A stretch of 64,000 nucleotides of DNA, from the NCBI GenBank assembly GCA_021791195.1, contig JAJYXB010000023.1, positions 1 through 64,000 on the forward strand. The letters run 5' to 3'. Origin of the DNA: Actinomycetes bacterium (GTDB lineage: Bacteria > Actinomycetota > Thermoleophilia > BMS3ABIN01). The notes beneath the pieces are model-generated. The model was not told the DNA's origin. It did no database searches and saw nothing but the letters and a program-made list of their open reading frames with translations. Below are positions 1 to 64,000 of this stretch, piece after piece. Position numbers and translations under genes: made by a program. Within the stretch, counting starts at the first letter, position 1. Every line of letters begins with the position of its first letter.

Positions 1-81
1 CGCTACCTGAACATGGAAGAGCTATTTGATAACGAGGCGGAGAATGGTATTCCTGCCCGTGGACTGATCGCCGTAAACTGA
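1..81 (+). CDS. C-terminal end of an unidentified protein (partial)
   Basis: An open frame enters from the left edge and ends with TGA after 26 residues (last residues GIPARGLIAVN). No family can be recognised from so short a tail. It lies just outside the first ssrA-derived repeat, so it may be the end of another accessory cassette gene or of the recombinase that built the array; this cannot be decided from the window. Positions 82-208 that follow hold no convincing gene. Confidence 0.4.
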   Translation, partial: RYLNMEELFDNEAENGIPARGLIAVN

Positions 82-208
82 GATTCTTGGAGATGAGAGG
101 AATTTACAGAAGATTTTGGACTTGACCGGTGAAAGCAAATTTTGGGTTGGGGCTGATAGTGTTATTGCTAAGCGCGATAATCGACACCATTTAGTGGCAA
201 ACGTCGGG

Positions 209-350
209 AAAGTTCAATTCCCGCCGGCTTCTTACGATATTGGGCAACAAGAAATGCCTTGAACAAGGCATTTATTAGGGCTGAGATGATGGTGGAGGCG
301 GTGCAACGGTATTCGAACTTGGAGGTAAATGTGCTGAGCCGGCTTGAGAG
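209..350. repeat. ssrA-end direct repeat, copy 1
   Basis: First of three direct repeats. It begins with a T-arm-like stretch in plus orientation (AAAGTTCAATTCCCGCCGGC, 209-228), continues with a copy of the ssrA terminator hairpin (AAATGCCTT/AAGGCATTT near 252-274), then a degenerate copy of the tmRNA 3' end in minus orientation (GGTGGAGGCGGT..ATTCGAAC, about 291-318). Homology with copy 2 extends further, to about 350. Copies 1 and 2 carry the altered tmRNA end; only copy 3 belongs to the intact tmRNA. Such structures are expected when elements integrate repeatedly at the 3' end of a tmRNA gene. Confidence 0.8.
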
Positions 351-398
351 GGTCGCGCAGATCCTATAAGGAAATTGAATAATAGAATCTGAGTGATT

Positions 399-431
399 GT
401 GCTATAAATACATTGATGTATTTATAAGCAC
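399..431. promoter_or_regulatory. Palindromic operator and extended -10 before the MerR-HicB/HicA genes
   Basis: A near-perfect inverted repeat: GTGC-T-ATAAATACAT, two-base centre TG, ATGTATTTAT-A-AGCAC. The inner 10-bp arms (404-413 and 416-425) are exact. The left arm contains TGC-TATAAA, a good extended -10 box, so a bound protein would block transcription. The site lies about 24 bp before the TTG start of the antitoxin gene. Autoregulation by the MerR- or HicB-containing protein is the likely use, by analogy with toxin-antitoxin operons. Confidence 0.7.
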
Positions 432-454
432 GCTTTTCTGGGAGGTGTTCTTTT

Positions 455-1099
455 TTGGCTTTTAATTCGAAGACCGCCTGCAAACTTACACGAATAACAA
501 AGCGCCAAATCGGTTATTGGGACGAAACGCATCTGATAAAGCCTTCGATTCAAGAAGCTGGCGGGCGGGGTTCCGTGCGTCTCTACTCCTTCGCTGATCT
601 GGTTCAACTCGCTGTCGTCAAATCCCTGATTGACCAGGGCATCTCTCTGCAAAAAATCAGAAAGAGCATTACTTACTTGAAGAAAAATTTTCCCCAAATC
701 GAGAAACCTCTGGCTCAGCTGAAATTCCTCACTGACGGTAGGACAATTTTCGTTCTGACCAGTAATAAAAAAGAGATTCTGGATACACTCGCGGGGGGCC
801 AGTTGGTGCTCAGCATCGCCCTAGGCCAAATCATTGAAAAGCTGAAAGGTGATGTGGCGAGCATGGGTAGGGACAGGAAGTACAAAGTTAAAGTCGGACG
901 GAAAAATTTCGAGGTCATCCTTCACTCCGATCTAGAGGACGGCGGCTTCTGGGTGGAATGCCCCGAATTGCCGGGCTGTGCCTCTCAGGGAGATACGGTG
1001 GAGGAATCCTTGGAAATGATCAAGGATGCTATTGAGGGCTGTCTCGAAGTTCTTGGTGAAAATAAATCGTTTTCCAAGAAACGATTACGTTCGGCGTAA
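455..1099 (+). CDS. MerR-type HTH fused to HicB-like antitoxin
   Basis: 214 residues from a TTG start, with GGGAGGTG about 8 bases upstream. Residues about 8-75 form a winged-helix MerR-like DNA-binding domain (RQIGYWDE recognition region, then a RLYSFADL wing). Residues 76-136 are a linker with helical character. Residues about 137-205 are a HicB antitoxin domain (FWVECPELPGCASQGDT, then EESLEMIKDAIEGCLEVL). HicB normally has its own C-terminal HTH or ribbon-helix-helix; here the DNA-binding part is N-terminal and of MerR type. The stop TAA is followed directly by the ATG of the toxin gene, so translation is coupled. The expected role is to neutralise HicA and repress the operon through the 399-431 palindrome. 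The domain calls are from pattern recognition; the repression is inferred. Confidence 0.75.
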   Translation: MAFNSKTACKLTRITKRQIGYWDETHLIKPSIQEAGGRGSVRLYSFADLVQLAVVKSLIDQGISLQKIRKSITYLKKNFPQIEKPLAQLKFLTDGRTIFVLTSNKKEILDTLAGGQLVLSIALGQIIEKLKGDVASMGRDRKYKVKVGRKNFEVILHSDLEDGGFWVECPELPGCASQGDTVEESLEMIKDAIEGCLEVLGENKSFSKKRLRSA

Positions 1100-1327
1100 A
1101 TGGCCGGCCTGCATAACCTCAAGCCGCAAAGAGTTGTCAAGGCCTTTGAAAGAGCTGGCTGGACGATCAAGGGACAGAGAGGCAGCCACGTTATACTTTC
1201 CAAGGAAGGAAGCTTGGTAGTCCTTTCAATCCCAATCCACAAGGGAAAGCCCATAAAGAGAGGGCTGCTGGAGAATCAGATCAAGAAGGCCGGGCTAACT
1301 GTCGAGGAATTCTTGGGACTCTATTGA
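1100..1327 (+). CDS. hicA: HicA family mRNA interferase toxin
   Basis: 75 residues, the usual HicA size. It has the double-stranded RNA-binding-like fold signature: N-terminal helix (RVVKAFERAGW), then GQRGSHVILSK with the catalytic histidine, then a strand-rich middle and a C-terminal helix (LLENQIKKAGLTVEEFLGLY). HicA toxins cleave mRNA and tmRNA independently of ribosomes. Its start codon abuts the stop of the MerR-HicB antitoxin. It lies in a cassette bounded by repeats of the tmRNA gene end, a notable setting given that HicA toxins are reported to cut tmRNA. Confidence 0.88.
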   Translation: MAGLHNLKPQRVVKAFERAGWTIKGQRGSHVILSKEGSLVVLSIPIHKGKPIKRGLLENQIKKAGLTVEEFLGLY

Positions 1328-1366
1328 GGGCTTTGAAAACATTCGTACTAGCTTGTTCGCCTATTG

Positions 1367-1744
1367 CTAAGGATGTTTCAAATCATCCCATGGCTTCGCG
1401 AGACCAAAACACTCAGCAAGATTCTCTTTCTCTTCATCAATGATTTCCTGCCGAAATAGAAGTTCCGGTTTCCAATAATTGAATACACGTTGAGTCACCG
1501 GGAGGACGCCGATATCCATTCCTAATTTTGGCAAGATGTTTGCAGCCTTGCGGTATTCCTCCGTTAGCTGATCATTTCTGGATCGAGAATCGAACCTGGT
1601 TTTATAGATTCGAGCGTAAACAATCTCTTTATGTGGCTCAAAAGCCAAGATCTTAACAATACCGAAGTGTCCATTGCTGCGCTCAACAGAGTAGACACAT
1701 CCTGCTTCGATGTTGCACGTAGCTCTTTTCCGTGGCCATATCAT
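1367..1744 (-). CDS. Immunity-like protein, paralogue A
   Basis: 125 residues, start ATG with GGAAGGAC upstream. It is clearly paralogous to the gene at 2424-2798: both begin M-x-W-x-RKRA-x-C, share G-VYSV, FG-KILAFE, VYARIYK-RF, then GMDIGVLPVTQRVFNYWKP, and end AKPWD. The G-x-VY-V...G-x-K-ILAF pattern loosely resembles immunity proteins of the Imm26 type from polymorphic toxin systems, but the family assignment is uncertain. The gene faces hicA (39-bp gap) and its start lies about 66 bp from repeat copy 2, the same arrangement as its paralogue beside copy 3. No cognate toxin gene is visible. Confidence 0.6.
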   Translation of the reverse strand: MIWPRKRATCNIEAGCVYSVERSNGHFGIVKILAFEPHKEIVYARIYKTRFDSRSRNDQLTEEYRKAANILPKLGMDIGVLPVTQRVFNYWKPELLFRQEIIDEEKENLAECFGLAKPWDDLKHP

Positions 1745-1810
1745 TTTGAAGTCCTTCCATGAGAATGTTTGCTTTTTTTACGGAAGGAGCTGCCATCTAC
1801 ATTAGTAACG

Positions 1811-1950
1811 AAAGTTCAATTCCCGCCGGCTGTTTACGATATCGGGCAACAAAAAATGCCTTAAACAAGGCATTTATTAGGGCTGAGATGATGGTGGAGG
1901 CGGTGCAACGGTATTCGAACTTCGAGGTTAATGTTTTGAGCCGCCTCGAA
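1811..1950. repeat. ssrA-end direct repeat, copy 2
   Basis: Second copy of the repeat, 1602 bp after copy 1. Parts in order: T-arm-like AAAGTTCAATTCCCGCC, the terminator hairpin TGCCTTAAACAAGGCA, GGGCTGAGATGATGGTGGAGG, then the degenerate tmRNA 3' end GTGCAACGGTATTCGAACTT as in copy 1. A further 25-30 bp (up to GAGCCGCCTCGA) is related to copy 1. It marks the boundary between the two cassettes. Confidence 0.85.
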
Positions 1951-1978
1951 AGAATTTCGAACGTGACAGGTGCTTGGC

Positions 1979-2383
1979 CTAACCCCTTTTAGTCGCCTTA
2001 AGATTTAAATATTCGCCTTCAGATGCCCAAGTGAGATTGTAAAAGATTTCAGATTCCGTTGGCATATCAACTTCGCCCTCAGAGGGAAGAGCATCAATTG
2101 CTGAAAGCGACTCTGAGCAAGAACGATCAACATAATCAGTCCAAGGTTCCCCGGGTTTCCGTTCACATACCCAATGAAAAACTGTTGGCCCCTTAGCAGT
2201 AGGTAAAGCACCCCAAGTCCACTTTTCTTTTTGGACAATCCATAATTCGCCTCCCAATATTGCCCGCCCAGAAACAGTCAAGGCTCTTACGGCTTCTTTC
2301 GCGTCTGTTCGGCGCCATGCGGGTTCGCCATTACCGGAACGATGCGCCCGTTCTTCAAGTTCCGATGTAAACTTCATCTTCAT
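1979..2383 (-). CDS. Small acidic protein, possible immunity protein
   Basis: 134 residues from ATG at 2383 (an in-frame TTG lies three codons upstream). Visible pattern: EPAWRR near the N-terminus, then alternating strands with GRAILGGELWIV, then VFHWVCERKPGEPWTDYV, and near the end FYNLTW. This kind of sequence recurs in short proteins linked to polymorphic toxins, but I cannot name the family. No signal peptide or membrane segment is visible. It is the downstream gene of cassette 2, about 30 bp after the paralogue at 2424-2798 on the same strand, so the two are probably co-transcribed. No clear ribosome-binding site is seen. Confidence 0.5.
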   Translation of the reverse strand: MKMKFTSELEERAHRSGNGEPAWRRTDAKEAVRALTVSGRAILGGELWIVQKEKWTWGALPTAKGPTVFHWVCERKPGEPWTDYVDRSCSESLSAIDALPSEGEVDMPTESEIFYNLTWASEGEYLNLKATKRG

Positions 2384-2423
2384 TGTATACAAAAAAGATA
2401 CATTCTCGACTGACTGTCGAAAA

Positions 2424-2798
2424 TTAGGGATACAACAACTTATCCCATGGTTTCGCTTTTCCGAAGCAAAAGCCTAATGTTGATTGCTCCTCATCAGTGA
2501 TCGCCTGCTGGAACAACAGCTTGGGTTTCCAATAATTGAACACGCGTTGAGTTACGGGCAGGACTCCGATATCCATTCCAAATTGTGGCAACATTTCCTC
2601 GGCCGTGTGATTTTCTTGAATTAGCTCAGCCGCCTCTTTGTCAGAATGAAACCTAACTTTATAAATGCGAGCGTAGACAATAATCTTATCTGCCTCAAAA
2701 GCCAATATTTTGATTACGCCGAAGTTTCCCTTTCGCACCACAGAATAGACCCCGCCTATAATGATTGTGCAGTTTGCTCTTTTTCTTAGCCAGGGCAT
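2424..2798 (-). CDS. Immunity-like protein, paralogue B
   Basis: 124 residues from ATG at 2798, chosen because it matches the start of the paralogue at 1367-1744 (M-P-W-L-RKRANC against M-I-W-P-RKRATC). About half the residues are identical, including GMDIGVLPVTQRVFNYWKP and the AKPWD end. It lies about 74 bp from the ssrA-proximal repeat and reads away from ssrA in the same direction, so read-through from ssrA could express it. The function is unknown; immunity to a secreted or contact-delivered toxin is a guess based on weak likeness to Imm26-type proteins and on the cassette setting. Confidence 0.6.
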   Translation of the reverse strand: MPWLRKRANCTIIIGGVYSVVRKGNFGVIKILAFEADKIIVYARIYKVRFHSDKEAAELIQENHTAEEMLPQFGMDIGVLPVTQRVFNYWKPKLLFQQAITDEEQSTLGFCFGKAKPWDKLLYP

Positions 2799-2871
2799 TT
2801 GATTACTCACGTTTTCGGGGCTTCTCAATTATCCCCTTTAACGAATATGACGGGGATTCGCTTTAGAAAGA

Positions 2872-2983
2872 AAAGTTCGATTCCCGCCGGCTGTTTACGA
2901 TATCGGGCAACAAAAAATGCCTTAAACAAGGCATTTATTAGGGCTGAGATGATGGTGGAGGCGGCGGGAATCGAACCCGCGTC
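2872..2983. repeat. ssrA-end repeat, copy 3 (native ssrA end)
   Basis: Third copy, 1061 bp after copy 2, overlapping the genuine 3' end of tmRNA. The outer edge carries AAGTTCGATTCCCGCCGGC in plus orientation; the inner edge is the tmRNA T-arm and acceptor in minus orientation (GGCGGGAATCGAAC). The terminator hairpin sits between them, so each repeat is a large imperfect palindrome of about 110 bp. This is the attachment-like site closest to the chromosome backbone. Confidence 0.8.
2912..2936 (-). terminator. ssrA intrinsic terminator
   Basis: On the minus strand AAATGCCTT-GTTT-AAGGCATTT is followed directly by a T-run, 17 bases after the encoded CCA end of tmRNA. The same hairpin is duplicated in repeat copies 1 and 2. 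Confidence 0.88.
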
Positions 2984-3310
2984 CGAAGTCATCCAAAGGG
3001 GAGTCGCTACAAGCTTAGTCTTCGCATTTAGTTCTCGCGTCCCGGCTCCGCGAAGACCGGATCCGGTCGGCCAGTCTCCCTAAGGTTTCGCCGGCCGCGG
3101 CGAGAGACGACCGCGGTGACTAAGTCCGCTATCTGACACCGCTGATCCCGGCCACGGACGAACCGGGAGCGATGAGTCGCTTAGATTAAGCGGCTAACGC
3201 GAGATTATTGTCTGCGTTTAAGTTAGTTTTTCCGGCAGTTTAACGAGCCCGCCGGAAGCTCGGCTTGCTACTCCCGTCCAGATTGACCCCGTCGAAACCA
3301 GGTCGCCCCC
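2953..3310 (-). ncRNA. ssrA: Transfer-messenger RNA (tmRNA)
   Basis: 358-nt tmRNA. The 5' strand GGGGGCG (3310-3304) pairs with CGCCTCC before an encoded ACCA end at 2953-2956. The 5' part reads GGGGGCGACCTGGTTTCGACG, the usual tmRNA start, and the 3' T-arm is GGGTTCGATTCCC. The tag reading frame ends at TAA (3188-3186). It encodes GKTNLNADNNLALAA, with a GCC codon just before GGA; the ALAA end is the protease-recognition tail. GKTN at the start recalls the Bacillus tag. It tags proteins on stalled ribosomes together with SmpB, encoded 1 kb upstream on the same strand. A TATAAT at 3405-3410 (minus strand) is the best -10 candidate, implying a leader of about 90 nt removed by RNase P. Confidence 0.97.
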
Positions 3311-3532
3311 ACGTGAAGGCGTTGCTGGGAGCCCAGAGCCGTTCTATTTGCTCCGGCTGTCCCGCAATCGAATTTGAACAGATACGGATCTCGCGTCCAC
3401 TAACATTATACCTGTTTCCGCCTGCCGATTTCTGCAAAAAAAGCCCCGCTAATCCCGTTTAAACCGGAATAATATGGAAAGGATTAGTATGAATACAATC
3501 TTAGTCTGGAATGCAGGAAGGAGGTGTTAAAA
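3311..3532. other. Region between ssrA and the plus-strand membrane gene
   Basis: No gene seen. It holds the ssrA promoter region (minus-strand TATAAT at 3405-3410, with no convincing -35 at 16-18 bp) and, at 3515-3525, the strong Shine-Dalgarno GGAAGGAGGTG of the next gene. Confidence 0.5.
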
Positions 3533-4210
3533 ATGGAAGCGAGCGAAAGGCCAATGGAGACTCGAGTGGTAGTAGGCCGTCCGGGCTGGCATGAGAATGC
3601 TACCGTGCATCACATGCCGCACAACGCCGCCAAGGCATTCCGCAGCCGCATGAGCGGTGGCGCTATCGTGGCGGGGGGCCTGGTAGCCCTGGCGCTGGAG
3701 TTCCTCTTTATCGCGTTCGGTGGGTTTCTTGGCATCGGCGCGGCTTCGGTAGCGCCGCTGAGTGGTCTGAGCGGCATCGCCACCTCGGTAGGAATCTGGG
3801 TGGCTGTTAGCGCTGCTATCGCGACTTTCATCGGCGGTTACATCGCGGCCAGGCTGGCTGGAACCACCAGAGGCGTCGACGGAATGTGGCACGGTGTCAC
3901 CACCTGGGGACTGCTGATTGTGGCTGGCGTGCTGCTGGCAGGGCTGGGGGTTACCGGAGTTCTTGGCTTCGGCATCAGTTCCAGTTCGCTGCTGCATGCA
4001 TACCTGCCCAGCGCAACCAGCTTCGCCGCAGCCGATCTGACCACGGCTGCGAATATCGCCGCGACGATAAGCGGCTGGTTCCTGCTGGGTGTCATGGCGA
4101 GCGCCGTGACCGCGGTGTTCGGCGGCTGGGTCGGCGGTTTGAGGCTGAGCCGGCGGATGGAGGAAGTAGCGCCGGAAGAGGAAGAAGAGTTCCGTCAGCG
4201 CGCCGCATGA
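3533..4210 (+). CDS. Small multi-pass membrane protein (PhnA-like/YrzE-like)
   Basis: 225 residues from ATG at 3533, placed by GGAGGTG seven bases upstream. A 35-residue cytoplasmic N-terminus (rich in H, M, R) is followed by four hydrophobic segments, about residues 40-65, 78-105, 120-145 and 175-205. The second loop has GGYIAARLAG and GVDGMWHGVTTWGL, a pattern of the so-called PhnA-like/TIGR04086 membrane proteins (A-G-R-L-A-G..DGMLHG). The C-terminus is acidic (EEVAPEEEEEFRQ). The molecular role of the family is unknown; a stress or envelope role is sometimes suggested. It is monocistronic, convergent with smpB and separated from it by a hairpin terminator. Confidence 0.75.
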   Translation: MEASERPMETRVVVGRPGWHENATVHHMPHNAAKAFRSRMSGGAIVAGGLVALALEFLFIAFGGFLGIGAASVAPLSGLSGIATSVGIWVAVSAAIATFIGGYIAARLAGTTRGVDGMWHGVTTWGLLIVAGVLLAGLGVTGVLGFGISSSSLLHAYLPSATSFAAADLTTAANIAATISGWFLLGVMASAVTAVFGGWVGGLRLSRRMEEVAPEEEEEFRQRAA

Positions 4211-4260
4211 GGTGCGCGGCCCGGAAAGTGGCCAGGGAGCGCCCTGGTCTACATATCGAA

Positions 4261-4290
4261 GAAAGGACCGCCAGATATAGCGGTTCTTTC
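4261..4290. terminator. Bidirectional terminator between the membrane gene and smpB
   Basis: GAAAGGACCGC (4261-4271), 8-base loop, GCGGTTCTTTC (4280-4290): an 11-bp stem with one G-T pair, between convergent genes. Confidence 0.7.
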
Positions 4291-4306
4291 ATTACTTACC
4301 TCCCCG

Positions 4307-4810
4307 CTACCGCTGCCGCTCTTTCAGCCCCCGTTCCACCTCCCGCTGCGCTTCTTTTTCGGCCAACGCCCGTCGCTTGTCGAACAGCTTCTTGCCGCGG
4401 GCAAGGCCGATCTCCAGCTTGGCGCGCGGCCCCCGGAAGTACAGTTTTGTGGGCACGAGTGTATAGCCCTTCTCGCGCGTCTTGCCGATCAGGGAGCGGA
4501 TCTCGCGCCTGTGCAGCAGCAGCTTGCGCGTGCGGTCGGGGTCGGCATTGAAGATGCCGCCCTGCTTGTAGGGGCTGATGTGCAGCCCGACGACGAACGC
4601 CTCCTCGCCCTTGATGACTGCATAGCTTTCCTTGAGGTTGGCGCGCCCGGCCCTGAGCGACTTTACCTCGGTGCCGGTCAGCTCCAGGCCGGCTTCGTAG
4701 GTCTCGTCGATGAAAAAATCATGGTAGGCCTTGCGGTTTGTGGCCACTGGCTTTATGTGTTCTGTTTTCCGGGATTCGCTCAAGATCTCCATCCATCGAG
4801 TTGCTTTCAT
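4307..4810 (-). CDS. smpB: SsrA-binding protein SmpB
   Basis: 167 residues (usual 150-165). Family hallmarks: NRKAYHDFFIDETYEAGLELTGTEVKSLRAGRANLK, with the GTEVKS core, then HISPYKQG, RKLLLHRREI, GYTLVPTKLYF and the basic C-terminal tail (KLFDKRRALAEKEAQREVERGLKERQR) that enters the mRNA channel of the stalled ribosome. It carries tmRNA to ribosomes lacking a stop codon. The extra 15-20 N-terminal residues before KPVATN may be non-native; a downstream start is possible. It is located as in many bacteria beside ssrA, with rnr further upstream on the same strand. Confidence 0.96.
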   Translation of the reverse strand: MKATRWMEILSESRKTEHIKPVATNRKAYHDFFIDETYEAGLELTGTEVKSLRAGRANLKESYAVIKGEEAFVVGLHISPYKQGGIFNADPDRTRKLLLHRREIRSLIGKTREKGYTLVPTKLYFRGPRAKLEIGLARGKKLFDKRRALAEKEAQREVERGLKERQR

Positions 4811-5004
4811 AAAACTCTACCTTACCCTGGCATGATCCGCACTGGCTGGTCCGGCTTCGGGGCAAGATTCCGGAGGACGGCGCCGGCGGCAGTCGACCGG
4901 AGCAGCCGCCCCGTGAAAGGCGCGCGCCGGCGCGCCACCGGCTTGATTGACATCATCCGCCAATATAGCTACACTGGCGCCATTCTTCTACCGGGAGCTG
5001 TTCT

Positions 5005-6165
5005 TTGAGGACTTTCAGAAATGTGTTCAGGAGAAAACTGCGGGCCTTTCTGACGATTTTTGGCATCACCATCGGCGTCTTTGCCCTGGTGGTGATGGGC
5101 TCGCTGGCGGAGAAGATCACTCTGCTGGTCAACGGCGGCACCCGCTTCTATTCGGACAAGGTGACTGTCAGCCAGAGCCACGAGGGCGGCGGTTTCAGCG
5201 TCTCCCCCATGTCTGTGAGCCTGATCCCGAAGCTGGAAGCGATGGATGGCGTACAGGTGGCCTCGGCCACCATCAGCGTACTTTTCGACAAGCAGCAGGG
5301 AGCCTCTTTTGGCGTTCCCGACCTGATCAATGCCTCCGATCTGCGGGGGCAGAGCCTGGAGAGCTTCAAGGTCTCCTACGCCCAGGGGCGCCCGCTGAAG
5401 CCCGATGACGCCGGCAAGGCGGTGGTCGGCTCCGACATGGTCCGGAAACTGAATGCACAGATCGGCAGCACCATCAAGGTGCGCGGGCGCGATTTCCAGG
5501 TGGTCGGCATCCTCGACAAGACTCTCACTATCCCCGACAACTCGGTGGAGATCCCTTTCAAGGACGCGCAGTCGATCCTGTATAACGATCTGCCGGATCT
5601 CGTCAAGTCGCGGCTCGATTCGACTCGGCTGGCGACCGGCGCCACCGTCTATCCCAAACCCGGTGTGGACCCCAACCGGCTGGCCCAGCAGATCAACGAC
5701 AGGTTCCCCGGATACCAGGCGGTCGGGCCGCAGAAGTTCCAGGAACAGGTGACCAACTCCACGCGGATCTTCACGACGATCGTCTTCGGCGTGGCGCTGA
5801 TCTCGCTGCTGGTGGGCGGCCTGTCGGTGATCAATACCATGACCATGTCGGTTTACGAGCGCACCCGCGAGGTGGGTATCCGCAAGTCGCTGGGCGCCTC
5901 GAACGCGCGCATTATCCGCCAGTTCCTGGGCGAGTCGGCCTTCATCGGCGGCGTGGGTGGCGTCACCGGGCTGGCGCTCGGCTGGCTGTTCACCCTGGCG
6001 GCCAACCGCGCCGGCGAATCGTCCGGGACGGAGGTGTTCCTGCTGACCTCGCGTCTGGCAATCGGATCGGTGCTTTTCGCGATCGTGCTCGGCGTCATCA
6101 GCGGCCTCTATCCATCGTGGCATGCGGCCCGGCTGAACCCGGTGAAGGCATTGCGCTATGAGTAG
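5005..6165 (+). CDS. MacB/FtsX-type ABC transporter permease
   Basis: 386 residues from a TTG start with GGGAG upstream. The N-terminal membrane segment (LRAFLTIFGITIGVFALVVMGSL) leads into a long extracytoplasmic MacB-PCD domain (about residues 40-255), then three C-terminal membrane segments with the FtsX-domain signature YERTREVGIRKSLGASNARI before the second. This is the half-size permease of mechanotransmission-type ABC systems (MacB, LolCDE, lipoprotein or peptide export). The ATPase gene overlaps its last eight bases. The pair sits on the plus strand inside an otherwise minus-strand rescue cluster (ssrA, smpB, rnr). Confidence 0.9.
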   Translation: MRTFRNVFRRKLRAFLTIFGITIGVFALVVMGSLAEKITLLVNGGTRFYSDKVTVSQSHEGGGFSVSPMSVSLIPKLEAMDGVQVASATISVLFDKQQGASFGVPDLINASDLRGQSLESFKVSYAQGRPLKPDDAGKAVVGSDMVRKLNAQIGSTIKVRGRDFQVVGILDKTLTIPDNSVEIPFKDAQSILYNDLPDLVKSRLDSTRLATGATVYPKPGVDPNRLAQQINDRFPGYQAVGPQKFQEQVTNSTRIFTTIVFGVALISLLVGGLSVINTMTMSVYERTREVGIRKSLGASNARIIRQFLGESAFIGGVGGVTGLALGWLFTLAANRAGESSGTEVFLLTSRLAIGSVLFAIVLGVISGLYPSWHAARLNPVKALRYE

Positions 6166-6889
6166 CGATGTGAGGGGTGAAGCGCAGAGTCAAGCACGGA
6201 GCGGTGACACGCGGCTGCGGGCGCTGGACTTGCACAAGACCTACGAGCTGGGAAAGGAAAACCTGGTGCATGCCCTGCGCGGCGCCTCTCTGGAGGTTGC
6301 GGCGGGTGAGATGCTGGCGATCATGGGGCCGTCCGGATCGGGCAAGTCGACGATCATGCACATCATGGGCTGCCTGGACAACCCCGACCGCGGCGAAATA
6401 TGGCTTGGCGGGCGGCGTGTCGACAATCTTAAAAGCCGGGAGCTCAATCGCCTGCGCAGCAAAGAGGTCGGCTTCATCTTCCAGGGCTTCAATCTGATCC
6501 CGACTTACACGGCGCTGGAGAACGTGGCGTTGGCCGGGGAATACGCCGGCATGTCGCGGCGCCGGGCCAAGGCGGTCGCCGCCGAGGCGCTGGCGGGCAT
6601 CGGCCTCGGCAAGCGGCTGCGCCATCATCCCAGCGAGCTCTCCGGGGGGCAGCAGCAGCGCGTGGCGATTGCCCGCGCCCTGGTCAACGAGCCCGGCGTC
6701 GTGCTCGGGGATGAGCCGACCGGCGATCTGGATACGGCCACCTCACACGAGATCATGGGCATGATGCGGGAGATCAACCAGTCCACCGGCACCACGTTCG
6801 TGCTGGTGACGCACAACCCCGAGGTGGCCGCGGCGTGCGATCGCAAGGTGTGCATGCTTGACGGCGTGGTAAAAAGGGACGTTCCTTAA
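6158..6889 (+). CDS. MacB/LolD-type ABC transporter ATPase
   Basis: 243 residues. Walker A GPSGSGKST, Q-loop FIFQGFNLIPTY, signature LSGGQQQRVAIARAL, Walker B VVLGDEPTGDLD and a switch histidine in LVTHNPEVA. The sequence LIPTYTALENV is typical of the MacB/LolD group. It starts inside the end of the permease gene (8-bp overlap), so the two are translationally coupled. The last residues RDVP and the stop codon are encoded by the left arm of a REP-like palindrome, so the native C-terminus may have been replaced. Confidence 0.93.
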   Translation: MSSDVRGEAQSQARSGDTRLRALDLHKTYELGKENLVHALRGASLEVAAGEMLAIMGPSGSGKSTIMHIMGCLDNPDRGEIWLGGRRVDNLKSRELNRLRSKEVGFIFQGFNLIPTYTALENVALAGEYAGMSRRRAKAVAAEALAGIGLGKRLRHHPSELSGGQQQRVAIARALVNEPGVVLGDEPTGDLDTATSHEIMGMMREINQSTGTTFVLVTHNPEVAAACDRKVCMLDGVVKRDVP

Positions 6890-6924
6890 CTTTCTTAACT
6901 TTTTCGAAAGTTAAGGAACGTCCC
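6876..6924. repeat. REP-like palindrome acting as bidirectional terminator
   Basis: Perfect 19-bp arms: GGGACGTTCCTTAACTTTC (6876-6894) and GAAAGTTAAGGAACGTCCC (6906-6924), 11-base loop. It separates the convergent ABC ATPase and rnr genes. The stop codons of both genes (TAA at 6887-6889 and 6913-6911) and the shared C-terminal residues RDVP lie inside the arms. The first 28 bases recur exactly at 28341-28368, so it is a dispersed element and not just a local hairpin. Confidence 0.85.
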
Positions 6925-8740
6925 TGGCCGGCTCCAGCTCCACCTTTCCCCGCAGCTTGTCGATGCGCACAACCCTGACATTGATGCGGTCGCCCAGGCG
7001 CCAGTTGCGCCCGTGGCGGCGCCCGACCAGCGAACCACCTTTTTCACTGATGGCGAAGTAGTCTCCCCGCAATCGGCGCGCTGGCACATAGCCCTCGTAG
7101 ATGCTTTCGAAGCGGACAAACAGGCCCGAGGGGATGACGCTGACGATCTCGCCCTCGAAACGGCTGTCCCATCCCTGCTCGAACAGCAGCCGGTCCAGCA
7201 GGAAAGCCAGGGCGACGTCATCGCCCAGATGCTCGGCTGCCGCGGCGCGCCGCTCCGCCTCCGAACTTTCCTGTGCCGTCTCGGCCAGCGTCAGCCGGTC
7301 GCAGCTGAAATCCTCCAGATGAAGCTCCTTAAGCAGCGCCCGGTGGGTCACCAGATCGGGGTAGCGCCGGATGGGAGAGGTGAAGTGCAGATATGCCGGT
7401 GAAGCCAGCCCGAAATGGCCCAGGTTGTCTTCCAGGTAGCGAGCCTGCTTGAGCGAGCGCAGGACTATCTCGCCAAAGGCGGCGCGGCTGCGCTGCTGTT
7501 CGCTGAGCACGCCGGGCAGGGATTTCAGCAGCTTGCGGATGGCCTCGCCGGCTTGCCGGGCGGTGCCCCGCGTGAGCGAAAAGGGCGGCGCCGGTACTCC
7601 CAGATCTTCCAGCATGTCAAAGAGGGCGTCCACAGCCGCCGGGTCCGGCTCTTCATGCACGCGATAGATGCAGTCCGCCTGCCGCCGCTCCAGGAAGCCA
7701 GCGACAGCTTCATTGGCGGCGATCATGAATTCCTCAATCAGGGCGTGCGATTCAGATTCCGGCCGCGGCCGGGCGCCCAGGATCTCGCCCGCAGCTGACA
7801 GCCGGAACTCCGGCTCGAAGGTGCTGATGGCCATGGCGCCGCGGGCGTGGCGGGCATCGCGCAGCACTGTTGCCAGCCGGCGGCTGCGGTCCAGCAGCGC
7901 CGCGATATCCACCGGCAGGCCGACTGCGCCGGTTCTGCCACGATGTCCCTCTTCCTGTCCGGTCGCGCCCGGCGAGCCGGGCGCCGCACCGGCGCCCAGA
8001 AAATAATCGTCGACCTCGTTGTAGGTCAGCCGCCTGCTGCTGCGGATAAGGCTGCGGTGGAAACCGGTCTTCCTCAACGCGGGCGCTGCCGTGCCGTCGA
8101 AGCCAAACACCATCTCCACCGTGACACACTTGCGCTCCGCCCCGGGCCTCAGGCTGCAGGCGTCGCTGGAAAGCTGCTCGGGCAGCATCGGTTCCATCGC
8201 CACCGGCAGGTAGACGCTCACCGCCTTGCGCGCCGCCTGCCTGTCGAGGGCGGAGCCGTCTTTGACAAAGTAGCTGACATCGGCGATGTGGACATGCAGC
8301 GTGACCTCCCCGGCGCCCGGACCATCTTCCAGCGAGATGGCGTCATCGAAATCACGGGCTTCGTCGGGGTCTATCGTCACCGAGAGCAGATGAGTGAGGT
8401 CCACGCGGCCGCGATCGCGCCTGCTGGCCAGCGCCGCCGCGCCCTGTGCCTCCGCCAGCGCCCGGGACCCGAAGCCGCGCGGGATCTGGCGCCAGACAAG
8501 GATCGCCTCCATGATCGCCGGCAGCGAGTCTGATTTGCCGAGGCTGCGCACGACCTCGCCGCGGCCGCGGCCGGCCGGCCTGAGCAGCACCAGCTCGCCC
8601 GACCGGGCGCCGCCCAGGGATTTGCGGCCGACAAAGACACTGTTCTCGTCGCCGAAAGCGGCTTCGGCCTCGTAGAGCTTGCCGCGTTTGCGCAGCACCG
8701 CGACTCTGGGGAATTCGGCTGTTTCGGCGCCCCTGCTCAT
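6911..8740 (-). CDS. rnr: RNase R / RNase II-family exoribonuclease
   Basis: 609 residues from ATG at 8740; the open frame continues 62 low-complexity residues upstream, which I exclude. The RNB catalytic domain (about 100-480) has TIDPDEARDFDDAISLE with the metal-binding aspartates, HIADVSYFVKDGSALDRQA, and FTSPIRRYPDLVTHR near its end. A C-terminal S1 domain follows (SRFEGEIVSVIPSGLFVRFES). The N-terminal cold-shock domains are short or degenerate compared with RNase R of about 700-800 residues. It is a 3'-5' exonuclease for structured RNA that cooperates with tmRNA/SmpB in degrading faulty mRNA. It lies 28 bp after the protease gene and ends inside the REP-like palindrome. Confidence 0.93.
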   Translation of the reverse strand: MSRGAETAEFPRVAVLRKRGKLYEAEAAFGDENSVFVGRKSLGGARSGELVLLRPAGRGRGEVVRSLGKSDSLPAIMEAILVWRQIPRGFGSRALAEAQGAAALASRRDRGRVDLTHLLSVTIDPDEARDFDDAISLEDGPGAGEVTLHVHIADVSYFVKDGSALDRQAARKAVSVYLPVAMEPMLPEQLSSDACSLRPGAERKCVTVEMVFGFDGTAAPALRKTGFHRSLIRSSRRLTYNEVDDYFLGAGAAPGSPGATGQEEGHRGRTGAVGLPVDIAALLDRSRRLATVLRDARHARGAMAISTFEPEFRLSAAGEILGARPRPESESHALIEEFMIAANEAVAGFLERRQADCIYRVHEEPDPAAVDALFDMLEDLGVPAPPFSLTRGTARQAGEAIRKLLKSLPGVLSEQQRSRAAFGEIVLRSLKQARYLEDNLGHFGLASPAYLHFTSPIRRYPDLVTHRALLKELHLEDFSCDRLTLAETAQESSEAERRAAAAEHLGDDVALAFLLDRLLFEQGWDSRFEGEIVSVIPSGLFVRFESIYEGYVPARRLRGDYFAISEKGGSLVGRRHGRNWRLGDRINVRVVRIDKLRGKVELEPARDVP

Positions 8741-8768
8741 GGCATGTGCGGCAGCGTCCCGGCGGCGG

Positions 8769-9953
8769 CTACGGCGCCAGCAGGGCCAGGCCGCGGTCGA
8801 TGACCTCGTCGTTGGGTGTGTTGGGATCGTCGGTGGCGGGGATGTCCGGCTGGATGCCGATCTTGTTGATGTTGGCGCCACTGGGCGTGTAGTAGCTGCC
8901 TGAGGTGTACTTGAGGGCGCCGCCATTGGAGAGCGGGGCGAGGTCCTGCACGACGCCCTTCCCGAACGTTTTCTCGCCGATCAGGGTGCCGCGGTGGTCG
9001 TCCTTGACGGCGCCGGCGACAATCTCGGAAGCGCTGGCGGTATTGCCGTTTACCAGCAGCACCAGCGGGATCGAGGCGTTCGCGTCCCCCCGGGCGCTGA
9101 AAGTCTGAGTGCCGGAATCGCGGCTGCCGACGGAGACGATCGTCCCGTTGGGAATAAAGACGCTGCCCACGTTCACCGCCTCATCCAGCAGGCCGCCGCC
9201 GTTATCGCGCAGATCGAGGATAACCCCCTGGGCGCCGCTCTTCACCAGGTTGTCCAGCGACGCCCGCACCTTGGCGCCGGCGTCGACCGAGAACTGCTCC
9301 AGTTTGATATAGGCGATTTTCTTGCCATCATGATCGAGCATCTTGTCGGTGACGATCGGCATTTCCAGCGACTGGCGCACCACCGACTTGTCCAGCTCCT
9401 GTGTACCGCGGCGCAGACGCAGCGTCACCGGGGTGCCTGCCGCCCCCCTGACCATGGCGGCCGCATCGTCCGGCGCCTTGCCGGCGACGGGCTGGCCGCC
9501 TACCGCGAGAATGACGTCGCCGGCCCGGATGTCCGCCTGCTGCGCCGGCGATCGGGCGATGACGCTGATGACCACGAGCTGGCCGTTCTTGGGCTCCAGC
9601 GTCACACCGATGCCGACGAAAGTGCCCTGGGTGTGGTCGTTGAACGTCTTGAAGGCGCGCGGGTCCAGGTAAACGGTATAGGGATCGTTGAGGCTGGCCA
9701 CCATGCCGTTGATGGCGTTGGTTTCCAGGCTGGAATTATCGACTGGCTGGTAATAACTCTGGTCGAGGATCCCCTCGATCTGCTGTTCCAGCTGCATGAC
9801 ATTGTCGCCAGGAAAGAAAAAAGTGCGGACACTTTCAGGAAGGATGCCGACCAGCGGCGAGAGCCTGTAAGAATGACCGCCCAGGTAAACGCCGGAAAGG
9901 AAGGCCAAAAAAAAGAGCAACACAATAAGAAGAACCCTAACAAAGCGAGGCAT
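8769..9953 (-). CDS. C-terminal processing peptidase, S41 family
   Basis: 394 residues. An N-terminal membrane anchor (FVRVLLIVLLFFLAFLSGVY) is followed by the N-terminal helical region, a PDZ domain (about 105-190: GTFVGIGVTLE, AGDVILAVGG) and the protease core. Catalytic serine in NGNTASASEIVAGAV and lysine in GEKTFGKGVVQ; the LRDNGGGLL loop is also present. CtpA-type proteases cleave exported proteins outside the membrane. It is immediately upstream of rnr and likely co-transcribed. It appears complete, ending in a short TPNDEVIDRGLALL tail. Confidence 0.95.
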   Translation of the reverse strand: MPRFVRVLLIVLLFFLAFLSGVYLGGHSYRLSPLVGILPESVRTFFFPGDNVMQLEQQIEGILDQSYYQPVDNSSLETNAINGMVASLNDPYTVYLDPRAFKTFNDHTQGTFVGIGVTLEPKNGQLVVISVIARSPAQQADIRAGDVILAVGGQPVAGKAPDDAAAMVRGAAGTPVTLRLRRGTQELDKSVVRQSLEMPIVTDKMLDHDGKKIAYIKLEQFSVDAGAKVRASLDNLVKSGAQGVILDLRDNGGGLLDEAVNVGSVFIPNGTIVSVGSRDSGTQTFSARGDANASIPLVLLVNGNTASASEIVAGAVKDDHRGTLIGEKTFGKGVVQDLAPLSNGGALKYTSGSYYTPSGANINKIGIQPDIPATDDPNTPNDEVIDRGLALLAP

Positions 9954-10333
9954 GAACCAAGCGTAGCGGCTTTAACTGCCGAGTGCAAATGACGACCACA
10001 TACCTTGACAGCCCCGGGGCCGCGGGTATTTAATAATTGTACCGTCTAGGGTACGACGCGCTTTCCGGGAGGGGGGGTTCCTGGGCGGCCGCCGGGGTCG
10101 AACACAGGCCAGATCACCAGGTAAGCCACCCTTTAGGTTTTCTCATTTTCCCGCAGCGGATACTTAGGGCTTTTCAGTAGCTGCTGTGGTAGCGCGCCGG
10201 ACGGACGTGGGGTACGGAGAGGAGACACACTCCCGGATAAATTCTTTCTAAGCGGGTGCACGCGGCCGGTATTCGTGTCGAGTTCCCGATGATTCATTAG
10301 ATGCCGGTAAAACACTTAAGGAGGATGGAAGGT
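9954..10333. other. Intergenic region with yedE promoter and long leader
   Basis: 380 bases without a convincing gene. A plus-strand promoter lies at 10005-10034. The remaining 300 bases before the yedE start would form a long leader; no known riboswitch core was recognised. GGGAGGGGGGG near 10067-10077 is a notable G-run. Confidence 0.5.
10005..10034 (+). promoter_or_regulatory. Sigma-70-like promoter upstream of yedE
   Basis: TTGACA (10005-10010), 18-base spacer, TTTAAT (10029-10034). It points to the sulfur-transporter gene 300 bp downstream, implying a long 5' leader. Confidence 0.55.
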
Positions 10334-11836
10334 ATGGCGGAGGCCACACAAAATTCAAGGAACAAGATCTATGCGCTGGGAATCGTCGGTTTCCTGTTGA
10401 TCTTGTCGGTACTGTACTACATGTCGGCGCCGGTTTATTTGTACATCGTCGCCTACATGTGGTTTGGTTTTATTTACGGGATTCTGCAGCAGTACGGCAG
10501 GTTTTGTTTCGCGTCTGCATTTCGTGACCTGATCATGGTCAAGGTGACCCGCATGTTTGTCGGCATCATGATCGGTCTGATCACGCTGAGCGTCATCAAC
10601 GCTTTTGTCGTTACCATTTACCCGGACAAGTACATTATCGAGTCAATAGGCTTCCACGGCCTTCTCGGCGGTCTCCTGTTTGGCTTCGGGATGGTATTCG
10701 CAGGAGGCTGCGCCACCGGCAGTCTTTACAAGACGGGCGAAGGCAACATGATATCGCTGACCGTCCTCTTGAGTCTTTCCTTTTCCCAGGCCATCTTCGC
10801 CGCCACCGCGCTTGACTGGTTTACAGCGCACTTCATTACCGGACATACCCTGAACGACATCACGGTCACCAAGCTGATATTCGGCGGTGTCGGCAACCCG
10901 ACGGCGAAATATTCGTTTTTTCAGCATCTGTTGGGTGACTCCATTATCAACACGTTCCTCGTGGGGCTAATTCTGCTTATCGCTGTTTACTTCATCGTGG
11001 TGAGGAAGCCGTTCCTCAAGCGCCGGGCCAAGCAGATGGCGGCTGTCGCCGGCACCACCGCTGACGCCGCCACCGCTGACGGCGGCACCGTCAAGACTGG
11101 CTTCAAGGACGAGCTGGCCGGTTTCTGGTCAATGATCAGCGCTTCGCGCCGCACCTCGATTGCGGCCATCCTCATCGGCATCGTGGCCGCGGCCCAGATC
11201 TTCACGCTCGCCTGGATGCAGAATCACTACAACTTCACCAACTTCGGCCAGGTACTGGCTGGCAAGCCGGCGGTTGGCCGGCCGCTTCCCAGCGGCAGTC
11301 CCGTCGCAGCCAAGACGCCTGCAAGCTGGCCAAAGGACCAGGCGACTTTCCCGCAGGTATCCAAAAACAACACGGTTTTTGATCCCGGCTACTGGTATAT
11401 AACCACCCAGGAAGCCATGTTCGCAGGCTGGACGCTCCAGTCGGCGGGCCTCCACATGGATCACAACAGCTACTTCGGCCAGAGCAACGGCCTGCCCAAT
11501 CCATGGATGAGCCCGGCCCTGCTGCTTTCCGTCGGCCTTATCCTGGGCGCCTCGTTCAAGGCTCTGCTGGCCCGGGAGTTCAAATGGAAGTTCCCCAAGA
11601 ATAAAGAGATGGTCATTTATGCCGTTGGCGGGGGTACGTTGATGGGCATTGGTGCCAGGGTGGGTCTGGGATGTAACATCGGCGCCTTTTACGGGCCGGC
11701 GGCCTTCGGCAACCCGAGCGGCTGGGTTTTCGCCATCGGTCTGGGCCTGGGCGCCTATCTGTCGGCCAAGATCATAAATTACTTCGCCAACCGCAGGCTG
11801 GCCGCAGACGACATGGACTTCGACATCAAATTGTAA
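10334..11836 (+). CDS. YeeE/YedE family sulfur (thiosulfate-type) transporter
   Basis: 500 residues from ATG at 10334; AAGGAGG at 10318-10324 fixes this start over upstream in-frame ATGs. About ten or more membrane segments in two homologous halves. Conserved cysteine motifs: QQYGRFCFASAFRD, FAGGCATGSLYKTGEGN in the first half, and GIGARVGLGCNIGAFYGP with GNPSGW in the second. In YeeE/TsuA such cysteines guide thiosulfate through the membrane. The central loop (about 230-350, rich in A, T, K) joins the halves. tusA follows 43 bp later, the classical pairing of transporter with sulfur-carrier protein. The substrate could be thiosulfate or another sulfur or selenium species. Confidence 0.88.
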   Translation: MAEATQNSRNKIYALGIVGFLLILSVLYYMSAPVYLYIVAYMWFGFIYGILQQYGRFCFASAFRDLIMVKVTRMFVGIMIGLITLSVINAFVVTIYPDKYIIESIGFHGLLGGLLFGFGMVFAGGCATGSLYKTGEGNMISLTVLLSLSFSQAIFAATALDWFTAHFITGHTLNDITVTKLIFGGVGNPTAKYSFFQHLLGDSIINTFLVGLILLIAVYFIVVRKPFLKRRAKQMAAVAGTTADAATADGGTVKTGFKDELAGFWSMISASRRTSIAAILIGIVAAAQIFTLAWMQNHYNFTNFGQVLAGKPAVGRPLPSGSPVAAKTPASWPKDQATFPQVSKNNTVFDPGYWYITTQEAMFAGWTLQSAGLHMDHNSYFGQSNGLPNPWMSPALLLSVGLILGASFKALLAREFKWKFPKNKEMVIYAVGGGTLMGIGARVGLGCNIGAFYGPAAFGNPSGWVFAIGLGLGAYLSAKIINYFANRRLAADDMDFDIKL

Positions 11837-11879
11837 ACAGTATTCAATTACTTGGAGAAAAACAGGAGGTGAACAAGCA

Positions 11880-12125
11880 ATGCAATTTAACAAGAACGAT
11901 GACGGCACGTACGAGCTGGACGTGACCGGATATGTTTGCCCGCATCCGCAGCTGTATACGCTCAAGTGCATGGAGAAGCTGCAGGACGGCATGATCATGG
12001 ACGTCCTCATCGACAACCCCTCTTCGGTGGAGTCGGTGACCCAGGCGTGCACAGGCAAGGGCTACGAGATCCTGGAAAAGACGAATCCGAAGGCTGGCGT
12101 CACGGCCCTGAAGATCCAGAAGTAG
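11880..12125 (+). CDS. tusA: TusA-like sulfur carrier protein
   Basis: 81 residues with a perfect AGGAGGTG ribosome-binding site. The signature CPHPQLYTLKCMEKLQDG (CPxP-type with the sulfur-carrying cysteine) is followed by the second half V-L-IDNPSSVESV and the C-terminal strand VTALKIQK. TusA proteins carry persulfide sulfur between donors and acceptors; TusA-like partners of YeeE receive incoming sulfur. It is in an operon with the transporter and is followed by an intrinsic terminator at 12173-12222. Confidence 0.92.
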   Translation: MQFNKNDDGTYELDVTGYVCPHPQLYTLKCMEKLQDGMIMDVLIDNPSSVESVTQACTGKGYEILEKTNPKAGVTALKIQK

Positions 12126-12172
12126 GCTCAGGGCCTCGAGGCGCGCCTTTGCGCCATATAGTTTGAACCTGG

Positions 12173-12222
12173 CAAGGCGCGGGAACACAGGGTTGTACCT
12201 GTGGAACCCGTGCCTTGTTTTT
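12173..12222 (+). terminator. Terminator after tusA
   Basis: Long hairpin with nested arms CAAGGC/GCCTTG, CGGG/CCCG and CACAGG/CCTGTG around a GTTGTA loop, followed by a T-run at 12218-12222. It separates yedE-tusA from the next sulfur operon. Confidence 0.85.
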
Positions 12223-12271
12223 CCGTGGCAGCAACGGCGCCGGATTCCGGCTGTGGTCCTTGTGGACAATC

Positions 12272-12300
12272 TTGAGTTATGCCAACCGCGATAATATAAT
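12272..12300 (+). promoter_or_regulatory. Sigma-70 promoter of the DsrE-like operon
   Basis: TTGAGT (12272-12277), exactly 17 bases, TATAAT (12295-12300). It lies 90 bp before the first DsrE-like gene, directly after the tusA terminator, so the trio is separately controlled. Confidence 0.8.
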
Positions 12301-12389
12301 CACACGGCCTGGTTGACCGGGATGCAGGCGGTCTTTGACAGTACCACTTTGAACCACTATTTGGAGGTGCAACGCATGGAGGTCGCAAG

Positions 12390-12677
12390 ATGAGCAAACT
12401 GGGAATTCTTGTTAACACCGACAAATATCTGGATGATGTTGTCGGGCTTGCCAAGGCAGCCAAGGCCGCCGGTCATGATGTCACCATCTTCGGAATGGAC
12501 GACGGCACGCTGCTGATGGCCGATATCTGCAAGCAGCTTGGCGAAGCCGCGGAAGTTTCATATTGTGAGCACAGCGCTTCGCCGCGCGGCGTTTCCGGTG
12601 TCGAAGGCGCCACGGCCGGTAGCCAGTTCCAGAACGCGGTCATGATGCATGAAGCTGACAAGGTGGTGGTTTTCTGA
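12390..12677 (+). CDS. DsrE/TusD-like small sulfur-relay protein
   Basis: 95 residues, GGAGGTG upstream. The Rossmann-like DsrE fold is suggested by GILVNTDKYLDDVVGLAKAAKAAGHDVTIFGMDDGTLL, the VSYCEHSA segment with a candidate persulfide cysteine (also a cysteine in ADICKQL), and the C-terminal strand ADKVVVF. The ATG of the next gene overlaps its stop codon. DsrE-family proteins accept and transfer sulfane sulfur, with TusA as a common partner; tusA lies 265 bp upstream. Assignment to a particular DsrE subgroup is not possible by eye. Confidence 0.8.
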   Translation: MSKLGILVNTDKYLDDVVGLAKAAKAAGHDVTIFGMDDGTLLMADICKQLGEAAEVSYCEHSASPRGVSGVEGATAGSQFQNAVMMHEADKVVVF

Positions 12678-12955
12678 TGGCAGACAGCAAGAAAATTGCA
12701 GTGATCATCCGGGACAGGCAGGACGAAGCTCTGCGCATGTCCGTAGGCCTGACGCTCGAGGGCGATGAGATCACTGTCATCAACCTGGGCGACCCGATCG
12801 ACCATCATGGCGACAACAATCTGAACGTGGAGACTCTCGGCGACCTGGACTGTGGCCGCATCTCGGTTAACGAAGCTGACGAGGGATTCGAGCACATGAC
12901 GATGCAGAACATCCCCCAGAAGCTGCTCGAGTTCGACCACGTCGTCCCTTACTAG
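12677..12955 (+). CDS. Second DsrE/DsrF-like small protein
   Basis: 92 residues, start overlapping the previous stop by one base. Pattern KIAVIIRDRQDEALRMSVGLTLEGDEITVINLGDP matches the first half of the DsrE fold (strand, amphipathic helix with MSVGLTL, strand), with a second half FEHMTMQNIPQKLLEFDHVVPY. A single cysteine (DLDCGRI) lies mid-chain. It probably forms a heteromer with its two neighbours, as TusBCD or DsrEFH do. The low overall similarity leaves its exact role open. Confidence 0.72.
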   Translation: MADSKKIAVIIRDRQDEALRMSVGLTLEGDEITVINLGDPIDHHGDNNLNVETLGDLDCGRISVNEADEGFEHMTMQNIPQKLLEFDHVVPY

Positions 12956-13035
12956 ACCGGCGGCGGGAGTTCTGTGCCGCGGGCAGGCGCCGCGGGACGC
13001 AGGACCAAGTCTCTGAAAACTTCAGCGAGGTAGCC

Positions 13036-13209
13036 ATGAAATTATTGCACATCATCAAGGAGTTCACCGAGACCGGCAACGTGGACACCATCATCCAGGA
13101 TCAGGAAGCGCCGGAAAATGAAATCACTGTCGTCCGCCTGAAGGAGGACAAGGATTACGCCAGGCTGGTCGATCTCATCTTCGCCAGCGACCAGGTATAC
13201 ACCTGGTAA
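13036..13209 (+). CDS. Very small TusB/DsrH-like protein
   Basis: 57 residues, GCGAGG upstream. It begins MKLLHIIKEFTETGN, like TusB/DsrH (M-LHII-K), continues with IIQDQEAPENEITVVRLKED, and ends SDQVYTW, an end reminiscent of the TusB active region although no cysteine is present. At 57 residues it is shorter than classical TusB (about 95), so it may be a reduced structural subunit. It is the third gene of the trio and is followed by a terminator. Confidence 0.65.
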   Translation: MKLLHIIKEFTETGNVDTIIQDQEAPENEITVVRLKEDKDYARLVDLIFASDQVYTW

Positions 13210-13240
13210 TGGCGGGGCCGGCTCCGCCGGCGATCAAGCG

Positions 13241-13270
13241 AAAAAAGGCCCTCTGCGGAGGGCCTTTTGT
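13241..13270. terminator. Bidirectional terminator
   Basis: AAAAGGCCCTC-TGCG-GAGGGCCTTTT (13243-13268) with A-run on one side and T-run on the other, between the convergent sulfur operon and the cold-shock gene. Confidence 0.92.
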
Positions 13271-13290
13271 TGTGCAAAAAAGATGCGGAC

Positions 13291-13491
13291 CTAGAGGACA
13301 CGCACGTTGGTGGCCTGCGGACCCTTGGGACCTTCAGTCGGCTCAAAGCTGACTCTCTGACCTTCGGCGAGGGTCTTGAAGCCGTCTCCCTGGATCTCGG
13401 AGAAGTGCACAAACAGGTCGCTGCCGTTCTCCTGCTCGATGAAGCCGTAGCCTTTCTGATCGGAGAACCATTTGACTGTTCCTTCTGGCAA
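13291..13491 (-). CDS. Cold-shock protein (CspA family)
   Basis: 66 residues, the normal family size, from a TTG start with GGGAGGAAA upstream. RNP1 motif KGYGFI and RNP2 motif LFVHFSEI are intact, as is the start [10 protein letters not shown]. It binds single-stranded RNA and acts as an RNA chaperone. A promoter at 13602-13630 gives a leader of about 105 nt with a stable hairpin, the kind of long leader common in cold-shock mRNAs. Confidence 0.96.
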
Positions 13492-13572
13492 GGTTTTTCC
13501 TCCCTTCCAATTCCCGTGGCGAGTACTCGAACCATGCCAAAAAGTGACAGTCAAGCACTACGAACCAATTTG

Positions 13573-13630
13573 CTGCCTCGCCATTGCTGGCGAGCTTAAT
13601 TACTATAAGACAGAAAGCCTGATTTGGCAA
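13573..13630 (-). promoter_or_regulatory. csp promoter and leader hairpin
   Basis: Minus-strand TTGCCA (13630-13625), 17-base spacer, TATAGT (13607-13602). In the leader CTCGCCA-GCAA-TGGCGAG forms a perfect 7-bp stem with a GCAA tetraloop (about 13576-13593). Confidence 0.75.
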
Positions 13631-13694
13631 ACTTCTGGCCAGGGGGAAAAGTGCCGGCAAGCCGTTGCTGGTGCGGGTCTTGGAGGGTATGGTC

Positions 13695-13712
13695 CCGGCC
13701 GGATCCGGCCGG
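13695..13712. terminator. Palindrome at the 3' end of ftsX
   Basis: CCGGCCGGATCCGGCCGG, a perfect 18-bp palindrome four bases past the ftsX stop; no T-run follows, so it may be an RNA-stability hairpin instead of an efficient terminator. Confidence 0.45.
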
Positions 13713-13715
13713 ATT

Positions 13716-14813
13716 TCAGATCTTCAGGAAGCGCCTGAGGGCCAGGCCGCTGCCGACCGAGCCGAGGACGCCGCCGCCGCCGATGATGAAAAGCAGCAGC
13801 CAGAAAAGGGGCACGGTCTCCGCGCCGAGGAATGGCATCTGTTCGACGATATTGTTCACGAAGAAGTTCTGCACCAGCAGCACCATGATGACGGCGCCGG
13901 TGGCGCCGACCAGGCCGGTGAACACGCCCTCCATGACGAAGGGCCAGCGGATGAACCAGTTCGTGGCGCCCACCAGCCGCATGATCTCCACCTCGCGCCG
14001 GCGGGCGAAGATCGACAGGCGGATCGTGTTGGAGATCAGCAGGATCGAAGCGACCGCAAGCAGCGCCACAAAACCGGCGCCGCCAATGAGGATGTAGTTG
14101 GTGGCCTTCAGGACGCGGTCGGTGGTTTCGCCGCCGGTCTTGATGCCATCGGTGTTGACGATCTCGCTATGTGCGCCGTGAGCGGCTGCGGTCGTCCCCA
14201 CCTGCGCGCGCGCCATAGGCACCGTGTCCCCGTTCGGGTCGCCGGAAACCCGCATGACCTCGTTATCGATCCGGAAGTACATGCCGGCTGTGAACTTGGT
14301 GCCGTCGCCGGCAGAAACCGGCATCGAGGTGGCGCTGGGGCTCAAGTCAGCGTTCAGATGGCTGCTGATATCGTTGTCCACGACCGGATTGGTGTAAAAT
14401 TTGCGCGCCACCGAGTCGATGTTGTTCTGGTCCTTGAGGAATATCTCGTAGGAGGCCGGCAGCGGATTGCCGGATAGCGCGTTGAGCACATCCTCATGCC
14501 CCTTCATGCTCTCACGCAGCCGGTTGAGCGCCTCATCCTTGCTGACGAAGTTGACGTCCTTGACCTCTGGCATCGATTTGATCTGGTCGCCGAGCTGGTT
14601 GATCTGGTCCTGGGAGGCGGCATTCTTGATGAAGACCTCGATCTCCAGTTTATTGCGCACGCCGCTGGTGGCGTTCTGCAGATTGAAGAAGACAAAAGCG
14701 CCGATGCCGAGCACGAACATCGACACGAGCACAGTGACAATCGCCGCTACGCTCATGACCCAGTTGCGTGTCAGGGAGTCGAGCGCTTCGCTGAAAAAGA
14801 ATCGGAATCTCAT
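13716..14813 (-). CDS. ftsX: Cell division ABC permease FtsX with inserted domain
   Basis: 365 residues, about 65 longer than usual. The N-terminal membrane segment is followed by the extracytoplasmic domain (IEVFIKNAASQDQINQL, VNFVSKDEALNRL), and the C-terminal three membrane segments carry the FtsX signature NTIRLSIFARRREVEIMRLVGATNWFIRWPF. FtsE/FtsX control peptidoglycan hydrolases at division. Residues about 148-222 are an insertion not expected in FtsX: SAGDGTKFTAGMYFRIDNEVMRV, then ARAQVGTTAAAHGAHSEI, resembling repeats of phage structural proteins (typically ID-x-E, VTRGQxGTTAAAHAAG). Its start abuts the ftsE stop. Confidence 0.93.
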   Translation of the reverse strand: MRFRFFFSEALDSLTRNWVMSVAAIVTVLVSMFVLGIGAFVFFNLQNATSGVRNKLEIEVFIKNAASQDQINQLGDQIKSMPEVKDVNFVSKDEALNRLRESMKGHEDVLNALSGNPLPASYEIFLKDQNNIDSVARKFYTNPVVDNDISSHLNADLSPSATSMPVSAGDGTKFTAGMYFRIDNEVMRVSGDPNGDTVPMARAQVGTTAAAHGAHSEIVNTDGIKTGGETTDRVLKATNYILIGGAGFVALLAVASILLISNTIRLSIFARRREVEIMRLVGATNWFIRWPFVMEGVFTGLVGATGAVIMVLLVQNFFVNNIVEQMPFLGAETVPLFWLLLFIIGGGGVLGSVGSGLALRRFLKI

Positions 14814-15491
14814 TTACCTGTACAGCCCCTTATCCTCGTCACGGATGACCTTGCCGCCACCCAGCGCGATGACGCGTTTACGCATTTTGTCCACCATTTC
14901 GCGGTCATGCGTGGCCATCAGCACCGTGGTTCCGGTGCGGTTGATGCGGTAGAGCAGCTGCATGATGCCGACGGAGGTATCGGGATCGAGGTTGCCGGTG
15001 GGCTCGTCGGCTACCAGCAACGAGGGATGGTTTACAAAGGCGCGCGCCACGCTGACGCGCTGCTGCTCGCCGGCGGAGAGTTCGTCCGGACGGTTGCTCA
15101 TCTTGTCGCCCAGGCCTACCAGCTGCAGGATTTCCGGCACTTTGCGGCGGATGGAGCGGGCTGGCTGCCCGGTGACCCTGAGTGCATAGGCCACGTTTTC
15201 GGCCACCGTGCGGTTGGGCAGCAGTTTAAAATCCTGAAAGACGCAGCCGATGCTGCGGCGGTGGTGCGGTACGGCGGCGCGGCGCATGCGCTGCAGGTTG
15301 CGGCCGGCAACAGTGATGCTGCCCTCCGAGGGCTCGAACTCTTTCAGCAGCAGCCGGATGAACGTGGATTTGCCCGATCCGCTGTGTCCCACGAGGAAAG
15401 CGAATTCGCCCCGCTCGATGTGAACGCTGACGTCCTCCAGTCCGATGATATTCGGATCGTAGGTCTTTGTGACATTTTCAAAGCGAATCAA
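14814..15491 (-). CDS. ftsE: Cell division ATP-binding protein FtsE
   Basis: 225 residues from TTG at 15491, chosen because AGAGGTGAG lies just upstream and FtsE normally begins M-I-x-F-x-NV; an ATG seven codons earlier is possible. Walker [11 protein letters not shown]-loop CVFQDFKLL, signature [14 protein letters not shown] (alanine in place of the usual first glycine), Walker [13 protein letters not shown], switch region ATHDREMVD. It drives FtsX to activate wall hydrolases. In many high-GC Gram-positives prfB is upstream of ftsE; here prfB is 7 kb away. Confidence 0.95.
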
Positions 15492-15649
15492 CTGCTCACC
15501 TCTGGCTAACATCCCCCGGACCGGGCGGCGTCATGATTGTGACATCGCACGCATGTGCCCTGGATTGAAAAATGGGAGATATTTTGAAGAAACCGCATCC
15601 GCCGGTGCGGGCCGGCCGCATCCGGCCGCGTCCCCGGCGAATCAAACTC

Positions 15650-16600
15650 TTATTTTCTGCTTTTCAGCACCTGCTCTGCCAGTACCACCAGATCCCTTGC
15701 AGTCAGCTGGAATTCTTCCAGTAACTGGTCCGGCTGGCCTGATTTTCCAAATGTGTCCTTGATTCCCAGGCGGCCTATCCTTGCCGGGCAATACTCCGTG
15801 GCCACCCCGGCCACGGCATCCCCCAGACCGCCGATGACGCTGTGTTCTTCGGCGGTCACAGCGCAGCCGGCCTTCGTCAGGCTGGCAGCCACCGTATCCA
15901 CATCAATCGGCTTCAGCACACTAACGTTTACCACTTCCGCGCTGATATCCCTCTTTTTCAACTCTTCAGCCGCTTCGAGGGTCCGGCTTACCATTATGCC
16001 ACAGGCGAACAGGGAAATGTCAGTGCCTTCGCGCAGGACGTCGCATCCCTTGCCCAGGCCGGCCGGCGGTTCCCCGTAAATAAAGGGCACGTTCGGCCTG
16101 CCAGTGCGGATGTACATCGGCCCCGGGAGTTCATAACTTTCCAGCACCGCCGCATAGGTCTGATTGTAATCAGCCGGCACCACCACGCGCATGTTGGGCA
16201 GCAGCCGCATCAGGCCGATATCCTCCACCGACTGGTGCGTGCAGCCGTCTTCGCCCACCGTGAGGCCGCCGTGACTGGCGCAGATTCTCACCGGTAGCCT
16301 CGGCTGGGCGATGCTCTGCCGCACCTGATCGAAAGCCCTGCCGGTGGCAAATACCGCAAAGGTGGAAGCATAAGCGATTTTACCGCTTATCGCAAGGCCG
16401 GCGGCGATGTTCATCATGTTGGCCTCGGCTATGCCCACGTTAAAAAAGCGCTCGGGGAAGGCGGCGCCGAACTTGCCGCTCTTGGTGGAGCCGGCGAGAT
16501 CGGCATCCAGGGCGACGACGTTTTCGTGCCTCTCGCCCAGCGCCAGCAGGGCGTCGCCATAGGCCTCGCGCGTGGCGCGCGGTTTGAGCTCAACTGCCAA
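15650..16600 (-). CDS. Transketolase, C-terminal subunit
   Basis: 316 residues from TTG at 16600 (overlaps the N-terminal subunit gene by 11 bp). The pyrimidine-binding domain of TPP enzymes has RFFNVGIAEANMMNIAAGLAISGKIAYASTFAVFATGRAFDQVRQSIA, with the catalytic glutamate in GIAEAN, and GEDGCTHQSVEDI. The C-terminal transketolase domain follows (DISLFACGIMVSRTLEAAEEL). It pairs with the upstream N-subunit to form a split transketolase of the pentose phosphate pathway, as in many anaerobes and archaea. Confidence 0.94.
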   Translation of the reverse strand: MAVELKPRATREAYGDALLALGERHENVVALDADLAGSTKSGKFGAAFPERFFNVGIAEANMMNIAAGLAISGKIAYASTFAVFATGRAFDQVRQSIAQPRLPVRICASHGGLTVGEDGCTHQSVEDIGLMRLLPNMRVVVPADYNQTYAAVLESYELPGPMYIRTGRPNVPFIYGEPPAGLGKGCDVLREGTDISLFACGIMVSRTLEAAEELKKRDISAEVVNVSVLKPIDVDTVAASLTKAGCAVTAEEHSVIGGLGDAVAGVATEYCPARIGRLGIKDTFGKSGQPDQLLEEFQLTARDLVVLAEQVLKSRK

Positions 16601-17399
16601 CCGGTTCCCCTTTCCCCGGGACCTGCTCGCCCTGCAGCTCGGCCAGCGCCTGCCGTGTCTCTTCCGGCGAAGGGGCTTTCCCGTGCCAGCCGGCGTTGTT
16701 TTCCATGAAAGACACGCCTTTGCCCTTGACCGTTCTGGCGATGATGGCGGTGGGACCGTCACCGGACCGGCTCGCCTCCAGGGCGTCGATTATCTGCCCG
16801 AAGTCGTGCCCGTCGATGGCAAGGGTCTTCCAGCCAAAGGCCGCGAATTTGTCCGGCAATGGTTCGACGTTCATGACATCCTTGGTGAATCCGTCGATTT
16901 GCAGACCATTTGCATCGACGATGGCGGTCAGGTTGGTTAGCTTGTAATGGGCCGCGGCCATGGCTGCTTCCCAGACCTCGCCCTCCTGCGATTCGCCGTC
17001 GCCCAGCAGCGTGAAGACGTGGCCCGGCAGCCCGTCGAGGCGCATGCCCAGCGAAAGGCCGGCGGAGACCGAAAGGCCTTGCCCCAGCGAACCGGAGGAG
17101 ATCTCCACACCCGGTGTCTTGTGCATGTCGGGGTGACCCTGCAGGTGGCAGTCGATCTTGCGGAGGTTCGGCAGGTCGTCGACGGGGAAATAGCCGCTGC
17201 GGGCCAGCGCCGCGTACAGCACTGGCGCACAGTGCCCCTTGCTGAGGACAAAGCGGTCGCGGCCGGCCCACTTGGGGTCGTCCGGCCGGTGCTTGAGGAC
17301 CTTGAAGTACAGGGCGGTGACGATGTCCGTGGCGGAGAGTGAGCCGCCCGGATGCCCCGAGCTCGCCTCCGCAACCATGCGGATGACGTCCTGGCGCAA
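16590..17399 (-). CDS. Transketolase, N-terminal subunit
   Basis: 269 residues from TTG at 17399. TPP-binding motif GDGESQEGEVWEAAMAAAHYKLTNLTAIVDANG; SSGHPGGSLSATDIV and FVLSKGHCAPVLYA near the start; SGSLGQGLSVSAGLSLG. The frame extends 12 codons upstream to CTG at 17435, preceded by GGAGG at 9-base spacing; that start would add DIQELKETASLL, which fits the family N-terminus better, and the TTG at 17399 has no ribosome-binding site. CTG initiation is therefore plausible. It is translationally coupled to the C-subunit. Confidence 0.93.
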   Translation of the reverse strand: MRQDVIRMVAEASSGHPGGSLSATDIVTALYFKVLKHRPDDPKWAGRDRFVLSKGHCAPVLYAALARSGYFPVDDLPNLRKIDCHLQGHPDMHKTPGVEISSGSLGQGLSVSAGLSLGMRLDGLPGHVFTLLGDGESQEGEVWEAAMAAAHYKLTNLTAIVDANGLQIDGFTKDVMNVEPLPDKFAAFGWKTLAIDGHDFGQIIDALEASRSGDGPTAIIARTVKGKGVSFMENNAGWHGKAPSPEETRQALAELQGEQVPGKGEPVGS

Positions 17400-17568
17400 C
17401 AGGCTGGCAGTTTCTTTGAGTTCCTGGATATCCAGCGGGTAGAGCCTCCGAATCGGGGTGCTCCGCGGCCACGCACCTTAAGCCGCCCCCGCAGCCGCGC
17501 AAAAAGATTATCTAATGAAACGGAGCGGGGTGCAAGGAGGCGCCGCAGGATGAGCCACAATCACGGGG

Positions 17569-19047
17569 TCATTGTGACTGCCGGGCCATGCCGGCACGCG
17601 AGCGCCGCTCCTCCCCGCCCAGCATGCGGAAGAACATGTCCACCGCCCGGGGCTCGAAATGGGAACCGGCCTGCGCGTGGATGTAGGCCTGCACTTTTTC
17701 CTCCGGCCAAGCCTGGCGGTACGGGCGCTCGCAGTTAAGCGCATCCCAGACGTCGACGATCGCGAAGAGCCTCGCAGCGACCGGGATGTGCTCCCCCGCA
17801 AGCCGGGCGGGATAACCGCTGCCATCCCATTTTTCGTGATGATAATAGGGGATGTCCAGCGCCGGCTTCAGATACGCGATCGGTGAAAGCAGCCGGAATG
17901 CGTATTCCGGATGTTTGCGCATCACCGCCCACTCCTCGGGCGAGAGCTTGCCGTTTTTGAACAGGATGGCGTCCGGCACGCCCATCTTGCCGATGTCATG
18001 CAGCAGGGCGCCGCGCCGGGCATGTGTCAGCTCCGCCTCGCTTATGCCCGCAAGCTGCAACAGTTTCATCGTCATCTCGGTCACGCGTAAAGTATGGCCC
18101 TTGGTTTCGTTGTCACGCAGTTCCATCGCGCTGGACCAGCCCTCGATGGTGTTGTCGTATGCCAGCGCCAGCTCCATGTGCGAGCGTTGCAGATCCTCAA
18201 AAGAGCGGCCCGCGTCGATGGCCAAAGTCGCCTGGCTGGCGAAAATCTCGAGGAAGTCCAGCCAGTCGCCGTCAGGGTCGAACGGGTCGCGCTTGGCTAA
18301 TTCGAGGACGCCGGTGAGGTGGCCTTTGGCGATCAGGGGGACGCCGATCAGGGTCTGCACGTCTTCCTGTTGAAAGATGGCCGGGTTCGCCCCCTGGACA
18401 TCAATCTCTTGCCGGGTGGCGGCAATGATGGTGCGCCGTTTAAGCGCTGCCTTCCCCACTACGCTTTCACCCAGGCGCATGCGGCTGTTCTCGATCGGGG
18501 TCCCGAACCCCAGGCTCTGGGCGGCTTCGAGCACCAGCGCTTCCGGGTTGAAAAGATAAACAGTGGCGGCGTCTATCTCAAGGTGGTTGATCGCTTCTTC
18601 CAGCACATTCCGGAGCGCCAGCCGCATATCGGTGGAGCCCAGGATGGCGAGGTCGACCGAGCGCAACGACCGCAAGTGCGAAAGCTGGGCCGCGATCTCA
18701 CTCTCGGCGAGCTTGCGGTTGGTGATGTCGATCGAGAGGATGAAGACCCCCTCGGGGATGGGCTGCATCCTCAGCTCGAACCAGCCGGTTTCGCCGTCGG
18801 CGAATCTGAATTCATTCTCCATGTCGCAGGCCTGGCGGCTATCCATGCACAGTTTCACGGCTGCGTACAGCGGTGTCTGTTCGATTCCGGGATAGGCCTC
18901 CATCATCGTGTGGCCCAGCAGCTGCTCGCGCGGCATGCGTCCGTGGCGGACCGCAGCGTCATTCACATACAGAAAGCGCCAGTCATAATCGATGATCTGG
19001 CAACCTTCCATCATTCTGTCAAGGATGTCCTTGGCTTTGATCTCCAC
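17569..19047 (-). CDS. PAS-GAF-HD-GYP signalling protein
   Basis: 492 residues from GTG, with no membrane segment. PAS domain (about 5-118: IIDYDWRFLYVNDAAVRHGR), GAF domain (about 135-285: DAATVYLFN.., LIGVPLIAKGHLTGVLELAKR), HD-GYP domain (about 310-475) with HDIGKMGVPDAILFKNGKLSPEEW and the full HHEKWDGSGYP motif. It should degrade cyclic di-GMP in response to a cytoplasmic signal sensed by PAS/GAF. It is monocistronic, and a second HD-GYP protein is encoded at 53915-56311. Confidence 0.93.
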   Translation of the reverse strand: MEIKAKDILDRMMEGCQIIDYDWRFLYVNDAAVRHGRMPREQLLGHTMMEAYPGIEQTPLYAAVKLCMDSRQACDMENEFRFADGETGWFELRMQPIPEGVFILSIDITNRKLAESEIAAQLSHLRSLRSVDLAILGSTDMRLALRNVLEEAINHLEIDAATVYLFNPEALVLEAAQSLGFGTPIENSRMRLGESVVGKAALKRRTIIAATRQEIDVQGANPAIFQQEDVQTLIGVPLIAKGHLTGVLELAKRDPFDPDGDWLDFLEIFASQATLAIDAGRSFEDLQRSHMELALAYDNTIEGWSSAMELRDNETKGHTLRVTEMTMKLLQLAGISEAELTHARRGALLHDIGKMGVPDAILFKNGKLSPEEWAVMRKHPEYAFRLLSPIAYLKPALDIPYYHHEKWDGSGYPARLAGEHIPVAARLFAIVDVWDALNCERPYRQAWPEEKVQAYIHAQAGSHFEPRAVDMFFRMLGGEERRSRAGMARQSQ

Positions 19048-19303
19048 GCTTTTTTCGCATTCTCGCAGTTGTCAGTTCACTGCTGCCCTCCAGGAGGGTG
19101 CGTCAGTCCACATGGGATACCATGCATTCTTATTCCGTTTACAAACTCAGCTTAAACTATATGCCAACATTTATTCCGCGCGGTTGGCGCGATAATTATT
19201 GGCCGGACATAGTCACAAAACCAGTATTGGAGTTTTTATCCATCAATAAGGAGGTGGGTCAACCGGTGCCTTTGGCGTCCCTACGGGACACGGAAGCCGG
19301 CTG
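19048..19303. other. Intergenic region with a compact folded element
   Basis: No gene is assigned. At about 19264-19308 the sequence can fold as three short helices (CCGG/CCGG closing GCC-TTT-GGC and GTCCC-TAC-GGGAC). It lies just downstream of the small gene at 19304-19495 and may be its 3' hairpin. A plus-strand AAGGAGGTGGG at 19249-19259 could serve a short plus-strand peptide, but its translation looks random. Confidence 0.3.
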
Positions 19304-19495
19304 TCAGCAACCAGGCTCGCCCGGATGGCCGCAACACTGCTGGCGGTTTCTGATCTTGATCCAGGTGTTGCCGCCGGCTATTTTCAGTTTCTGGATGAAG
19401 GGCAGGCTGCTGCCTCGCCAGTTGTTTCGCGCCGCTCGCATGTCGCCGTGGTGGTGGCCGTGGTGATGTCGATGGGGATGATTTTGTCCCGTCAT
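19304..19495 (-). CDS. Small His-rich protein ending in CCGHPGEPGC
   Basis: 63 residues from ATG at 19495, with GAGGGA eight bases upstream. The N-terminus is His-rich (HPHRHHHGHHHGD), the middle is LPFIQKLKIAGGNTWIKIRNRQQ, and the protein ends exactly at CCGHPGEPGC. Short proteins with a W-x-(K/R)-x-R-x-R....CCG(H/N)xGxPGC tail are, from memory, widespread uncharacterised proteins; the three cysteines and the histidines suggest metal binding. Its ATG overlaps the stop of the 35-residue gene upstream (ATGA). Function unknown. Confidence 0.7.
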   Translation of the reverse strand: MTGQNHPHRHHHGHHHGDMRAARNNWRGSSLPFIQKLKIAGGNTWIKIRNRQQCCGHPGEPGC

Positions 19496-19599
19496 GCCTC
19501 ATTTCCCTCTGTGTTGATCCTGTCACGTATTTTCCGGAGCCGCGCTAGGATCTTCTCCGCAGACTTTTCGCGGTCCGGCCGCGGGTTCATCTTACCCAT
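19492..19599 (-). CDS. Tiny basic protein coupled to the CCGHPGEPGC gene
   Basis: 35 residues (MGKMNPRPDREKSAEKIL, then ARLRKIRDRINTEGNEA), with a second ATG at 19590. It is predicted to form one charged amphipathic helix. The stop TGA overlaps the ATG of the next gene in ATGA, the usual arrangement for coupled translation and the main evidence that it is real. No clear ribosome-binding site is seen upstream. No known family. Confidence 0.5.
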   Translation of the reverse strand: MGKMNPRPDREKSAEKILARLRKIRDRINTEGNEA

Positions 19600-19696
19600 T
19601 CAGCCGGTATTGACACTTAAACGCGCCGTGGGCCGGTTTAGAAAGCACGCAACGTGGATACCGCTTAACCCGTAAGGCAATCTAGCAGGAGGTGAC

Positions 19697-20164
19697 ATGT
19701 CCCGGACCGATGACAACAAGCAAGCTTACCGCCGATTCGTTGAAGAGGTTTTTAACAAGGGCAATATCGATGCCGTGGACGAGATGGTGTCACCGGATTA
19801 TGTTGACCACGAACTGTTTGCCGATGAAATACCGCAAAACCGGGAAGGCCTAAAAAAAGGTGTGCTGATGTGCCGCGACTGTCTTGCCGAACTGTCGGTC
19901 AGCATCCAGAATGTTTCTGCCGAAGGCGACAAGATCATTGCCCGCACTACCTGGCATGGTGTCCAGGGCGCCGCAAACGGCCAGGGCTTCGACGCAGGCG
20001 ATCCGGCGGCAGCACGGGATCTGCGGGCGGGTGAAGCGGTCGAGTTCGATACGCTCGATATCGCCCGCTACGAGGACGGTATGGTGGTTGAGCACTGGGG
20101 GCTCACTGATGACGGTCCCGGATGGCCGACGGCGTACTATCTGCCGCAGCGGGCGGGCTCCTGA
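19697..20164 (+). CDS. SnoaL-like (ester cyclase-type) protein
   Basis: 155 residues, AGGAGGTGAC directly upstream of ATG. NTF2-like SnoaL fold: N-terminal helix NKQAYRRFVEEVFNKGNIDAVDEMVSPDYVDHE, later VSAEGDKIIARTTWHGVQ and VEFDTLDIARYEDGMVVEHWGLTD. Proteins of this group include polyketide cyclases and many enzymes of unknown substrate; D/H pairs line the cavity. It is monocistronic, facing the small gene pair on the opposite strand. TTGACA at 19613-19618 may be a -35, but no good -10 is seen at the right spacing. Confidence 0.85.
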   Translation: MSRTDDNKQAYRRFVEEVFNKGNIDAVDEMVSPDYVDHELFADEIPQNREGLKKGVLMCRDCLAELSVSIQNVSAEGDKIIARTTWHGVQGAANGQGFDAGDPAAARDLRAGEAVEFDTLDIARYEDGMVVEHWGLTDDGPGWPTAYYLPQRAGS

Positions 20165-20222
20165 AACAGGCCGCGTCCTGGGCAGACCGGCGCCTCCGGC
20201 CGGCGGAATGCCGGACCTTTCG

Positions 20223-20468
20223 CTATTTCCGCGCCGCCGGATTGATACGGCGGAAGCTTTCCGCGGACGGCATGTACCAGGGCCATTCGAAATCCGCGAA
20301 GGCGGACTCGAATTCGGGCAGCGCCATCGCTTCGCGGATGACGCGGATAAAAGTGGCGCAATTGCCGTCGCCGCCAAGTTTCAGCTCGGCGATCAGCTTC
20401 GCGCCCCACTCCTGCTGCAGCCCCGCCGAAGCCCGCTCGTACTTTTTGCCGTCGAATTCGTGCGGCAT
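20223..20468 (-). pseudogene. SAM-dependent methyltransferase remnant with internal deletion
   Basis: An 81-codon frame that joins two distant parts of one methyltransferase. Residues 1-31 (MPHEFDGKKYERASAGLQQEWG, then AKLIAEL) are the N-terminus of class I methyltransferases of the trans-aconitate type; residues 34-75 (GDGNCATFIRVIREAMALPEF, then ADFEWPWYMPS) correspond to a region well past the SAM-binding core. The motifs for SAM binding (such as a DLGCGDG-type loop) are missing, and the C-terminal third is absent. The junction is in frame. It is most likely a dead gene, though a stable small protein cannot be excluded. Confidence 0.75.
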
Positions 20469-20629
20469 TAATGTTCACCCCCGCCATGGCCGTCTGCCGG
20501 GCCCTTAAGCGCTATTGGCGCCTGCATGTTTTCGTCAGATAATTTCATGAATAATAAATCCTATTATGTCAAATAAAGAATGCACAGGCTCAACTAACAA
20601 CCGAGGCCTAGACAAGCGACGGGAGCATA

Positions 20630-21223
20630 TTGACATTCTTTCTTACAGTCGTCATCTTCATGGCCGTCTCGTTCCTGGCGGTGGCGCTCAAATATCAGAC
20701 GAAGTCTTATTTCCGTCTGCCAGTCGCGGTCAGGACTGCCGCCTCGCTCCTGCACGCATTGGTTGTTTTGACCAATATATGTCTTTATGGTTTGTTATGC
20801 GCTTTTGATTACGCCAGCCTTGACCTGCCGCTGGCGCTGCGCGCCGCCGGGACCCTGCTGGCGCTTCCCGGCATCTACCTCATTCTCGCCGGTGTAGCAG
20901 CCCTGAAAGCGAAGCTCTTTTTCCCTGTGCAAACTGACCGGCTGGCGACTGGCGGCTTCTACGGCCTGGTGCGGCACCCCATGTACCTGGGCGGGATAGC
21001 AGGGTCCCTGGGCATCGCGCTGGCAGCGGCTTCCCGCTTCGCGCTTTATTACACTGGCGTCTTGGCGGTCGTACTCTATGCAGTGTCCAGGCTGGAGGAG
21101 CGCGATCTGGCGCAGCGCTTTGGGCCCGGGTTCGAGGAGTACCGCCGGCGGGTGCCAGCGCTAATGCCGACTCCGGGATCCCTCGCCCGGTTCATCGCCG
21201 GCCGGCGCGGGGAGCGAATGTGA
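20630..21223 (+). CDS. Isoprenylcysteine/phospholipid methyltransferase-family membrane protein
   Basis: 197 residues from TTG with CGGGAG upstream. Five hydrophobic segments; between the third and the last lies the family signature LATGGFYGLVRHPMYLGGIAGSLG, followed by LEERDLAQRFGPGFEEYRRRVPALMP. These are the SAM- and substrate-binding motifs of the ICMT/PEMT fold (RHPxY, E-E-x-x-L..F..Y..Y). Substrates in bacteria are mostly unknown (lipids or small hydrophobic thiols or amines). Its stop is 12 bp before the convergent glsB-like gene, with no clear terminator between. Confidence 0.88.
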   Translation: MTFFLTVVIFMAVSFLAVALKYQTKSYFRLPVAVRTAASLLHALVVLTNICLYGLLCAFDYASLDLPLALRAAGTLLALPGIYLILAGVAALKAKLFFPVQTDRLATGGFYGLVRHPMYLGGIAGSLGIALAAASRFALYYTGVLAVVLYAVSRLEERDLAQRFGPGFEEYRRRVPALMPTPGSLARFIAGRRGERM

Positions 21224-21234
21224 ACCAGGGCGGA

Positions 21235-21495
21235 TCAGCGGCGCTGCTTCACCGGCCGTCCGGCGATGGCGTTAAGCACCAGCAGAAAGAGGACGGCGCC
21301 CACTGTGGCGGTGCCCACCCATCCCAGGAAACTGTCTGGCTCATAGCCGACGAGGGAGAATAGGTAGCTGCCGAGGACGGCGCCGATGACGCCCACCACG
21401 ATGTCCATCAGGCAGCCGAGACCGCCCGCGCGGGTGATGATGCCGGCCAGCCAGCCGCCGATCAGGCCGACGATTATGAATGCAAGCCAGTTCAT
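21235..21495 (-). CDS. GlsB/YeaQ/YmgE family small membrane protein
   Basis: 86 residues with three membrane segments and the family glycine pattern: LAFIIVGLIGGWLAGIITRAGGLGCLMDIVVGVIGAVLGSYLF, then WVGTATVGAVLFLLVLNAIAGR. Often called transglycosylase-associated protein; induced by stress in several bacteria, function not established. Usual length, and it looks intact. Confidence 0.93.
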   Translation of the reverse strand: MNWLAFIIVGLIGGWLAGIITRAGGLGCLMDIVVGVIGAVLGSYLFSLVGYEPDSFLGWVGTATVGAVLFLLVLNAIAGRPVKQRR

Positions 21496-21605
21496 TCGTG
21501 GTTTTTCGCGGAAGGATCCCGCGCTCCTGCTTTCAGCCGTAGTGACAAAAACGCGTCCGCGGCGGCCCTGACAAAAAAACCCGGCCCTGCGGCGCCGCCA
21601 GGCGG

Positions 21606-22478
21606 CTAGCGTACTATCTTGGAGATATTCTGCTCCAGGATGTCCTCGGCGCCGCTGGCCTTGAGCTCGGGAATGATGACATTTACCGTGTTTTTGTCAA
21701 CCACCGTTGATATCTCGAAATAGTCGGAGTTATACAGCGGCGCCACGGTCGGACGCTTCATCGCCGGCAGCACGCCGACGACATCGTCGAGCTTGTCCCG
21801 GTGCACATTCATCGACAGCAGTACTCTGCCCCGGGCATCGATCACGCCCAGCAGCAGCGTGCGGATCTCCTCGATGGCGCGGCGCTTGCCGGGATCTTCC
21901 CAGGATGCCCTGTTGGCGATCAGGCGCGTGGTCGATTCCATGATCACCGCGACGATCTTGAGGTTGTTGCGCCTCAGGGTAGAGCCGGTCTCGGTCAGAT
22001 CGACGACAACGTCCATGATCTCCGGCACCTTGGCCTCGGTGGCCCCGAAGGAATAAAACACGTCGACATCGGTGCCGAGATCCTCGAAAAACTTTTTGGT
22101 GATGTTGGGGAATTCGGTCGTGACGCGGCTGCCCGGCCTGATGTCGCCGGCCCTGGCGACCGGGGAGTCCTCGGGCACGGCGATCACCATCTTCATCTTG
22201 CCGGCGCCTGTCTTGGCGTAGGGCATCTCGGCCACCTCGAACACGTCGGCTCCGGCCTCGGTGATGCAGTCCAGCCCGGAGATGCCCAGATCGAAATAAC
22301 CATCCTCGACGTATTTCGGTATCTCCTGGGGCCGCAGGATCTTCACGGCGCCGATCCGGGCGTCGTCGATGGAAACCGTATACTCGCGCGCGCTGCGGTT
22401 GACCGGCAGGTCGGCTTCGGCAAACAGCTTGAGCGTCTGTTCCTGCAGGCTTCCTTTTGGTAGGGCGATGCTTAGCAC
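21606..22478 (-). CDS. hisG: ATP phosphoribosyltransferase (long form)
   Basis: 290 residues from GTG at 22478, fixed by AAAGGAG six bases upstream; the frame runs 11 codons further to an ATG without a ribosome-binding site. First step of histidine synthesis: ATP plus PRPP. Catalytic part with IALPKGSLQEQTL, DLGISGLDCI and the PRPP loop EIMDVVVDLTETGSTLRRN; the C-terminal 75-80 residues form the regulatory ACT-like domain that binds histidine (long HisG). The other his genes are not in the window; hisG stands alone downstream of prfB. Confidence 0.96.
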   Translation of the reverse strand: MLSIALPKGSLQEQTLKLFAEADLPVNRSAREYTVSIDDARIGAVKILRPQEIPKYVEDGYFDLGISGLDCITEAGADVFEVAEMPYAKTGAGKMKMVIAVPEDSPVARAGDIRPGSRVTTEFPNITKKFFEDLGTDVDVFYSFGATEAKVPEIMDVVVDLTETGSTLRRNNLKIVAVIMESTTRLIANRASWEDPGKRRAIEEIRTLLLGVIDARGRVLLSMNVHRDKLDDVVGVLPAMKRPTVAPLYNSDYFEISTVVDKNTVNVIIPELKASGAEDILEQNISKIVR

Positions 22479-22600
22479 GAGTGGCTCCTTTGGGACTTGA
22501 TGAACCTTCATATCATAGCGAATTTACCTGGTTTCAGATAATTCCGGCCGGCGCCGGTGCCGATGCCGGGCGGGTACCTGACGCCCGCGCCTTAAAAGTA

Positions 22601-23756
22601 TTACGTCTGTGCCTTTCCCGCCCTTTTTACCAGGTACTCACGGATGAAACCGTCGATGTCGCCATCCAGCACCCCCTGGGCGTTGCCCACTTCATAATTG
22701 GTGCGGTGGTCCTTGACCATCTGGTACGGAGCCAGCACATACGAGCGGATCTGGCTGCCCCAGGCGATCTCCATCAGTTCGCCGCGCTCCTTCTCCATCT
22801 GTTCGGCGCGCTGGCGCTCCTGCAGCTCCAGCAGCTTGCTCTTCAGCAGGCGCATGGCGGTGTTCTTGTTAGACAGCTGTGAGCGCTCATTTTGACATTG
22901 AACCACTATTTTGGTGGGAAGGTGGGTGATGCGCACCGCCGAATCGGTCTTGTTGACGTGCTGGCCGCCGGCGCCGCTGGCGCGGTAGGTCTCGATCCGC
23001 AGGTCCTTCTCGTCGATCTCGACCCCGATGTCTTCTTCCACCAGCGGGCTGACCTCCACGGCGGCGAAGCTGGTGTGGCGCCGCCGGGCGGCGTCGAACG
23101 GGGAGATGCGCACCAGCCGGTGGACGCCGCGCTCCGCGGAGAGCAGCCCGTAGGCGTTCTCGCCGTGGAAAGTGACCGTGGCGCTCTTGATGCCGGCCTC
23201 GTCGCCGCCGGTGGCTTCGTTGATCTCGGCTGCGAAGCCGCGCCTGTCGGCCCAGCGCAGGTACATCCGCAGCAGCATCTCGGCCCAGTCCTGGGATTCG
23301 GTGCCGCCAGCGCCGGGGTGGATCACCAGGACAGCGTCGCCGTCGTCATACCCGCCGCTGAAGAGGCGCTCTTCTTCCAGCTGCGCCAGATGGGCGAGGG
23401 TCGCCTCGAGGGCCGAGTAAGCTTCGGTGAAGAAGGCCGCCGCGGCCTCCGCTCCTTCGCCGGCCGCGGCCTCCCGCGCCATCTCCACCATGGCTTCGGC
23501 GTCCCCGACTTCGGCCGCGGTCCCCTGGTAGCGCTGCAGCCGCCGTTTGGCGCGGCGGTACTCGCCGCTTACCCCGGCAGCTGCCGCCTGGTCTGACCAG
23601 AAGTCGGGCTGCTGCATCCGGGCCTCAAGTTCCGATACCTGTTTTTCCAGCGCAGCCGGGTCAAAGGTAATCACCCAGCCACTGGAACTTCTCCATGATC
23701 CGGAAGAGCAGTTCGTCCAGCTCTTCGATTGTGTGGCTTGTGTCAGGCTTGCTCAT
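22601..23756 (-). CDS. prfB: Peptide chain release factor 2 (programmed +1 frameshift)
   Basis: Read in two frames: 31 codons from ATG at 23756 end in WLGDYL before an in-frame TGA (23663-23661); a +1 shift at CTT-TGA-C continues the protein for 353 residues (total 384). The GGQ loop SGAGGQHVNKTDSAVRITH and the stop-codon-reading SPF tripeptide (RISPFDAARRRHTSF) mark RF2, which ends translation at TGA and TAA. The shift is the autoregulatory switch of RF2: low RF2 favours shifting. GGTGAT, complementary to the 16S rRNA end, lies three bases before CTT and would stimulate the shift. Confidence 0.97.
23660..23675 (-). other. prfB frameshift signal
   Basis: Minus-strand GGTGAT-TAC-CTT-TGA-C: an SD-like element, 3-base spacer, slippery CTT, in-frame TGA, then C. 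It matches the canonical CTTTGAC with the stimulatory SD at the usual distance. Confidence 0.95.
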
Positions 23757-23838
23757 CGCGGATATCCCGGTTCGAAAGTCAGTTACCCATAATAATGAAA
23801 AACGCGCGCCCCCCGCAATCGTCAATGATACCGGTTTT

Positions 23839-25588
23839 TCAGGATCCCAGTCGCGCCCGGCAGTAATTATCGAAGGCCGACAGATCGTAGATCCGTGTAT
23901 AGCCGTCATAGAATACGGGGGTTGCGTTGGCGATGGCCTTGCCGTGAGTGACTATGTAGCGGAAGCCGCTGCCGCACAGGGCGTCGTATCTTCCCGAGCT
24001 GTAATCACTGTGCAGGATCGCATCATTCCGGATCACGCTCAGCGGCCGGCGGGAAATGTATCCGCCATAGACAGGCCGGTCGTAAGTCATCTGCTCGTAA
24101 AACAGCATCAGATAGAGATTCCGGCTGCTGTAGTAATCGTCGAACACAGCGCCGCTGCCCGGGAGTTTTTTTAGCGCCCGGGCATAAGCGGCGGGCTGCG
24201 GCTGCGTTGTGTGGAAGGCCTGTGCTGGCAGATATTCGGCAAAGATCAACAGGGCCAGGACCGCGATTACCAGCGCCGACCATCGCGGGGAGGCGATCTG
24301 GCGGGGAATCTCGGCGAGCGCCAGCGCCGCGATCATGGCAGCCGCCAGTATCACCATGACCACCATCCGGTTTGGCATGGCCGCCACGGAAAGCAGCGGC
24401 ATGATCTTTTGCAGCAGATCGTAGGGCATCGGTATGCCGGTATTGATATTGCCCACGTGCAGAAACGGACCGAAGCTGAGCAGCAGGAAGACGCCGAACA
24501 CCAGCAGCCAGCCGTCCAGGAAGCGCTGCTTGAGGTCGCGGCGGCAGCAGACCGCAAAACCTATCAGGCCCAGCACGGTGATGCCCAGGAAGCTTTCGCC
24601 CACGCCTTCGCCGACTGTCAGCCGCTGCCCGTACCAGGCTTTGAGAAATCCCGGCATCAGCGGGCCCAGCAGCTCGATTGAGAATTGCACCGGATTATGA
24701 TTGTCCTGAAACGGGTTGGCGTGATTGGCGACGATGAAAGCTATGATAAATGGACAGGTTGTCAAAATAATCGCGGCCAGAAAGGCCGCCAGCGCCCTCA
24801 GCCGCTCGCGGTGGAAAAAATCTGCGATGCCGGCGCGGGCCCCGACAACGATGAGGAACAGCAGCGCGGCGATGGCCGCGTAGAGAAAATAATAAAGCTC
24901 GGTGTAGAAAGTCAGGGTGAGGAACAGGGCGGCGATCAGGCCGAGATGGATCCTGGGCCGCGTCAGCATTTTATGCCAGAAAAGAAGGAAGAGCGGCAGC
25001 CACTCCAGCGAAATCAGGTTGATATGGCTGCCGATATGAAGCATCTGATAGCCGGAGAAAGCATAGATGAATCCGGCGATAATGCTGGGCCAGTACGAGC
25101 GGCAGAAATAATACGCCAGCAGGAAGGCGCTCAGGCCGCTGGCCACAAAGGCAAAGATCACCAGGAGGTCATATGACTGGAAGGGCGTGAGAAAGCTTTC
25201 CAGCGCGGCGCCCGCCAGGGCGTTCGTGGGGCTGAGCGTGTGCCCCAGCAGCGTCGTCCCTTCCGGGAAGTGGATTTCCGGCACGCCGTCGATGTGGCCG
25301 ACGCCGCACGGGTTCAGCCAGCAGCGTCGTCCCTTCCGGGAAGTGGATTTCCGGCGCAAAATACGGCCAGCGATGCTGCTCGATCGACTGCCGCATGTGC
25401 CAGATGTTCCAGAGATTCTGGATGCCGTCGCCCTCATCCCCGTAAAAATGGCTGCCGAACCGGGTTATCGCCGGGAATGTGAGCACGCAAAAAACAGCAA
25501 AATAAATGACAAGCGGCCGCAGGCCATAGACAAAAAACCGGCGCCGAAACAGGTTGGCGCCGGGAAGATCACTGCCGGGAAGGGAAAT
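23839..25588 (-). pseudogene. Large membrane glycosyltransferase-like protein, frameshifted
   Basis: A multi-pass membrane protein of roughly 560 residues (about 12 hydrophobic segments, with loops DEGDGIQNLWNIWHMRQSIE and NFPxxFD-type N-terminal acidic motifs) broken near its N-terminus. The first part (FVYGLRPLVIYF, FGSHFYGDEGDG, APEIHFPEGTTLL) and the rest (IHFPEGTTLLGHTLSPTNALAG) are in different frames. A 73-bp tandem duplication causes the break: the 38-bp copies at 25245-25282 and 25318-25355 both encode PEIHFPEGTTLL. Removing one unit restores a continuous protein. The apparent start is ATT at 25588 behind GGAGGT; no ATG, GTG or TTG fits better upstream of GTG at 25486. The type resembles dolichyl-phosphate-mannose-type or YfhO-type transferases; the substrate is unknown. 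Confidence 0.75.
25245..25355. repeat. 73-bp tandem duplication with 38-bp direct repeats
   Basis: The same 38 bases (from CCAGCAGCGTCG to GATTTCCGGC) occur at 25245-25282 and 25318-25355, offset 73 bp. The offset is not a multiple of three, so it shifts the frame of the overlapping membrane-protein gene. Confidence 0.95.
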
Positions 25589-25673
25589 GATTGAACCTCC
25601 GCGGTACTTTGACCATTATCCAATCATTGATTATATGCCAAAACGGCGCGGAGGTCTGCCAGAAAAGGCGGTG

Positions 25674-25720
25674 TGATGCCTGGCGTCATGGTGATGTCGG
25701 GCGTCAGCTGATGTCGGACG

Positions 25721-25723
<3 letters not shown>
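25674..25723. repeat. Three near-palindromic 15-bp repeats at the secA 3' end
   Basis: TGATGCCTGGCGTCA (25674-25688), TGATGTCGGGCGTCA (25692-25706), TGATGTCGGACGTCA (25709-25723), spaced 18 and 17 bp. Each is an imperfect palindrome; the last contains the secA stop codon. Confidence 0.85.
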
Positions 25724-28306
<2,583 letters not shown>

Positions 28307-28340
28307 ACATGAAATATATTAACAGAGGACGCTCTTGAGA

Positions 28341-28368
28341 GGGACGTTCCTTAACTTTCTTAACTTTT
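28341..28368. repeat. Half copy of the REP-like element
   Basis: 28 bases identical to 6876-6903 (GGGACGTTCCTTAACTTTC plus TTAACTTTT), without the second arm. It lies between secA and the divergent response-regulator gene. Confidence 0.9.
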
Positions 28369-28384
28369 GCAGCAGAGAGATGTA

Positions 28385-28432
28385 TTCATGCGCGATAATA
28401 AGTTCATGAAGTCTTCATGGTGCCGCTATAGG
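28385..28432 (+). promoter_or_regulatory. Probable operator/promoter of the two-component operon
   Basis: TTCATG occurs at 28385, 28403 and 28414; the last two are 11 bp apart, the typical spacing of OmpR/PhoB-type direct repeats. CATGAAG-T-CTTCATG (28405-28419) is also a perfect palindrome. A TATAGG -10-like box follows at about 28427-28432, 10 bases before the ATG of the regulator, so autoregulation is likely. Confidence 0.55.
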
Positions 28433-28441
28433 TTATGAGAT

Positions 28442-29110
28442 ATGCGCATACTTCTTGTGGAAGATAACCGGAAACTGGCCGGATATATCAAGAAAGCCTT
28501 AAAGAAGGAAAGCTACGCGGTTGATTGCGTGTTCGACGGAGGCGCCGGTGAAGAGCGGGCGGTTCTTGGCGAATACGATCTTGTTATCCTGGACATAATG
28601 CTTCCCGTCAAGGACGGTTTCCAGGTGTGCCGCGCCCTGCGGGGGAAAAACGTCAACATCCCGATCTTGCTGCTGACCGCCAGGGGGGAGCTGGAGGACC
28701 GGGTGGAGGGTCTGGACAGCGGCGCAGACGATTATCTGGTCAAGCCCTTCGAGCTGAAGGAATTGTCAGCGCGCCTGCGGGCACTGCTCCGCCGGCCGCC
28801 AAAAAAAAAGAACGAGATACTGACAGCGGGAAGCATCTCACTGGACAATGCCCGCCATATCGCCAGAATGGGCGACGAGATATTGTCGCTGACCCTGAAA
28901 GAGTACGCTGTCCTGGATTTTCTGGTGAGGAACAAGGATCTGATCTTGTCGCGCGCCCAGATTTACAGTCACTGCTGGGAGTTGGCCGACAGTTCCTACA
29001 GCAATGTCGTGGATGCGGTCATCAAGCAACTGCGCAAGAAATTAAATGACAATAAAAAACAGAATATCATCAAGACGATTCGCGGAGTCGGCTATAAATT
29101 ACAGGAATGA
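28442..29110 (+). CDS. OmpR/PhoB-family response regulator
   Basis: 222 residues. Receiver domain 1-115 with acidic pocket VEDN, phosphoacceptor aspartate in DLVILDIMLPVKDG, threonine in LLLTARGE and lysine in YLVKPFE. Winged-helix DNA-binding domain about 125-220 (LTLKEYAVLDFLVRNKDLILSR, VIKQLRKKL, IKTIRGVGYKL). The histidine kinase gene starts inside its 3' end. The downstream targets may include the small secreted protein at 30235-30543. Confidence 0.96.
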   Translation: MRILLVEDNRKLAGYIKKALKKESYAVDCVFDGGAGEERAVLGEYDLVILDIMLPVKDGFQVCRALRGKNVNIPILLLTARGELEDRVEGLDSGADDYLVKPFELKELSARLRALLRRPPKKKNEILTAGSISLDNARHIARMGDEILSLTLKEYAVLDFLVRNKDLILSRAQIYSHCWELADSSYSNVVDAVIKQLRKKLNDNKKQNIIKTIRGVGYKLQE

Positions 29111-30089
29111 CCCCTTTACCAGAGCCCGGATCAGACTGGCTGTATACTACACGGCCGGGATACTGATACTGGTTGTGATTTTTAGCCTCTCGGTATTCAT
29201 CCTCTTTTCCCGGAACGCCGCTGATAATCTGGATTATCATGGCCCTGATAACGGGGGAGCGGATGCCACCATCGAGGCGCGCGTCATCGAGCAGGCCCAG
29301 AACAGGCTCGAAGTGATCCTGTTCATTGTGGACGGCGTGATTATCCTGGGGGCTGCGGGCGCCAGCTATTATGTGGCGGGAAAGACCCTGCGGCCGGTCG
29401 AGGAGTCATATGCCGCCCAGAAAAAGTTTGTTGCCGACGCGGCTCACGAACTCAGAACGCCGCTGACCATTTTAAGAACTGGTGCTGAAGCAGTGCTTGG
29501 CGAGGCGAGCAGCAAAGAGGAATATATAAAATACATCCGCGATTCTCTGGAAGAGTCAGAGTACCTGACCAGCATGGTGAACGACCTTCTCTTCCTGGCC
29601 CGCGGGGCGAAACTAAGCAGAGCGGAGCAGGTCAGGCTGGATTTCGGCGCCATCGTTCGCAGGCAGGTGGAATTTATGAGGCCATACGCGGGGGGGAAGG
29701 GAGTGAGACTATCCGGCCCCGACAGTATGGATGAGGACTTTTTTGTTAATGGAAATCCAGACCATCTCAGGCGCCTGCTCGGCAACCTTATCAGAAACGC
29801 CATCGATTATAACCGGGAAGGAGGGAAGGTTAACATAGCTCTTAATAGTCACAACAAGGAAATCATCCTGACGGTGGCCGATACGGGGCTGGGGATCGAG
29901 CCGGCCAAAGTCGCCAAGGTTTTTGATCGTTTTTATAAACTTGACCAGGCCCGTGCCAGGACCAGAAGTGGCACCGGACTGGGTCTGGCGATAGTCAAGG
30001 AGATTGTCGATGCCCACAAAGGAAAGATTAATATCAAAAGCAAGCCGGGCATGGGAACGGAGATAAAAGTATTTTTTCCAGCGGCCTGA
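29046..30089 (+). CDS. Sensor histidine kinase
   Basis: 347 residues. ATG at 29046 overlaps the regulator gene by 65 bp; a start nearer NDPFTRARIR (around 29105) is also possible. Two membrane segments (about 32-55 and 93-113) flank a short extracytoplasmic loop of some 35 residues (acidic: NLDYHGPDNGGADATIEA). HisKA with AAHELRTPLTILRTGAEAVL (phosphoacceptor His), HATPase with NLIRNAIDYNREGG (N box), VADTGLGIEP (G1), FDRFYKLDQARARTRSGTGLGLAIVKEIVDAH (F and G2). The small sensor loop suggests sensing in or near the membrane. A terminator follows at 30130-30151. Confidence 0.95.
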   Translation: MTIKNRISSRRFAESAINYRNDPFTRARIRLAVYYTAGILILVVIFSLSVFILFSRNAADNLDYHGPDNGGADATIEARVIEQAQNRLEVILFIVDGVIILGAAGASYYVAGKTLRPVEESYAAQKKFVADAAHELRTPLTILRTGAEAVLGEASSKEEYIKYIRDSLEESEYLTSMVNDLLFLARGAKLSRAEQVRLDFGAIVRRQVEFMRPYAGGKGVRLSGPDSMDEDFFVNGNPDHLRRLLGNLIRNAIDYNREGGKVNIALNSHNKEIILTVADTGLGIEPAKVAKVFDRFYKLDQARARTRSGTGLGLAIVKEIVDAHKGKINIKSKPGMGTEIKVFFPAA

Positions 30090-30129
30090 ATCTCCGGATT
30101 GCCCGGGTTGTTTTTACGCTGCGAATTGA

Positions 30130-30151
30130 AGCCGCCATCGGCGGTTTTTTT
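30130..30151 (+). terminator. Terminator after the histidine kinase gene
   Basis: CCGCC-ATC-GGCGG followed by seven T. Confidence 0.85.
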
Positions 30152-30234
30152 GTGCGCAAACTTCACGGCAACTTCATTTTGTCCGGCTAGATTATTGATG
30201 ACGGACAAAGTGCAGTTGAGAGGAGGTGAGAATC

Positions 30235-30543
30235 ATGAAACAGAAAAAACGACTAGCCTTATTCGCAGCTGCCGGTCTGCTGATCATCGGCGGCACCGCA
30301 GCTGTTGCCAGCGCGCAGACGCGCACAGGCGCCGGTCAGCCGCTTGCAGTCCATACCACCCAGCAGGCGTCACTCCAGGCGGCGAATGAGGAAAAAGCAG
30401 CTCTGTCGGAGAGCGCCGTGGAAAAAGAAAACGGCGCTGGCGCAAGTGACGCCACCGAAGTCGGCGAAGGAAACCTGCCCAATGGCGGCCATAGCGATCC
30501 GCAGGGCTCGGCAGCGGATCATCAACACGAGGGCGTCGAATAG
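30235..30543 (+). CDS. Small secreted protein of unknown function
   Basis: 102 residues from ATG at 30235, GGAGGTGA five bases upstream. Sec signal peptide (KQKKRLALFAAAGLLIIGGTAAVASAQ; cleavage probably after ASA) and a mature part of about 75 residues, low in hydrophobics and rich in A, E, G, S, likely disordered (EKENGAGASDATEVGEGN; ends DHQHEGVE with three His/Glu). It follows the two-component operon after a terminator, so it has its own promoter, possibly controlled by that system. No family recognised. Confidence 0.75.
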   Translation: MKQKKRLALFAAAGLLIIGGTAAVASAQTRTGAGQPLAVHTTQQASLQAANEEKAALSESAVEKENGAGASDATEVGEGNLPNGGHSDPQGSAADHQHEGVE

Positions 30544-30574
30544 CGTTAAATCTGGAATATGTCCAGTCAGAAGT

Positions 30575-30600
30575 GCGGTGCGCCCGGCCGGGCGCACCGC
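30575..30600. terminator. GC-rich perfect palindrome after the secreted protein gene
   Basis: GCGGTGCGCCCG-GC-CGGGCGCACCGC, 12-bp arms, no T-run; probable transcript end or stability hairpin. Confidence 0.6.
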
Positions 30601-30949
30601 ATGCCCGCAATGATTTCGAAATATATTACAGCATGTCTGACAGCAAGACGGGTGCCAGTGAAGGCTACTATCAGAAGCTGTACGGCCTCAGTCTTGCCCC
30701 AGGGCAGTCACCGATCTTTTTCGATAAGGCAATGCCCCGGGTCATTATCCGGAAAATAAATACAGCATTTACAGGTCTTCGAAAAACGAAGTCCGTTTTT
30801 CAATCGAGCTGAGCGCGCCGGGGTTCAGGCCGGCGACCGCCCGGGCCAACAAGGGACCGGGCACCGGGGAGCAAAAAGACTGAAATGGGCGTCCTGTCAA
30901 GACCGCCCCGGGTAGCCGCCGGCGGAAATCATTCCGCCGGTTCCCGCGG
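30601..30949. other. Region between the secreted-protein gene and hpf
   Basis: No supported gene. A 59-codon plus-strand frame from ATG 30633 to 30812 (SDSKTGASEGYYQKLYGLS, ending KTKSVFQSS) has no ribosome-binding site; its coding status is doubtful. GAAAAACG..CGTTTTTC near 30781-30802 forms a short A/T-flanked inverted repeat. Confidence 0.35.
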
Positions 30950-31516
30950 TCATCTTGGTTCGATCAGCCCGTAATCGCCGTCGCGGCGGCGGTAGATGAC
31001 GCTGGTCTCGTTTGTCTCCGAGTTGCGGAAGACGAAGAAATCGTGACCGATCATCTCCAGCTGCAGGGCGGCTTCCTCGGCCGACATCGGCTTGACGATA
31101 AAGGATTTCACCTTCACGATTGCCGGCCCGCCGGCCTCTTCCTCGCCCTCCTCCATCGCCGCCGCCATCTCCAGCTCGGCTGGCTCGGGCGCCAGGCCGC
31201 CGCGCACATGCGAGTTGTGGCTGACGAGCTTGCCGCGGAACTTCTTCACCTGGCGGCTGAGCTTGTCGGCGACCACGTCGATGGAGGCGTACATGTCGGT
31301 GGAGGCGCCTTTTGCCCGGATCACCGGCCCCTTGGTGAAGATCGTCACTTCAGCTACCTGATTATCGGCGATGCTGGGGTTCTTCTCACAAAAAAGCTCC
31401 ACTTCCATGGTGCTGGCGCTGTTCAGATTCCTGCCAAGCTTGGATAGCTTCTCATCGACGTAGGAACGGAGTGCTTCGGTCACAGTGATGTTCCGGCCCT
31501 TTAGCTGTAAGTTCAT
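30950..31516 (-). CDS. hpf: Ribosome hibernation-promoting factor, long form
   Basis: 188 residues, GGAGGAATC upstream of ATG. N-terminal S30AE domain 1-100 (LKGRNITVTEALRSYVDEKLSKLGR, VEVTIF.., DMYASIDVVADKLSRQVKKFRGKL), acidic linker, C-terminal dimerisation domain 130-188 (VKSFIVKPMSAEEAALQLEMIGHDFFVFRNSETNETSVIYRRRDGDYGLI). The long form joins 70S ribosomes into 100S dimers in stationary phase. comF lies upstream on the same strand (53-bp gap). Confidence 0.97.
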   Translation of the reverse strand: MNLQLKGRNITVTEALRSYVDEKLSKLGRNLNSASTMEVELFCEKNPSIADNQVAEVTIFTKGPVIRAKGASTDMYASIDVVADKLSRQVKKFRGKLVSHNSHVRGGLAPEPAELEMAAAMEEGEEEAGGPAIVKVKSFIVKPMSAEEAALQLEMIGHDFFVFRNSETNETSVIYRRRDGDYGLIEPR

Positions 31517-31569
31517 CTGATTCCTCCACCGCAGTTTCTAGTGAATTGATACCCTGGTTATATCGGCGA

Positions 31570-32322
31570 TTAAACGCCGGCCTTCACTGTGCGCGCAAAA
31601 GTCCAGACGTCCACCTCCACATCCAGTCTCTCCCGCAACACCCGCGCGCAGGCCGTCGCGGTCGAGCCCGTTGTGAAGACATCATCGACCAGGATGACAC
31701 GGCCCGTGATGGCCCCGGTCATCCGCTGCAGCCCGAAGCTCCCGGCCAGATTCCGGCCGCGCTCCTCCAAACCGAGACGGTTCTGAGCCGGGGTGGGAAT
31801 TCGCTTCAGAAGCAGGTCTTTGACCGGCAGCCGCCAGCGCCGGGAGATGGCTCTGGCGTAAAGCTCGGCCTGATTGTAGCCGCGACTGATTAACTTTGAC
31901 CTGTGCAGGGGCACATAAGTCAGCGTAACCCCTGTGCCGGCCGCAGTCAAACAGGCAGGATGATCCTGCGGCAGGGCGGCCATGAACGCCGCCAGCCGCC
32001 GCTGACGGCGGTATTTGAGCGCGTGCACCAGGCTGCGGGCCGGCCCCTGAAAGCAAAAGGCGGCCGTGGCCGAGCCAAAACCGAGCATTTTGCCGCGGCA
32101 CTCCGGACAGTCGCGGCAAAACGCGGCCTGGGGGCTGCCGCAGCGCCGGCAGCACGGACCCACCGGAGCCAGCAGGCCGGCGCACGCAGGACACAGCCAG
32201 CCGCCGGGCGCGCCGCAGTGCACGCAGCGTGGCGGGAAGAAGAGCGAGAGGATGCTGTCGGTAAAACCCGGTTCGGGCAACTCTGCCCGACGTCTGCCAA
32301 TATCCACGGCGGCCGCTTCCAC
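31570..32322 (-). CDS. comF: ComF-like phosphoribosyltransferase-fold protein
   Basis: 250 residues. An N-terminal zinc region with paired cysteines (CVHCGAPGGWLCPAC, CCRRCGSPQAAFCRDCPEC) is followed by RSLVHALKYRRQRRLA and a type I PRTase domain with the PRPP loop VILVDDVFTTGSTATACARVL. ComF homologues aid DNA uptake in competent bacteria and later steps of DNA processing. No other competence gene is in the window. It stands upstream of hpf, an order often seen with hpf-secA. Confidence 0.93.
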   Translation of the reverse strand: MEAAAVDIGRRRAELPEPGFTDSILSLFFPPRCVHCGAPGGWLCPACAGLLAPVGPCCRRCGSPQAAFCRDCPECRGKMLGFGSATAAFCFQGPARSLVHALKYRRQRRLAAFMAALPQDHPACLTAAGTGVTLTYVPLHRSKLISRGYNQAELYARAISRRWRLPVKDLLLKRIPTPAQNRLGLEERGRNLAGSFGLQRMTGAITGRVILVDDVFTTGSTATACARVLRERLDVEVDVWTFARTVKAGV

Positions 32323-32442
32323 AAGAAGTATCGATGCGACGCCAACTTACCCTAAGCCGGAGCGACCTGTCAAGCACGGCGGCGATACTTTTCCCGATAT
32401 GGTTTTGACAGAAGTATCAGGTGATGTGGCGTTGGCTGGCCA

Positions 32443-33558
32443 CTATTGGATGTGACTGTCTGCCTCGATCACCGTGAACGGCTCCAGCTTGACCTCCGGG
32501 TCAAGCACGCTGCCGGCGCCGATGACGCAGCGGTCGCCCACAACGGCGCGGTCGCCGATGCGCACGTCATCGCGGATGTAGGCGCCGCGGCCGATGATGC
32601 CGCCCACCACCTTGGCGCCGGCGCCGGTCTGGGCCGCACGCCACTTGATGACGCCTTCCAGCGAGGCGCCGTTCTCGATGACGCTGTGATCGCCGACGAT
32701 CAGCGGGCCCGTCAGGCTGGCGTTCTCGCCCACACGGCAATAATCACCCAGCAGGATGGGAGGTTTCAGCACCGCCGTGCGGGCAATCCGGGTACCCTTG
32801 CCGACATGGATGCCCGGCCGCCGTTCCTTGCCGGGGATCTCCACTTTCACCTTGCCGGTGAGGGCGTCGAAGTTGCCGATGCGGTACTGTGTCAGGCTGC
32901 CGACGTCATTCCAGTAGCCGTCGATCTCGAAGCCGTTGAAGGGGATGTCGCGGGCGACGAACTCGGGGAACAGCTGCGTGCCGAAGTCAAAAAAAGTGTC
33001 CCTGGGGATGTAATCGAAAATGGCGGGTTCGAAAACGTAGATGCCGCAGTTGCAGAGGTTGCTCAGTTCCTCGCCGCGAGCCGGCTTCTCCTGGAAGCCG
33101 AGGATGCGGCCGCTCTCCTCCCGGATGACGACGCCGAAGCGGCTGGGGTCGCTCACTTTTTTGAGCGCCAGCGTGGCGATGCAGCCGGATTCGCGGTGCT
33201 GCTCAAGCAGACGGGTCAGGTCAATATCGGTAAGGGCATCGCCGCTGATTACCAGGAAAGTGTCGTCTTCCAGGTATTTCTGGACGTTCTTGACGCCGCC
33301 GGCGGTCCCCATCAACTCGTTTTCCAGCGAGTAGCGCAGCTCCACCCCGACCTGCTGCCCCCGGCCGAAATAATTGGTGATCGCGTGGGGATGGTAATGC
33401 AGATTGGCGACGGCTTCAACAAATCCATGTTTTTTGATCAAGCGGAGGATATGGTACATAACCGGCCGGTTGACGATCGGCGCCATCGGCTTGGAGATGG
33501 AGCCGGTAAGTGGTCTCAGGCGGGTGCCGAGACCGGCGGCCAGTACCATGGCTCTCAA
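32443..33558 (-). CDS. Sugar-1-phosphate nucleotidyltransferase (mannose-1-P guanylyltransferase-like)
   Basis: 371 residues from TTG, one base after the mtnA stop. N-terminal NTP-transferase domain 1-235: AMVLAAGLGTRLRPLTGSISKPMAPIVNRP (nucleotide loop and Lys), VISGDALTDID, GFQEKP, IDGYWNDVGS. C-terminal left-handed beta-helix 255-365 (hexapeptide pattern ILLGDYCRVGENA.., VGGIIGRGAYIRDDVRIGDRAVVGDRCVIGAGSVL). It activates a sugar 1-phosphate, most likely mannose with GTP or glucose with UTP. The nearby isomerase and phosphohexomutase would supply hexose 1-phosphates. Confidence 0.88.
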   Translation of the reverse strand: MRAMVLAAGLGTRLRPLTGSISKPMAPIVNRPVMYHILRLIKKHGFVEAVANLHYHPHAITNYFGRGQQVGVELRYSLENELMGTAGGVKNVQKYLEDDTFLVISGDALTDIDLTRLLEQHRESGCIATLALKKVSDPSRFGVVIREESGRILGFQEKPARGEELSNLCNCGIYVFEPAIFDYIPRDTFFDFGTQLFPEFVARDIPFNGFEIDGYWNDVGSLTQYRIGNFDALTGKVKVEIPGKERRPGIHVGKGTRIARTAVLKPPILLGDYCRVGENASLTGPLIVGDHSVIENGASLEGVIKWRAAQTGAGAKVVGGIIGRGAYIRDDVRIGDRAVVGDRCVIGAGSVLDPEVKLEPFTVIEADSHIQ

Positions 33559-33559
33559 T

Positions 33560-34612
33560 TTACTTGCCTTTCTTGGCTGCGGCCAGGCTTTCGGAGTACG
33601 GCTCCCGGTGCACGCCTGCCTCGGTGATAATGGCGGTGACGTTCTCGTGCGGCGTCACATCAAAAGCCGGATTGCAGACGCCGATGCCCGCAGGTGCGCA
33701 CTGCACCTCGCGAAAATGCGTCACCTCGGCAGGGTCGCGCTCCTCGATGGGGATATGATCGCCATCAGGAATGCCGAGGTCGACGGTCGACGTCGGCGCC
33801 GCCACATAGAAGGGCACACCGTGCACCTTCGCCAGCACCGAGACGGTGTAAGTGCCGATCTTGTTGGCGACGTCGCCGTTGGCGGCGATGCGATCCGAGC
33901 CGACCACGACGGCGTCGATCTCGCCCTTCTTGAAGAAGTAGCCGCTCATGTTGTCGGTGATCAGGCGGCAGGGGATGCCTTCCTGCTGCAGTTCCCACGC
34001 AGTCAGGCGGGCGCCCTGCAAAAACGGCCGCGTCTCGTCGGCGTAGACCATGATGCCGGGGTCGCGCCGGAACACTGAACGGATCACGCCCAGCGCCGTG
34101 CCATAGCCGGCAGTCGCCAGGGCGCCGGCGTTGCAGTGGGTGAGGATGCGGGCGCCCTTGGGGAAGAGCGGCGCCGCGTGCTCGCCCATCGCGACGCACA
34201 TGGCGATATCCTCGTCGAGGATCTCCTGCGAGCGCTCTTTCAGCCGGCGGCGGATCTCGTCCGGATCGCCCGGCTGGCCGTAGATCTGTTCCTGCTGCTT
34301 GAGCGCCCAGCCCAGGTTATAGGCCGTCGGCCTGGTCTCGAACAGCCCTTTGGCGGCCGTATCAAGGTCGGCCTTCAGCTGCTCGTAGCTGGACGCGGAG
34401 GACTGCATTGCGGCCAGCGCCATGCCCATGGCGGCGGCGACGCCGATCGCCGGCGCGCCGCGAATCACCATCGTTTTGATGGAATCCCCCACCTCCTGCC
34501 AGGTGCGGTGATGGATGTAAGCCTCATCCAGCGGCAGGATGCGCTGATCGATCATGACGACCTCGTCGCCCTGCCACTCGATTGTTTTGACGCTGTAGCT
34601 TGTTTGTGCCAA
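33560..34612 (-). CDS. mtnA: Methylthioribose-1-phosphate isomerase-type enzyme
   Basis: 350 residues from TTG at 34612 (CAGGAAG seven bases upstream); an in-frame ATG at 34660, overlapping ahcY, has no ribosome-binding site. Catalytic cysteine in ILTHCNAGALATAGYGTALG and aspartate in VVGSDRIAANGDVANKIGTY; MVIRGAPAIGVAAAMGMALA near the N-terminus. It converts methylthioribose 1-phosphate to methylthioribulose 1-phosphate in the methionine salvage pathway; some homologues act on ribose-1,5-bisphosphate or 5-deoxyribose 1-phosphate. No other salvage gene is nearby, so a reduced or alternative route is possible. Confidence 0.93.
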   Translation of the reverse strand: MAQTSYSVKTIEWQGDEVVMIDQRILPLDEAYIHHRTWQEVGDSIKTMVIRGAPAIGVAAAMGMALAAMQSSASSYEQLKADLDTAAKGLFETRPTAYNLGWALKQQEQIYGQPGDPDEIRRRLKERSQEILDEDIAMCVAMGEHAAPLFPKGARILTHCNAGALATAGYGTALGVIRSVFRRDPGIMVYADETRPFLQGARLTAWELQQEGIPCRLITDNMSGYFFKKGEIDAVVVGSDRIAANGDVANKIGTYTVSVLAKVHGVPFYVAAPTSTVDLGIPDGDHIPIEERDPAEVTHFREVQCAPAGIGVCNPAFDVTPHENVTAIITEAGVHREPYSESLAAAKKGK

Positions 34613-34641
34613 ATTCTGCGCTTCCTGCCTTCCTCCCCGGG

Positions 34642-36039
<1,398 letters not shown>

Positions 36040-36104
36040 TTACCGGACCGCGTTGCCGCAGATGTTGGCAATCCGCCCAGAAAGTATACTACCGGCGCTT
36101 GCTG

Positions 36105-37187
36105 TTACGCCAGCTTCCTTTTCAGCTCTTCGATGCGCACCACCGGCGAGGGATCGATGCCCTCGAGGATCGCCATGTACAGCGAAACATAGTCGCCCAG
36201 ATACATGCTGGAGAACAGTCTCGCCAGCCGGCTGCGTCCGGAAGTGTGATGCTCGTGGATGTCGCCGGCGTATTCCTTCAGCAGGGCGCCGGTCACCTCC
36301 ATGCGCTTCCGGTTCTGCGGGTGCATCAGCTCGTCCAGCAGGTAGATGACGCTGAAGCGGTCCATCAGCCCCGGGGGGTGATCCCAGCCGACGATCTCGT
36401 TGTGGTTCAGCTCGGGAAATTCATTGTGGAAGGCCAGCGACTTGGCGTTCTCGTTGATCTGGCATTTCCAGCGGCGGGCGGCCACGGAGGTCACTTCGGC
36501 CCCGTAGATGACGGGGACCTTGCCATACAGGCTGATCGCCAGCTGCTTGGCCGGATTATCGGCGCTGGGCACCCCCGGGCCGTACAGCTCCGAGAGCAGC
36601 GACAGCACGCCGGCCGTCTCCTCCACGTCGGCCTCCACATCGGTGGCCAGGCCCAGACTTTCCAGGCAGGCGGCGATTGGCACCGAAAGGTAGCCACTGG
36701 CAGCGCGCGGCTGCAGGCTGCCCGGCACCTTCACCAGCGGCAGCTCTTCGCCGCCGGCGATCTCGGCGATCTTGCCGCCGGTGCTGATACAGACAATGCG
36801 GCAACTGCGCTGGAGCGCCTCGCTCAGGCAGCTGACCGTCTCCTCGGTGTTCCCCGAATAGCTGACCGCGAACACGAGGCTGCGGCTGCTGACCCACTCC
36901 GGCAGGTGATAGCCGCGGATGGTGGCCATCTGCCCCGAGAGGGAAGTCTCGTATGCCGCCGCCACGATGTCGCCGCCGATGGCGGAGCCGCCCATGCCGG
37001 CCACGGCGATGCCGCCAACTTCGCCGCCACCGTCCGTGATGATATCGCCGGCGGAGGCGTAGGCCGCGCGCACCTGCTGGGCCAGCCCGGCGACCATGCC
37101 GAACTGGTCCTGGGAATCAAGAGATCCTATGTAAGCAACGTCATCGAGCCGGCGCTCGGGTGGCTCGGCTGCTGTTTGCCGTGTCAT
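36105..37187 (-). CDS. Bifunctional phosphoglucose/phosphomannose isomerase
   Basis: 360 residues from ATG at 37187 (AAAGGAGG seven bases upstream; GTG one codon earlier is too close). Two SIS domains: GIAVAGMGGSAIGGDIVAAA, LVFAVSYSGNTEETVSCLSEAL and VCISTGGKIAEIA in the first; VPVIYGAE and NENAKSLAFHNEFPELNHNEIVGW with the catalytic glutamate and histidine in the second. It interconverts fructose 6-P with glucose 6-P and mannose 6-P. It lies nine bases downstream of the phosphohexomutase gene, so the two form an operon feeding mannose or glucose units. Confidence 0.95.
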   Translation of the reverse strand: MTRQTAAEPPERRLDDVAYIGSLDSQDQFGMVAGLAQQVRAAYASAGDIITDGGGEVGGIAVAGMGGSAIGGDIVAAAYETSLSGQMATIRGYHLPEWVSSRSLVFAVSYSGNTEETVSCLSEALQRSCRIVCISTGGKIAEIAGGEELPLVKVPGSLQPRAASGYLSVPIAACLESLGLATDVEADVEETAGVLSLLSELYGPGVPSADNPAKQLAISLYGKVPVIYGAEVTSVAARRWKCQINENAKSLAFHNEFPELNHNEIVGWDHPPGLMDRFSVIYLLDELMHPQNRKRMEVTGALLKEYAGDIHEHHTSGRSRLARLFSSMYLGDYVSLYMAILEGIDPSPVVRIEELKRKLA

Positions 37188-37199
37188 CACTTGCCTCCT

Positions 37200-38570
37200 T
37201 TAACCGAGACCGGCGGCCACGGAAGGAAACTGCCTGAGTCTGGACAGGATCAGCTCCTTGATCTCGTCGCGCCGCTGCGGCGTTTTGGCCTCGCAGCGAA
37301 CGACGACCACCGGGGAAGTATTCGACGCCCGCACCAGTCCCCATCCATCGGGGAAGACCACGCGGACGCCGTCGATGTCTATTATCTCGTGGTCGCGGGA
37401 GAATTCTTCCTTCACCTTGTCCACGATCTGCCATTTCTCTTCCTCGGTGGATTCGATCCGCAGCTCGGGGGTCGCAAAATATACGGGGATGTCATCCATC
37501 AGCGCGGAGAGCTGCCGCCCCTGGCGGGCGACGTATTCCACCAGGCGGCAGGCCGAGTAGATGGCGTCGTCGTAGCCGAAGTAGCGGTCGGCGAAGTAGA
37601 TGTGGCCGCTCATCTCGCCGGCCAGCAGTGCTTTTTCCTCCCGGATCTTGGCTTCGATCAGTGAATGGCCTGTCTTCCACATCAGCGGCACGCCGCCGTG
37701 GGCCTGGACGTCCTCGACCAGCGCCTGCGAGCACTTCACCTCGAAGATGATGGTGCCGCCGGGATTGCTCTCAAGGATGTCACGGGAGAAGAGAATCATC
37801 AACTGGTCGCCCCAGATCACCCGGCCGTCGTCAGCGACCGCGCCGATGCGGTCGGCGTCGCCGTCGAAGGCGATGCCGATGTCGGCCCCCTCGCTGGCGA
37901 CCAGCGCCCGCAGATCCTCCAGGTTGGCCGGCACCGTCGGGTCGGGGAAATGGTTGGGGAAGTTTCCGTCCGGATCGCAGTAGAGCTCCACTACTTCGCA
38001 ACCCAGCCGTTCCAGCAGGCGCGGCGCCACTTTGCCGCCGACGCCGTTGCCGGCGTCGACAACCACCTTCAGTTTCCGCGCCGGTTTGACGTCGTTGCCG
38101 ATATAGTCCAGATAGGCCGGCACGGGATCGGCCCCCGAGACCGAACCTTCCCCGGTGTCGAACACGCCCGATTCGATGATCTGGCGCAGCTTCTGGATCT
38201 CCTCGCCGTAGATGGTGCCGTGGCCGCGGCAGAGCTTGAAGCCATTGTACTGCGGCGGATTGTGGCTGCCGGTGATCATCACGCCAGCCTGTTTCCTGTA
38301 TTCTTGCAGCGAGAAATAAAAGACTGGCGTGGGGACCTCGCCGGCGTCTATGACATCGCAGCCGGTAGAGGTGATGCCTCGCACCAGCGCGTCGCGGTAA
38401 GGCCCGGAGCTGGGACGGTTGTCGCGGGCAACAACCGCCTCGTCCAGGCCAAAGGAGCGGGCATAGGTGCCAAACGCCTTGCCGAGCAGTTCGACGGTCT
38501 CCTCGTTCAGGTCCTGACCCACAAGCCCGCGCACATCGTATTCGCGGAATATCTGCGCGTTGACGCTCAC
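37200..38570 (-). CDS. Phosphomannomutase/phosphoglucomutase
   Basis: 456 residues from GTG at 38570 behind GGGAGGAAAGC; the longer frame upstream lacks support. Alpha-D-phosphohexomutase fold: N-terminal IFREYDVRGLVGQDL, phosphoserine loop GVMITGSHNPPQYNGFKL, metal loop IAFDGDADRIGAV, sugar-binding GEMSGHIYFADR, C-terminal phosphate loop VRASNTSPVVVVRCEA. It makes mannose 1-P or glucose 1-P from the 6-phosphates supplied by the isomerase gene that follows; the nucleotidyltransferase gene 5 kb downstream would use the product. Confidence 0.96.
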   Translation of the reverse strand: MSVNAQIFREYDVRGLVGQDLNEETVELLGKAFGTYARSFGLDEAVVARDNRPSSGPYRDALVRGITSTGCDVIDAGEVPTPVFYFSLQEYRKQAGVMITGSHNPPQYNGFKLCRGHGTIYGEEIQKLRQIIESGVFDTGEGSVSGADPVPAYLDYIGNDVKPARKLKVVVDAGNGVGGKVAPRLLERLGCEVVELYCDPDGNFPNHFPDPTVPANLEDLRALVASEGADIGIAFDGDADRIGAVADDGRVIWGDQLMILFSRDILESNPGGTIIFEVKCSQALVEDVQAHGGVPLMWKTGHSLIEAKIREEKALLAGEMSGHIYFADRYFGYDDAIYSACRLVEYVARQGRQLSALMDDIPVYFATPELRIESTEEEKWQIVDKVKEEFSRDHEIIDIDGVRVVFPDGWGLVRASNTSPVVVVRCEAKTPQRRDEIKELILSRLRQFPSVAAGLG

Positions 38571-38742
38571 GCTTTCCTCCCGGTTAATGGCATTGATATT
38601 TTCAGGCATTAAAGCCCACGCCCGCGGGCGCTGACAGCGTCCTCGCGGGCATCGCGCGGCCTTTTTCTGGGACAAAAAAGCAGCGCAGGTACTATAGCGG
38701 ATGCCAGCCACAGAGACAATTCCGGCGGCGTGAGCTCTGGCG

Positions 38743-39135
38743 CTAGGGCTGTAGCTTCCACTGGCCGTCTTCACGGTTCAGCGTCCAGGCGCCGGTCTGG
38801 GGATCGTCGGGCGCTCCAGGAGCCTTTCTCGTGCCGCGCCATTTGACGGTGGCGGTGTCGCCGTTGACGCTCTGTGATGTGACGGTGAAGCTGTCGACAC
38901 GCGAGCCCTGCGGCGAGGAAGCATCTGCGTTGCTGATGAACCGGTCACGCGAGATTTTCTTCAGCGGCGAGCCGGAGGCAAGCATGTCGTAGGCGTCGCC
39001 AAACTCCCTGTTGTTGAGATGCTGCATGAAGGTCTGGGCGGCCGAGGCCGGCGACCCGCTGCCGCAGCCGGCCGCCAGCAGGAACATCAGGGCCGCCAGG
39101 GTGGTCGCCAGGAATATCGGTGCGATCTTTCTCAT
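38743..39135 (-). CDS. Small lipoprotein, DUF4878/NTF2-like
   Basis: 130 residues. Lipoprotein signal RKIAPIFLATTLAALMFLLAAG-C (lipobox LAAGC), then a domain of about 100 residues: SAAQTFMQHLNNREFGDAYDML, SRDRFISNADA, VDSFTVTSQSVNGDTATVKWRGTR, ending WTLNREDGQWKLQP. This helix-then-sheet pattern is that of DUF4878/NTF2-like lipoproteins, whose function is unknown. It stands alone between the phosphohexomutase gene and an unknown gene on the same strand. Confidence 0.8.
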   Translation of the reverse strand: MRKIAPIFLATTLAALMFLLAAGCGSGSPASAAQTFMQHLNNREFGDAYDMLASGSPLKKISRDRFISNADASSPQGSRVDSFTVTSQSVNGDTATVKWRGTRKAPGAPDDPQTGAWTLNREDGQWKLQP

Positions 39136-39191
39136 TCGGGATCCGCTGCTAGTTTTGCGTTATCGGGCGATTTTCCTCTATATCCGCGCAG

Positions 39192-39914
39192 TCAATCGAG
39201 CGGCGAAGCCGGCCGTGGTCCACCGCGGCGCAGGCGGCGCCGCAATCGTCTCAGGCCAGGCAGCAGGATGCCGTGCTTTTCCCGCACCGGCAGTTTTGCC
39301 CGGTTGAACCCGGTGCCGCGGTCGGCGGCATAGCGAGGCGAAGCGCAGAAGCTTTCCAGGGCCGCCAGCGGTGCATGCGGCGAAGCCGGGCCGCGGCTGC
39401 CCGGCTTGCCGCCGGCCGCCGCCGCCACATCGATGAGCCGGCGCAGGGCGCCGTCCTTCCTGTGTGTGAAAGGATTGATGCGGCCGGCCCGGTCGAGTGA
39501 TTTCAGCCACAGGCCCCGGGAGTTCTCATCCGGGCAGAAGAAGAAGTCGGCGCTGGCCAGCGCCCCCTCCAGTCCGGCGCCGGGGAGGTCCCCGGGCCGG
39601 GCCCGGGCAGACACCGCCTCCAGCCCCGCGGCGACCGGCGTCCCGGCGGCGATGAGCTGAGGCAGGCGCGTCAGCGTCCGGGCGTCCAGGACGACGGCGT
39701 CAGAATCGGCGGCGATGAGGGCGATGTTGCGCCTGTTATAATAGACAATGGCGAAATCGCGGTGTGAAAGCCCGGTCCGCTCCGGCACCGCCAGGATCAC
39801 ATCCTGGATCTTTGCCAGCGCTGCCGCCAGCCGCCATCCGGAAGATTCCGGGATGTCCGCCTCGGTGGCGATCTTCCTGTCGCTGATCACGAGTATTCTG
39901 CTGCGGTGCGTCAT
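39192..39914 (-). CDS. Uncharacterised protein resembling a glycosyltransferase N-terminal domain
   Basis: 240 residues. The start SRILVISDRKIATEADIPESSGWRLAAALAKIQDVILAVPERTGLSHRDFAIVYYNRRNIALIAADSDAVVLDARTL resembles the N-terminal Rossmann domain of some actinobacterial GT-B glycosyltransferases, but the C-terminal nucleotide-sugar domain is missing. The end becomes R/G/P-rich (LRRLRRRLRRGGPRP). It could be a truncated gene or an N-domain-only protein. Family assignment is tentative; the middle has FFFCPDENSRGLWLKSLDRAGRINPF. Confidence 0.6.
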   Translation of the reverse strand: MTHRSRILVISDRKIATEADIPESSGWRLAAALAKIQDVILAVPERTGLSHRDFAIVYYNRRNIALIAADSDAVVLDARTLTRLPQLIAAGTPVAAGLEAVSARARPGDLPGAGLEGALASADFFFCPDENSRGLWLKSLDRAGRINPFTHRKDGALRRLIDVAAAAGGKPGSRGPASPHAPLAALESFCASPRYAADRGTGFNRAKLPVREKHGILLPGLRRLRRRLRRGGPRPASPLD

Positions 39915-39992
39915 CGTTTGCCATCCAGCGTAATTTATATTAGTTTACGCTTCCCGCTTCGATTATGTCGAACGGGTGCTGTCGCGGGGTCG

Positions 39993-40021
39993 TTGACAGC
40001 GGCCGCAAGTTGCTTTAGTAT
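39993..40021 (+). promoter_or_regulatory. Promoter of rplM-rpsI
   Basis: TTGACA (39993-39998), 17 bases, TAGTAT (40016-40021), 29 bases before the rplM start. Confidence 0.85.
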
Positions 40022-40050
40022 TTCCATTTGCGCTGATTTTAAGGAAAGCC

Positions 40051-40494
40051 ATGAAAACTTCCATGAAGACTTACGTAGCCAAGCCATCCACAATCGAAAG
40101 AAAATGGTATGTCGTCGACGCCAAGGACCAGCGTCTCGGTCGCCTGGCGACGCATATCGCCGATACTCTCAGGGGCAAAAACAAGCCTGAGTACACGCCC
40201 AACATCGACACCGGCGACTTCGTCGTGGTCGTCAACGCCAAGCGGGTCGCGGTCACCGGGCGCAAGCTGGAGAAAAAGATCTATTACCGTCACACGGGTT
40301 ATCCCGGCGGCCTGAAGCAGCGGACACTGTCGCAGATGCTCGACAAGAAGCCGGAGGATGTTATCCGGCTGGCCGTCAGGGGCATGATGCCGAAGAACCG
40401 TCTCAGCCGGGCGCAGCTGAAGAAACTGAAGATTTTCGCGGGCCCGGAGCACGGGCACGAGGCCCAGAAGCCGGAGGAGCTCAAGTTTGGCTAG
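40051..40494 (+). CDS. rplM: 50S ribosomal protein L13
   Basis: 147 residues, AAGGAAAG upstream. Typical L13: [70 protein letters not shown], then [13 protein letters not shown] and [19 protein letters not shown] 16-residue N-terminal part ([16 protein letters not shown]) is normal for Gram-positive L13. It forms an operon with rpsI, whose start overlaps its end by eight bases. The short leader leaves no room for an L13-binding autoregulatory structure. Confidence 0.99.
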
Positions 40495-40873
40495 ATATAC
40501 TGCAACAGGCAAGCGCAAGACCTCGATCGCCCGGGTCATCCTGACCCCCGGCGAGGGCAAGATCACGGTAAACGGCCGGGGATTCGACGAATTCTTCCCG
40601 CGGCCGCGGCTGCGCACCGAGGTGCGGATGCCGCTGACCACGACCGGCACCGAAGGACGCTTCGACGTCAACGCCAATATCCAGGGCGGCGGCATGAGCG
40701 GCCAGGCCGGCGCGCTCAGGCATGGCATCGCCCGGGCACTGCTTTCGGCGGATGACTCGCTGCGCAAGGAACTGCGCGTCGGCGGTTTCCTCACGCGCGA
40801 CGACCGCATCAAGGAGCGGAAGAAGGCGGGTCTGAAGAGCGCCCGCAAGCGGCCGCAGTTCTCGAAGCGTTAG
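40487..40873 (+). CDS. rpsI: 30S ribosomal protein S9
   Basis: 128 residues from TTG inside the last codons of rpl[47 protein letters not shown], and the conserved tail [18 protein letters not shown] reaching the P-site tRNA. Followed by a terminator at 40915-40939. Confidence 0.99.
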
Positions 40874-40914
40874 GAATTACGCGGCGGTCAGCCGCGGCAA
40901 AAGTCAAAATCAGG

Positions 40915-40939
40915 AGCGGACCTTATGGTCCGCTTTTTT
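40915..40939 (+). terminator. Terminator after rpsI
   Basis: AGCGGACC-TTAT-GGTCCGCT with the T-run 40934-40939; it also separates the following racemase-like gene, whose ribosome-binding site begins just after it. Confidence 0.93.
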
Positions 40940-40958
40940 GTCGGGAGGGTTCAGATTC

Positions 40959-42011
40959 ATGGCGACGCTGAGGATCGATCCGGCCAGGATCGAGCAGAAC
41001 ACGCGCCTGGTCGCGCAAATGCTGGCGCCGCATGGAGTCCGGCTGGTCGGCGTCACCAAGGCCTGCCTCGGCGACGTGCGGGTGGGCAAAGCCATGCTCG
41101 CCGGCGGCGCCGCGGCGCTGGCTGACTCGCGGGCCGCGAGCATCGCCTCCCTGCGCCGCGGGCTGCCCGCGGCGGAGCTCGAACTGATGCGCCCCTGTTT
41201 TCCTCCGGACGGCGGCAAGCAAGCGGTATCGGCGACCGCGGCCAGCATCTGTTTTGTTTCCACGGCCGCTCAGGCCGGGGCGCTGCTGGCGGCCGGCGCG
41301 GGGCCGCTGCGCGTGTTGTTGATGATCGAGACCGGCGACGGCCGTGAAGGGGTGCCGCTTTCGCTGGCGGTGGATGAGGCCCGGCGGCTGGGGGCGCTGG
41401 ACGGAGTCGAGCTGGCCGGGCTGGCGACCAACGCCGCCTGCGCCCGGCCTCAGGCGCCGCTGGGCGACGCCATGAAAGAATTCGCCCGGGCTGCCGGAGA
41501 GATCGCGGATGCCGGATGCTCATGCGGGCCGGTACGCTCCGCCGGCGGTTCGGGGCTGCTGGGACTGCTGCCCGGCGCCGCCGCGGACGGGGCTGCTTCG
41601 CCCGGCTCTGCCGCGCCGCTGGCACCGGTGAGCGAGCTGCGCTGCGGCGAGGCGATCCTGCTGGGGCGGATCCCCTCAGGCGGCGCGCCCGGCACGTTCC
41701 TGCCCGGCGCGCACCGCGATGCTTTCATCCTGGAGGCGCCGGTGATGGAGGTGTTCAGGAAAGAGGGGCGGCTGCGGGCGCTGATCGGGTTTGGCATCCA
41801 GGATGCCGGCCTCGCGCCGATGGTGCCCCTGGACGCGGGCGTCGTTCCGGCAAAGATCACCAGCGATTATTTCGTCGTCAACCTGACGGAGGAGGCCGCC
41901 GGGAGGGTCGCTCCGGGCGGCCGGCTGTCGTTCATCCCGCCCTACTACGCCCTGCTTGCCGCGATGACCTCGCCCTTCGTGGAGAAGACGTTTCTGAAGC
42001 CGTCAGCCTAG
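40959..42011 (+). CDS. Alanine/ornithine racemase-like PLP enzyme
   Basis: 350 residues from ATG at 40959 (GGGAGG 11 bases upstream; TTG at 40938 possible). Fold-type III PLP barrel: RIDPARIEQNTRLVAQML, PLP-lysine in GVTKACLGD, LRVLLMIETGDGREGV, then GVELAGLATNAACA and the C-terminal half SELRCGEAILLGRIP. This is the pattern of racemases that act on amino acids outside the Alr group (ornithine or broad specificity). A classical alr is at 49563-50681, so this copy probably has another substrate. It is convergent with the DEAD-box gene at only 7 bp. Confidence 0.8.
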   Translation: MATLRIDPARIEQNTRLVAQMLAPHGVRLVGVTKACLGDVRVGKAMLAGGAAALADSRAASIASLRRGLPAAELELMRPCFPPDGGKQAVSATAASICFVSTAAQAGALLAAGAGPLRVLLMIETGDGREGVPLSLAVDEARRLGALDGVELAGLATNAACARPQAPLGDAMKEFARAAGEIADAGCSCGPVRSAGGSGLLGLLPGAAADGAASPGSAAPLAPVSELRCGEAILLGRIPSGGAPGTFLPGAHRDAFILEAPVMEVFRKEGRLRALIGFGIQDAGLAPMVPLDAGVVPAKITSDYFVVNLTEEAAGRVAPGGRLSFIPPYYALLAAMTSPFVEKTFLKPSA

Positions 42012-42018
42012 CGGCCGC

Positions 42019-43251
42019 TTAGCGCCGCCGTCCGCCCCGGCTCCGGCGCCGGCCCCGTCCGGAGAGCGCGCCGCCGTTGTAAGCCAGCTTGTGCACCTTT
42101 TTGGCGGTGCGGCTCTCGCTGGGCACATAGCGCATGCGGTATTCGAAGCCTTCCAGATCCTCGCACTCGATCACCTTGTTGATCAGCCCCTCGATCGCCC
42201 GCAGCTCATCGGTCTCGTCCGGACCCAGGAAGCTGAAAGCGGTGCCTTCGGCGCCGGCGCGCGCGGTGCGGCCGATGCGATGCACATAATCCTCGGGGTT
42301 GTTAGGCATATCGAAGTTGATCACGTGGGAGATATTGTCCACATCGATGCCGCGGGCGACGATATCGGTCGCTACCAGCACTCGTACGCGGCCCTGTTTG
42401 AAATCATCCAGGGCCTTCTGCCGCTGCGACTGCGAGCGGTTCGAGTGGATCGGCGCCGCCTTGATGCCGCTGCGGCTGAGCGTGCGGCAGACTCGGTCGG
42501 CGCGGTGCTTGGTGCGGGTGAATACCAGCACGCGGTCCAGGTTGCGCTGCTGCATCAGTTCCACCAGCAGCTCACCTTTCTGCATGCCGTCAACCGGATA
42601 AAGCTTCTGCTCGATCGCCTCCACCGGCGTGGCGGTGCGGCCGACCCGCACTTCCGTCGGGTCGTCAAGCGTATCGCCGATCACGGACAGCACCTTGGGC
42701 GACATGGTCGCCGAGAACAGCAAGTTCTGCCGCTTGGCCGGCAGCAGCGCCAGGATGCGGCGCACGTCCGGCCAGAAACCCATGTCGAGCATGCGGTCGG
42801 CCTCGTCCAGGACGAGGATCTCCACCTTGCCCAGGTTCACGTCGCCGCGACGCTGCAGGTCAAGCAGCCGGCCGGGAGTGGCCACCAGCAGATCGACGCC
42901 GTGGCGGATCTTCTTCTTTTGGGGCTCGTAGCCCACGCCGCCGAAAACCGCCGCGGTGCGGTGGTTGGTGAAGCGGGCGCACGACCGGGCCACTTCCTCG
43001 ATCTGCAGCGCCAGCTCGCGGGTGGGTGTGACCACCAGCGCCTTGACGCCCCCGTCCGGACTCATGCTCTGCAGGATGGGCAGGATGAAAGCCGCCGTCT
43101 TGCCGGTGCCGGTCTGGGCGCAGCCGACGACGTCCTTGCCGGAGAGCGCGTGCGGGATTGCTTCGTGCTGGATGGGTGTGGGGCTCGTATACCCCATGGC
43201 TTCCACGCCTTTGAGCAGGCGTGATTCAAGCCCGAGTTCTGCGAATGTCAT
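42019..43251 (-). CDS. DEAD-box RNA helicase
   Basis: 410 residues from ATG at 43251 (AAAGGAG four bases upstream); a longer frame lacks support. Motifs in order: Q motif FAELGLESRLLKGVEAMGYTSPTPIQ, I AQTGTGKT, Ia PTRELALQ, II VLDEADRMLD (DEAD), III SAT, IV VLVFTRTK, V ATDIVARGIDV, VI HRIGRTARAG. The C-terminus is short and basic (SGRGRRRSRGGRRR), typical of RhlE-type helicases that unwind RNA during ribosome assembly or decay. Confidence 0.95.
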   Translation of the reverse strand: MTFAELGLESRLLKGVEAMGYTSPTPIQHEAIPHALSGKDVVGCAQTGTGKTAAFILPILQSMSPDGGVKALVVTPTRELALQIEEVARSCARFTNHRTAAVFGGVGYEPQKKKIRHGVDLLVATPGRLLDLQRRGDVNLGKVEILVLDEADRMLDMGFWPDVRRILALLPAKRQNLLFSATMSPKVLSVIGDTLDDPTEVRVGRTATPVEAIEQKLYPVDGMQKGELLVELMQQRNLDRVLVFTRTKHRADRVCRTLSRSGIKAAPIHSNRSQSQRQKALDDFKQGRVRVLVATDIVARGIDVDNISHVINFDMPNNPEDYVHRIGRTARAGAEGTAFSFLGPDETDELRAIEGLINKVIECEDLEGFEYRMRYVPSESRTAKKVHKLAYNGGALSGRGRRRSRGGRRR

Positions 43252-43632
43252 TATTCTCCTTTGCCGCTGACCATACGGGTCGCGTTCTTGAGTTAAGACG
43301 CAGTCGATCCGTAGGGGTCCAGAGGAAAGGAGCATGAGGATAAACCGAGTCTTCCTAGCTATCGCAAATCATTATACTTGCTTTACGCCGCAATGCCAAC
43401 TTGTCAGCAAAACCCCGTTGCCGCGAGCCTCAATTTGTCAGCAGCAGGATGATGGCCAAAGCGAGCGTCAGGCCGCCGTAAGTATATATGTTCATGGGCG
43501 TATCATTCCCCGGAATCCGGGACTTTCGAACTCCTTTTGGCAGCTATACCCGGCCGGGAATGAATCGCAACGCGTTTCTCCTGATATAATTTGGGTCTGA
43601 TTTATCCGGTAACAAGTGATGGGGAAGGCAAT
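43252..43632. other. Intergenic region before glmM, with a possible small membrane peptide
   Basis: No long gene. On the minus strand 43495-43430 encodes NIYTYGGLTLALAIILLLTN after an ATG (21 residues), a membrane-peptide-like sequence with GGGGAA 12 bases upstream; this is a weak candidate. GATATAATTTGGG near 43592-43604 contains a plus-strand TATAAT that could be the glmM -10, but no matching -35 was found. Confidence 0.35.
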
Positions 43633-44994
43633 TTGACGCGCAAGTTCTTCGGCACGGACGGCATCCGCGGCGTCGCCAATCAGGAGCTCACAGCCGATTT
43701 GGCCATGGCGGTGGGACGGGCCGCGGTGGCGGTGCTGCCGGGCGAAAATCCACGCATACTTATCGGCCGCGACACCCGTGTTTCCGGGCCGATGCTCGAG
43801 GCGGCCATGATTGCCGGCATCAGTTCCGCGGGCGGGTCGCCCGTGCGCGCCGGGATCATCCCGACACCGGCGGTAGCCAGCCTGGTGCTGGCGGAGGGCG
43901 CCGATGCCGGCGCCGTCATCTCGGCTTCCCACAACCCTTTCCGGGATAACGGAATCAAGTTCTTCGCTGCTTCGGGCTTCAAGCTCAGCGACGCCCAGGA
44001 GCTGGAGATGGAGAAATTCCTCACCGGCGGGCACAGTCTGCCGCCCGCCGCCGGGAGTCCCGGCGCGGTGGGCCGGCTGGAGCAGCCGGCGGAAGAATAT
44101 GTGGACGGCCTGCTGGCGAAGTTCGATCTCGATCTTGCCGGGATGCGCATCCTGGTGGACTGTGCCCAGGGAGCCACGTACCGCACGACGCCGATGGCCC
44201 TCGGGCGCCTGGGCGCGGATGTCTCGGTCATGTGCGACGCCCCCGACGGCTACAACATCAACGCCGGCTGCGGCTCGACGCACATCGATACGCTGGCGGC
44301 GGCGGTCCGCGCCGACGGTTTTGACATCGGGCTTGCCCATGATGGCGACGGCGACCGTGTGATCGCCGTGGACGCGGCCGGAGAAGTGGTCGACGGCGAT
44401 TTCGTCCTGGCCATCTGCGGCAAACATATGAAAGATGCCGGCCGCCTGCCGTGCGACACCATCGTCACCACGGTGATGACCAACCTCGGTTTTCACCTGG
44501 CCATGCGTGAACTCGGCATCAATGTCGTCACAACGGACGTCGGTGACCGTTACGTGCTGGAAGAGATGCTGGCCGGCAGCTACGGTTTCGGCGGCGAACA
44601 GTCCGGGCATATCATCAACCTGGAGACCGGCACCACCGGGGACGGCCTGGCGACGGCGCTGCTGCTGCTCGGGGTGATGGCCGAGACAGGCCGCCCCCTG
44701 GGCGAGCTGACCGGAGTGATGCGGCGGTTGCCGCAGAAACTGGTGAACGTGCCGGTGGGCGACCGCGGCGCGCTTGGCGAGGCGGCTGAAGTCTGGAGCG
44801 GCGTCGATGAGCAGCAGGCCCGCCTGGGCGGCGAGGGCCGCGTCCTGGTGCGGCCTTCGGGGACGGAGCCGGTGGTGCGGGTGATGGTGGAAGCGAAAAC
44901 TGTTGAGCTTTGTGATGAAGTTTGTGAAAATATAGCCAGGCTGGTGGCGGCGCGGCTGGGTCCGGACGGTCACACGTCCGGTCCGCGCGTTTGA
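43633..44994 (+). CDS. glmM: Phosphoglucosamine mutase
   Basis: 453 residues from TTG at 43633 behind GGGGAAGG. RKFFGTDGIRGVANQELT at the start, phosphoserine loop GAVISASHNPFRDNGIKFF, metal loop LAHDGDGDRVIAVD, sugar loop GGEQSGHIINLE, C-terminal LVRPSGTEPVVRVMVEA. It converts glucosamine 6-P to glucosamine 1-P for UDP-GlcNAc. It is directly upstream of glmS (83-bp gap), so both steps are encoded together. Confidence 0.97.
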   Translation: MTRKFFGTDGIRGVANQELTADLAMAVGRAAVAVLPGENPRILIGRDTRVSGPMLEAAMIAGISSAGGSPVRAGIIPTPAVASLVLAEGADAGAVISASHNPFRDNGIKFFAASGFKLSDAQELEMEKFLTGGHSLPPAAGSPGAVGRLEQPAEEYVDGLLAKFDLDLAGMRILVDCAQGATYRTTPMALGRLGADVSVMCDAPDGYNINAGCGSTHIDTLAAAVRADGFDIGLAHDGDGDRVIAVDAAGEVVDGDFVLAICGKHMKDAGRLPCDTIVTTVMTNLGFHLAMRELGINVVTTDVGDRYVLEEMLAGSYGFGGEQSGHIINLETGTTGDGLATALLLLGVMAETGRPLGELTGVMRRLPQKLVNVPVGDRGALGEAAEVWSGVDEQQARLGGEGRVLVRPSGTEPVVRVMVEAKTVELCDEVCENIARLVAARLGPDGHTSGPRV

Positions 44995-45077
44995 AGCGGC
45001 GTGAATCTGGAAATCAACAGGAACTTTTTGGCGGCAGCCTTGAACTCTGAGTCAGGAAGCGAGAACAGGATCCTTTC

Positions 45078-46907
45078 ATGTGCGGCATAATCGGCTACGT
45101 GGGGGCGCGCCCCTGCACCAACCTGCTGTACGAGGGCCTGCGGAAGCTGGAATACCGCGGCTATGATTCCGCCGGCGTGTCGGTGCTGAGCGGCGGCCGC
45201 ATCGAGGTGGTGCGCGCCGTCGGCAACATGGACAGTCTGGAGCGGGAGCTGAAGGGCAACGGCTACTCCGGGGCGCGGCTGGGGCTGGGCCACACTCGCT
45301 GGGCCACGCACGGCCGCCCGTCCACTGAGAACGCCCATCCGCATTCCGACTGCACGGGTGAGATTTCCATCGTCCTCAACGGGATCATCGAGAACTATGT
45401 CCAGCTGCGCGAATCGCTCAGCGCCGACGGCCACGAGTTCACCTCCGAGACCGACGCCGAAGTGGTCGCCCACCTGATCGAGAAGCACTACGACGGCGAC
45501 CTGCTGGAGGCGGTGCGCCTGACTTACGGCGACATCAGCGGCCACTTTGCTTTCTGCGCCATCCACAGCGGCCATCCGGAACTGATCGCCGGCGCGCGCA
45601 AGGAATGCCCGTTGCTGATCGGCGTCGGCGAGGGCGAGGCTTTTGTCGCCTCGGCGATCCCCGCCTTCCTTTCCGAGACGCGCGAGGTGATGGTCATCGG
45701 CGATGAGGAGCTTTTCCGGATCACGCCGGAGGGCGCCGAGGTGATGGACCTGCAGAAGAACGTGCTCGACCGCGAGCAGACCCGGGTGCACTGGGACGTG
45801 GATGCCGCCGAGAAGGGCGGCTTCGAGACTTTCATGCGCAAGGAGATCTACGAGCAGCCCGATTCGCTGGCCGACACCATCGCCGGCCGGCTGCCGGACT
45901 CCGGCGGGGTGGTGCTTGACGAGATGCTGATCGGCGATGACGTCCTCGCGGACATCGACAAGGTCTACATCGTCGCCTGCGGCACCTCGTATCACGCCGG
46001 CATGGTCGGCCGCTACGTGCTGGAGAACTGGGCCAACGTGGCGGTCGAGCTTGATATCGCATCAGAATTCAGGTATCGGGAGCCGGTGCTTTCGCCATCG
46101 ACGCTGGTGGTGGGCATCTCTCAGTCGGGTGAGACCGCCGACACGCTGGCGGCGATGCGCCAGGCGCGCAAGCTGGGCGCCAAGGTGCTGGCGATCACCA
46201 ACATCATGGGCAGCCAGGCGACCCGGGACGCCGACGGCATCATCTACACCCGCGCCGGCCTCGAGATCGGCGTCGCCGCCACCAAGTCGCATATTGCCCA
46301 GATCGCCGCCATCCATCTGCTGGCGCTGTATCTGGCGCAGGTGCGGGGCACGCTGACCGCGGCGCAGATCGGGGCGATCGCGGCCGAGCTCAAGGAGATC
46401 CCCGAACTCCTGCGGCGCTACCTGAAGCACGAATCGGCGACGCACGAGATCGCCAAGCGCTACTACCAGCAGCCTTTCTTCCTCTTTCTGGGCCGCGGCG
46501 TCGGCCTGCCGGTCTGCCTGGAAGGGGCGCTCAAGCTCAAGGAGATCTCGTACATTCCCACCGAGGCGTACGCCGCCGGCGAGATGAAGCACGGCCCGAT
46601 CGCGCTGCTGGACAAGGGCTCGCCGGTCGTGGTCGTGGCCACCGACGGCCATGTCTACGACAAGGTTGTTTCCAACATCGAAGAGGTGCGCGCCCGCCAG
46701 GCGGCTGTGATCGCGGTGGCCACGGAGGGCAACGAGGGCATCGCCGCTTACAGCGACGATGTCATGTTCGTGCCGCGGACCTCGGAGATGCTTTCGCCGC
46801 TAATATCGGTGGTGCCACTGCAGCTGCTGGCTTACCACATCGCCCAGCTGAAAGGCTGCAACGTCGACCAGCCGCGCAACCTGGCCAAGACCGTCACCGT
46901 CGAGTAG
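45078..46907 (+). CDS. glmS: Glutamine-fructose-6-phosphate aminotransferase
   Basis: 609 residues, full length. N-terminal glutaminase domain with the catalytic Cys2 (MCGIIGYVGARPC), RKLEYRGYDSAGV, GHTRWATHG; two SIS isomerase domains (VYIVACGTSYHAGMVGRYVLE, GISQSGETADTLAAMRQAR; LFLGRGVGLPVCLEGALKLKEISYIPTEAYAAGEMKHGPIALL), ending QPRNLAKTVTVE. It makes glucosamine 6-P from fructose 6-P and glutamine, the first step to peptidoglycan amino sugars. The 83-bp leader is too short for a glmS ribozyme. Confidence 0.98.
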   Translation: MCGIIGYVGARPCTNLLYEGLRKLEYRGYDSAGVSVLSGGRIEVVRAVGNMDSLERELKGNGYSGARLGLGHTRWATHGRPSTENAHPHSDCTGEISIVLNGIIENYVQLRESLSADGHEFTSETDAEVVAHLIEKHYDGDLLEAVRLTYGDISGHFAFCAIHSGHPELIAGARKECPLLIGVGEGEAFVASAIPAFLSETREVMVIGDEELFRITPEGAEVMDLQKNVLDREQTRVHWDVDAAEKGGFETFMRKEIYEQPDSLADTIAGRLPDSGGVVLDEMLIGDDVLADIDKVYIVACGTSYHAGMVGRYVLENWANVAVELDIASEFRYREPVLSPSTLVVGISQSGETADTLAAMRQARKLGAKVLAITNIMGSQATRDADGIIYTRAGLEIGVAATKSHIAQIAAIHLLALYLAQVRGTLTAAQIGAIAAELKEIPELLRRYLKHESATHEIAKRYYQQPFFLFLGRGVGLPVCLEGALKLKEISYIPTEAYAAGEMKHGPIALLDKGSPVVVVATDGHVYDKVVSNIEEVRARQAAVIAVATEGNEGIAAYSDDVMFVPRTSEMLSPLISVVPLQLLAYHIAQLKGCNVDQPRNLAKTVTVE

Positions 46908-47040
46908 GCGCCGGCCGTGAACCTGCTCGCCGCGGCGCCGGCTTCCTTTTTGTCACAAAACATTCTTCTGACAAGTACCAGGGCCGGTTCCCCGGATATG
47001 GCCGCCGGTCTGGCGGACGCCCTGGACCGGGCCGGTTGAC

Positions 47041-47424
47041 ATGCTCGTCGGCGTCGATATCGTCGAGAACGAGCGCATGGCCCGGGTGATCGCGCGCCGG
47101 CCGCGGCTGCTGGAACGGGTTTTCACCCGGCAGGAGCGGGAATACTGTCTGTCGAAAGCTAATCCCGCCAGGCATTTCGCCGCCCGCTTCGCCGCCAAGG
47201 AGGCGGTCGGCAAGGCGCTCGGCACTGGCGTCATCTCCTGGCAGGAGATTGAAGTGATCAACGCCGCTTCGGGGCAGCCGGCGGTTCGTGTCAGCGGACG
47301 CACCGAGGCCGCAGCGCGCCGCGCCGGCGCCGGACCGCTGTCGCTGTCGCTGAGCCACTCCGATTCCGCCAGTGTCGCCGTGGTGGTGGCGCGCCGGCTC
47401 CGCACTGGTAATGAAGATGACTGA
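47041..47424 (+). CDS. acpS: Holo-[acyl-carrier-protein] synthase
   Basis: 127 residues. VGVDIVENERMARVIARRP with the magnesium-binding aspartate, FAARFAAKEAVGKALGTG with the second metal-binding glutamate, and LSLSHSDSASVAVVVA. It moves phosphopantetheine from CoA to acyl carrier protein. It is followed two bases later by the NAD(P)HX repair gene, a common pairing (acpS-nnr). Confidence 0.96.
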   Translation: MLVGVDIVENERMARVIARRPRLLERVFTRQEREYCLSKANPARHFAARFAAKEAVGKALGTGVISWQEIEVINAASGQPAVRVSGRTEAAARRAGAGPLSLSLSHSDSASVAVVVARRLRTGNEDD

Positions 47425-47426
47425 CG

Positions 47427-49064
47427 GTGGCAAAACGCCGACCGGGGAGAAACGTGGTTGACAAAAATGAAATTCGTGATGCGGAGCGCGAAATGATTCT
47501 CGACCATTTCCTTCCTCTTTACACTGCCGCCGAGATGGGCCGCACTGACAGGGCGGCAATCAGGGACGTGGGCATCCCCGGCGCGGTGCTGATGGAGCGC
47601 GCCGGCATGGCGGTCGCCGAACATCTGCTGGAAAGTTTTTGTGAGGATCACGGTTTTGTGGTGCTGGCCGGCAAGGGCAATAACGGGGGCGACGGCTTCG
47701 TCTGCGCGCGGCATCTGCTGCAGGCCGGCGCCGCCGTGCAGGTGCTCGCGGTCGCGCCTGCCCGGGATTATGGCGGCGACGCTCTCGTCAACCTGAAGAT
47801 CCTTGAGAAGCTGGGACTGCAGGTGCAGCATGCGCCGGGGGCCGCGGCGCTCAGGCGGGCGCTGGCCGGCGACTGCGTCATCGTCGACGCCATCTTCGGC
47901 ACCGGCTTCAGCGGCGAGCCGCGCGGCAAGGCTGCCGAGTTCATCGGCACCGCCGCCGTGGCGGCCGAGCGCGCCGGCATCCCGGTAGTGGCGGTCGACA
48001 TCGCTTCCGGCGTGGACGCCTCCACCGGCGAGGCGGCCGGCGCCTCGCTGCCCGCCATGGCGACCGTTACTTTCCATGCACCCAAGTTGGGGCATTTTGT
48101 CGCCCCCGGTTCTTACCATGCCGGCGACATCATCCTTGCCGACATCGGCATCCCCGAGGATTGTGGCGCGCCCGCAACACACTTTCTGCCGGCTCCGGAC
48201 GTGCTGGCGGCCATCATCCCCCGCAAGATGGATTACGACCACAAGTTCAGCGCCGGCCGCGTGCTGGTCGCGGGCGGCTCCACGGGACTAACCGGCGCCG
48301 CCTGCATGGCCTCCGAGGCGGCGCTCCGGGCCGGGGCCGGGGTAGTCACCGCCGCGGTGCCTTCCAGCCTCAACCCGATCTTCGAACAGCGGCTGCTGGA
48401 GGTCATGAGCCTGCCGCTGGAGGACGGCGGCGCCGGCTTCCTGCTGAAGGACGCGGCCGCCGCGCTGCTTCAGGCCGCGGCGGCGTTCGACTGCGTGGCG
48501 CTGGGGCCGGGGCTGGGCCGCCACCCCGAGAGCGCGCTGCTGGCGCGCCGGTTCGCGCTGGACTGCCCTGTGGCGCTGGTGCTCGACGCCGACGGCCTCA
48601 ATGCTTTCGCCGGGAAGCTTTCCTCTCTGAAAAAGCGCGGCGGGCCGACGGTGCTGACGCCGCATGCCGGCGAGCTGGGCCGGCTGCTGGGCATGCCCGC
48701 CGAGGAAGTCGCCGCGCACCGGCTGGAGCACGCCCGCGCCGCCGCCAGGAAGTCGGGAAGCGTGGTCGTGCTCAAGGGCTCCGCCACGATCATTACCGAC
48801 GGCCGGCTGACGATGGTCAATCCTACCGGCAATCCGGGCCTGGCCACCGCCGGCAGCGGCGACGTGCTCACGGGCACGATCGCGGCGCTGCTGGCCAAGG
48901 GACTGGACCCGCTGATCGCCGCGGCCGCCGGCGTCTACCTGCATGGCGCCGCCGCCGACCTGGCCGCCGGCGACCTGAACCAGGACCATCTCGTCGCTTC
49001 GGACCTGATAGACTACTTGCCGCTTGCCTTCGCGCAGCTCGATGAGGAAGAAGAACAGGAATAA
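47427..49064 (+). CDS. nnr: Bifunctional NAD(P)H-hydrate epimerase/dehydratase
   Basis: 545 residues from GTG. N-terminal YjeF_N epimerase (about 35-240): AIRDVGIPGAVLMERAGMAVAE, VLAGKGNNGGDGFVCARHLL, VDAIFGTGFSGEPRG. C-terminal dehydratase (about 260-535): GRVLVAGGSTGLTGAACMASEAALRAGAGVV, LGPGLGRHPES, LTPHAGELGRLLG, NPTGNPGLATAGSGDVLTGTIAALLA. Together they repair hydrated NADH and NADPH. The first 33 residues (before PLYTAAEM) are extra and may reflect a later start, for example at MILDHFLPLY. Confidence 0.95.
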   Translation: MAKRRPGRNVVDKNEIRDAEREMILDHFLPLYTAAEMGRTDRAAIRDVGIPGAVLMERAGMAVAEHLLESFCEDHGFVVLAGKGNNGGDGFVCARHLLQAGAAVQVLAVAPARDYGGDALVNLKILEKLGLQVQHAPGAAALRRALAGDCVIVDAIFGTGFSGEPRGKAAEFIGTAAVAAERAGIPVVAVDIASGVDASTGEAAGASLPAMATVTFHAPKLGHFVAPGSYHAGDIILADIGIPEDCGAPATHFLPAPDVLAAIIPRKMDYDHKFSAGRVLVAGGSTGLTGAACMASEAALRAGAGVVTAAVPSSLNPIFEQRLLEVMSLPLEDGGAGFLLKDAAAALLQAAAAFDCVALGPGLGRHPESALLARRFALDCPVALVLDADGLNAFAGKLSSLKKRGGPTVLTPHAGELGRLLGMPAEEVAAHRLEHARAAARKSGSVVVLKGSATIITDGRLTMVNPTGNPGLATAGSGDVLTGTIAALLAKGLDPLIAAAAGVYLHGAAADLAAGDLNQDHLVASDLIDYLPLAFAQLDEEEEQE

Positions 49065-49082
49065 CAAGCAGGAAAGGACAAG

Positions 49083-49556
49083 ATGGAAGCCTCCAGCGAA
49101 AAAAAGGAACCGACGGCTGCCGAGATCATGACCGCCGATGCCGTCACGGTGCACGAGAACGCCAAGGTACATGAAGTGGCGCAGCTGATGTCCGAGCACA
49201 ATATCAGCGGTGTGCCGGTGGTCAATGATAATCATCAGGTAGTGGGCATCGTCACCGAAGGCGACATGGTGGAGATGGACGCCGACATCCATTTTCCTCA
49301 CTACATCAATTTTCTGGACAGCGTCATCTTTCTGGAGAGCACCCGGAAATTCGACAAACGCGTGCGCCACGTGTTCGCCAGCTCGGTCCGCGATATCATG
49401 ACCACCGAGGTCGAGACGGTCCAGAAGGAAACGCCGCTGCACGAGATCGCCACGCTCATGTCCGACAGAAAGGTCAACCGCCTGCCGGTGCTGGACGGCG
49501 ACAAACTGGTGGGCATCGTCACCCGCGCCGACGTGGTGCGGGCGATGGCCGGGTGA
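49083..49556 (+). CDS. CBS-pair domain protein
   Basis: 157 residues, with AGGAAAGG upstream. Two CBS motifs: AAEIMTADAVTVHENAKVHEVAQLMSEHNISGVPVVNDNHQVVGIVTEGDMV and VRDIMTTEVETVQKETPLHEIATLMSDRKVNRLPVLDGDKLVGIVTRADVV. A loop of about 40 residues (DADIHFPHYINFLDSVIFLE) divides the pair. CBS pairs bind adenosyl compounds and report energy or SAM status. It is in an operon between nnr and alr; the partner it regulates is unknown. Confidence 0.92.
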   Translation: MEASSEKKEPTAAEIMTADAVTVHENAKVHEVAQLMSEHNISGVPVVNDNHQVVGIVTEGDMVEMDADIHFPHYINFLDSVIFLESTRKFDKRVRHVFASSVRDIMTTEVETVQKETPLHEIATLMSDRKVNRLPVLDGDKLVGIVTRADVVRAMAG

Positions 49557-49562
49557 TCGGGC

Positions 49563-50681
49563 TTGCGGCGCGCGCTGGCCACTGTTGACCTGGAGAGCGT
49601 CCGTAGTAATGTAGCCAGCCTGATCGGCCGCCTGTCTCCCGGCGTCGGCCTGATGGCAGTGGTCAAGGCGAACGGCTACGGCCACGGCGCCGTGCCGGTG
49701 GCCCGCGCCAGCCTCGCCGCCGGAGCCGAATCGCTGGGAGTGGCCACCGCTGCCGAAGCGCGCGAGCTGAGGGAGGCCGGCATCAGTTCGCCGCTGATTG
49801 TTCTGGGGCCGCTGACCGGCGCCGACCTGGAAACCGCGCTGGCCGCGGACGCCGAGGTGCTGGTCTGGTCGCTGCCATTTTTACGCGAGATCGTCAGACT
49901 GCGTCACGACCAGGGCGGCCGCGCGCGCGTGCACGTGAAGCTGGATACCGGCATGCGGCGCCTGGGGCTTTACCCGCGCGATCTGCCCCGGTTTCTGGAC
50001 GAGCTGGCCACCGAGCCGGAGCTGCAGCTGGCCGGCCTGATGACCCACTTCGCCACCGCCGACGAGGATGATGAGGATTTCTTCGATTATCAGCTGCGCG
50101 CCTTCGACGAGGCGGTGCAGCCGGCGCTGCTGCGCGCCGCCGACCGCATCCGCTTCCACTGCGCCAACAGCGCTGCCACAATCCGCTTTCCCCAGTCGCA
50201 TTTCGACCTGGTCCGCTGCGGCATCGCCATCTACGGCCTGTCGCCTTTCCAGACCGATCCCTGGACCGACGGCCTCAAGCCGGCCCTGCGGCTTACCTCA
50301 TATGTGGCCGATGTCAAACGGCTGACCGAGGGCGATACCGTCGGCTACGGCCGTGCGTGGACCGCGCCGGGGAACCACTACGTGGCGGCGGTGCCGATCG
50401 GTTACGGCGACGGCGTCAGCCGCGGCCTTTCCAACCGCGGCCAGGTGCTGATCGGCGGCCGCCCGCTGCCGATCGCCGGGCGCGTTTCCATGGATCTGAT
50501 CACGGTCGACCTCGGCCCCGCGCGGCCGGCGGTGAACCCGGGCGATGAGGTCGTGCTCATCGGCGGCCAGGGCGAAGAGTTCATCACCGCTGAAGAGGTC
50601 GCCGCCGTGCTGGGCACCATCAATTACGAGATCACCTGCAATCTTTCCAGCCGTGTCGAACGCGTCTACCAGGGAACCTGA
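49563..50681 (+). CDS. alr: Alanine racemase
   Basis: 372 residues from TTG (GGGTGATCGGG upstream). PLP-lysine in AVVKANGYGHGAVPVARASLAAG, substrate region HVKLDTGMRRLG, HCANSAATIRFP, the catalytic tyrosine in IPIGYGDGVSRGLSNRG, and GRVSMDLITVDL. It supplies D-alanine for peptidoglycan. It is part of the plus-strand operon acpS-nnr-CBS-alr-cca, whose gaps are all below 20 bp. Confidence 0.97.
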   Translation: MRRALATVDLESVRSNVASLIGRLSPGVGLMAVVKANGYGHGAVPVARASLAAGAESLGVATAAEARELREAGISSPLIVLGPLTGADLETALAADAEVLVWSLPFLREIVRLRHDQGGRARVHVKLDTGMRRLGLYPRDLPRFLDELATEPELQLAGLMTHFATADEDDEDFFDYQLRAFDEAVQPALLRAADRIRFHCANSAATIRFPQSHFDLVRCGIAIYGLSPFQTDPWTDGLKPALRLTSYVADVKRLTEGDTVGYGRAWTAPGNHYVAAVPIGYGDGVSRGLSNRGQVLIGGRPLPIAGRVSMDLITVDLGPARPAVNPGDEVVLIGGQGEEFITAEEVAAVLGTINYEITCNLSSRVERVYQGT

Positions 50682-52145
50682 TTGGCGGAACCGGATCTGG
50701 ACAGTCCGGCGGTCAGCCGCGTTCGTGAATTCCTGCGTGACCGGCGCCGGCACGCCTGGCTGGTGGGCGGCACGGTCCGCGACCTGCTGCTGGGGAAGCA
50801 GCCCTGCGACGTCGATCTGGCAATCGCGGACGACCCGCGGCCGCTGGCGCGCGATTTTGCCGACAGCGTCGGCGGCAGTTTTTTCACCATGTCGGAGGAA
50901 TTCCGCGCCTGCCGCGTGGTGGCCCAGGCGACTGCCACGGCCGGGACGGGCGCGCCGGCTGGATCCGGGGCCGTCACCTGGGATTTCGTCGCCCTGCGCG
51001 GCGCCTCGATCGAGGATGACCTTCGCGGCCGCGATTTCACCGTGAATGCCATGGCCGTCGAGCTGCCCGTCGCCGGCGCCGTGCTCGACCCTCTGGGGGG
51101 GCGCGCCGACCTGGCGGCCGGCAGGCTGGCCGCCGCCAGCGGCGAGATCTTCGATCATGACCCCCTGCGGCTGCTGCGGGCGCTACGCCTGGAGAAGGAG
51201 CTGGGCCTGGCAATCGACGAACCGCTCGCGGGACTCATCCGCGACCGGGCCCCGCTGGCGTCACGGCCGGCGGCAGAGCGAACCTTTGCCGAGCTGACGC
51301 GCCTGCTGGCCGCCCCCGGCGCCTGCGCGGCCGCGCGCCGCATGGACAGCCTCGGCCTGCTGGAGGTCCTGCTCCCCGAACTCACCGCCCTTAAAGGGAT
51401 CAGCCAGAACGATTATCACCACCTCGATGTTTTTGAGCACACACTGGCAAACTGCACCGCGCTGGAACAGGTCATCGCCGATCCGGCCGCCTTCTTCCCG
51501 GGCCAGGCCCGGCAGCTTCAGCAGCGTGCGCACCGGCGGCTGGCGGGCGACGCCGGCTGGAGCTTCATGATGGCCTTTGCGGCACTGACGCACGACATCG
51601 CCAAGCCCTTCTGCCGCTTTATCGACGTGGACGGGCAGGTGCGTTTCTTCGAGCACGACCGCCGCGGAGGCGAGATGGTGGCGGGCATCCTCGGGCGGAT
51701 GAAGGCGAGCGCCGAGATCACGCGCGCGGTCGCCTTCCTCGTGCGCCGCCACATGCGTTTTGAAGGCCTGCTGCAGCAGCGCCCGCCGAGCAACCGCGCC
51801 CGCCTGCGCTATCTGCGGGCGACCGCGCCGCTGACGCCGGAGCTGATCATGCTGGCGGTCTCGGACCGCCTCTCCGTCCGCGGCCGTCTGGTCACCGAGG
51901 CCGACATCGAAGCCCACCTGGCGCTCACGCGCGAGATGATGGAGCTGTACTTCGCCGGTGAGGAAGCTGGCCCGCCCCCGCGGCTGGTGAGCGGCGACGA
52001 GCTGATGCGCGAACTGGGGCTGGCGCCGGGGCCGCTGATCGGGTCGCTGCTTGCGCGCATCGAGGAAGAGCAGCGGCTGGGCAATCTGAACTCGCGCGAT
52101 GAAGCCCTGGCGGCTGCCGCCCGGATGCTGAAGGAGGAAGGATGA
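50682..52145 (+). CDS. cca: CCA tRNA nucleotidyltransferase / poly(A) polymerase family with HD domain
   Basis: 487 residues from TTG that follows the alr stop directly. Class II nucleotidyltransferase head AWLVGGTVRDLLLGKQPCDVDLAIADD with the two catalytic aspartates, DDLRGRDFTVNAMAVEL, FDHDPLRLLRALRLEKELGLAI; then an HD domain (about 250-390: ALTHDIAKPF) and a C-terminal helical part (AEDLM-type LVSGDELMRELGLAPGPLIGSLLARIEEEQRLG). It adds or repairs the 3' CCA of tRNAs; a related poly(A) polymerase role cannot be excluded. The next gene starts inside its stop codon. Confidence 0.9.
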   Translation: MAEPDLDSPAVSRVREFLRDRRRHAWLVGGTVRDLLLGKQPCDVDLAIADDPRPLARDFADSVGGSFFTMSEEFRACRVVAQATATAGTGAPAGSGAVTWDFVALRGASIEDDLRGRDFTVNAMAVELPVAGAVLDPLGGRADLAAGRLAAASGEIFDHDPLRLLRALRLEKELGLAIDEPLAGLIRDRAPLASRPAAERTFAELTRLLAAPGACAAARRMDSLGLLEVLLPELTALKGISQNDYHHLDVFEHTLANCTALEQVIADPAAFFPGQARQLQQRAHRRLAGDAGWSFMMAFAALTHDIAKPFCRFIDVDGQVRFFEHDRRGGEMVAGILGRMKASAEITRAVAFLVRRHMRFEGLLQQRPPSNRARLRYLRATAPLTPELIMLAVSDRLSVRGRLVTEADIEAHLALTREMMELYFAGEEAGPPPRLVSGDELMRELGLAPGPLIGSLLARIEEEQRLGNLNSRDEALAAAARMLKEEG

Positions 52146-53137
52146 GCGCTTCCGATCCAGCCGGCGCCGCAGCCGGCGCCCCGGCTGTCGCCATCGAGCA
52201 GCTGCGGAAGAGCTACGGCCCGATAACCGCCCTCGACGGCGCCTCGATCAGCGTTGACACGGGAGAGATCTTCGGTCTCGTGGGGCCCAATGGCGCCGGC
52301 AAGACGACGCTGATCAAGGCTATCTGCGGCATCCTCAAGCCGGACAGCGGCAGCGTCAGCGTGCTCGGCCTGGACGCTGCCCGCGAGCGCCATGCGGTCC
52401 GGCGCCGGCTGGGCTATATGCCGCAGACGCCGGCGCTCTATGAAGATTTAAGCCCGCGCGAGAACCTGGTTTTCTTCGGCAGGGGTTTCCGGACCTCCGG
52501 CCTCAGTGACCGCATCCGCGATGTGCTCGAATTCGTCGAGCTCTGGGAACGGCGGGACGATCCGCTGCATAACTTTTCCGGCGGCATGAAGCAACGCGCC
52601 TCGCTGGCCTGTGCGTTGCTGCGCGATCCCGAACTGCTGATCCTGGACGAGCCGACGGCCGGCGTCGATCCGACGCTGAAGCAGAACTTCTGGCGGCGGT
52701 TCCGGGAGCTGAAGGAACGCGGTCGCACCATCTTTGTCACTACCAACATGATGGACGAGGCGCTGCACTGCGACCGCGTGGCGGTGATCCGCGCCGGCAG
52801 CGTGCTGATCACCGAGACGCCTGAGGCCATCCGGGCGCGCGGCCGCACGCGGGTGACGCTCGGCCTGCGCGACGGCAGCCTGCGCGAGCAGGAAGTGCTT
52901 GCCTACGAAGAAGAGATGCCGCGCCTGCTGGCCGCCTACGGTCTCAGCGACGAGGTGGCCCGCATCAGCGTCCGCCGGCCCAGCCTGGAGGATGTCGTCC
53001 TGGGGATGATCGCCGGGGATGCAGGTGCGGGCGAAAAGCCGGCGCATGGCGGCGCGCATGGCGGCGCGCATGGCGGCCGGACTACCGGCGCGCACCCAGG
53101 CGCCGGCGCGGACGCGGAGGACGGCGGGAATGTTTAG
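52142..53137 (+). CDS. ABC-2 type transporter ATPase with His/Gly-rich tail
   Basis: 331 residues, ATG overlapping the previous stop in ATGA behind GGAGGAAGG. Walker A GPNGAGKTT, signature NFSGGMKQRASLACALL, Walker B LLILDEPTAGVDPTLK; typical of the DrrA/CcmA drug and polysaccharide exporters. The C-terminal 35 residues are unusual: tandem AHGGAHGGAHGG encoded by three copies of a 12-bp unit (53043-53078). The permease gene overlaps its end by eight bases. Confidence 0.93.
   Translation: MSASDPAGAAAGAPAVAIEQLRKSYGPITALDGASISVDTGEIFGLVGPNGAGKTTLIKAICGILKPDSGSVSVLGLDAARERHAVRRRLGYMPQTPALYEDLSPRENLVFFGRGFRTSGLSDRIRDVLEFVELWERRDDPLHNFSGGMKQRASLACALLRDPELLILDEPTAGVDPTLKQNFWRRFRELKERGRTIFVTTNMMDEALHCDRVAVIRAGSVLITETPEAIRARGRTRVTLGLRDGSLREQEVLAYEEEMPRLLAAYGLSDEVARISVRRPSLEDVVLGMIAGDAGAGEKPAHGGAHGGAHGGRTTGAHPGAGADAEDGGNV
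53043..53078 (+). repeat. Three 12-bp tandem repeats in the ABC ATPase tail
   Basis: CGCATGGCGGCG repeated at 53043, 53055 and 53067 (the last ends in C). Being multiples of three bases, copy-number changes keep the frame. Confidence 0.93.
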
Positions 53138-53879
53138 CAATATCAACGCCATCGCCGTGCGCATCAACCGCCAGTTTTTGCGCGACCGCCGGTTCCTGGG
53201 GCTGTCGCTGATCGTGCCGGTGCTGCTGATGCTGCTGCTGAAATACGTGCTGGACTCGTTGCCCGGCCTGGCGCGCCTGGGCGTGCACATCTCTGATTAC
53301 GCCATCCTCGTCGCCGCCTACCTGGTGCACTTCCTTGCTTACGTGCTCTCGACGATCGTGCTGGTGCGCGACCGCAAGGACGGCACCCTGGGGCGGATGT
53401 TCGTCTACGGCTACCGCCGCCGCGAAATCGTGCTCGGCTACGTCGGCGGCTACTCGACCATCGCCGCGGTGCAGACGGCGCTGGTGCTGATACTCACCAA
53501 ATATCTGTTTGACATCAACCTGGCTCCCGACCTCATCGCCGTGGTACTGACGATGCTGGCGCTGGCGGTGGTCTCCGTCGGCCTCGGCGTCTTCATCTCC
53601 AACTTCGCCCGCAACGAAGGGCAGGTGTTCCCGTTCATCCCGCTGGTGATCGTGCCCACCGCGCTGCTCTCCGGCATTGCCATCCCCATTGATGAACTGC
53701 CCCGGGTGTTGCAATGGTGCAGTTACTTGATACCACTGCGCTACGCCGTCAGCGTGCTGGATGGCGTGCTCAACCAGCACCGGTCGTTCTTTTCCGAGCT
53801 GGGGCCGTTCCTGACGCTGGTGGCGGTCGGCGCCGGGCTGCTGGCGACCGCCAGCCTGACGCTACGCGAACGGGAATAG
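53130..53879 (+). CDS. ABC-2 type transporter permease
   Basis: 249 residues from ATG at 53130, inside the last codons of the ATPase gene; a longer frame to 53019 would merely read the repeats in another frame. Six membrane segments with the ABC2 pattern NAIAVRINRQFLRDRRFLGLSLIVPVLLMLLLKYVL, DRKDGTLGRMFVYGYRRREIVLGYVGGY, and the signature FPFIPLVIVPTALLSGIAIPIDELPRVLQWCSYLIPLRYAV. It exports an unknown compound (drug, lipid or polysaccharide) with the preceding ATPase. Confidence 0.92.
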   Translation: MFSNINAIAVRINRQFLRDRRFLGLSLIVPVLLMLLLKYVLDSLPGLARLGVHISDYAILVAAYLVHFLAYVLSTIVLVRDRKDGTLGRMFVYGYRRREIVLGYVGGYSTIAAVQTALVLILTKYLFDINLAPDLIAVVLTMLALAVVSVGLGVFISNFARNEGQVFPFIPLVIVPTALLSGIAIPIDELPRVLQWCSYLIPLRYAVSVLDGVLNQHRSFFSELGPFLTLVAVGAGLLATASLTLRERE

Positions 53880-53914
53880 CGGGACGAACTGGAATTGGGG
53901 AAGGAAAACGTCGC

Positions 53915-56311
53915 CTACGACGCTTTGGCCTGCATCGGCTTCAGCAGCTCGGCGAAGGCATCGACGACCGCCGGATCGAACTGGGTGCCGGCGCCCAGCT
54001 TCAGCTCCGCCAGCGCCTGGCTGGTATTGAGCGCGTTGCGGTACGGCCGCTCCGTGGTCATCGCCTGGAAGGCGTCGGCCACCGCGACGATGCGCGCGCC
54101 CAGCGGGATCTTCTCCGTGGCCAAGCCGTCGGGATAGCCGCAGCCATCGAAATGTTCGTGGTGATGGCGTACTATCGGCAGGAAGCTTTGTAGACTGGCG
54201 ATATGCTTGAGGATCATCTCGCCGATCTCGGGATGCTCCTTGATCCGCCGCCATTCGGTAGCGCTGAGGCTGCCGCGCTTGTTGATGATCTCGTCCGGGA
54301 CGCTTACCAGGCCGATGTCATGCAGCAGGCCGGCGACGCGCACGCGGTGGATCTCGTCCTCGTCCAGCCCCAGCTGCATGGCGATGCTCGATGACAGCCT
54401 TGCCACCGATTCGGCATGTCGCTTGTCATATACATTGCGCTCATCGACCGTGGCCGCCATCGCCTGCGCCGCCGCCAGGTTCAGCTCCTCTCGCACCAGA
54501 TCTTCCAGCGACATGGCGCCGAACTCGTTCTGCTCCTCGTGGTAGAGGATGACGCGGTTGCCTCCCTGGCGCTTGCCGTAATACATGGACCAGTCAGCTT
54601 TATCAACCAGATCGTTAGCCTGGTTGGCGTCTTCCGGGAAGCTGGCGACGCCGATGCTGGTCGTCAGCGGCGTGTTTGTCCGTGACTTGGTGTCGAAGGC
54701 GAAGCCGGCCACGCGCCGCCGGATGCGGTGGGCGATGATCTGGGCGCCGGAGCTGTCGGTATCGGGCAGGATAACGGCAAATTCCTCGCCGCCGTAACGG
54801 GCGGCGACGTCGATGGCGCGCTTTGATTCAGAGATGATGCGTGACACATTCTGCAGCGCTTTGTCGCCGGCGCCGTGGCCGTTGAGATCGTTGAAGACCT
54901 TGAACTTGTCAAGGTCGCAGAAGACGACTGAGAGCGGCTTGCCGCTGCGCGCGGCGCGCTCGATCTCTTCCCGCAGGCGCTCGTAGAAATAGCGCTGGTT
55001 GTAAAGGCCGGTGAGGCCGTCGGTCACCGCCTCTTCGCGGCTGCGCTCGAAGCGCTTGGCGTTCTGGATGGCGATCGCGGCCTGGTTGGAAAGGATGGTA
55101 AGCACGGAGAGCTCGTCGCGCCCGTAAGCCTCAGCCTTCCGGCTGTAGACATAAAAGACGCCCAGCCGCCGCTGCTGCACCTTGAGCGGCAGACAGATGA
55201 ACGCCCGGATGCCTTCTTCGCGGGCGAGCGTGCTCAGGCGGTGGGAGGCGTTGATATCGTCGCTGTAAACCGCCTGATCGCCCAGCAGCACCTCGTCAGC
55301 CAGACCGCCGCGCCGGAACTGCATTTTGCTGACAAAGCGGTCGCTGAGACCGGTGGTGAAGGTGTCGGTGAAAACGCCGCGCTCCTCATCGAACAGAACG
55401 ATAGCGGCCGCCTGCGAGCCGGTCAGCTCCAGGCCTTTCTCCATGACGATATCGACGACGCTGTTCCAGTCAAACTCCGAACTGATCGCCAGGGCGATGT
55501 CCGAAAGCCTGGTCAACTGGTGGATCTTGTGTTCCATGGCGTCGGCCATGCCGTTGAACGCCCGGCCGAGCTCGGCGAATTCGTCATTGGACATGATTTG
55601 CACGCGCCGGTCGAGGTCGCCGCGAGCCATGTCGAGGCTGGCGCTCTTCAGCTCCCTCAGCGGCCGGTTCAGCCGTGTGGCCGCGACCGTGGCAACGATG
55701 CCGCTAAGACCGATGCCGATCAGCGCCGCGAACAGCAGATAGTTGCGGGCGCCGGTGGCAGCCACTTCCGCGGCCTGGCGGGCGCTCAGGTTGCGCGCAT
55801 CAAAATCGTTGACCAGCCGATCCGTCAGGTTGCGGATGGTGTCGAGGATGGTATCCGAGCCCTTTTCCCGCGCCAGCGCCGTGGCAGAGTCGCCCGCGCG
55901 CCAGGCCGGCACCACGCCATTGATGAAATTGTTATTGAAATTGTCGCCGGCGGCCTGCAGCTGGTTGAACCAGCTTTGCTCCTGAGGCGTGGTGTCATGC
56001 TGCTGCGCGTCCGCGAGGGCACTGTCGAACTTCTGGTGGGCCGTCTGGAAGGCGGCGATCTTGTCCGCCTTGTTTTCCAGCAGTAGCTCGTAGTGAGCCT
56101 GGATCTGGTCTTCCGCCGCGGCCTTTGCCACCTGCAGATGCTGGACCGCCTCGGACCTGCCAGCCGCCTCATCCGCGGAGTCCCTGACGATGTTCACCTG
56201 CCTGGAAGTAAGCAGCCCCAGTACCGAGAAGACGGCCGTGATAGCCAGAAAGCCGATGACCACCTTCGTGCTCAGGCGGCTCAGCAGGGGGATCCCCCAG
56301 ATTTTACTCAT
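53915..56311 (-). CDS. Membrane sensor with HAMP, GAF, GGDEF and HD-GYP domains
   Basis: 798 residues. A first membrane segment (VVIGFLAITAVFSVLGLL), a helical extracytoplasmic sensor of about 150 residues, a second segment (YLLFAALIGIGLSGIVATVA), then HAMP (about 205-260, RLNRPLRELKSASLDMARGDLDRRV), GAF (about 270-420), GGDEF (about 425-590; DGLTGLYNQRYF, VVFCDLDKFKVFND, ARYGGEEFAVILP) and HD-GYP (about 615-790; HDIGLVSVPDEIINKRGSL, HHHEHFDGCGYPDG). Both active-site motifs look complete, so one protein could make and break cyclic di-GMP under one sensor. Monocistronic. Confidence 0.94.
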   Translation of the reverse strand: MSKIWGIPLLSRLSTKVVIGFLAITAVFSVLGLLTSRQVNIVRDSADEAAGRSEAVQHLQVAKAAAEDQIQAHYELLLENKADKIAAFQTAHQKFDSALADAQQHDTTPQEQSWFNQLQAAGDNFNNNFINGVVPAWRAGDSATALAREKGSDTILDTIRNLTDRLVNDFDARNLSARQAAEVAATGARNYLLFAALIGIGLSGIVATVAATRLNRPLRELKSASLDMARGDLDRRVQIMSNDEFAELGRAFNGMADAMEHKIHQLTRLSDIALAISSEFDWNSVVDIVMEKGLELTGSQAAAIVLFDEERGVFTDTFTTGLSDRFVSKMQFRRGGLADEVLLGDQAVYSDDINASHRLSTLAREEGIRAFICLPLKVQQRRLGVFYVYSRKAEAYGRDELSVLTILSNQAAIAIQNAKRFERSREEAVTDGLTGLYNQRYFYERLREEIERAARSGKPLSVVFCDLDKFKVFNDLNGHGAGDKALQNVSRIISESKRAIDVAARYGGEEFAVILPDTDSSGAQIIAHRIRRRVAGFAFDTKSRTNTPLTTSIGVASFPEDANQANDLVDKADWSMYYGKRQGGNRVILYHEEQNEFGAMSLEDLVREELNLAAAQAMAATVDERNVYDKRHAESVARLSSSIAMQLGLDEDEIHRVRVAGLLHDIGLVSVPDEIINKRGSLSATEWRRIKEHPEIGEMILKHIASLQSFLPIVRHHHEHFDGCGYPDGLATEKIPLGARIVAVADAFQAMTTERPYRNALNTSQALAELKLGAGTQFDPAVVDAFAELLKPMQAKAS

Positions 56312-56461
56312 GCCCTAACCTTCTCACCCTGGTCAAGGAGCAGTGGAGATTGTCGCGCCCCAGGTTTCAAGTGGAAATTCGCACACGGCTGACGTCCGTC
56401 GCGCCGGCCGTAAAACTTCATCGGCACCGGAACGGAATTGCTTGAAGGGGGAAGTGGGAGG

Positions 56462-56998
56462 CTAGCCTGCGATCTCCGCCCCGAGCACGTCATGGATGTG
56501 CGCCAGGGCAAAAGCGTTGACTTCGTCGCCGTTGTGTCCAGGTGAGTCGTAGGTCTCGACACAGTAGCGCGGCACGATCGCACGGTAGCGGCGGTTGATA
56601 AGGCCCTCGACCGTGTGCAGCACGCAGATGTCGGTGCAGACACCGGTCATGATTACCTCATCGGGGCCGAAAGCGGCCAGTTCGGCCTCCAGCGTCGTCT
56701 CGTAAAAACCGTCATACCTGGTCTTGGGCACAAACACCGCCTGAGCGGTGTAAGGCTGCAGTTCGTCCACGACACGGGTCTCGTCGGTGCCGGCGATGCA
56801 GTGGGGCGGAAACATGCGGAACTCGGGGTCGTCCGGCGCGTGGTTGTCATGCAGGAAGATGATCAGGGATCCGGCGGCGCTCTCGCGCCTGAGCGTCTCC
56901 TCGACGCAGGGCAGTACCCGCTGCATGCGGGGACTGGCCAGGTTGCCGAACTTGAGGAAGCCGTTAATCACGTCGGCGACGATGACTGCTCTTTTCAT
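56462..56998 (-). CDS. pncA: Nicotinamidase/isochorismatase-family hydrolase
   Basis: 178 residues. The cysteine-hydrolase triad is visible: aspartate in AVIVADVINGFL, lysine in VFVPKTRYDGFYET, cysteine in VIMTGVCTDICVLHTV. Metal-binding residues lie in FLHDNHAPDDPEF. Shape and neighbours point to nicotinamidase (nicotinamide to nicotinate): the next gene upstream in the same operon is the nicotinate phosphoribosyltransferase. Confidence 0.88.
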   Translation of the reverse strand: MKRAVIVADVINGFLKFGNLASPRMQRVLPCVEETLRRESAAGSLIIFLHDNHAPDDPEFRMFPPHCIAGTDETRVVDELQPYTAQAVFVPKTRYDGFYETTLEAELAAFGPDEVIMTGVCTDICVLHTVEGLINRRYRAIVPRYCVETYDSPGHNGDEVNAFALAHIHDVLGAEIAG

Positions 56999-57084
56999 CT
57001 TTTCCTCCCGTGATCCTGCCAGTTGATCCGGAAACCTGAATCCGGCCCGCCGGCGGAAAAATATCTTCGTCCGGACTGTTTCTG

Positions 57085-58170
57085 TTACTCCACCCGCTCC
57101 AGCCGGTCATTCGGGCGGTATTGGCGGCCGACCTTGGCACATGGCTTGCCGTCGAGCATGACCACGTCAGCCGTATAATCGTTTTCTCCCCGGATGAGGC
57201 TGCTGCCAACCCCGTAGGCGTCCACAGGCGCGCCCGCCGCCTCGAAACGGGCGATTTTGGCGGCGTCGAAACCGGCGCTGACGATGATCTTCACATGCGT
57301 GAAGCCTTCGCGGTCCAGCGCCTCCCGTACCCTGAAGGCCAGCTCCGGCTGCACGCCGGTAGGCTTGAAATAGCCCATCTCCTCCCACAGGCTGCGGTCC
57401 ACCAGCGTCTCGGAATTGTCCAGCCGCACGCCCCAGAGCCGCTGCTTCAGCTCGCGGGCCACCGCCAGCGAAGTGGCGACACAGTCGTTGTCGAAGTCCA
57501 CCAGCGAGACGATGTTGACATCCGGATAATAAATATCAGCGAACGCGCGCGTAGCCGCAACCGTGTCGCCTCCACAGGAGGCGATCAGGCTGTGGGGGAT
57601 GGTGCCGATGCCTTTCCCTCCCCAGAGGGATCCCTGGGCGTCAGTCGATACCTGGTCTATCCCTGCTATATGCGCCGCCAGTCCGTCCAGCGGCTGCACG
57701 GCGTAATGGTCGTGGCGGGCGCCGAACATCAGCACCGGCTTGCCGTTCGCGGCGTCCAGCGCGGCGCGCACATTCTTCACCACCAGCGTGCCCCGCGCCA
57801 GCGAGCCGAGGTAGACCGTTTCCAGGTGGGCGAACAGCGAGTAGTCGCCCTCGATCGTCATCACGGTCTCGTAGGGAGAGACGCGGTCGCCATCATAAAG
57901 GGCGCGGACTTCGAGCGAGTTCCAGCCATCCACCCAGCTGCCGTCCGGCGCGAAGTGGCCGCTGGCCAGCTTGAGGCAGGCGAGCGCTTCGTCCATGCCG
58001 CCGAGCCAGGCCTCCTTCTTCTGGAAGACCTGCATCACCATGCGCGGATGCATGTCCTTGCGTTCCAGCACACTCTTGGTACGGCAGAAATAGACGTCGG
58101 TGTAAAAGCCGCGGCGGATCCGGTCCACCGGCAGGTCGAAAACCCCGGGCGCCAGCCGCTCGCGCGTCAT
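57085..58170 (-). CDS. pncB: Nicotinate phosphoribosyltransferase
   Basis: 361 residues. Family marks: GFYTDVYFCRTKSVLERKDMHPRMVMQVFQKKEAWLGGMDEAL, VMTIEGDYSLFAHLETVYLGSLARGT, FGARHDHYAVQPLDGLAAHIAG, GTIPHSLIA, VSLVDFDNDCVATSLAVAREL, LWGVRLDNSETLVDRSLWEEMG, IIVSAGFDAAKIARFEAAGAPVDAYGVGSSLI. It forms nicotinate mononucleotide from nicotinate and PRPP in NAD salvage. It starts three bases after pheA and precedes pncA by 86 bp. Confidence 0.95.
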   Translation of the reverse strand: MTRERLAPGVFDLPVDRIRRGFYTDVYFCRTKSVLERKDMHPRMVMQVFQKKEAWLGGMDEALACLKLASGHFAPDGSWVDGWNSLEVRALYDGDRVSPYETVMTIEGDYSLFAHLETVYLGSLARGTLVVKNVRAALDAANGKPVLMFGARHDHYAVQPLDGLAAHIAGIDQVSTDAQGSLWGGKGIGTIPHSLIASCGGDTVAATRAFADIYYPDVNIVSLVDFDNDCVATSLAVARELKQRLWGVRLDNSETLVDRSLWEEMGYFKPTGVQPELAFRVREALDREGFTHVKIIVSAGFDAAKIARFEAAGAPVDAYGVGSSLIRGENDYTADVVMLDGKPCAKVGRQYRPNDRLERVE

Positions 58171-58173
58171 CGC

Positions 58174-59028
58174 TCAGCCCGCCGGGTAGGAGCCGAGCAT
58201 TTTCACTCCGGCCAGTTTGCACTGCAGGCACTTGAGCGCTGAGGCTACCGGCGCGTCTTCCTCGCGGCCCTCGACATCGATAAAGAAGATGTAGTCGCCC
58301 AGCCCCTTTTTGGATGGCCGCGACTCGATCTTGGTCAGGTTGACGTAGCGGTGGGAGAACTCCTGCAGGATCTGCAGCAGGCTGCCCGGCTGGTCGTGGG
58401 CGATCGTGCAGACGATCGAAGTCTTGTAGGGTTCGTCCAGATCCTGGGGCGCCGGACTCGTGGCCAGCAGCGCGAAGCGGGTCTCGTTGTCGGGCCGGTC
58501 CTCGATGTCGGACGCCAGCACGACGCAGCCGTATCGTTCGGCCGCCAGCCGGCTGCCGATCGCGGCCCACTTCTGGTCGGACTCGCTGACGATCCGCACC
58601 GCCTCGGCGGTGCTGCCTGCGGCGGCCGTCTCCGCCTGCGGCAGCTTTTCGCGCAGGAACTTGCGGCACTGCGCCAGCGCATGCGGCAGCGACAGCACCT
58701 GCTCGATCTCATCCAGCTCCAGCGGTGAACGGGCGATCAGCTTCTGATGGATGGGATGGTCGATCTCGCGGATGATGCGCACGTTGTCGACTTCGAAGGC
58801 GAGATAGTCCAGCGTGACGTTGATCGAACCCTCGAGCGTGTTCTCCATCGGCACGATCCCCTGCGCCACCTCGCCGCGCGCAACCGCCATGATCACATCC
58901 GGGACCGAGGGAAGCGGCAGCATCTGGCTGGCGTCCAGGCCGGTACGGACCAGCAGCGCCTCCTCCGACCAGGTTCCTTCCGGCCCCAGGAAAGCCGTTT
59001 TGCCGCTGTCAGTCGTCAAGGACGCCAC
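58174..59028 (-). CDS. pheA: Prephenate dehydratase
   Basis: 284 residues. Catalytic domain 1-185: TAFLGPEGTWSEEALL, GIVPMENTLEGSINVTLDYLAF, AIGSRLAAERYGC and the conserved NxTRF-type DNETRFALLA. C-terminal ACT domain 200-280 with the phenylalanine-binding HDQPGSLLQILQEFSHRYVNLTKIESRPSKKGLGDYIFFIDVEG. It makes phenylpyruvate from prephenate and is inhibited by phenylalanine. It overlaps the DUF4446 gene by 20 bp at its start and is followed by pncB. Confidence 0.96.
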   Translation of the reverse strand: MASLTTDSGKTAFLGPEGTWSEEALLVRTGLDASQMLPLPSVPDVIMAVARGEVAQGIVPMENTLEGSINVTLDYLAFEVDNVRIIREIDHPIHQKLIARSPLELDEIEQVLSLPHALAQCRKFLREKLPQAETAAAGSTAEAVRIVSESDQKWAAIGSRLAAERYGCVVLASDIEDRPDNETRFALLATSPAPQDLDEPYKTSIVCTIAHDQPGSLLQILQEFSHRYVNLTKIESRPSKKGLGDYIFFIDVEGREEDAPVASALKCLQCKLAGVKMLGSYPAG

Positions 59029-59542
59029 CTCCCACTGGCTCCCGCGGCGGGTGTGATTTCAGGCCCATGGCCTCCTTGAGCACATGGATCTCTTCCGGTG
59101 AGAGCTTTTCCGGGCTGTCGCCGTGGCGGACTTCCTTCACATAGATGCGGGCGTGCTCGCGCGACTGGATGGCGCTAATGATGACGCCAGAGTACTGCGT
59201 GTTCAGCAGCGCCATGGACGTGCTCTGCATGCCGCTTAAGTCGCGGTAGGCGTCGTAGCGGATGAGGCTGCGGAAGATGAGGCATTCGTCCAGCCGCCGC
59301 TCGCCCTGCTCCAGCCTGCCGGTCAGCTCGCCCAGGTTGTAGGCCAGCGCCTGCACCTCATCCTGGACGGCGCGGCCATGCGCGACCAGGTCGCGGCTGC
59401 GGTTCTCCCCCAGCACTACGGTCTGGTCGTGGCGCAGCCGGCCCAGCTTAGCCAGCAGGTACGCACACAGGATGAGCGCCACCACTCCCAGGCCGATGGC
59501 GAAGACGATGAACAGCGATTGGTTATCCTGAATAAAATTCAT
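59009..59542 (-). CDS. DUF4446 family membrane-anchored protein
   Basis: 177 residues. One N-terminal membrane segment (SLFIVFAIGLGVVALILCAYLLAKL), a coiled-coil-like stretch (VQDEVQALAYNLGELTGRLEQGERRLDECL), then the conserved core IRYDAYRDLSGMQSTSMALLNTQYSGVIISAIQSREHARIYVKEVRHGDSPEKLSPEE. This is DUF4446, of unknown function, common in Firmicutes and Actinobacteria. It probably starts the operon DUF4446-pheA-pncB-pncA. Confidence 0.92.
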   Translation of the reverse strand: MNFIQDNQSLFIVFAIGLGVVALILCAYLLAKLGRLRHDQTVVLGENRSRDLVAHGRAVQDEVQALAYNLGELTGRLEQGERRLDECLIFRSLIRYDAYRDLSGMQSTSMALLNTQYSGVIISAIQSREHARIYVKEVRHGDSPEKLSPEEIHVLKEAMGLKSHPPREPVGGGVLDD

Positions 59543-59689
59543 TACCGTCCTTACTTTCCCATATTCTTGGCACTTTTGCGCCCCAATAAAAAAACCGGCC
59601 GCTGACCGTAAAAAAGCGAAGGCTGAAGGCAGTGAGAATTTCCCGATCTCCCTGCCTCCAACCTTCCAAAGGCCCGCATGGGCGGCGCC

Positions 59690-60808
59690 CTAGCTGAATA
59701 CTACCTTGTACTGCGCCGAATTGTTGCTGAGATTTTTCTCTCCCGGAACAGGGCCGCAGCTGACGTTGAGAATCGCGACGTCGCTGCTGGCCTGGGCTGC
59801 CAGACCGCTGATATCAACCGTTTTGTGCTGGTTGGGTGCGATCGACGGTATGGTGCCGCTCACCTTCTGCGGGTTCGGATTGCTGGGGGTCGTGAGGGTG
59901 ATGTTCACCGGTACGTTGGTCTCGGTGGCCTCGCCCTGGTTCTCCACCTCCACGGTGAAGGTGAGCGATTCGGCGGCCTTGACATTGTTCTGCTGGCCGG
60001 CGTTCAGCTGCTGGCCGCTGGGCTGCACCTTGACGCTGGCCAGGGCGACGCCGTGCAGGCCGGTCACCTGCGCCGCCGGCCCGCCCTTGAGCTTCTCCAG
60101 CACCGCCACATCGGTCTGCTGTGTGGCCAGCTGCGGGTCGGCGATGAATTTGGACTGGGGCACCTTGATATCATTGATCTGCTCGTTGCCCAGTTCGCGC
60201 TGGCAGGGCTGATAGAAGAATTCGTCGTAGGCGACGTCGCTGGTAAGCAGGATCAGCATTTCGTGGGATATCTGCGCGGCGCCGGCCTGTTCGTCCTGGG
60301 CGCCCAGCGCGTTGAGCATCGCCGGCTGCAGGCCCTCGAGTCCGCGGACGCGCACCTGCATGCTGGCCACGAACCAGTCGTTGTACTGCTTGAACTGGTC
60401 GGGCGGATCGATCGCCTGCGCCCGCACGAGAAGTTGCTGGCAGGTGGTGTGCATGGCGCTGAGCTTGCCTTCAAGCTGCTGGCGCACATCCGGGCTGGGG
60501 TTCTGGAAGATGGCGGAAAGCTGCTGGCCGACGGCATCAGAATCCTTGACAACCGCGCCGACGGCAGTGAAATAGTCGTTGAACGCGCTCTCCTTCCGGC
60601 TGTTGAGACAGCTGCGGATGCTGAGGGTGGCAATCAGGAGCAGTACCACCACCGCGGCCAGAAGGACCAGCGCGCGGCGCAGCGGCGGGCGTCCGCGGGG
60701 AGGGCGATGCCGGGGAGGGCGGTGGCTCGTCCTCTTCTGCCTCCGCCGTGGAGGCGTTACCTTATCTTCTTCGAATAGATCCTCTTCTTCATCCTCGAAA
60801 AAAGACAT
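59690..60808 (-). CDS. Single-pass envelope protein with CARDB-like C-terminal domain
   Basis: 372 residues. Acidic start (SFFEDEEEDLFEEDK), Arg/Pro-rich cytoplasmic segment (RRRQKRTSHRPPRHRPPRGR), one membrane segment (ALVLLAAVVVLLLIATLSI), a helical extracytoplasmic region (about 70-230), and a beta-sandwich end (about 260-372: SLTFTVEVENQGEATETNVPVNITLTTPS, VDISGLAAQ, GPVPGEKNLSNNSAQYKVVF) of the CARDB/DUF11 adhesion-like type. Possibly cell-wall associated. No family name is certain. It precedes nothing in the same operon and follows tRNA-Leu on the same strand. Confidence 0.75.
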   Translation of the reverse strand: MSFFEDEEEDLFEEDKVTPPRRRQKRTSHRPPRHRPPRGRPPLRRALVLLAAVVVLLLIATLSIRSCLNSRKESAFNDYFTAVGAVVKDSDAVGQQLSAIFQNPSPDVRQQLEGKLSAMHTTCQQLLVRAQAIDPPDQFKQYNDWFVASMQVRVRGLEGLQPAMLNALGAQDEQAGAAQISHEMLILLTSDVAYDEFFYQPCQRELGNEQINDIKVPQSKFIADPQLATQQTDVAVLEKLKGGPAAQVTGLHGVALASVKVQPSGQQLNAGQQNNVKAAESLTFTVEVENQGEATETNVPVNITLTTPSNPNPQKVSGTIPSIAPNQHKTVDISGLAAQASSDVAILNVSCGPVPGEKNLSNNSAQYKVVFS

Positions 60809-60850
60809 TCACATGTCCTTTCATCCGGCGACCAGAGGAAGTGCACGTAT

Positions 60851-60937
60851 TGGTGGGCGAGGGGGGATTTGAACCCCCATGCTCGTAAGAGCACTAGACC
60901 CTGAACCTAGCGTGTCTACCAGTTCCACCACTCGCCC
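60851..60937 (-). tRNA. tRNA-Leu (CAG)
   Basis: 87 nt, class II with a long variable arm (TGCTCTTACGAGCA). Acceptor GGGCGAG/CTCGCCC, discriminator A and encoded CCA (60851-60853). The anticodon stem CTAGG/TCTAG encloses TTCAGGG with anticodon CAG; T-arm GGGGGTTCAAATCCCCC. It decodes CTG, the commonest leucine codon in high-GC genomes. Confidence 0.97.
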
Positions 60938-61038
60938 GCGAACCAGCTGAATGCTTAACGGGCCGGCCGTAGCCGTTTGACAAAGTTCCTGCAATGCCGG
61001 GATTTTGCCATAAAAACAGGCACAACCGCCCGGAAGCG

Positions 61039-61056
61039 CCTGTATTATAACACAGG
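61039..61056 (-). promoter_or_regulatory. Palindromic -10-like element upstream of tRNA-Leu
   Basis: CCTGTGTTATAATACAGG on the minus strand: near-palindrome containing TATAAT (61049-61044), about 110 bases before the tRNA and just beyond the end of the DUF2339 gene. No good -35 was found, so the assignment is weak. Confidence 0.35.
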
Positions 61057-61088
61057 GGGAAGAAGGCGGGGAAAGGCGGGCTGGCCGC

Positions 61089-62996
61089 TCAGGTTCGTGA
61101 AGCCGCGGATGCCGGCGCCGGCTTCCAAAGTGACTGGAAGAAGTAGCTGAGCGCGAGGAACAGGATGCCGAAGCCGATGAACAGCAGCACGCGCCAGATG
61201 GCCTTGACCGCGCCAAGATCCACCAGCAACAGTTTGGCTACCACCACGAACAATGCGACGAGAGCGACCTGACGCCAATGCCGCTCGTGCAGAAGGATGC
61301 CGGCGGCAAGCAGCGCCACGGCGCTGGCGCCCCAGGCGACCGTGACACAAGCCTGGCCGTTGACAACCGGGGTCAGTTCTTTCAGGAATAGCGTCTGAAG
61401 CAGCACATAGGCAGTCAGCTGATACAGGTATCCGATGCTCTTTTCCGCCATCAGGAAAGACACTGCGGCCATCAGGACAATCAGCAAGAGGTTCGCCAGC
61501 GCCGCGGAGTTGATCATTGCAGTCCCGCGGGCCGCCTCGGCGAGGAGGCGCTCACTGAGCCAGATCGTCATGAAGAGGAAGAGGCCATGCGCCGCCCATT
61601 GTAACAAGCGGTCCCTCAGCTTCCAGGAAACCAGATGGAGCCCGGCCGCTTCGGCGCCCAGGGCCGTGAAACGGGCATCGCCGTTCAGGAGCAGGCCGAT
61701 AGCCATCGTAAAGAGGGCGATGCCGACCATGATCTGCGTATAGGCGAGTGGTTTCAGGGCGTCATCCATGCGCAGGGCCAGGAAGGCCAGGCCGAAGAGG
61801 GCAGATGCCGCCAGCGTCACCCAGCCCCACTGCTGATTGCCCATCTGCCACACCGCACGTGTGAACAGTAAAGCGATAAACGGTGTCGTAACAGACAAGG
61901 CGTGCACTTGCAGATTGACAACCTTCGCGAAACTGTCTTCAGTGTTGCCGCTGGTAGCTGCAGTTGACCGGGGCCACCGGTGTGGATTGCGGGCCGCGAG
62001 CTTTTCGCGGATCAACGGCAGTAGCCAGAAGGCAGTTCCCGCGAAGATGACGCCCGCCTGCATGCCGATCCGGTCGTTGTCGGTGAGCGCAATGTGATGA
62101 CCGAACAGCAGTTCGTGGATATAGATGAAGAGCAACGACAACCAGCCGCCGGCGGCTGACAGCCACAGCACGGGCCGCCACCCCTTGACGAAATAGATTG
62201 CCGCCGAGCCGGTGAGGACGCCGCAGACGAAAACCGCCATCGCTGTCCCGGAGGTGATCCCGGCGCTGAGCATCTCTGGCGTGGACAGGCCGCCGATCAG
62301 CGCCACGATAGTCAGCGCCTGGTCATCCTGGTGGGCCGCCAGTAAATAAGCGGTCAGTGTGACGGCGCCCATCCAGGCGCCCGCTACGGGATATCCGATC
62401 AACCCATAAACCTGGAAAGCGGCATAACCGCTGATGTAGAAAGTCGCGATGCCCGCCCCTGCCAGCATCTGGCCGAACAGCCGCTGGCGGCCGTGCAGAA
62501 AGACCCCGACAGCCAGCAGGAGGGTGCCCAGGACCGCACCCGAAACGACTTTCATGCGGGAATCGATCCATCCCTGGTCAACGGAATATTTATAAAGGAA
62601 GATGACGCCGAGCAAAACCAGCAGGATGCCGATGACATTGAACCAGAATTTTGATGTCAGGACAGACTGCGGCAGGTGGAGCTCTCGGTCGAACCGGCTG
62701 CGTTCAAAGGCTGGAGTTGGCCGGGGCGGCTTTTCCGGAGTGGCGGTAGGGCCGGATGGCGCCGGGGCCGGCATGGCAATCGTGGGCTCTCTGGCCGGTT
62801 TACTCCCCCGGGGCTTCTGGCCGGCGTCCTTTTCCAGCGGCCCTGCGGCCGCGGGCCCCAAAGCGTCCAGCTTTACGAGGATCAGGTCGAGAGCTTGCAG
62901 GATCACATCCATGCTTTCCTCGACATGATCCATGCGGCGGTCAAAAGAGTAGTCTTCCCGGTCGTCCAATCGCCCCCCTGTTCGACTAGCCAACAA
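61089..62996 (-). CDS. DUF2339 multi-pass membrane protein
   Basis: 635 residues. The cytoplasmic N-terminus has a helical segment (DRRMDHVEESMDVILQALDLILVKLDAL) and a P/A-rich linker, then about 18 membrane segments with the DUF2339 pattern (FWFNVIGILLVLLGVIFLYKYSVDQGWI; GMQAGVIFAGTAFWLLPLIREKLAARNPH; LVDLGAVKAIWRVLLFIGFGILFLALSYFFQ). Function unknown; proposed to be an envelope protein. It is separate from its neighbours by over 100 bp on each side. Confidence 0.9.
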   Translation of the reverse strand: MLASRTGGRLDDREDYSFDRRMDHVEESMDVILQALDLILVKLDALGPAAAGPLEKDAGQKPRGSKPAREPTIAMPAPAPSGPTATPEKPPRPTPAFERSRFDRELHLPQSVLTSKFWFNVIGILLVLLGVIFLYKYSVDQGWIDSRMKVVSGAVLGTLLLAVGVFLHGRQRLFGQMLAGAGIATFYISGYAAFQVYGLIGYPVAGAWMGAVTLTAYLLAAHQDDQALTIVALIGGLSTPEMLSAGITSGTAMAVFVCGVLTGSAAIYFVKGWRPVLWLSAAGGWLSLLFIYIHELLFGHHIALTDNDRIGMQAGVIFAGTAFWLLPLIREKLAARNPHRWPRSTAATSGNTEDSFAKVVNLQVHALSVTTPFIALLFTRAVWQMGNQQWGWVTLAASALFGLAFLALRMDDALKPLAYTQIMVGIALFTMAIGLLLNGDARFTALGAEAAGLHLVSWKLRDRLLQWAAHGLFLFMTIWLSERLLAEAARGTAMINSAALANLLLIVLMAAVSFLMAEKSIGYLYQLTAYVLLQTLFLKELTPVVNGQACVTVAWGASAVALLAAGILLHERHWRQVALVALFVVVAKLLLVDLGAVKAIWRVLLFIGFGILFLALSYFFQSLWKPAPASAASRT

Positions 62997-63155
62997 ACCG
63001 GATGCCCGCCCGCCTGCCGGTCAGCGGGGCCCGCTGGTCTCCTGATTCAGCAGCTTATCAAACTTCGGGAAACATGGTCAAAAAGATTAGTGACCGGATT
63101 CAGCGGAGGCCGGGAGAAAGATGCGCCTCGCGCGGATTGCCTGAAAGGGTGGAAT

Positions 63156-63719
63156 CTACCTGATCTCGTCCGGATGCGCGTGGGCGATCTGGTCGGCCTG
63201 GCTCTCGGCCTGCTGCACCTTCGCGTTCAGGCTGTTCTCCGTGTTCTGCAGGTCGGCGAACTTCCTGGCAGTGTCCGGCTGGTCGAAGCCGGGGTCTGAC
63301 ATCATCAGCATGACCTTCTGCTGCTGTGTCTGCCTCAGGCTCCTGGCGGCATCAAGCGCCCGGCTCCTGGCCTGAAGATACTTGCGGAAGTCGCTACTGA
63401 TGTTGAGCCTGGCGGCCTGGTCGACCTTCGCCTTGGCTTCCTCGATCTGGGGTATCGCCTGGTTCAGCAGGTCATTGGCCTGGCTGAGCGTCTGTTTTTC
63501 CGTGTCCAGCTGCCGCAGGTTGGACTGCTGCGAAGCCTGGTCCAGAAGCGTGTCCACCTGCTGTACCTTGTCCTTGACGGAGCTGATCAGGTCGCTGGAC
63601 TGATGCAACAGATCATTGGCGTCGCCGGTCTGTGAACCGCAGCCGGCCAGCAGCGCCAGCATTATTGCCGCGACAGCCGCCAGCGCCATTGCCATGATTG
63701 ATGTTTTTTTGTTAATCAA
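63156..63719 (-). CDS. Helical lipoprotein of unknown function
   Basis: 187 residues. A lipoprotein signal (NKKTSIMAMALAAVAAIMLALLAGC, lipobox LLAGC), then a fully helical part rich in Q, D, L, K and S with heptad-like repeats (SSVKDKVQQVDTLLDQASQQSNLRQLDTEKQTLSQANDLLNQAIPQIEEAKAKVDQAA), probably a coiled coil. No enzymatic motif. It is on the strand opposite the partial kinase gene that follows, with an intergenic region of about 185 bp between. Confidence 0.8.
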   Translation of the reverse strand: MINKKTSIMAMALAAVAAIMLALLAGCGSQTGDANDLLHQSSDLISSVKDKVQQVDTLLDQASQQSNLRQLDTEKQTLSQANDLLNQAIPQIEEAKAKVDQAARLNISSDFRKYLQARSRALDAARSLRQTQQQKVMLMMSDPGFDQPDTARKFADLQNTENSLNAKVQQAESQADQIAHAHPDEIR

Positions 63720-63750
63720 GCAGTTGCGGTCTGGAGGTTCCGGATTTTTG

Positions 63751-63804
63751 CGGGTATGCTTTTTTTACCGCGGACACGGGTATGCGTTCATGTCGCGGGT
63801 ATAC
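63751..63804. repeat. Three CGGGTATGC-type repeats before the kinase gene
   Basis: CGGGTATGC (63751-63759), CGGGTATGC (63777-63785), CGGGTATAC (63796-63804), in the divergent region between the lipoprotein and kinase genes. Regulator-binding sites are one possibility; spacing (26 and 19 bp) is irregular. Confidence 0.6.
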
Positions 63805-63905
63805 TAATCAACTTTACATTTTTTCGCCAATCCCGCGGTTTTTTGCGGGAACGGGCAGGGCTTTTCAGTTGGAGGAATCGCACTGCCCGGACAGAAGAGG
63901 TACTG

Positions 63906-64000
63906 ATGTCCAGTCTCGAGCAGCCAACCACGCGCATCCCTGCCGGCGGCGGCGATGGCGGCGGCACGGTCATCCTCGACCGCTATGAGCTGACCGGGCA
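63906..64000 (+). CDS. Serine/threonine protein kinase, N-terminus (partial)
   Basis: Frame from ATG at 63906 (AGAAGAGG upstream) open to the right edge, 31 codons visible: SSLEQPTTRIPAGGGDGGGT, then VILDRYELTG. The last part is the start of a PknB-type kinase domain (x-DRYEL, before the glycine loop). Catalytic motifs lie outside the window, so the assignment rests on this start alone. Confidence 0.6.
   Translation, partial: MSSLEQPTTRIPAGGGDGGGTVILDRYELTG

Follow-up and report, generated by a model that had tools for sequence, protein, structure and literature searches.

FtsX is a core division protein, and the copy encoded in the 64,000-nucleotide stretch of actinomycete DNA analyzed here (the window) carries an additional segment between its extracytoplasmic domain (ECD) and its second transmembrane helix (TM2). 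The locus thus raises the questions of whether this segment is a genuine insertion, to which kind of domain it belongs, where it came from, and what it may do in a division machine.

The ftsX gene and the boundaries of its insert

The features of the locus, all on the minus strand, are the following:

13716..14813, minus strand: ftsX, the gene that bears the insert (365 aa; PF18075 FtsX_ECD, E 6e-25; PF02687 FtsX, E 4e-16)
14376..14648, minus strand: extracytoplasmic domain of FtsX, with a Porter-like core and an X-lobe (residues 56–146; PF18075)
14151..14357, minus strand: insert, a small all-beta domain resembling those of phage tails and capsids (residues 153–221; alignment, profiles and fold)
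13719..14072, minus strand: C-terminal permease domain of FtsX (residues 248–365; PF02687)
14814..15512, minus strand: ftsE, the partner ATPase, directly upstream of ftsX (ABC_tran, E 2e-35)

The protein has the PF18075 ECD, the PF02687 permease domain and the adjacent ftsE that identify it as FtsX. The ECD is complete and ordinary, with positions 1–94 of the 96 in the PF18075 profile matched, and ftsE is 87–94% identical in relatives both with and without the FtsX insert. The stretch between the ECD and the permease domain is covered by no Pfam-A model, and the insert domain has no Pfam entry. Elsewhere in the window, two small ORFs on the plus strand (12390–12677 and 12677–12955) adjoin genes for YeeE/YedE-type sulphur transport and TusA; neither ORF has a Pfam match at 1e-5, and, judged by position, they probably encode DsrE-like sulphur-relay proteins.

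The limits of the insert were established by comparison with a genus-mate, G001, whose FtsX lacks it. The matches of G001 to residues 1–152 and 222–365 of the window FtsX are directly adjacent in its DNA (6198/6199), which defines an in-frame insert of 69 amino acids, residues about 153–221, at window positions 14151–14357. At the junction, G001 reads VDNDTGTH followed immediately by NGVRTGG, and the window FtsX reads VDNDISSH, the insert, and then DGIKTGG. An insertion in FtsX had been described in preliminary form at 14148–14372 (residues 148–222) and was placed outside the membrane; it proves to be real, with limits correct to about five residues, and it is extracytoplasmic, in the connection between the ECD and TM2. 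Most of the insert-free relatives in the family have a short loop at this site, which indicates that the insert entered a pre-existing loop; the FtsX proteins of several other families have no loop there.

The domain was searched for in 19 genomes of the family, 299 of the class and 396 of the phylum. Within the family it is found in 7 of the 19 genomes, always in ftsX and always as a single copy. G001 lacks it with a clean junction, and it is likewise missing from all other FtsX proteins examined, including that of Bacterium BMS3Abin01, which is among the relatives (Thermoleophilia/Actinomycetes metagenome-assembled genomes). In the genomes of the class and phylum the domain is present elsewhere, but never in another FtsX. 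The insert is thus not a common FtsX extension, with no FtsX outside the family bearing it in these class and phylum samples. An assembly or frameshift artefact is ruled out by the seven independent metagenome-assembled genomes with open frames. An in-frame mobile element of the Rickettsia palindromic element type was also rejected, given the single copy in the genome and the lack of direct or inverted repeats. In the literature library that was searched, no paper joins FtsX, domain insertion and phage tail.

A virion-type domain and its cellular carriers

AlphaFold2 predicts that the isolated insert folds into a domain that is all-beta except for one helix of four residues, with a mean pLDDT of 91.7. 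The insert also folds in the model of full-length FtsX, although more weakly (pLDDT about 70–85); because that model as a whole is weak (pLDDT 63), it does not fix the orientation of the insert. In a Foldseek search of the PDB with the predicted domain model, the top four matches were all phage virion proteins, namely the VP1 capsid (TMq 0.85), the JBD30 baseplate (0.76), the GP4 fibre (0.71) and the AP22 tailspike (0.60). A search of BFVD gave 64 matches at E below 1e-3; among the matches listed, most are from Caudovirales and many are named tail fibre. Barrels of F1-ATPase and pyruvate kinase were matched at a TM of about 0.5–0.6 with no sequence support, and were treated as generic barrels. 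The structure prediction thus yields a confident small beta domain whose best fold matches are virion proteins.

Sequence comparisons lead to the same group of proteins. Among PHROG tail families, the insert has matches in phrog_1101 (E 6e-7) and phrog_9851 (E 1e-5), and it also matches tail fibre and tail sheath genes of cyanophages. A profile of the domain built from 16 sequences matches, in the PDB, a minor tail protein (8vjh, 3e-5), the VP1 major capsid (9in6, 5e-4), the GP4 tail fibre (8jov, 0.002) and the JBD30 tip protein (8rk3, 0.004). With a profile from the seven FtsX inserts alone, a phage tail protein (L041) was matched at E 2e-12, along with many others, some below 1e-7, and the reversed-sequence control gave no match. 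The motif core (E, R, T, H) that is common to the phage copies is conserved in the FtsX inserts. A likeness to beta-lactamase inhibitor protein II (E 0.06) was repeat-driven and was dropped; a plasmid search gave no match to the insert, and no relative came out of two viral-contig scans in which single FtsX inserts served as queries. The resemblance to phage tail or capsid-associated domains first noted in the preliminary description is thus backed by sequence profiles and by fold matches alike.

The best fold matches, the major capsid protein of Vibrio phage VP1 and the JBD30 tip, share with the insert an E...R-G-x-x-(G)T-x-A-A core, and the N-terminal domain of the Ralstonia phage GP4 tail fibre resembles the insert in fold with 29% sequence identity. 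The hosts of these domains are of a different nature. The VP1 and JBD30 domains are integral to capsid and baseplate proteins and the GP4 domain is part of a virion fibre, whereas the insert is part of a membrane transporter-like protein.

The domain is not confined to virion proteins. It occurs in PilX-like and PilV-like prepilins of the class and phylum, and in another N-methylated pilin-like protein (L105) with several copies, for which there is no Pfam model. It is also borne by a secreted peptidase-like protein with an HEXXH motif (L126; at aa 206 of the ORF), by a multi-copy secreted protein and by apparent prophage genes of the class and phylum. In CXXCH (cytochrome c-like) proteins of two phylum relatives (L121 and L123, in G531 and G365), the domain lies between the haem-binding motifs, and its position is the same in both families concerned. 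A PilV-like prepilin (L175–L182, f4 family) in a sister family of Thermoleophilia is a second natural case of insertion, with the domain present in G137, G266 and G252 and cleanly absent from G061, G056, G176 and G262. Like FtsX, this prepilin is an extracytoplasmic, membrane-anchored host with close relatives that lack the domain; it differs in the identity of the host protein and in that its domain copies fall on the other side of the domain tree. The prepilin copy is 64–70% identical to phage copies, which suggests that phages and envelope proteins exchanged the domain comparatively recently. The initial designation of the insert as phage-structural was therefore right as to its virion likeness and too narrow as to its range. 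Because the domain is also found in cellular proteins, it is best regarded as a promiscuous extracellular and virion insertion domain, borne for the most part by the tails and capsids of phages and sporadically by pilus and secreted proteins.

Retention of the insert and its position at the hinge

In an FtsX tree built without the insert columns, the insert bearers and G001 form one group (100/100), in which G001 has an internal position next to G002 and G003. A single clade also unites the inserts (95/72; recovered in 94% of bootstrap trees), and its sub-groups are those of the FtsX tree; the most economical history of the insert is one gain and one loss. G007 (L087, L142), which has a long branch, joins the bearers when the tree is built from FtsX, whereas neither FtsE nor the concatenated sequences place it there, and its transketolase and hydrolase are likewise not grouped with those of the bearers; this discord may reflect a horizontal transfer of ftsX or a long-branch error.

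The insert is under purifying selection, with a dN/dS of about 0.2–0.25 in the pairs least affected by saturation (G004/G005, about 0.25; G002/G003, 0.18), and its rate of evolution is about double that of the remaining ECD. A recent transfer, as judged by composition, was rejected, since the GC3 of the insert is like that of the rest of the gene and its composition is fully ameliorated. Taken together, purifying selection and the matching GC3 indicate that the capture is old.

In published structures, the FtsX ECD clamps a coiled-coil hydrolase or activator via its X-lobe and Porter sheet, as in the E. coli FtsX–EnvC complex (PMC7668044). In the FtsEX–RipC complex of M. tuberculosis, the ECD hangs from hinges at TM1 and TM2, and RipC occupies a cavity formed by the two ECDs, the small loop and the upper ends of the TM helices (PMC10694151). 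The FtsX ECDs described have nothing beyond the Porter core and the X-lobe (PMC7668044, PMC10694151). These two systems, which belong to the type VII ABC superfamily, have the same ftsE–ftsX order as the window and a full FtsX_ECD and permease, and the window FtsX differs from the FtsX of FtsEX systems by an added beta domain of 69 residues that lies between its ECD and TM2. A further likeness to the known FtsEX systems is that coiled-coil NlpC/P60 hydrolases are encoded elsewhere in the genome. Two such paralogous proteins have a CwlO/RipC-like layout (NLPC_P60 at G000:C3:8397-8678 and G000:C14:66176-66439) and are likely clients of FtsX. A related set of coiled-coil NlpC/P60 proteins is found in 19 of the 19 family genomes; no co-variation of the hydrolases with the insert was seen across them, and, with the set the same in the presence and absence of the insert, no co-evolution with a partner is visible.

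The preliminary description proposed that the insert could alter contact with wall hydrolases. The X-lobe and Porter core, the known hydrolase-binding surface, are intact, and the insert lies elsewhere, at the ECD–TM2 connection near the hinge. This position, together with the unchanged hydrolases, suggests a tuning module and not a new partner system. We envisage that a beta domain of ~69 residues, similar to those displayed on the tail fibres, tail tips and capsids of phages, was captured in frame by an ancestor of some members of this Thermoleophilia family, and that the landing site was the short loop already linking the last ECD strand to TM2. The domain would fold by itself just outside the membrane beside the ECD–TM2 hinge, and would leave the coupling to FtsE and the hydrolase-binding X-lobe undisturbed. 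It could alter how the hinge is spaced or how stiff it is, or add a contact with the wall or with a hydrolase, possibly the coiled-coil NlpC/P60 protein held between the two FtsX subunits. Such a module would tune, and not create, the control of wall cutting by FtsEX. We give this reading, an accessory module at the hinge that tunes FtsEX, an even chance of being correct.

Almost as good an account is that the captured domain is a tolerated passenger that folds harmlessly in a permissive loop and has no role in FtsX, with selection acting on foldability and with occasional loss. G001, nested among the bearers, is cleanly devoid of the insert and otherwise normal, which indicates that the insert is dispensable. 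The landing in a short variable loop, the faster evolution relative to the ECD, the unchanged hydrolase repertoire and the arrival of the same domain in a prepilin loop of the sister family are all consistent with a passenger. This account is harder to reconcile with the retention of the insert in at least six species with saturated synonymous divergence, with its low dN/dS, and with the conservation of the motif core; we regard it as a serious possibility that falls short of being probable.

Origin of the domain and significance

A phage origin of the insert is likely. In the domain tree, the FtsX inserts fall, with weak support (81/77), on the side to which the majority of tail and fibre domains from phages belong, and the prepilin group lies apart. 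The phage-to-cell direction is favored by the preponderance of virion proteins among the relatives of the insert and, weakly, by this tree. Were the domain instead a general extracellular module of the phylum that phages also use, the insert would derive from a cellular surface protein, as might be suggested by the copies in prepilins, CXXCH proteins and the secreted peptidase of the same class and phylum. The placement of the FtsX inserts in the domain tree and the fact that their best structural matches are virion proteins speak against such a source, and we consider it unlikely. That the segment is an ordinary FtsX extension of this lineage with a chance likeness to phage motifs is refuted, although small beta domains can look alike and F1-ATPase barrels match the fold weakly, by its clean absence from close FtsX relatives, by profile matches at E-values of 1e-12 where the reversed control gave none, and by the first rank of phage proteins in both sequence and fold, and is highly improbable.

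We tentatively propose that an adhesion or stabilizing module of the phage tail type may have been domesticated into the division machine, where a new extracellular contact, with a wall polymer or a hydrolase, would modulate wall cutting. In broader terms, virions and membrane-anchored envelope proteins may exchange a promiscuous domain that has no name. Since copies occur in the tails and capsids of phages as well as in prepilins and secreted proteins, naming and testing the domain would account for many segments left without annotation. For the family itself, a virion-type domain at the hinge that several species have retained and one cleanly lacks constitutes a natural experiment on the signaling from FtsEX to the hydrolases.

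Follow-up and report, generated by a model that had tools for sequence, protein, structure and literature searches.

A likely undescribed family of small selenoproteins in Actinomycetota, with selenocysteine predicted at the UGA behind a CCGxxGxPGC motif

Two short reading frames on the minus strand of an actinobacterial contig raise the question of where the second of them ends: does a small Cys-rich protein stop at its last cysteine, or is the UGA codon behind it translated? The window, the whole stretch of DNA analyzed here, comprises 64,000 nt (positions 1-64,000 of contig JAJYXB010000023.1, assembly GCA_021791195.1) from an Actinomycetes bacterium (Thermoleophilia, BMS3ABIN01). Read by table 11, it contains a 63-aa ORF (19304-19495, minus strand) that ends in CCGHPGEPGC-TGA, preceded by a 35-aa ORF. 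Selenoproteins are rare and are routinely truncated by gene callers, and a tiny one that is seemingly complete at its UGA is especially easily missed.

The core of the 63-aa ORF recurs in related genomes. In a search among 60 relatives it was found in 13 of the 18 other genomes of its own genus and family and in five genomes from another family within the class. Profile A2, built on the 39-aa core, retrieved 19 strong members from 149 genomes of the class (E <= 6e-15) and at least 38 members at E <= 1e-3 from 296 genomes of the phylum. With a broader profile (A5, 48 rows), at least 45 strong members (E <= 2e-7) were obtained from 396 phylum genomes, or about 1 in 9; scoring covered the best 25 candidates per genome in the 296-genome search and the best 19 in the 396-genome search, so that members may be undercounted. 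Each member is the single strong hit in its genome. The homologue search with the 63-residue ORF proposed by the first-pass annotation thus gave 54 relatives within the phylum, and a TGA follows the motif in each. By this measure the 63-aa ORF is a real gene of a conserved family, with conservation far beyond chance.

The conserved core, NWRGSSLPFIQKLKIAGGNTWIKIRNRQQCCGHPGEPGC (19307-19423, minus strand), is defined by alignments A2 and A5 and has the consensus NWRxxDxPxxxKLxLxxRNxWxKxxxRxxCCGHPGEPGC. Across the 48 rows of A5, core residues N19, C30, C31, P37, G38 and C39 are invariant. The motif histidine, H33, is often Asn in relatives, which makes a role as an indispensable ligand unlikely. 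One member (L123) departs from the motif, with CCGHPSEPDF before its TGA; this and two other short or divergent sequences (L127, L129) were omitted from profile A5 and still counted for TGA, hairpin and tail. Upstream of the core in the window lies a His-rich N-terminal arm, MTGQNHPHRHHHGHHHGDMRAARN (19424-19495, minus strand), identified from its sequence; relatives in the same family carry a His-rich arm that varies.

The 63-aa ORF matched no Pfam or NCBIfam model. Together with the family members, this bears out the first-pass view of the Cys-rich end as conserved and uncharacterized. Extended members, translated with C for U and searched at E <= 10, likewise gave no convincing family in NCBIfam (six members) or Pfam (five). 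The NCBIfam scan returned just two models, both in one protein: the radical SAM protein TrsS (NF045646; E 0.095, 11.2 bits where the cut-off is 490, 46 residues), which we rejected, and TIGR04200 (E 8.4). Tetraspanin (E 0.084, one member) was, with TrsS, the best match of any extended member. The family profile had no match among PDB sequences.

Several candidates were set aside. The match to a Kribbella locus (L023; 32% over residues 1-54) does not extend into the CC-PGC part. Neither a further hit (E 0.109) from the genome of the window nor nine weak A5 rows from nine genomes (E 0.0017 to 0.0098) were counted, although one of these genomes (G401) holds a member by its strong hit. In IMG/VR, a DNA pattern for the motif picked out eight stretches, none of which has the family core ahead of the motif, and these are therefore read as chance; profile A5 gave nine stretches, of which none was confirmed. 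The tblastn searches of plasmids and phages returned weak matches only (best E 2). One genome (G011; L016 / L130) harbors a remnant, the N-terminal half of the gene, which runs into sequence upstream of the transketolase gene and lacks the Cys/Sec end; since it ends before the Cys motif, it was not counted as a member. In the window itself, the transketolase gene (15650-17399, minus strand) is apparently split into two adjacent ORFs, of which the N-terminal one (16590-17399) matches Transketolase_N.

What, then, does the codon behind the motif encode? An in-frame TGA follows it at one conserved position in all 55 genes (50 relatives with flanking DNA, four relatives found later and the window), whereas other long ORFs that have matches, from the same set of loci, end in TGA for 259 of the 492. 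Cys homologues at the Sec position are usual for selenoproteins, though not required; among the 55 members, all from searches within one phylum, none has Cys there, which is unusual and counts against the Sec reading. We consider that the UGA at 19304-19306 (minus strand) encodes selenocysteine, with a probability of roughly 0.94. The obvious alternative is that TGA is a true stop, as table 11 reads it, and that the product is a Cys/His-rich metal-binding peptide ending in ...PGC, with any hairpin behind it a terminator or attenuator; the invariance of TGA across the 55 genes argues against this.

The sequence behind the codon was compared in all three frames. The frame of the TGA stays open for 1 to 43 further codons (median 15), and over 51 tails His accounts for 82 of 788 residues (10.4%) in that frame, against 8 of 737 (1.1%) and 3 of 737 (0.4%) in the other frames of the same DNA. 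Without translation, tails like ...SHDHDHNHDH or ...HGHGPHAHGPHGHGSEGHRH would be difficult to account for; the tail frame is clearly coding, contrary to a true stop. Three of the 51 tails (f10, f24) consist of one residue; a next stop after just one codon is what a true stop would allow, and it counts against the Sec reading. The late members (G186, G206, G419, G475) enter the TGA count and are excluded from the hairpin, tail and covariation counts, although TGA, tail and hairpin were each seen in their own DNA.

Translation with TGA as U, the family conservation and the constancy of the TGA yield a gene model that spans 19259-19495 (minus strand), from ATG 19495 through the in-frame TGA at 19304-19306 to a second stop, TGA 19259-19261; the start codon is its less certain part. 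The full product is most likely MTGQNHPHRHHHGHHHGDMRAARNNWRGSSLPFIQKLKIAGGNTWIKIRNRQQCCGHPGEPGC-U-QPASVSRRDAKGTG, 78 aa with Sec as residue 64, in which the 14-aa post-Sec tail QPASVSRRDAKGTG (19262-19303, minus strand) occupies the open frame up to the second stop. Read in this way, CCGHPGEPGC would not be a C-terminus but would run into a Cys-Sec pair, behind which the tail follows. The first-pass annotation had correctly described two small minus-strand ORFs overlapping in ATGA, but the gene end that it placed at 19304 is wrong if the TGA encodes Sec, because the frame then runs on to 19259-19261.

A hairpin lies where a bacterial recoding signal would be sought. In the window it has the sequence GUGUCCC-GUA-GGGACGC (19275-19291, minus strand), where nt 16-22, counting from the T of TGA, form its 5' arm, and in the members it lies about 15-18 nt past the TGA, with the loop GGTC in 22 of 51. 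As a control for the way in which hairpin segments were chosen, members and other stops were screened by one fixed rule, which required 5 bp or more in the stem, a 5' arm beginning at nt 14-20 as counted from the T of TGA, and a G as first or second base of the loop. Of the 51 genes, 44 passed, whereas among the other stops the rule picked out 27 of 492, and among those that are TGA 13 of 259; the seven hairpins that fail it count against the Sec reading.

The stems also covary. Paired cells amount to 92.3% for hairpins with 4-nt loops (24 distinct) and 98.0% for those with odd loops (25 distinct), percentages that lean upward since the segments, apart from four anchored by hand on the loop (L081, L092, L118, L124), were picked by best pairing. 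Both sides changed in 29 and 26 cells, respectively, with covariation scores of 0.500 (shuffled mean 0.136) and 0.569 (shuffled mean 0.188); none of 500 shuffles reached the observed level, and a one-base shift of the partner makes the signal collapse. Folding of a 44-nt segment was only moderately better than that of shuffled sequence for the window (z -1.38), a point against the Sec reading, with z -1.25 for the segment behind the TGA of the organism's own selD gene. Rfam gave no match for either of these two segments. In position and in its covariation across the family, the downstream hairpin looks like a bacterial SECIS element. That the hairpins are G+C-rich would suit a terminator behind a true stop, yet their loops and spacing are conserved and no T run follows them in the sequences shown.

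The same genome carries the machinery for selenocysteine insertion. SelA (589.5 bits) and SelB (360.4 bits) are neighbors on one contig, which also holds a tRNA-Sec (70.6 bits; called by ARAGORN as tRNA-SeC with anticodon TCA). SelD (361.4 bits) contains one in-frame TGA, in HGSG-U-ACKLSPSDL (L146:1531-1533, G000:C10), at a position that we take to be the usual Sec site of SelD. Its U-ACKL fits the SelD motif UxxK given in the part of a recent selenoprotein catalogue covered here (PMC13188914). Behind the selD TGA, a hairpin starts at nt 14 and has the loop GTC, so that the genome holds a second selenoprotein gene of the same layout, which serves as an internal positive control. Judging by these genes, the organism is one that decodes selenocysteine. 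The SelD of this organism is thus itself a selenoprotein, and an annotator would truncate it.

Across genomes, the gene tracks SelA. In the phylum sample, SelA was found in 38 of 40 member genomes (38 by A2, plus G186 and G206 by A5) against 183 of 296 overall (hypergeometric P 3.5e-7), and in the class sample in 19 of 19 against 81 of 149 (P 3e-6); both P values treat related genomes as independent and are therefore overstated. Three genomes with a member do not conform fully: in one that is 91% complete (G090) neither SelA nor a convincing SelB was found, another (G215, 83% complete) is without SelA and has a SelB fragment, and in a third, outside both samples (G475, 77% complete), no convincing SelB was found. 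The linkage with SelA is a further point against a true stop, which we now regard as very improbable.

The UGA could also be recoded without selenium, by plain readthrough or by insertion of another residue such as Trp, the effect being to add a His-rich tail. A coding tail is equally compatible with such recoding, and the codon by itself leaves the residue unnamed. However, the genome has full Sec machinery, a Sec-type SelD and a similar hairpin behind it, members co-occur with SelA, and the codon comes after Cys, like that of other CU-type families; recoding of this kind seems even less credible than a true stop. We therefore retain selenocysteine as the residue, and on the sequence evidence the gene, the family and the recoding of UGA can be called well supported.

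The 35-aa ORF (19492-19599, minus strand) does not appear to belong to this system. The ATGA overlap is present in the sequence and would suit a conserved, translationally coupled pair, which is how the first-pass annotation had interpreted the two ORFs. That interpretation fails on the upstream partner: tblastn against the 55 fetched records gave no homologue (best E 0.89), and the upstream translations of 13 relatives of the same family contain nothing like it, their sequence being different. We consider a conserved pair scarcely credible and treat the 35-aa frame as a putative chance or lineage-specific ORF, from which a lineage-specific peptide is possible.

The gene neighborhoods vary, and no partner gene is shared across the loci examined. 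In many loci of two families (f15/f49; L103, L104, L109, L115, L120, L121 and others) the gene sits in a TCA-cycle cluster, often after malate dehydrogenase or fumarase, and in several of these an isocitrate/isopropylmalate dehydrogenase gene faces it. In two further loci, L122 (f45) and L124 (f42), it lies directly behind rpoD, which dnaG precedes in L122, and in part of the f1 loci a metallophosphoesterase gene is near. The window has a PAS-GAF-HD protein and a divergent SnoaL-like protein (19697-20164, plus strand) as neighbors. In G018 (L009) the selenoprotein module occupies a single open frame behind a DUF4440 domain, and we take SnoaL-like and DUF4440 domains both to be NTF2-like folds. 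Such varied neighborhoods argue for a general, not a pathway-specific, role. Elsewhere in the window, a release factor 2-like gene (22601-23674, minus strand) is preceded by an overlapping frame that ends in ...CTT-TGA-C (23655-23685, minus strand), a layout that resembles the familiar programmed frameshift of prfB.

How might such a protein work? We propose that SelB and tRNA-Sec, directed by the downstream hairpin, would read the UGA at 19304-19306 as selenocysteine to give the 78-aa protein. Its conserved part would consist of a basic stretch, probably helical, that leads into CCG[H/N]xG[E/Q]PGC-Sec. The neighboring Cys and Sec may join in a selenenylsulfide, with the Cys-Cys pair upstream as its exchange partner, and a transition metal may be held by the His-rich arms, N-terminal in the window's lineage and in the post-Sec tail in many others. 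At least three His occur in the N-terminal arm or the post-TGA tail in 30 of 50 relatives, and metal binding by this protein is plausible. AlphaFold modeling of the 78-aa protein with one relative reached a mean pLDDT of 49, too low to support a fold. From the motif we tentatively suggest, at well below even odds, a small thiol/selenol redox or metal-handling module that combines Cys-Cys/Cys-Sec exchange with metal held by the His arms.

Given Sec, the protein could instead be a dedicated selenium or metal carrier, a chaperone or scavenger, and not an electron-transfer module. Consistent with a carrier are the His-rich arms found at either end in those 30 relatives, the three invariant, Cys/Sec-flanking cysteines alongside an H33 replaceable by N, and the absence of a constant redox partner nearby. 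On the other hand, in 20 of the 50 relatives neither arm has as many as three His, and the f15/f49 context is one of central redox metabolism, with malate dehydrogenase and fumarase. We think a dedicated carrier unlikely, though only slightly less probable than the redox or metal-handling module that we keep as our working proposal.

The family is likely one of undescribed small selenoproteins, widespread in Actinomycetota. A literature search, within the literature it covered, returned no paper with a CCGxxGxPGCU motif. The 2026 catalogue counts 119 selenoprotein families and subfamilies, and the part of it covered here has CU-type entries for Csac_0668, SaoL, HgcA, SaoC, SaoB (CUxxT), MbdU and KCU-star and no entry for CCGxxGxPGCU (PMC13188914). 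The deep-Sep paper states that Cys homologues now seem to exist for every known selenoprotein (PMC12013277). A family in which Sec is never replaced by Cys would be invisible to methods that seek Cys/Sec pairs. At not quite even odds, we see here an obligate (never Cys) Sec-plus-His metal/selenium module that is widespread in deep-branching Actinomycetota and helps to maintain the Sec trait. Should the lack of a Cys form hold beyond the phylum, the family would be an exception to the Cys-homologue rule, and the question "what can only selenium do?" would become testable on a protein of 50-80 residues.

Among known systems, KCU-star (DUF466, NF033934) is likewise a short selenoprotein of bacteria in which a Cys-Sec (CU) pair lies close to the C-terminus, as given in the catalogue (PMC13188914). 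In contrast to it, the present family has the CCGxxGxPGCU motif and His arms, and its extended members have no match to the KCU-star model (six in NCBIfam, five in Pfam, E <= 10). The Pfam family Sel_put (PF04328) is presumably a relative of KCU-star/DUF466. Sao proteins have a transport-type gene context. SaoC, a Cys-Cys-COOH (seleno)protein (NF040734), shares the CU motif and the small size, by the same covered part (PMC13188914), but has no NCBIfam match here, and the present gene was not seen in a Sao-type transport neighborhood. The Csac_0668-type (2Fe-2S)-binding selenoprotein, MbdU, SaoL and HgcA, as far as the catalogue part covered describes them, also have a CU motif, and some are metal or Fe-S binders by name; by HMM they are different families, with no match at E <= 10, and the other CU family models (NF045648, NF040728, NF040863) had no match among the six extended members in NCBIfam at the same threshold. 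In gene layout, the SelD of the organism itself (L146, TIGR00476) resembles the new gene, with an in-frame TGA and, almost equally far behind it, a hairpin whose loop has 3 nt, although SelD is an unrelated enzyme.
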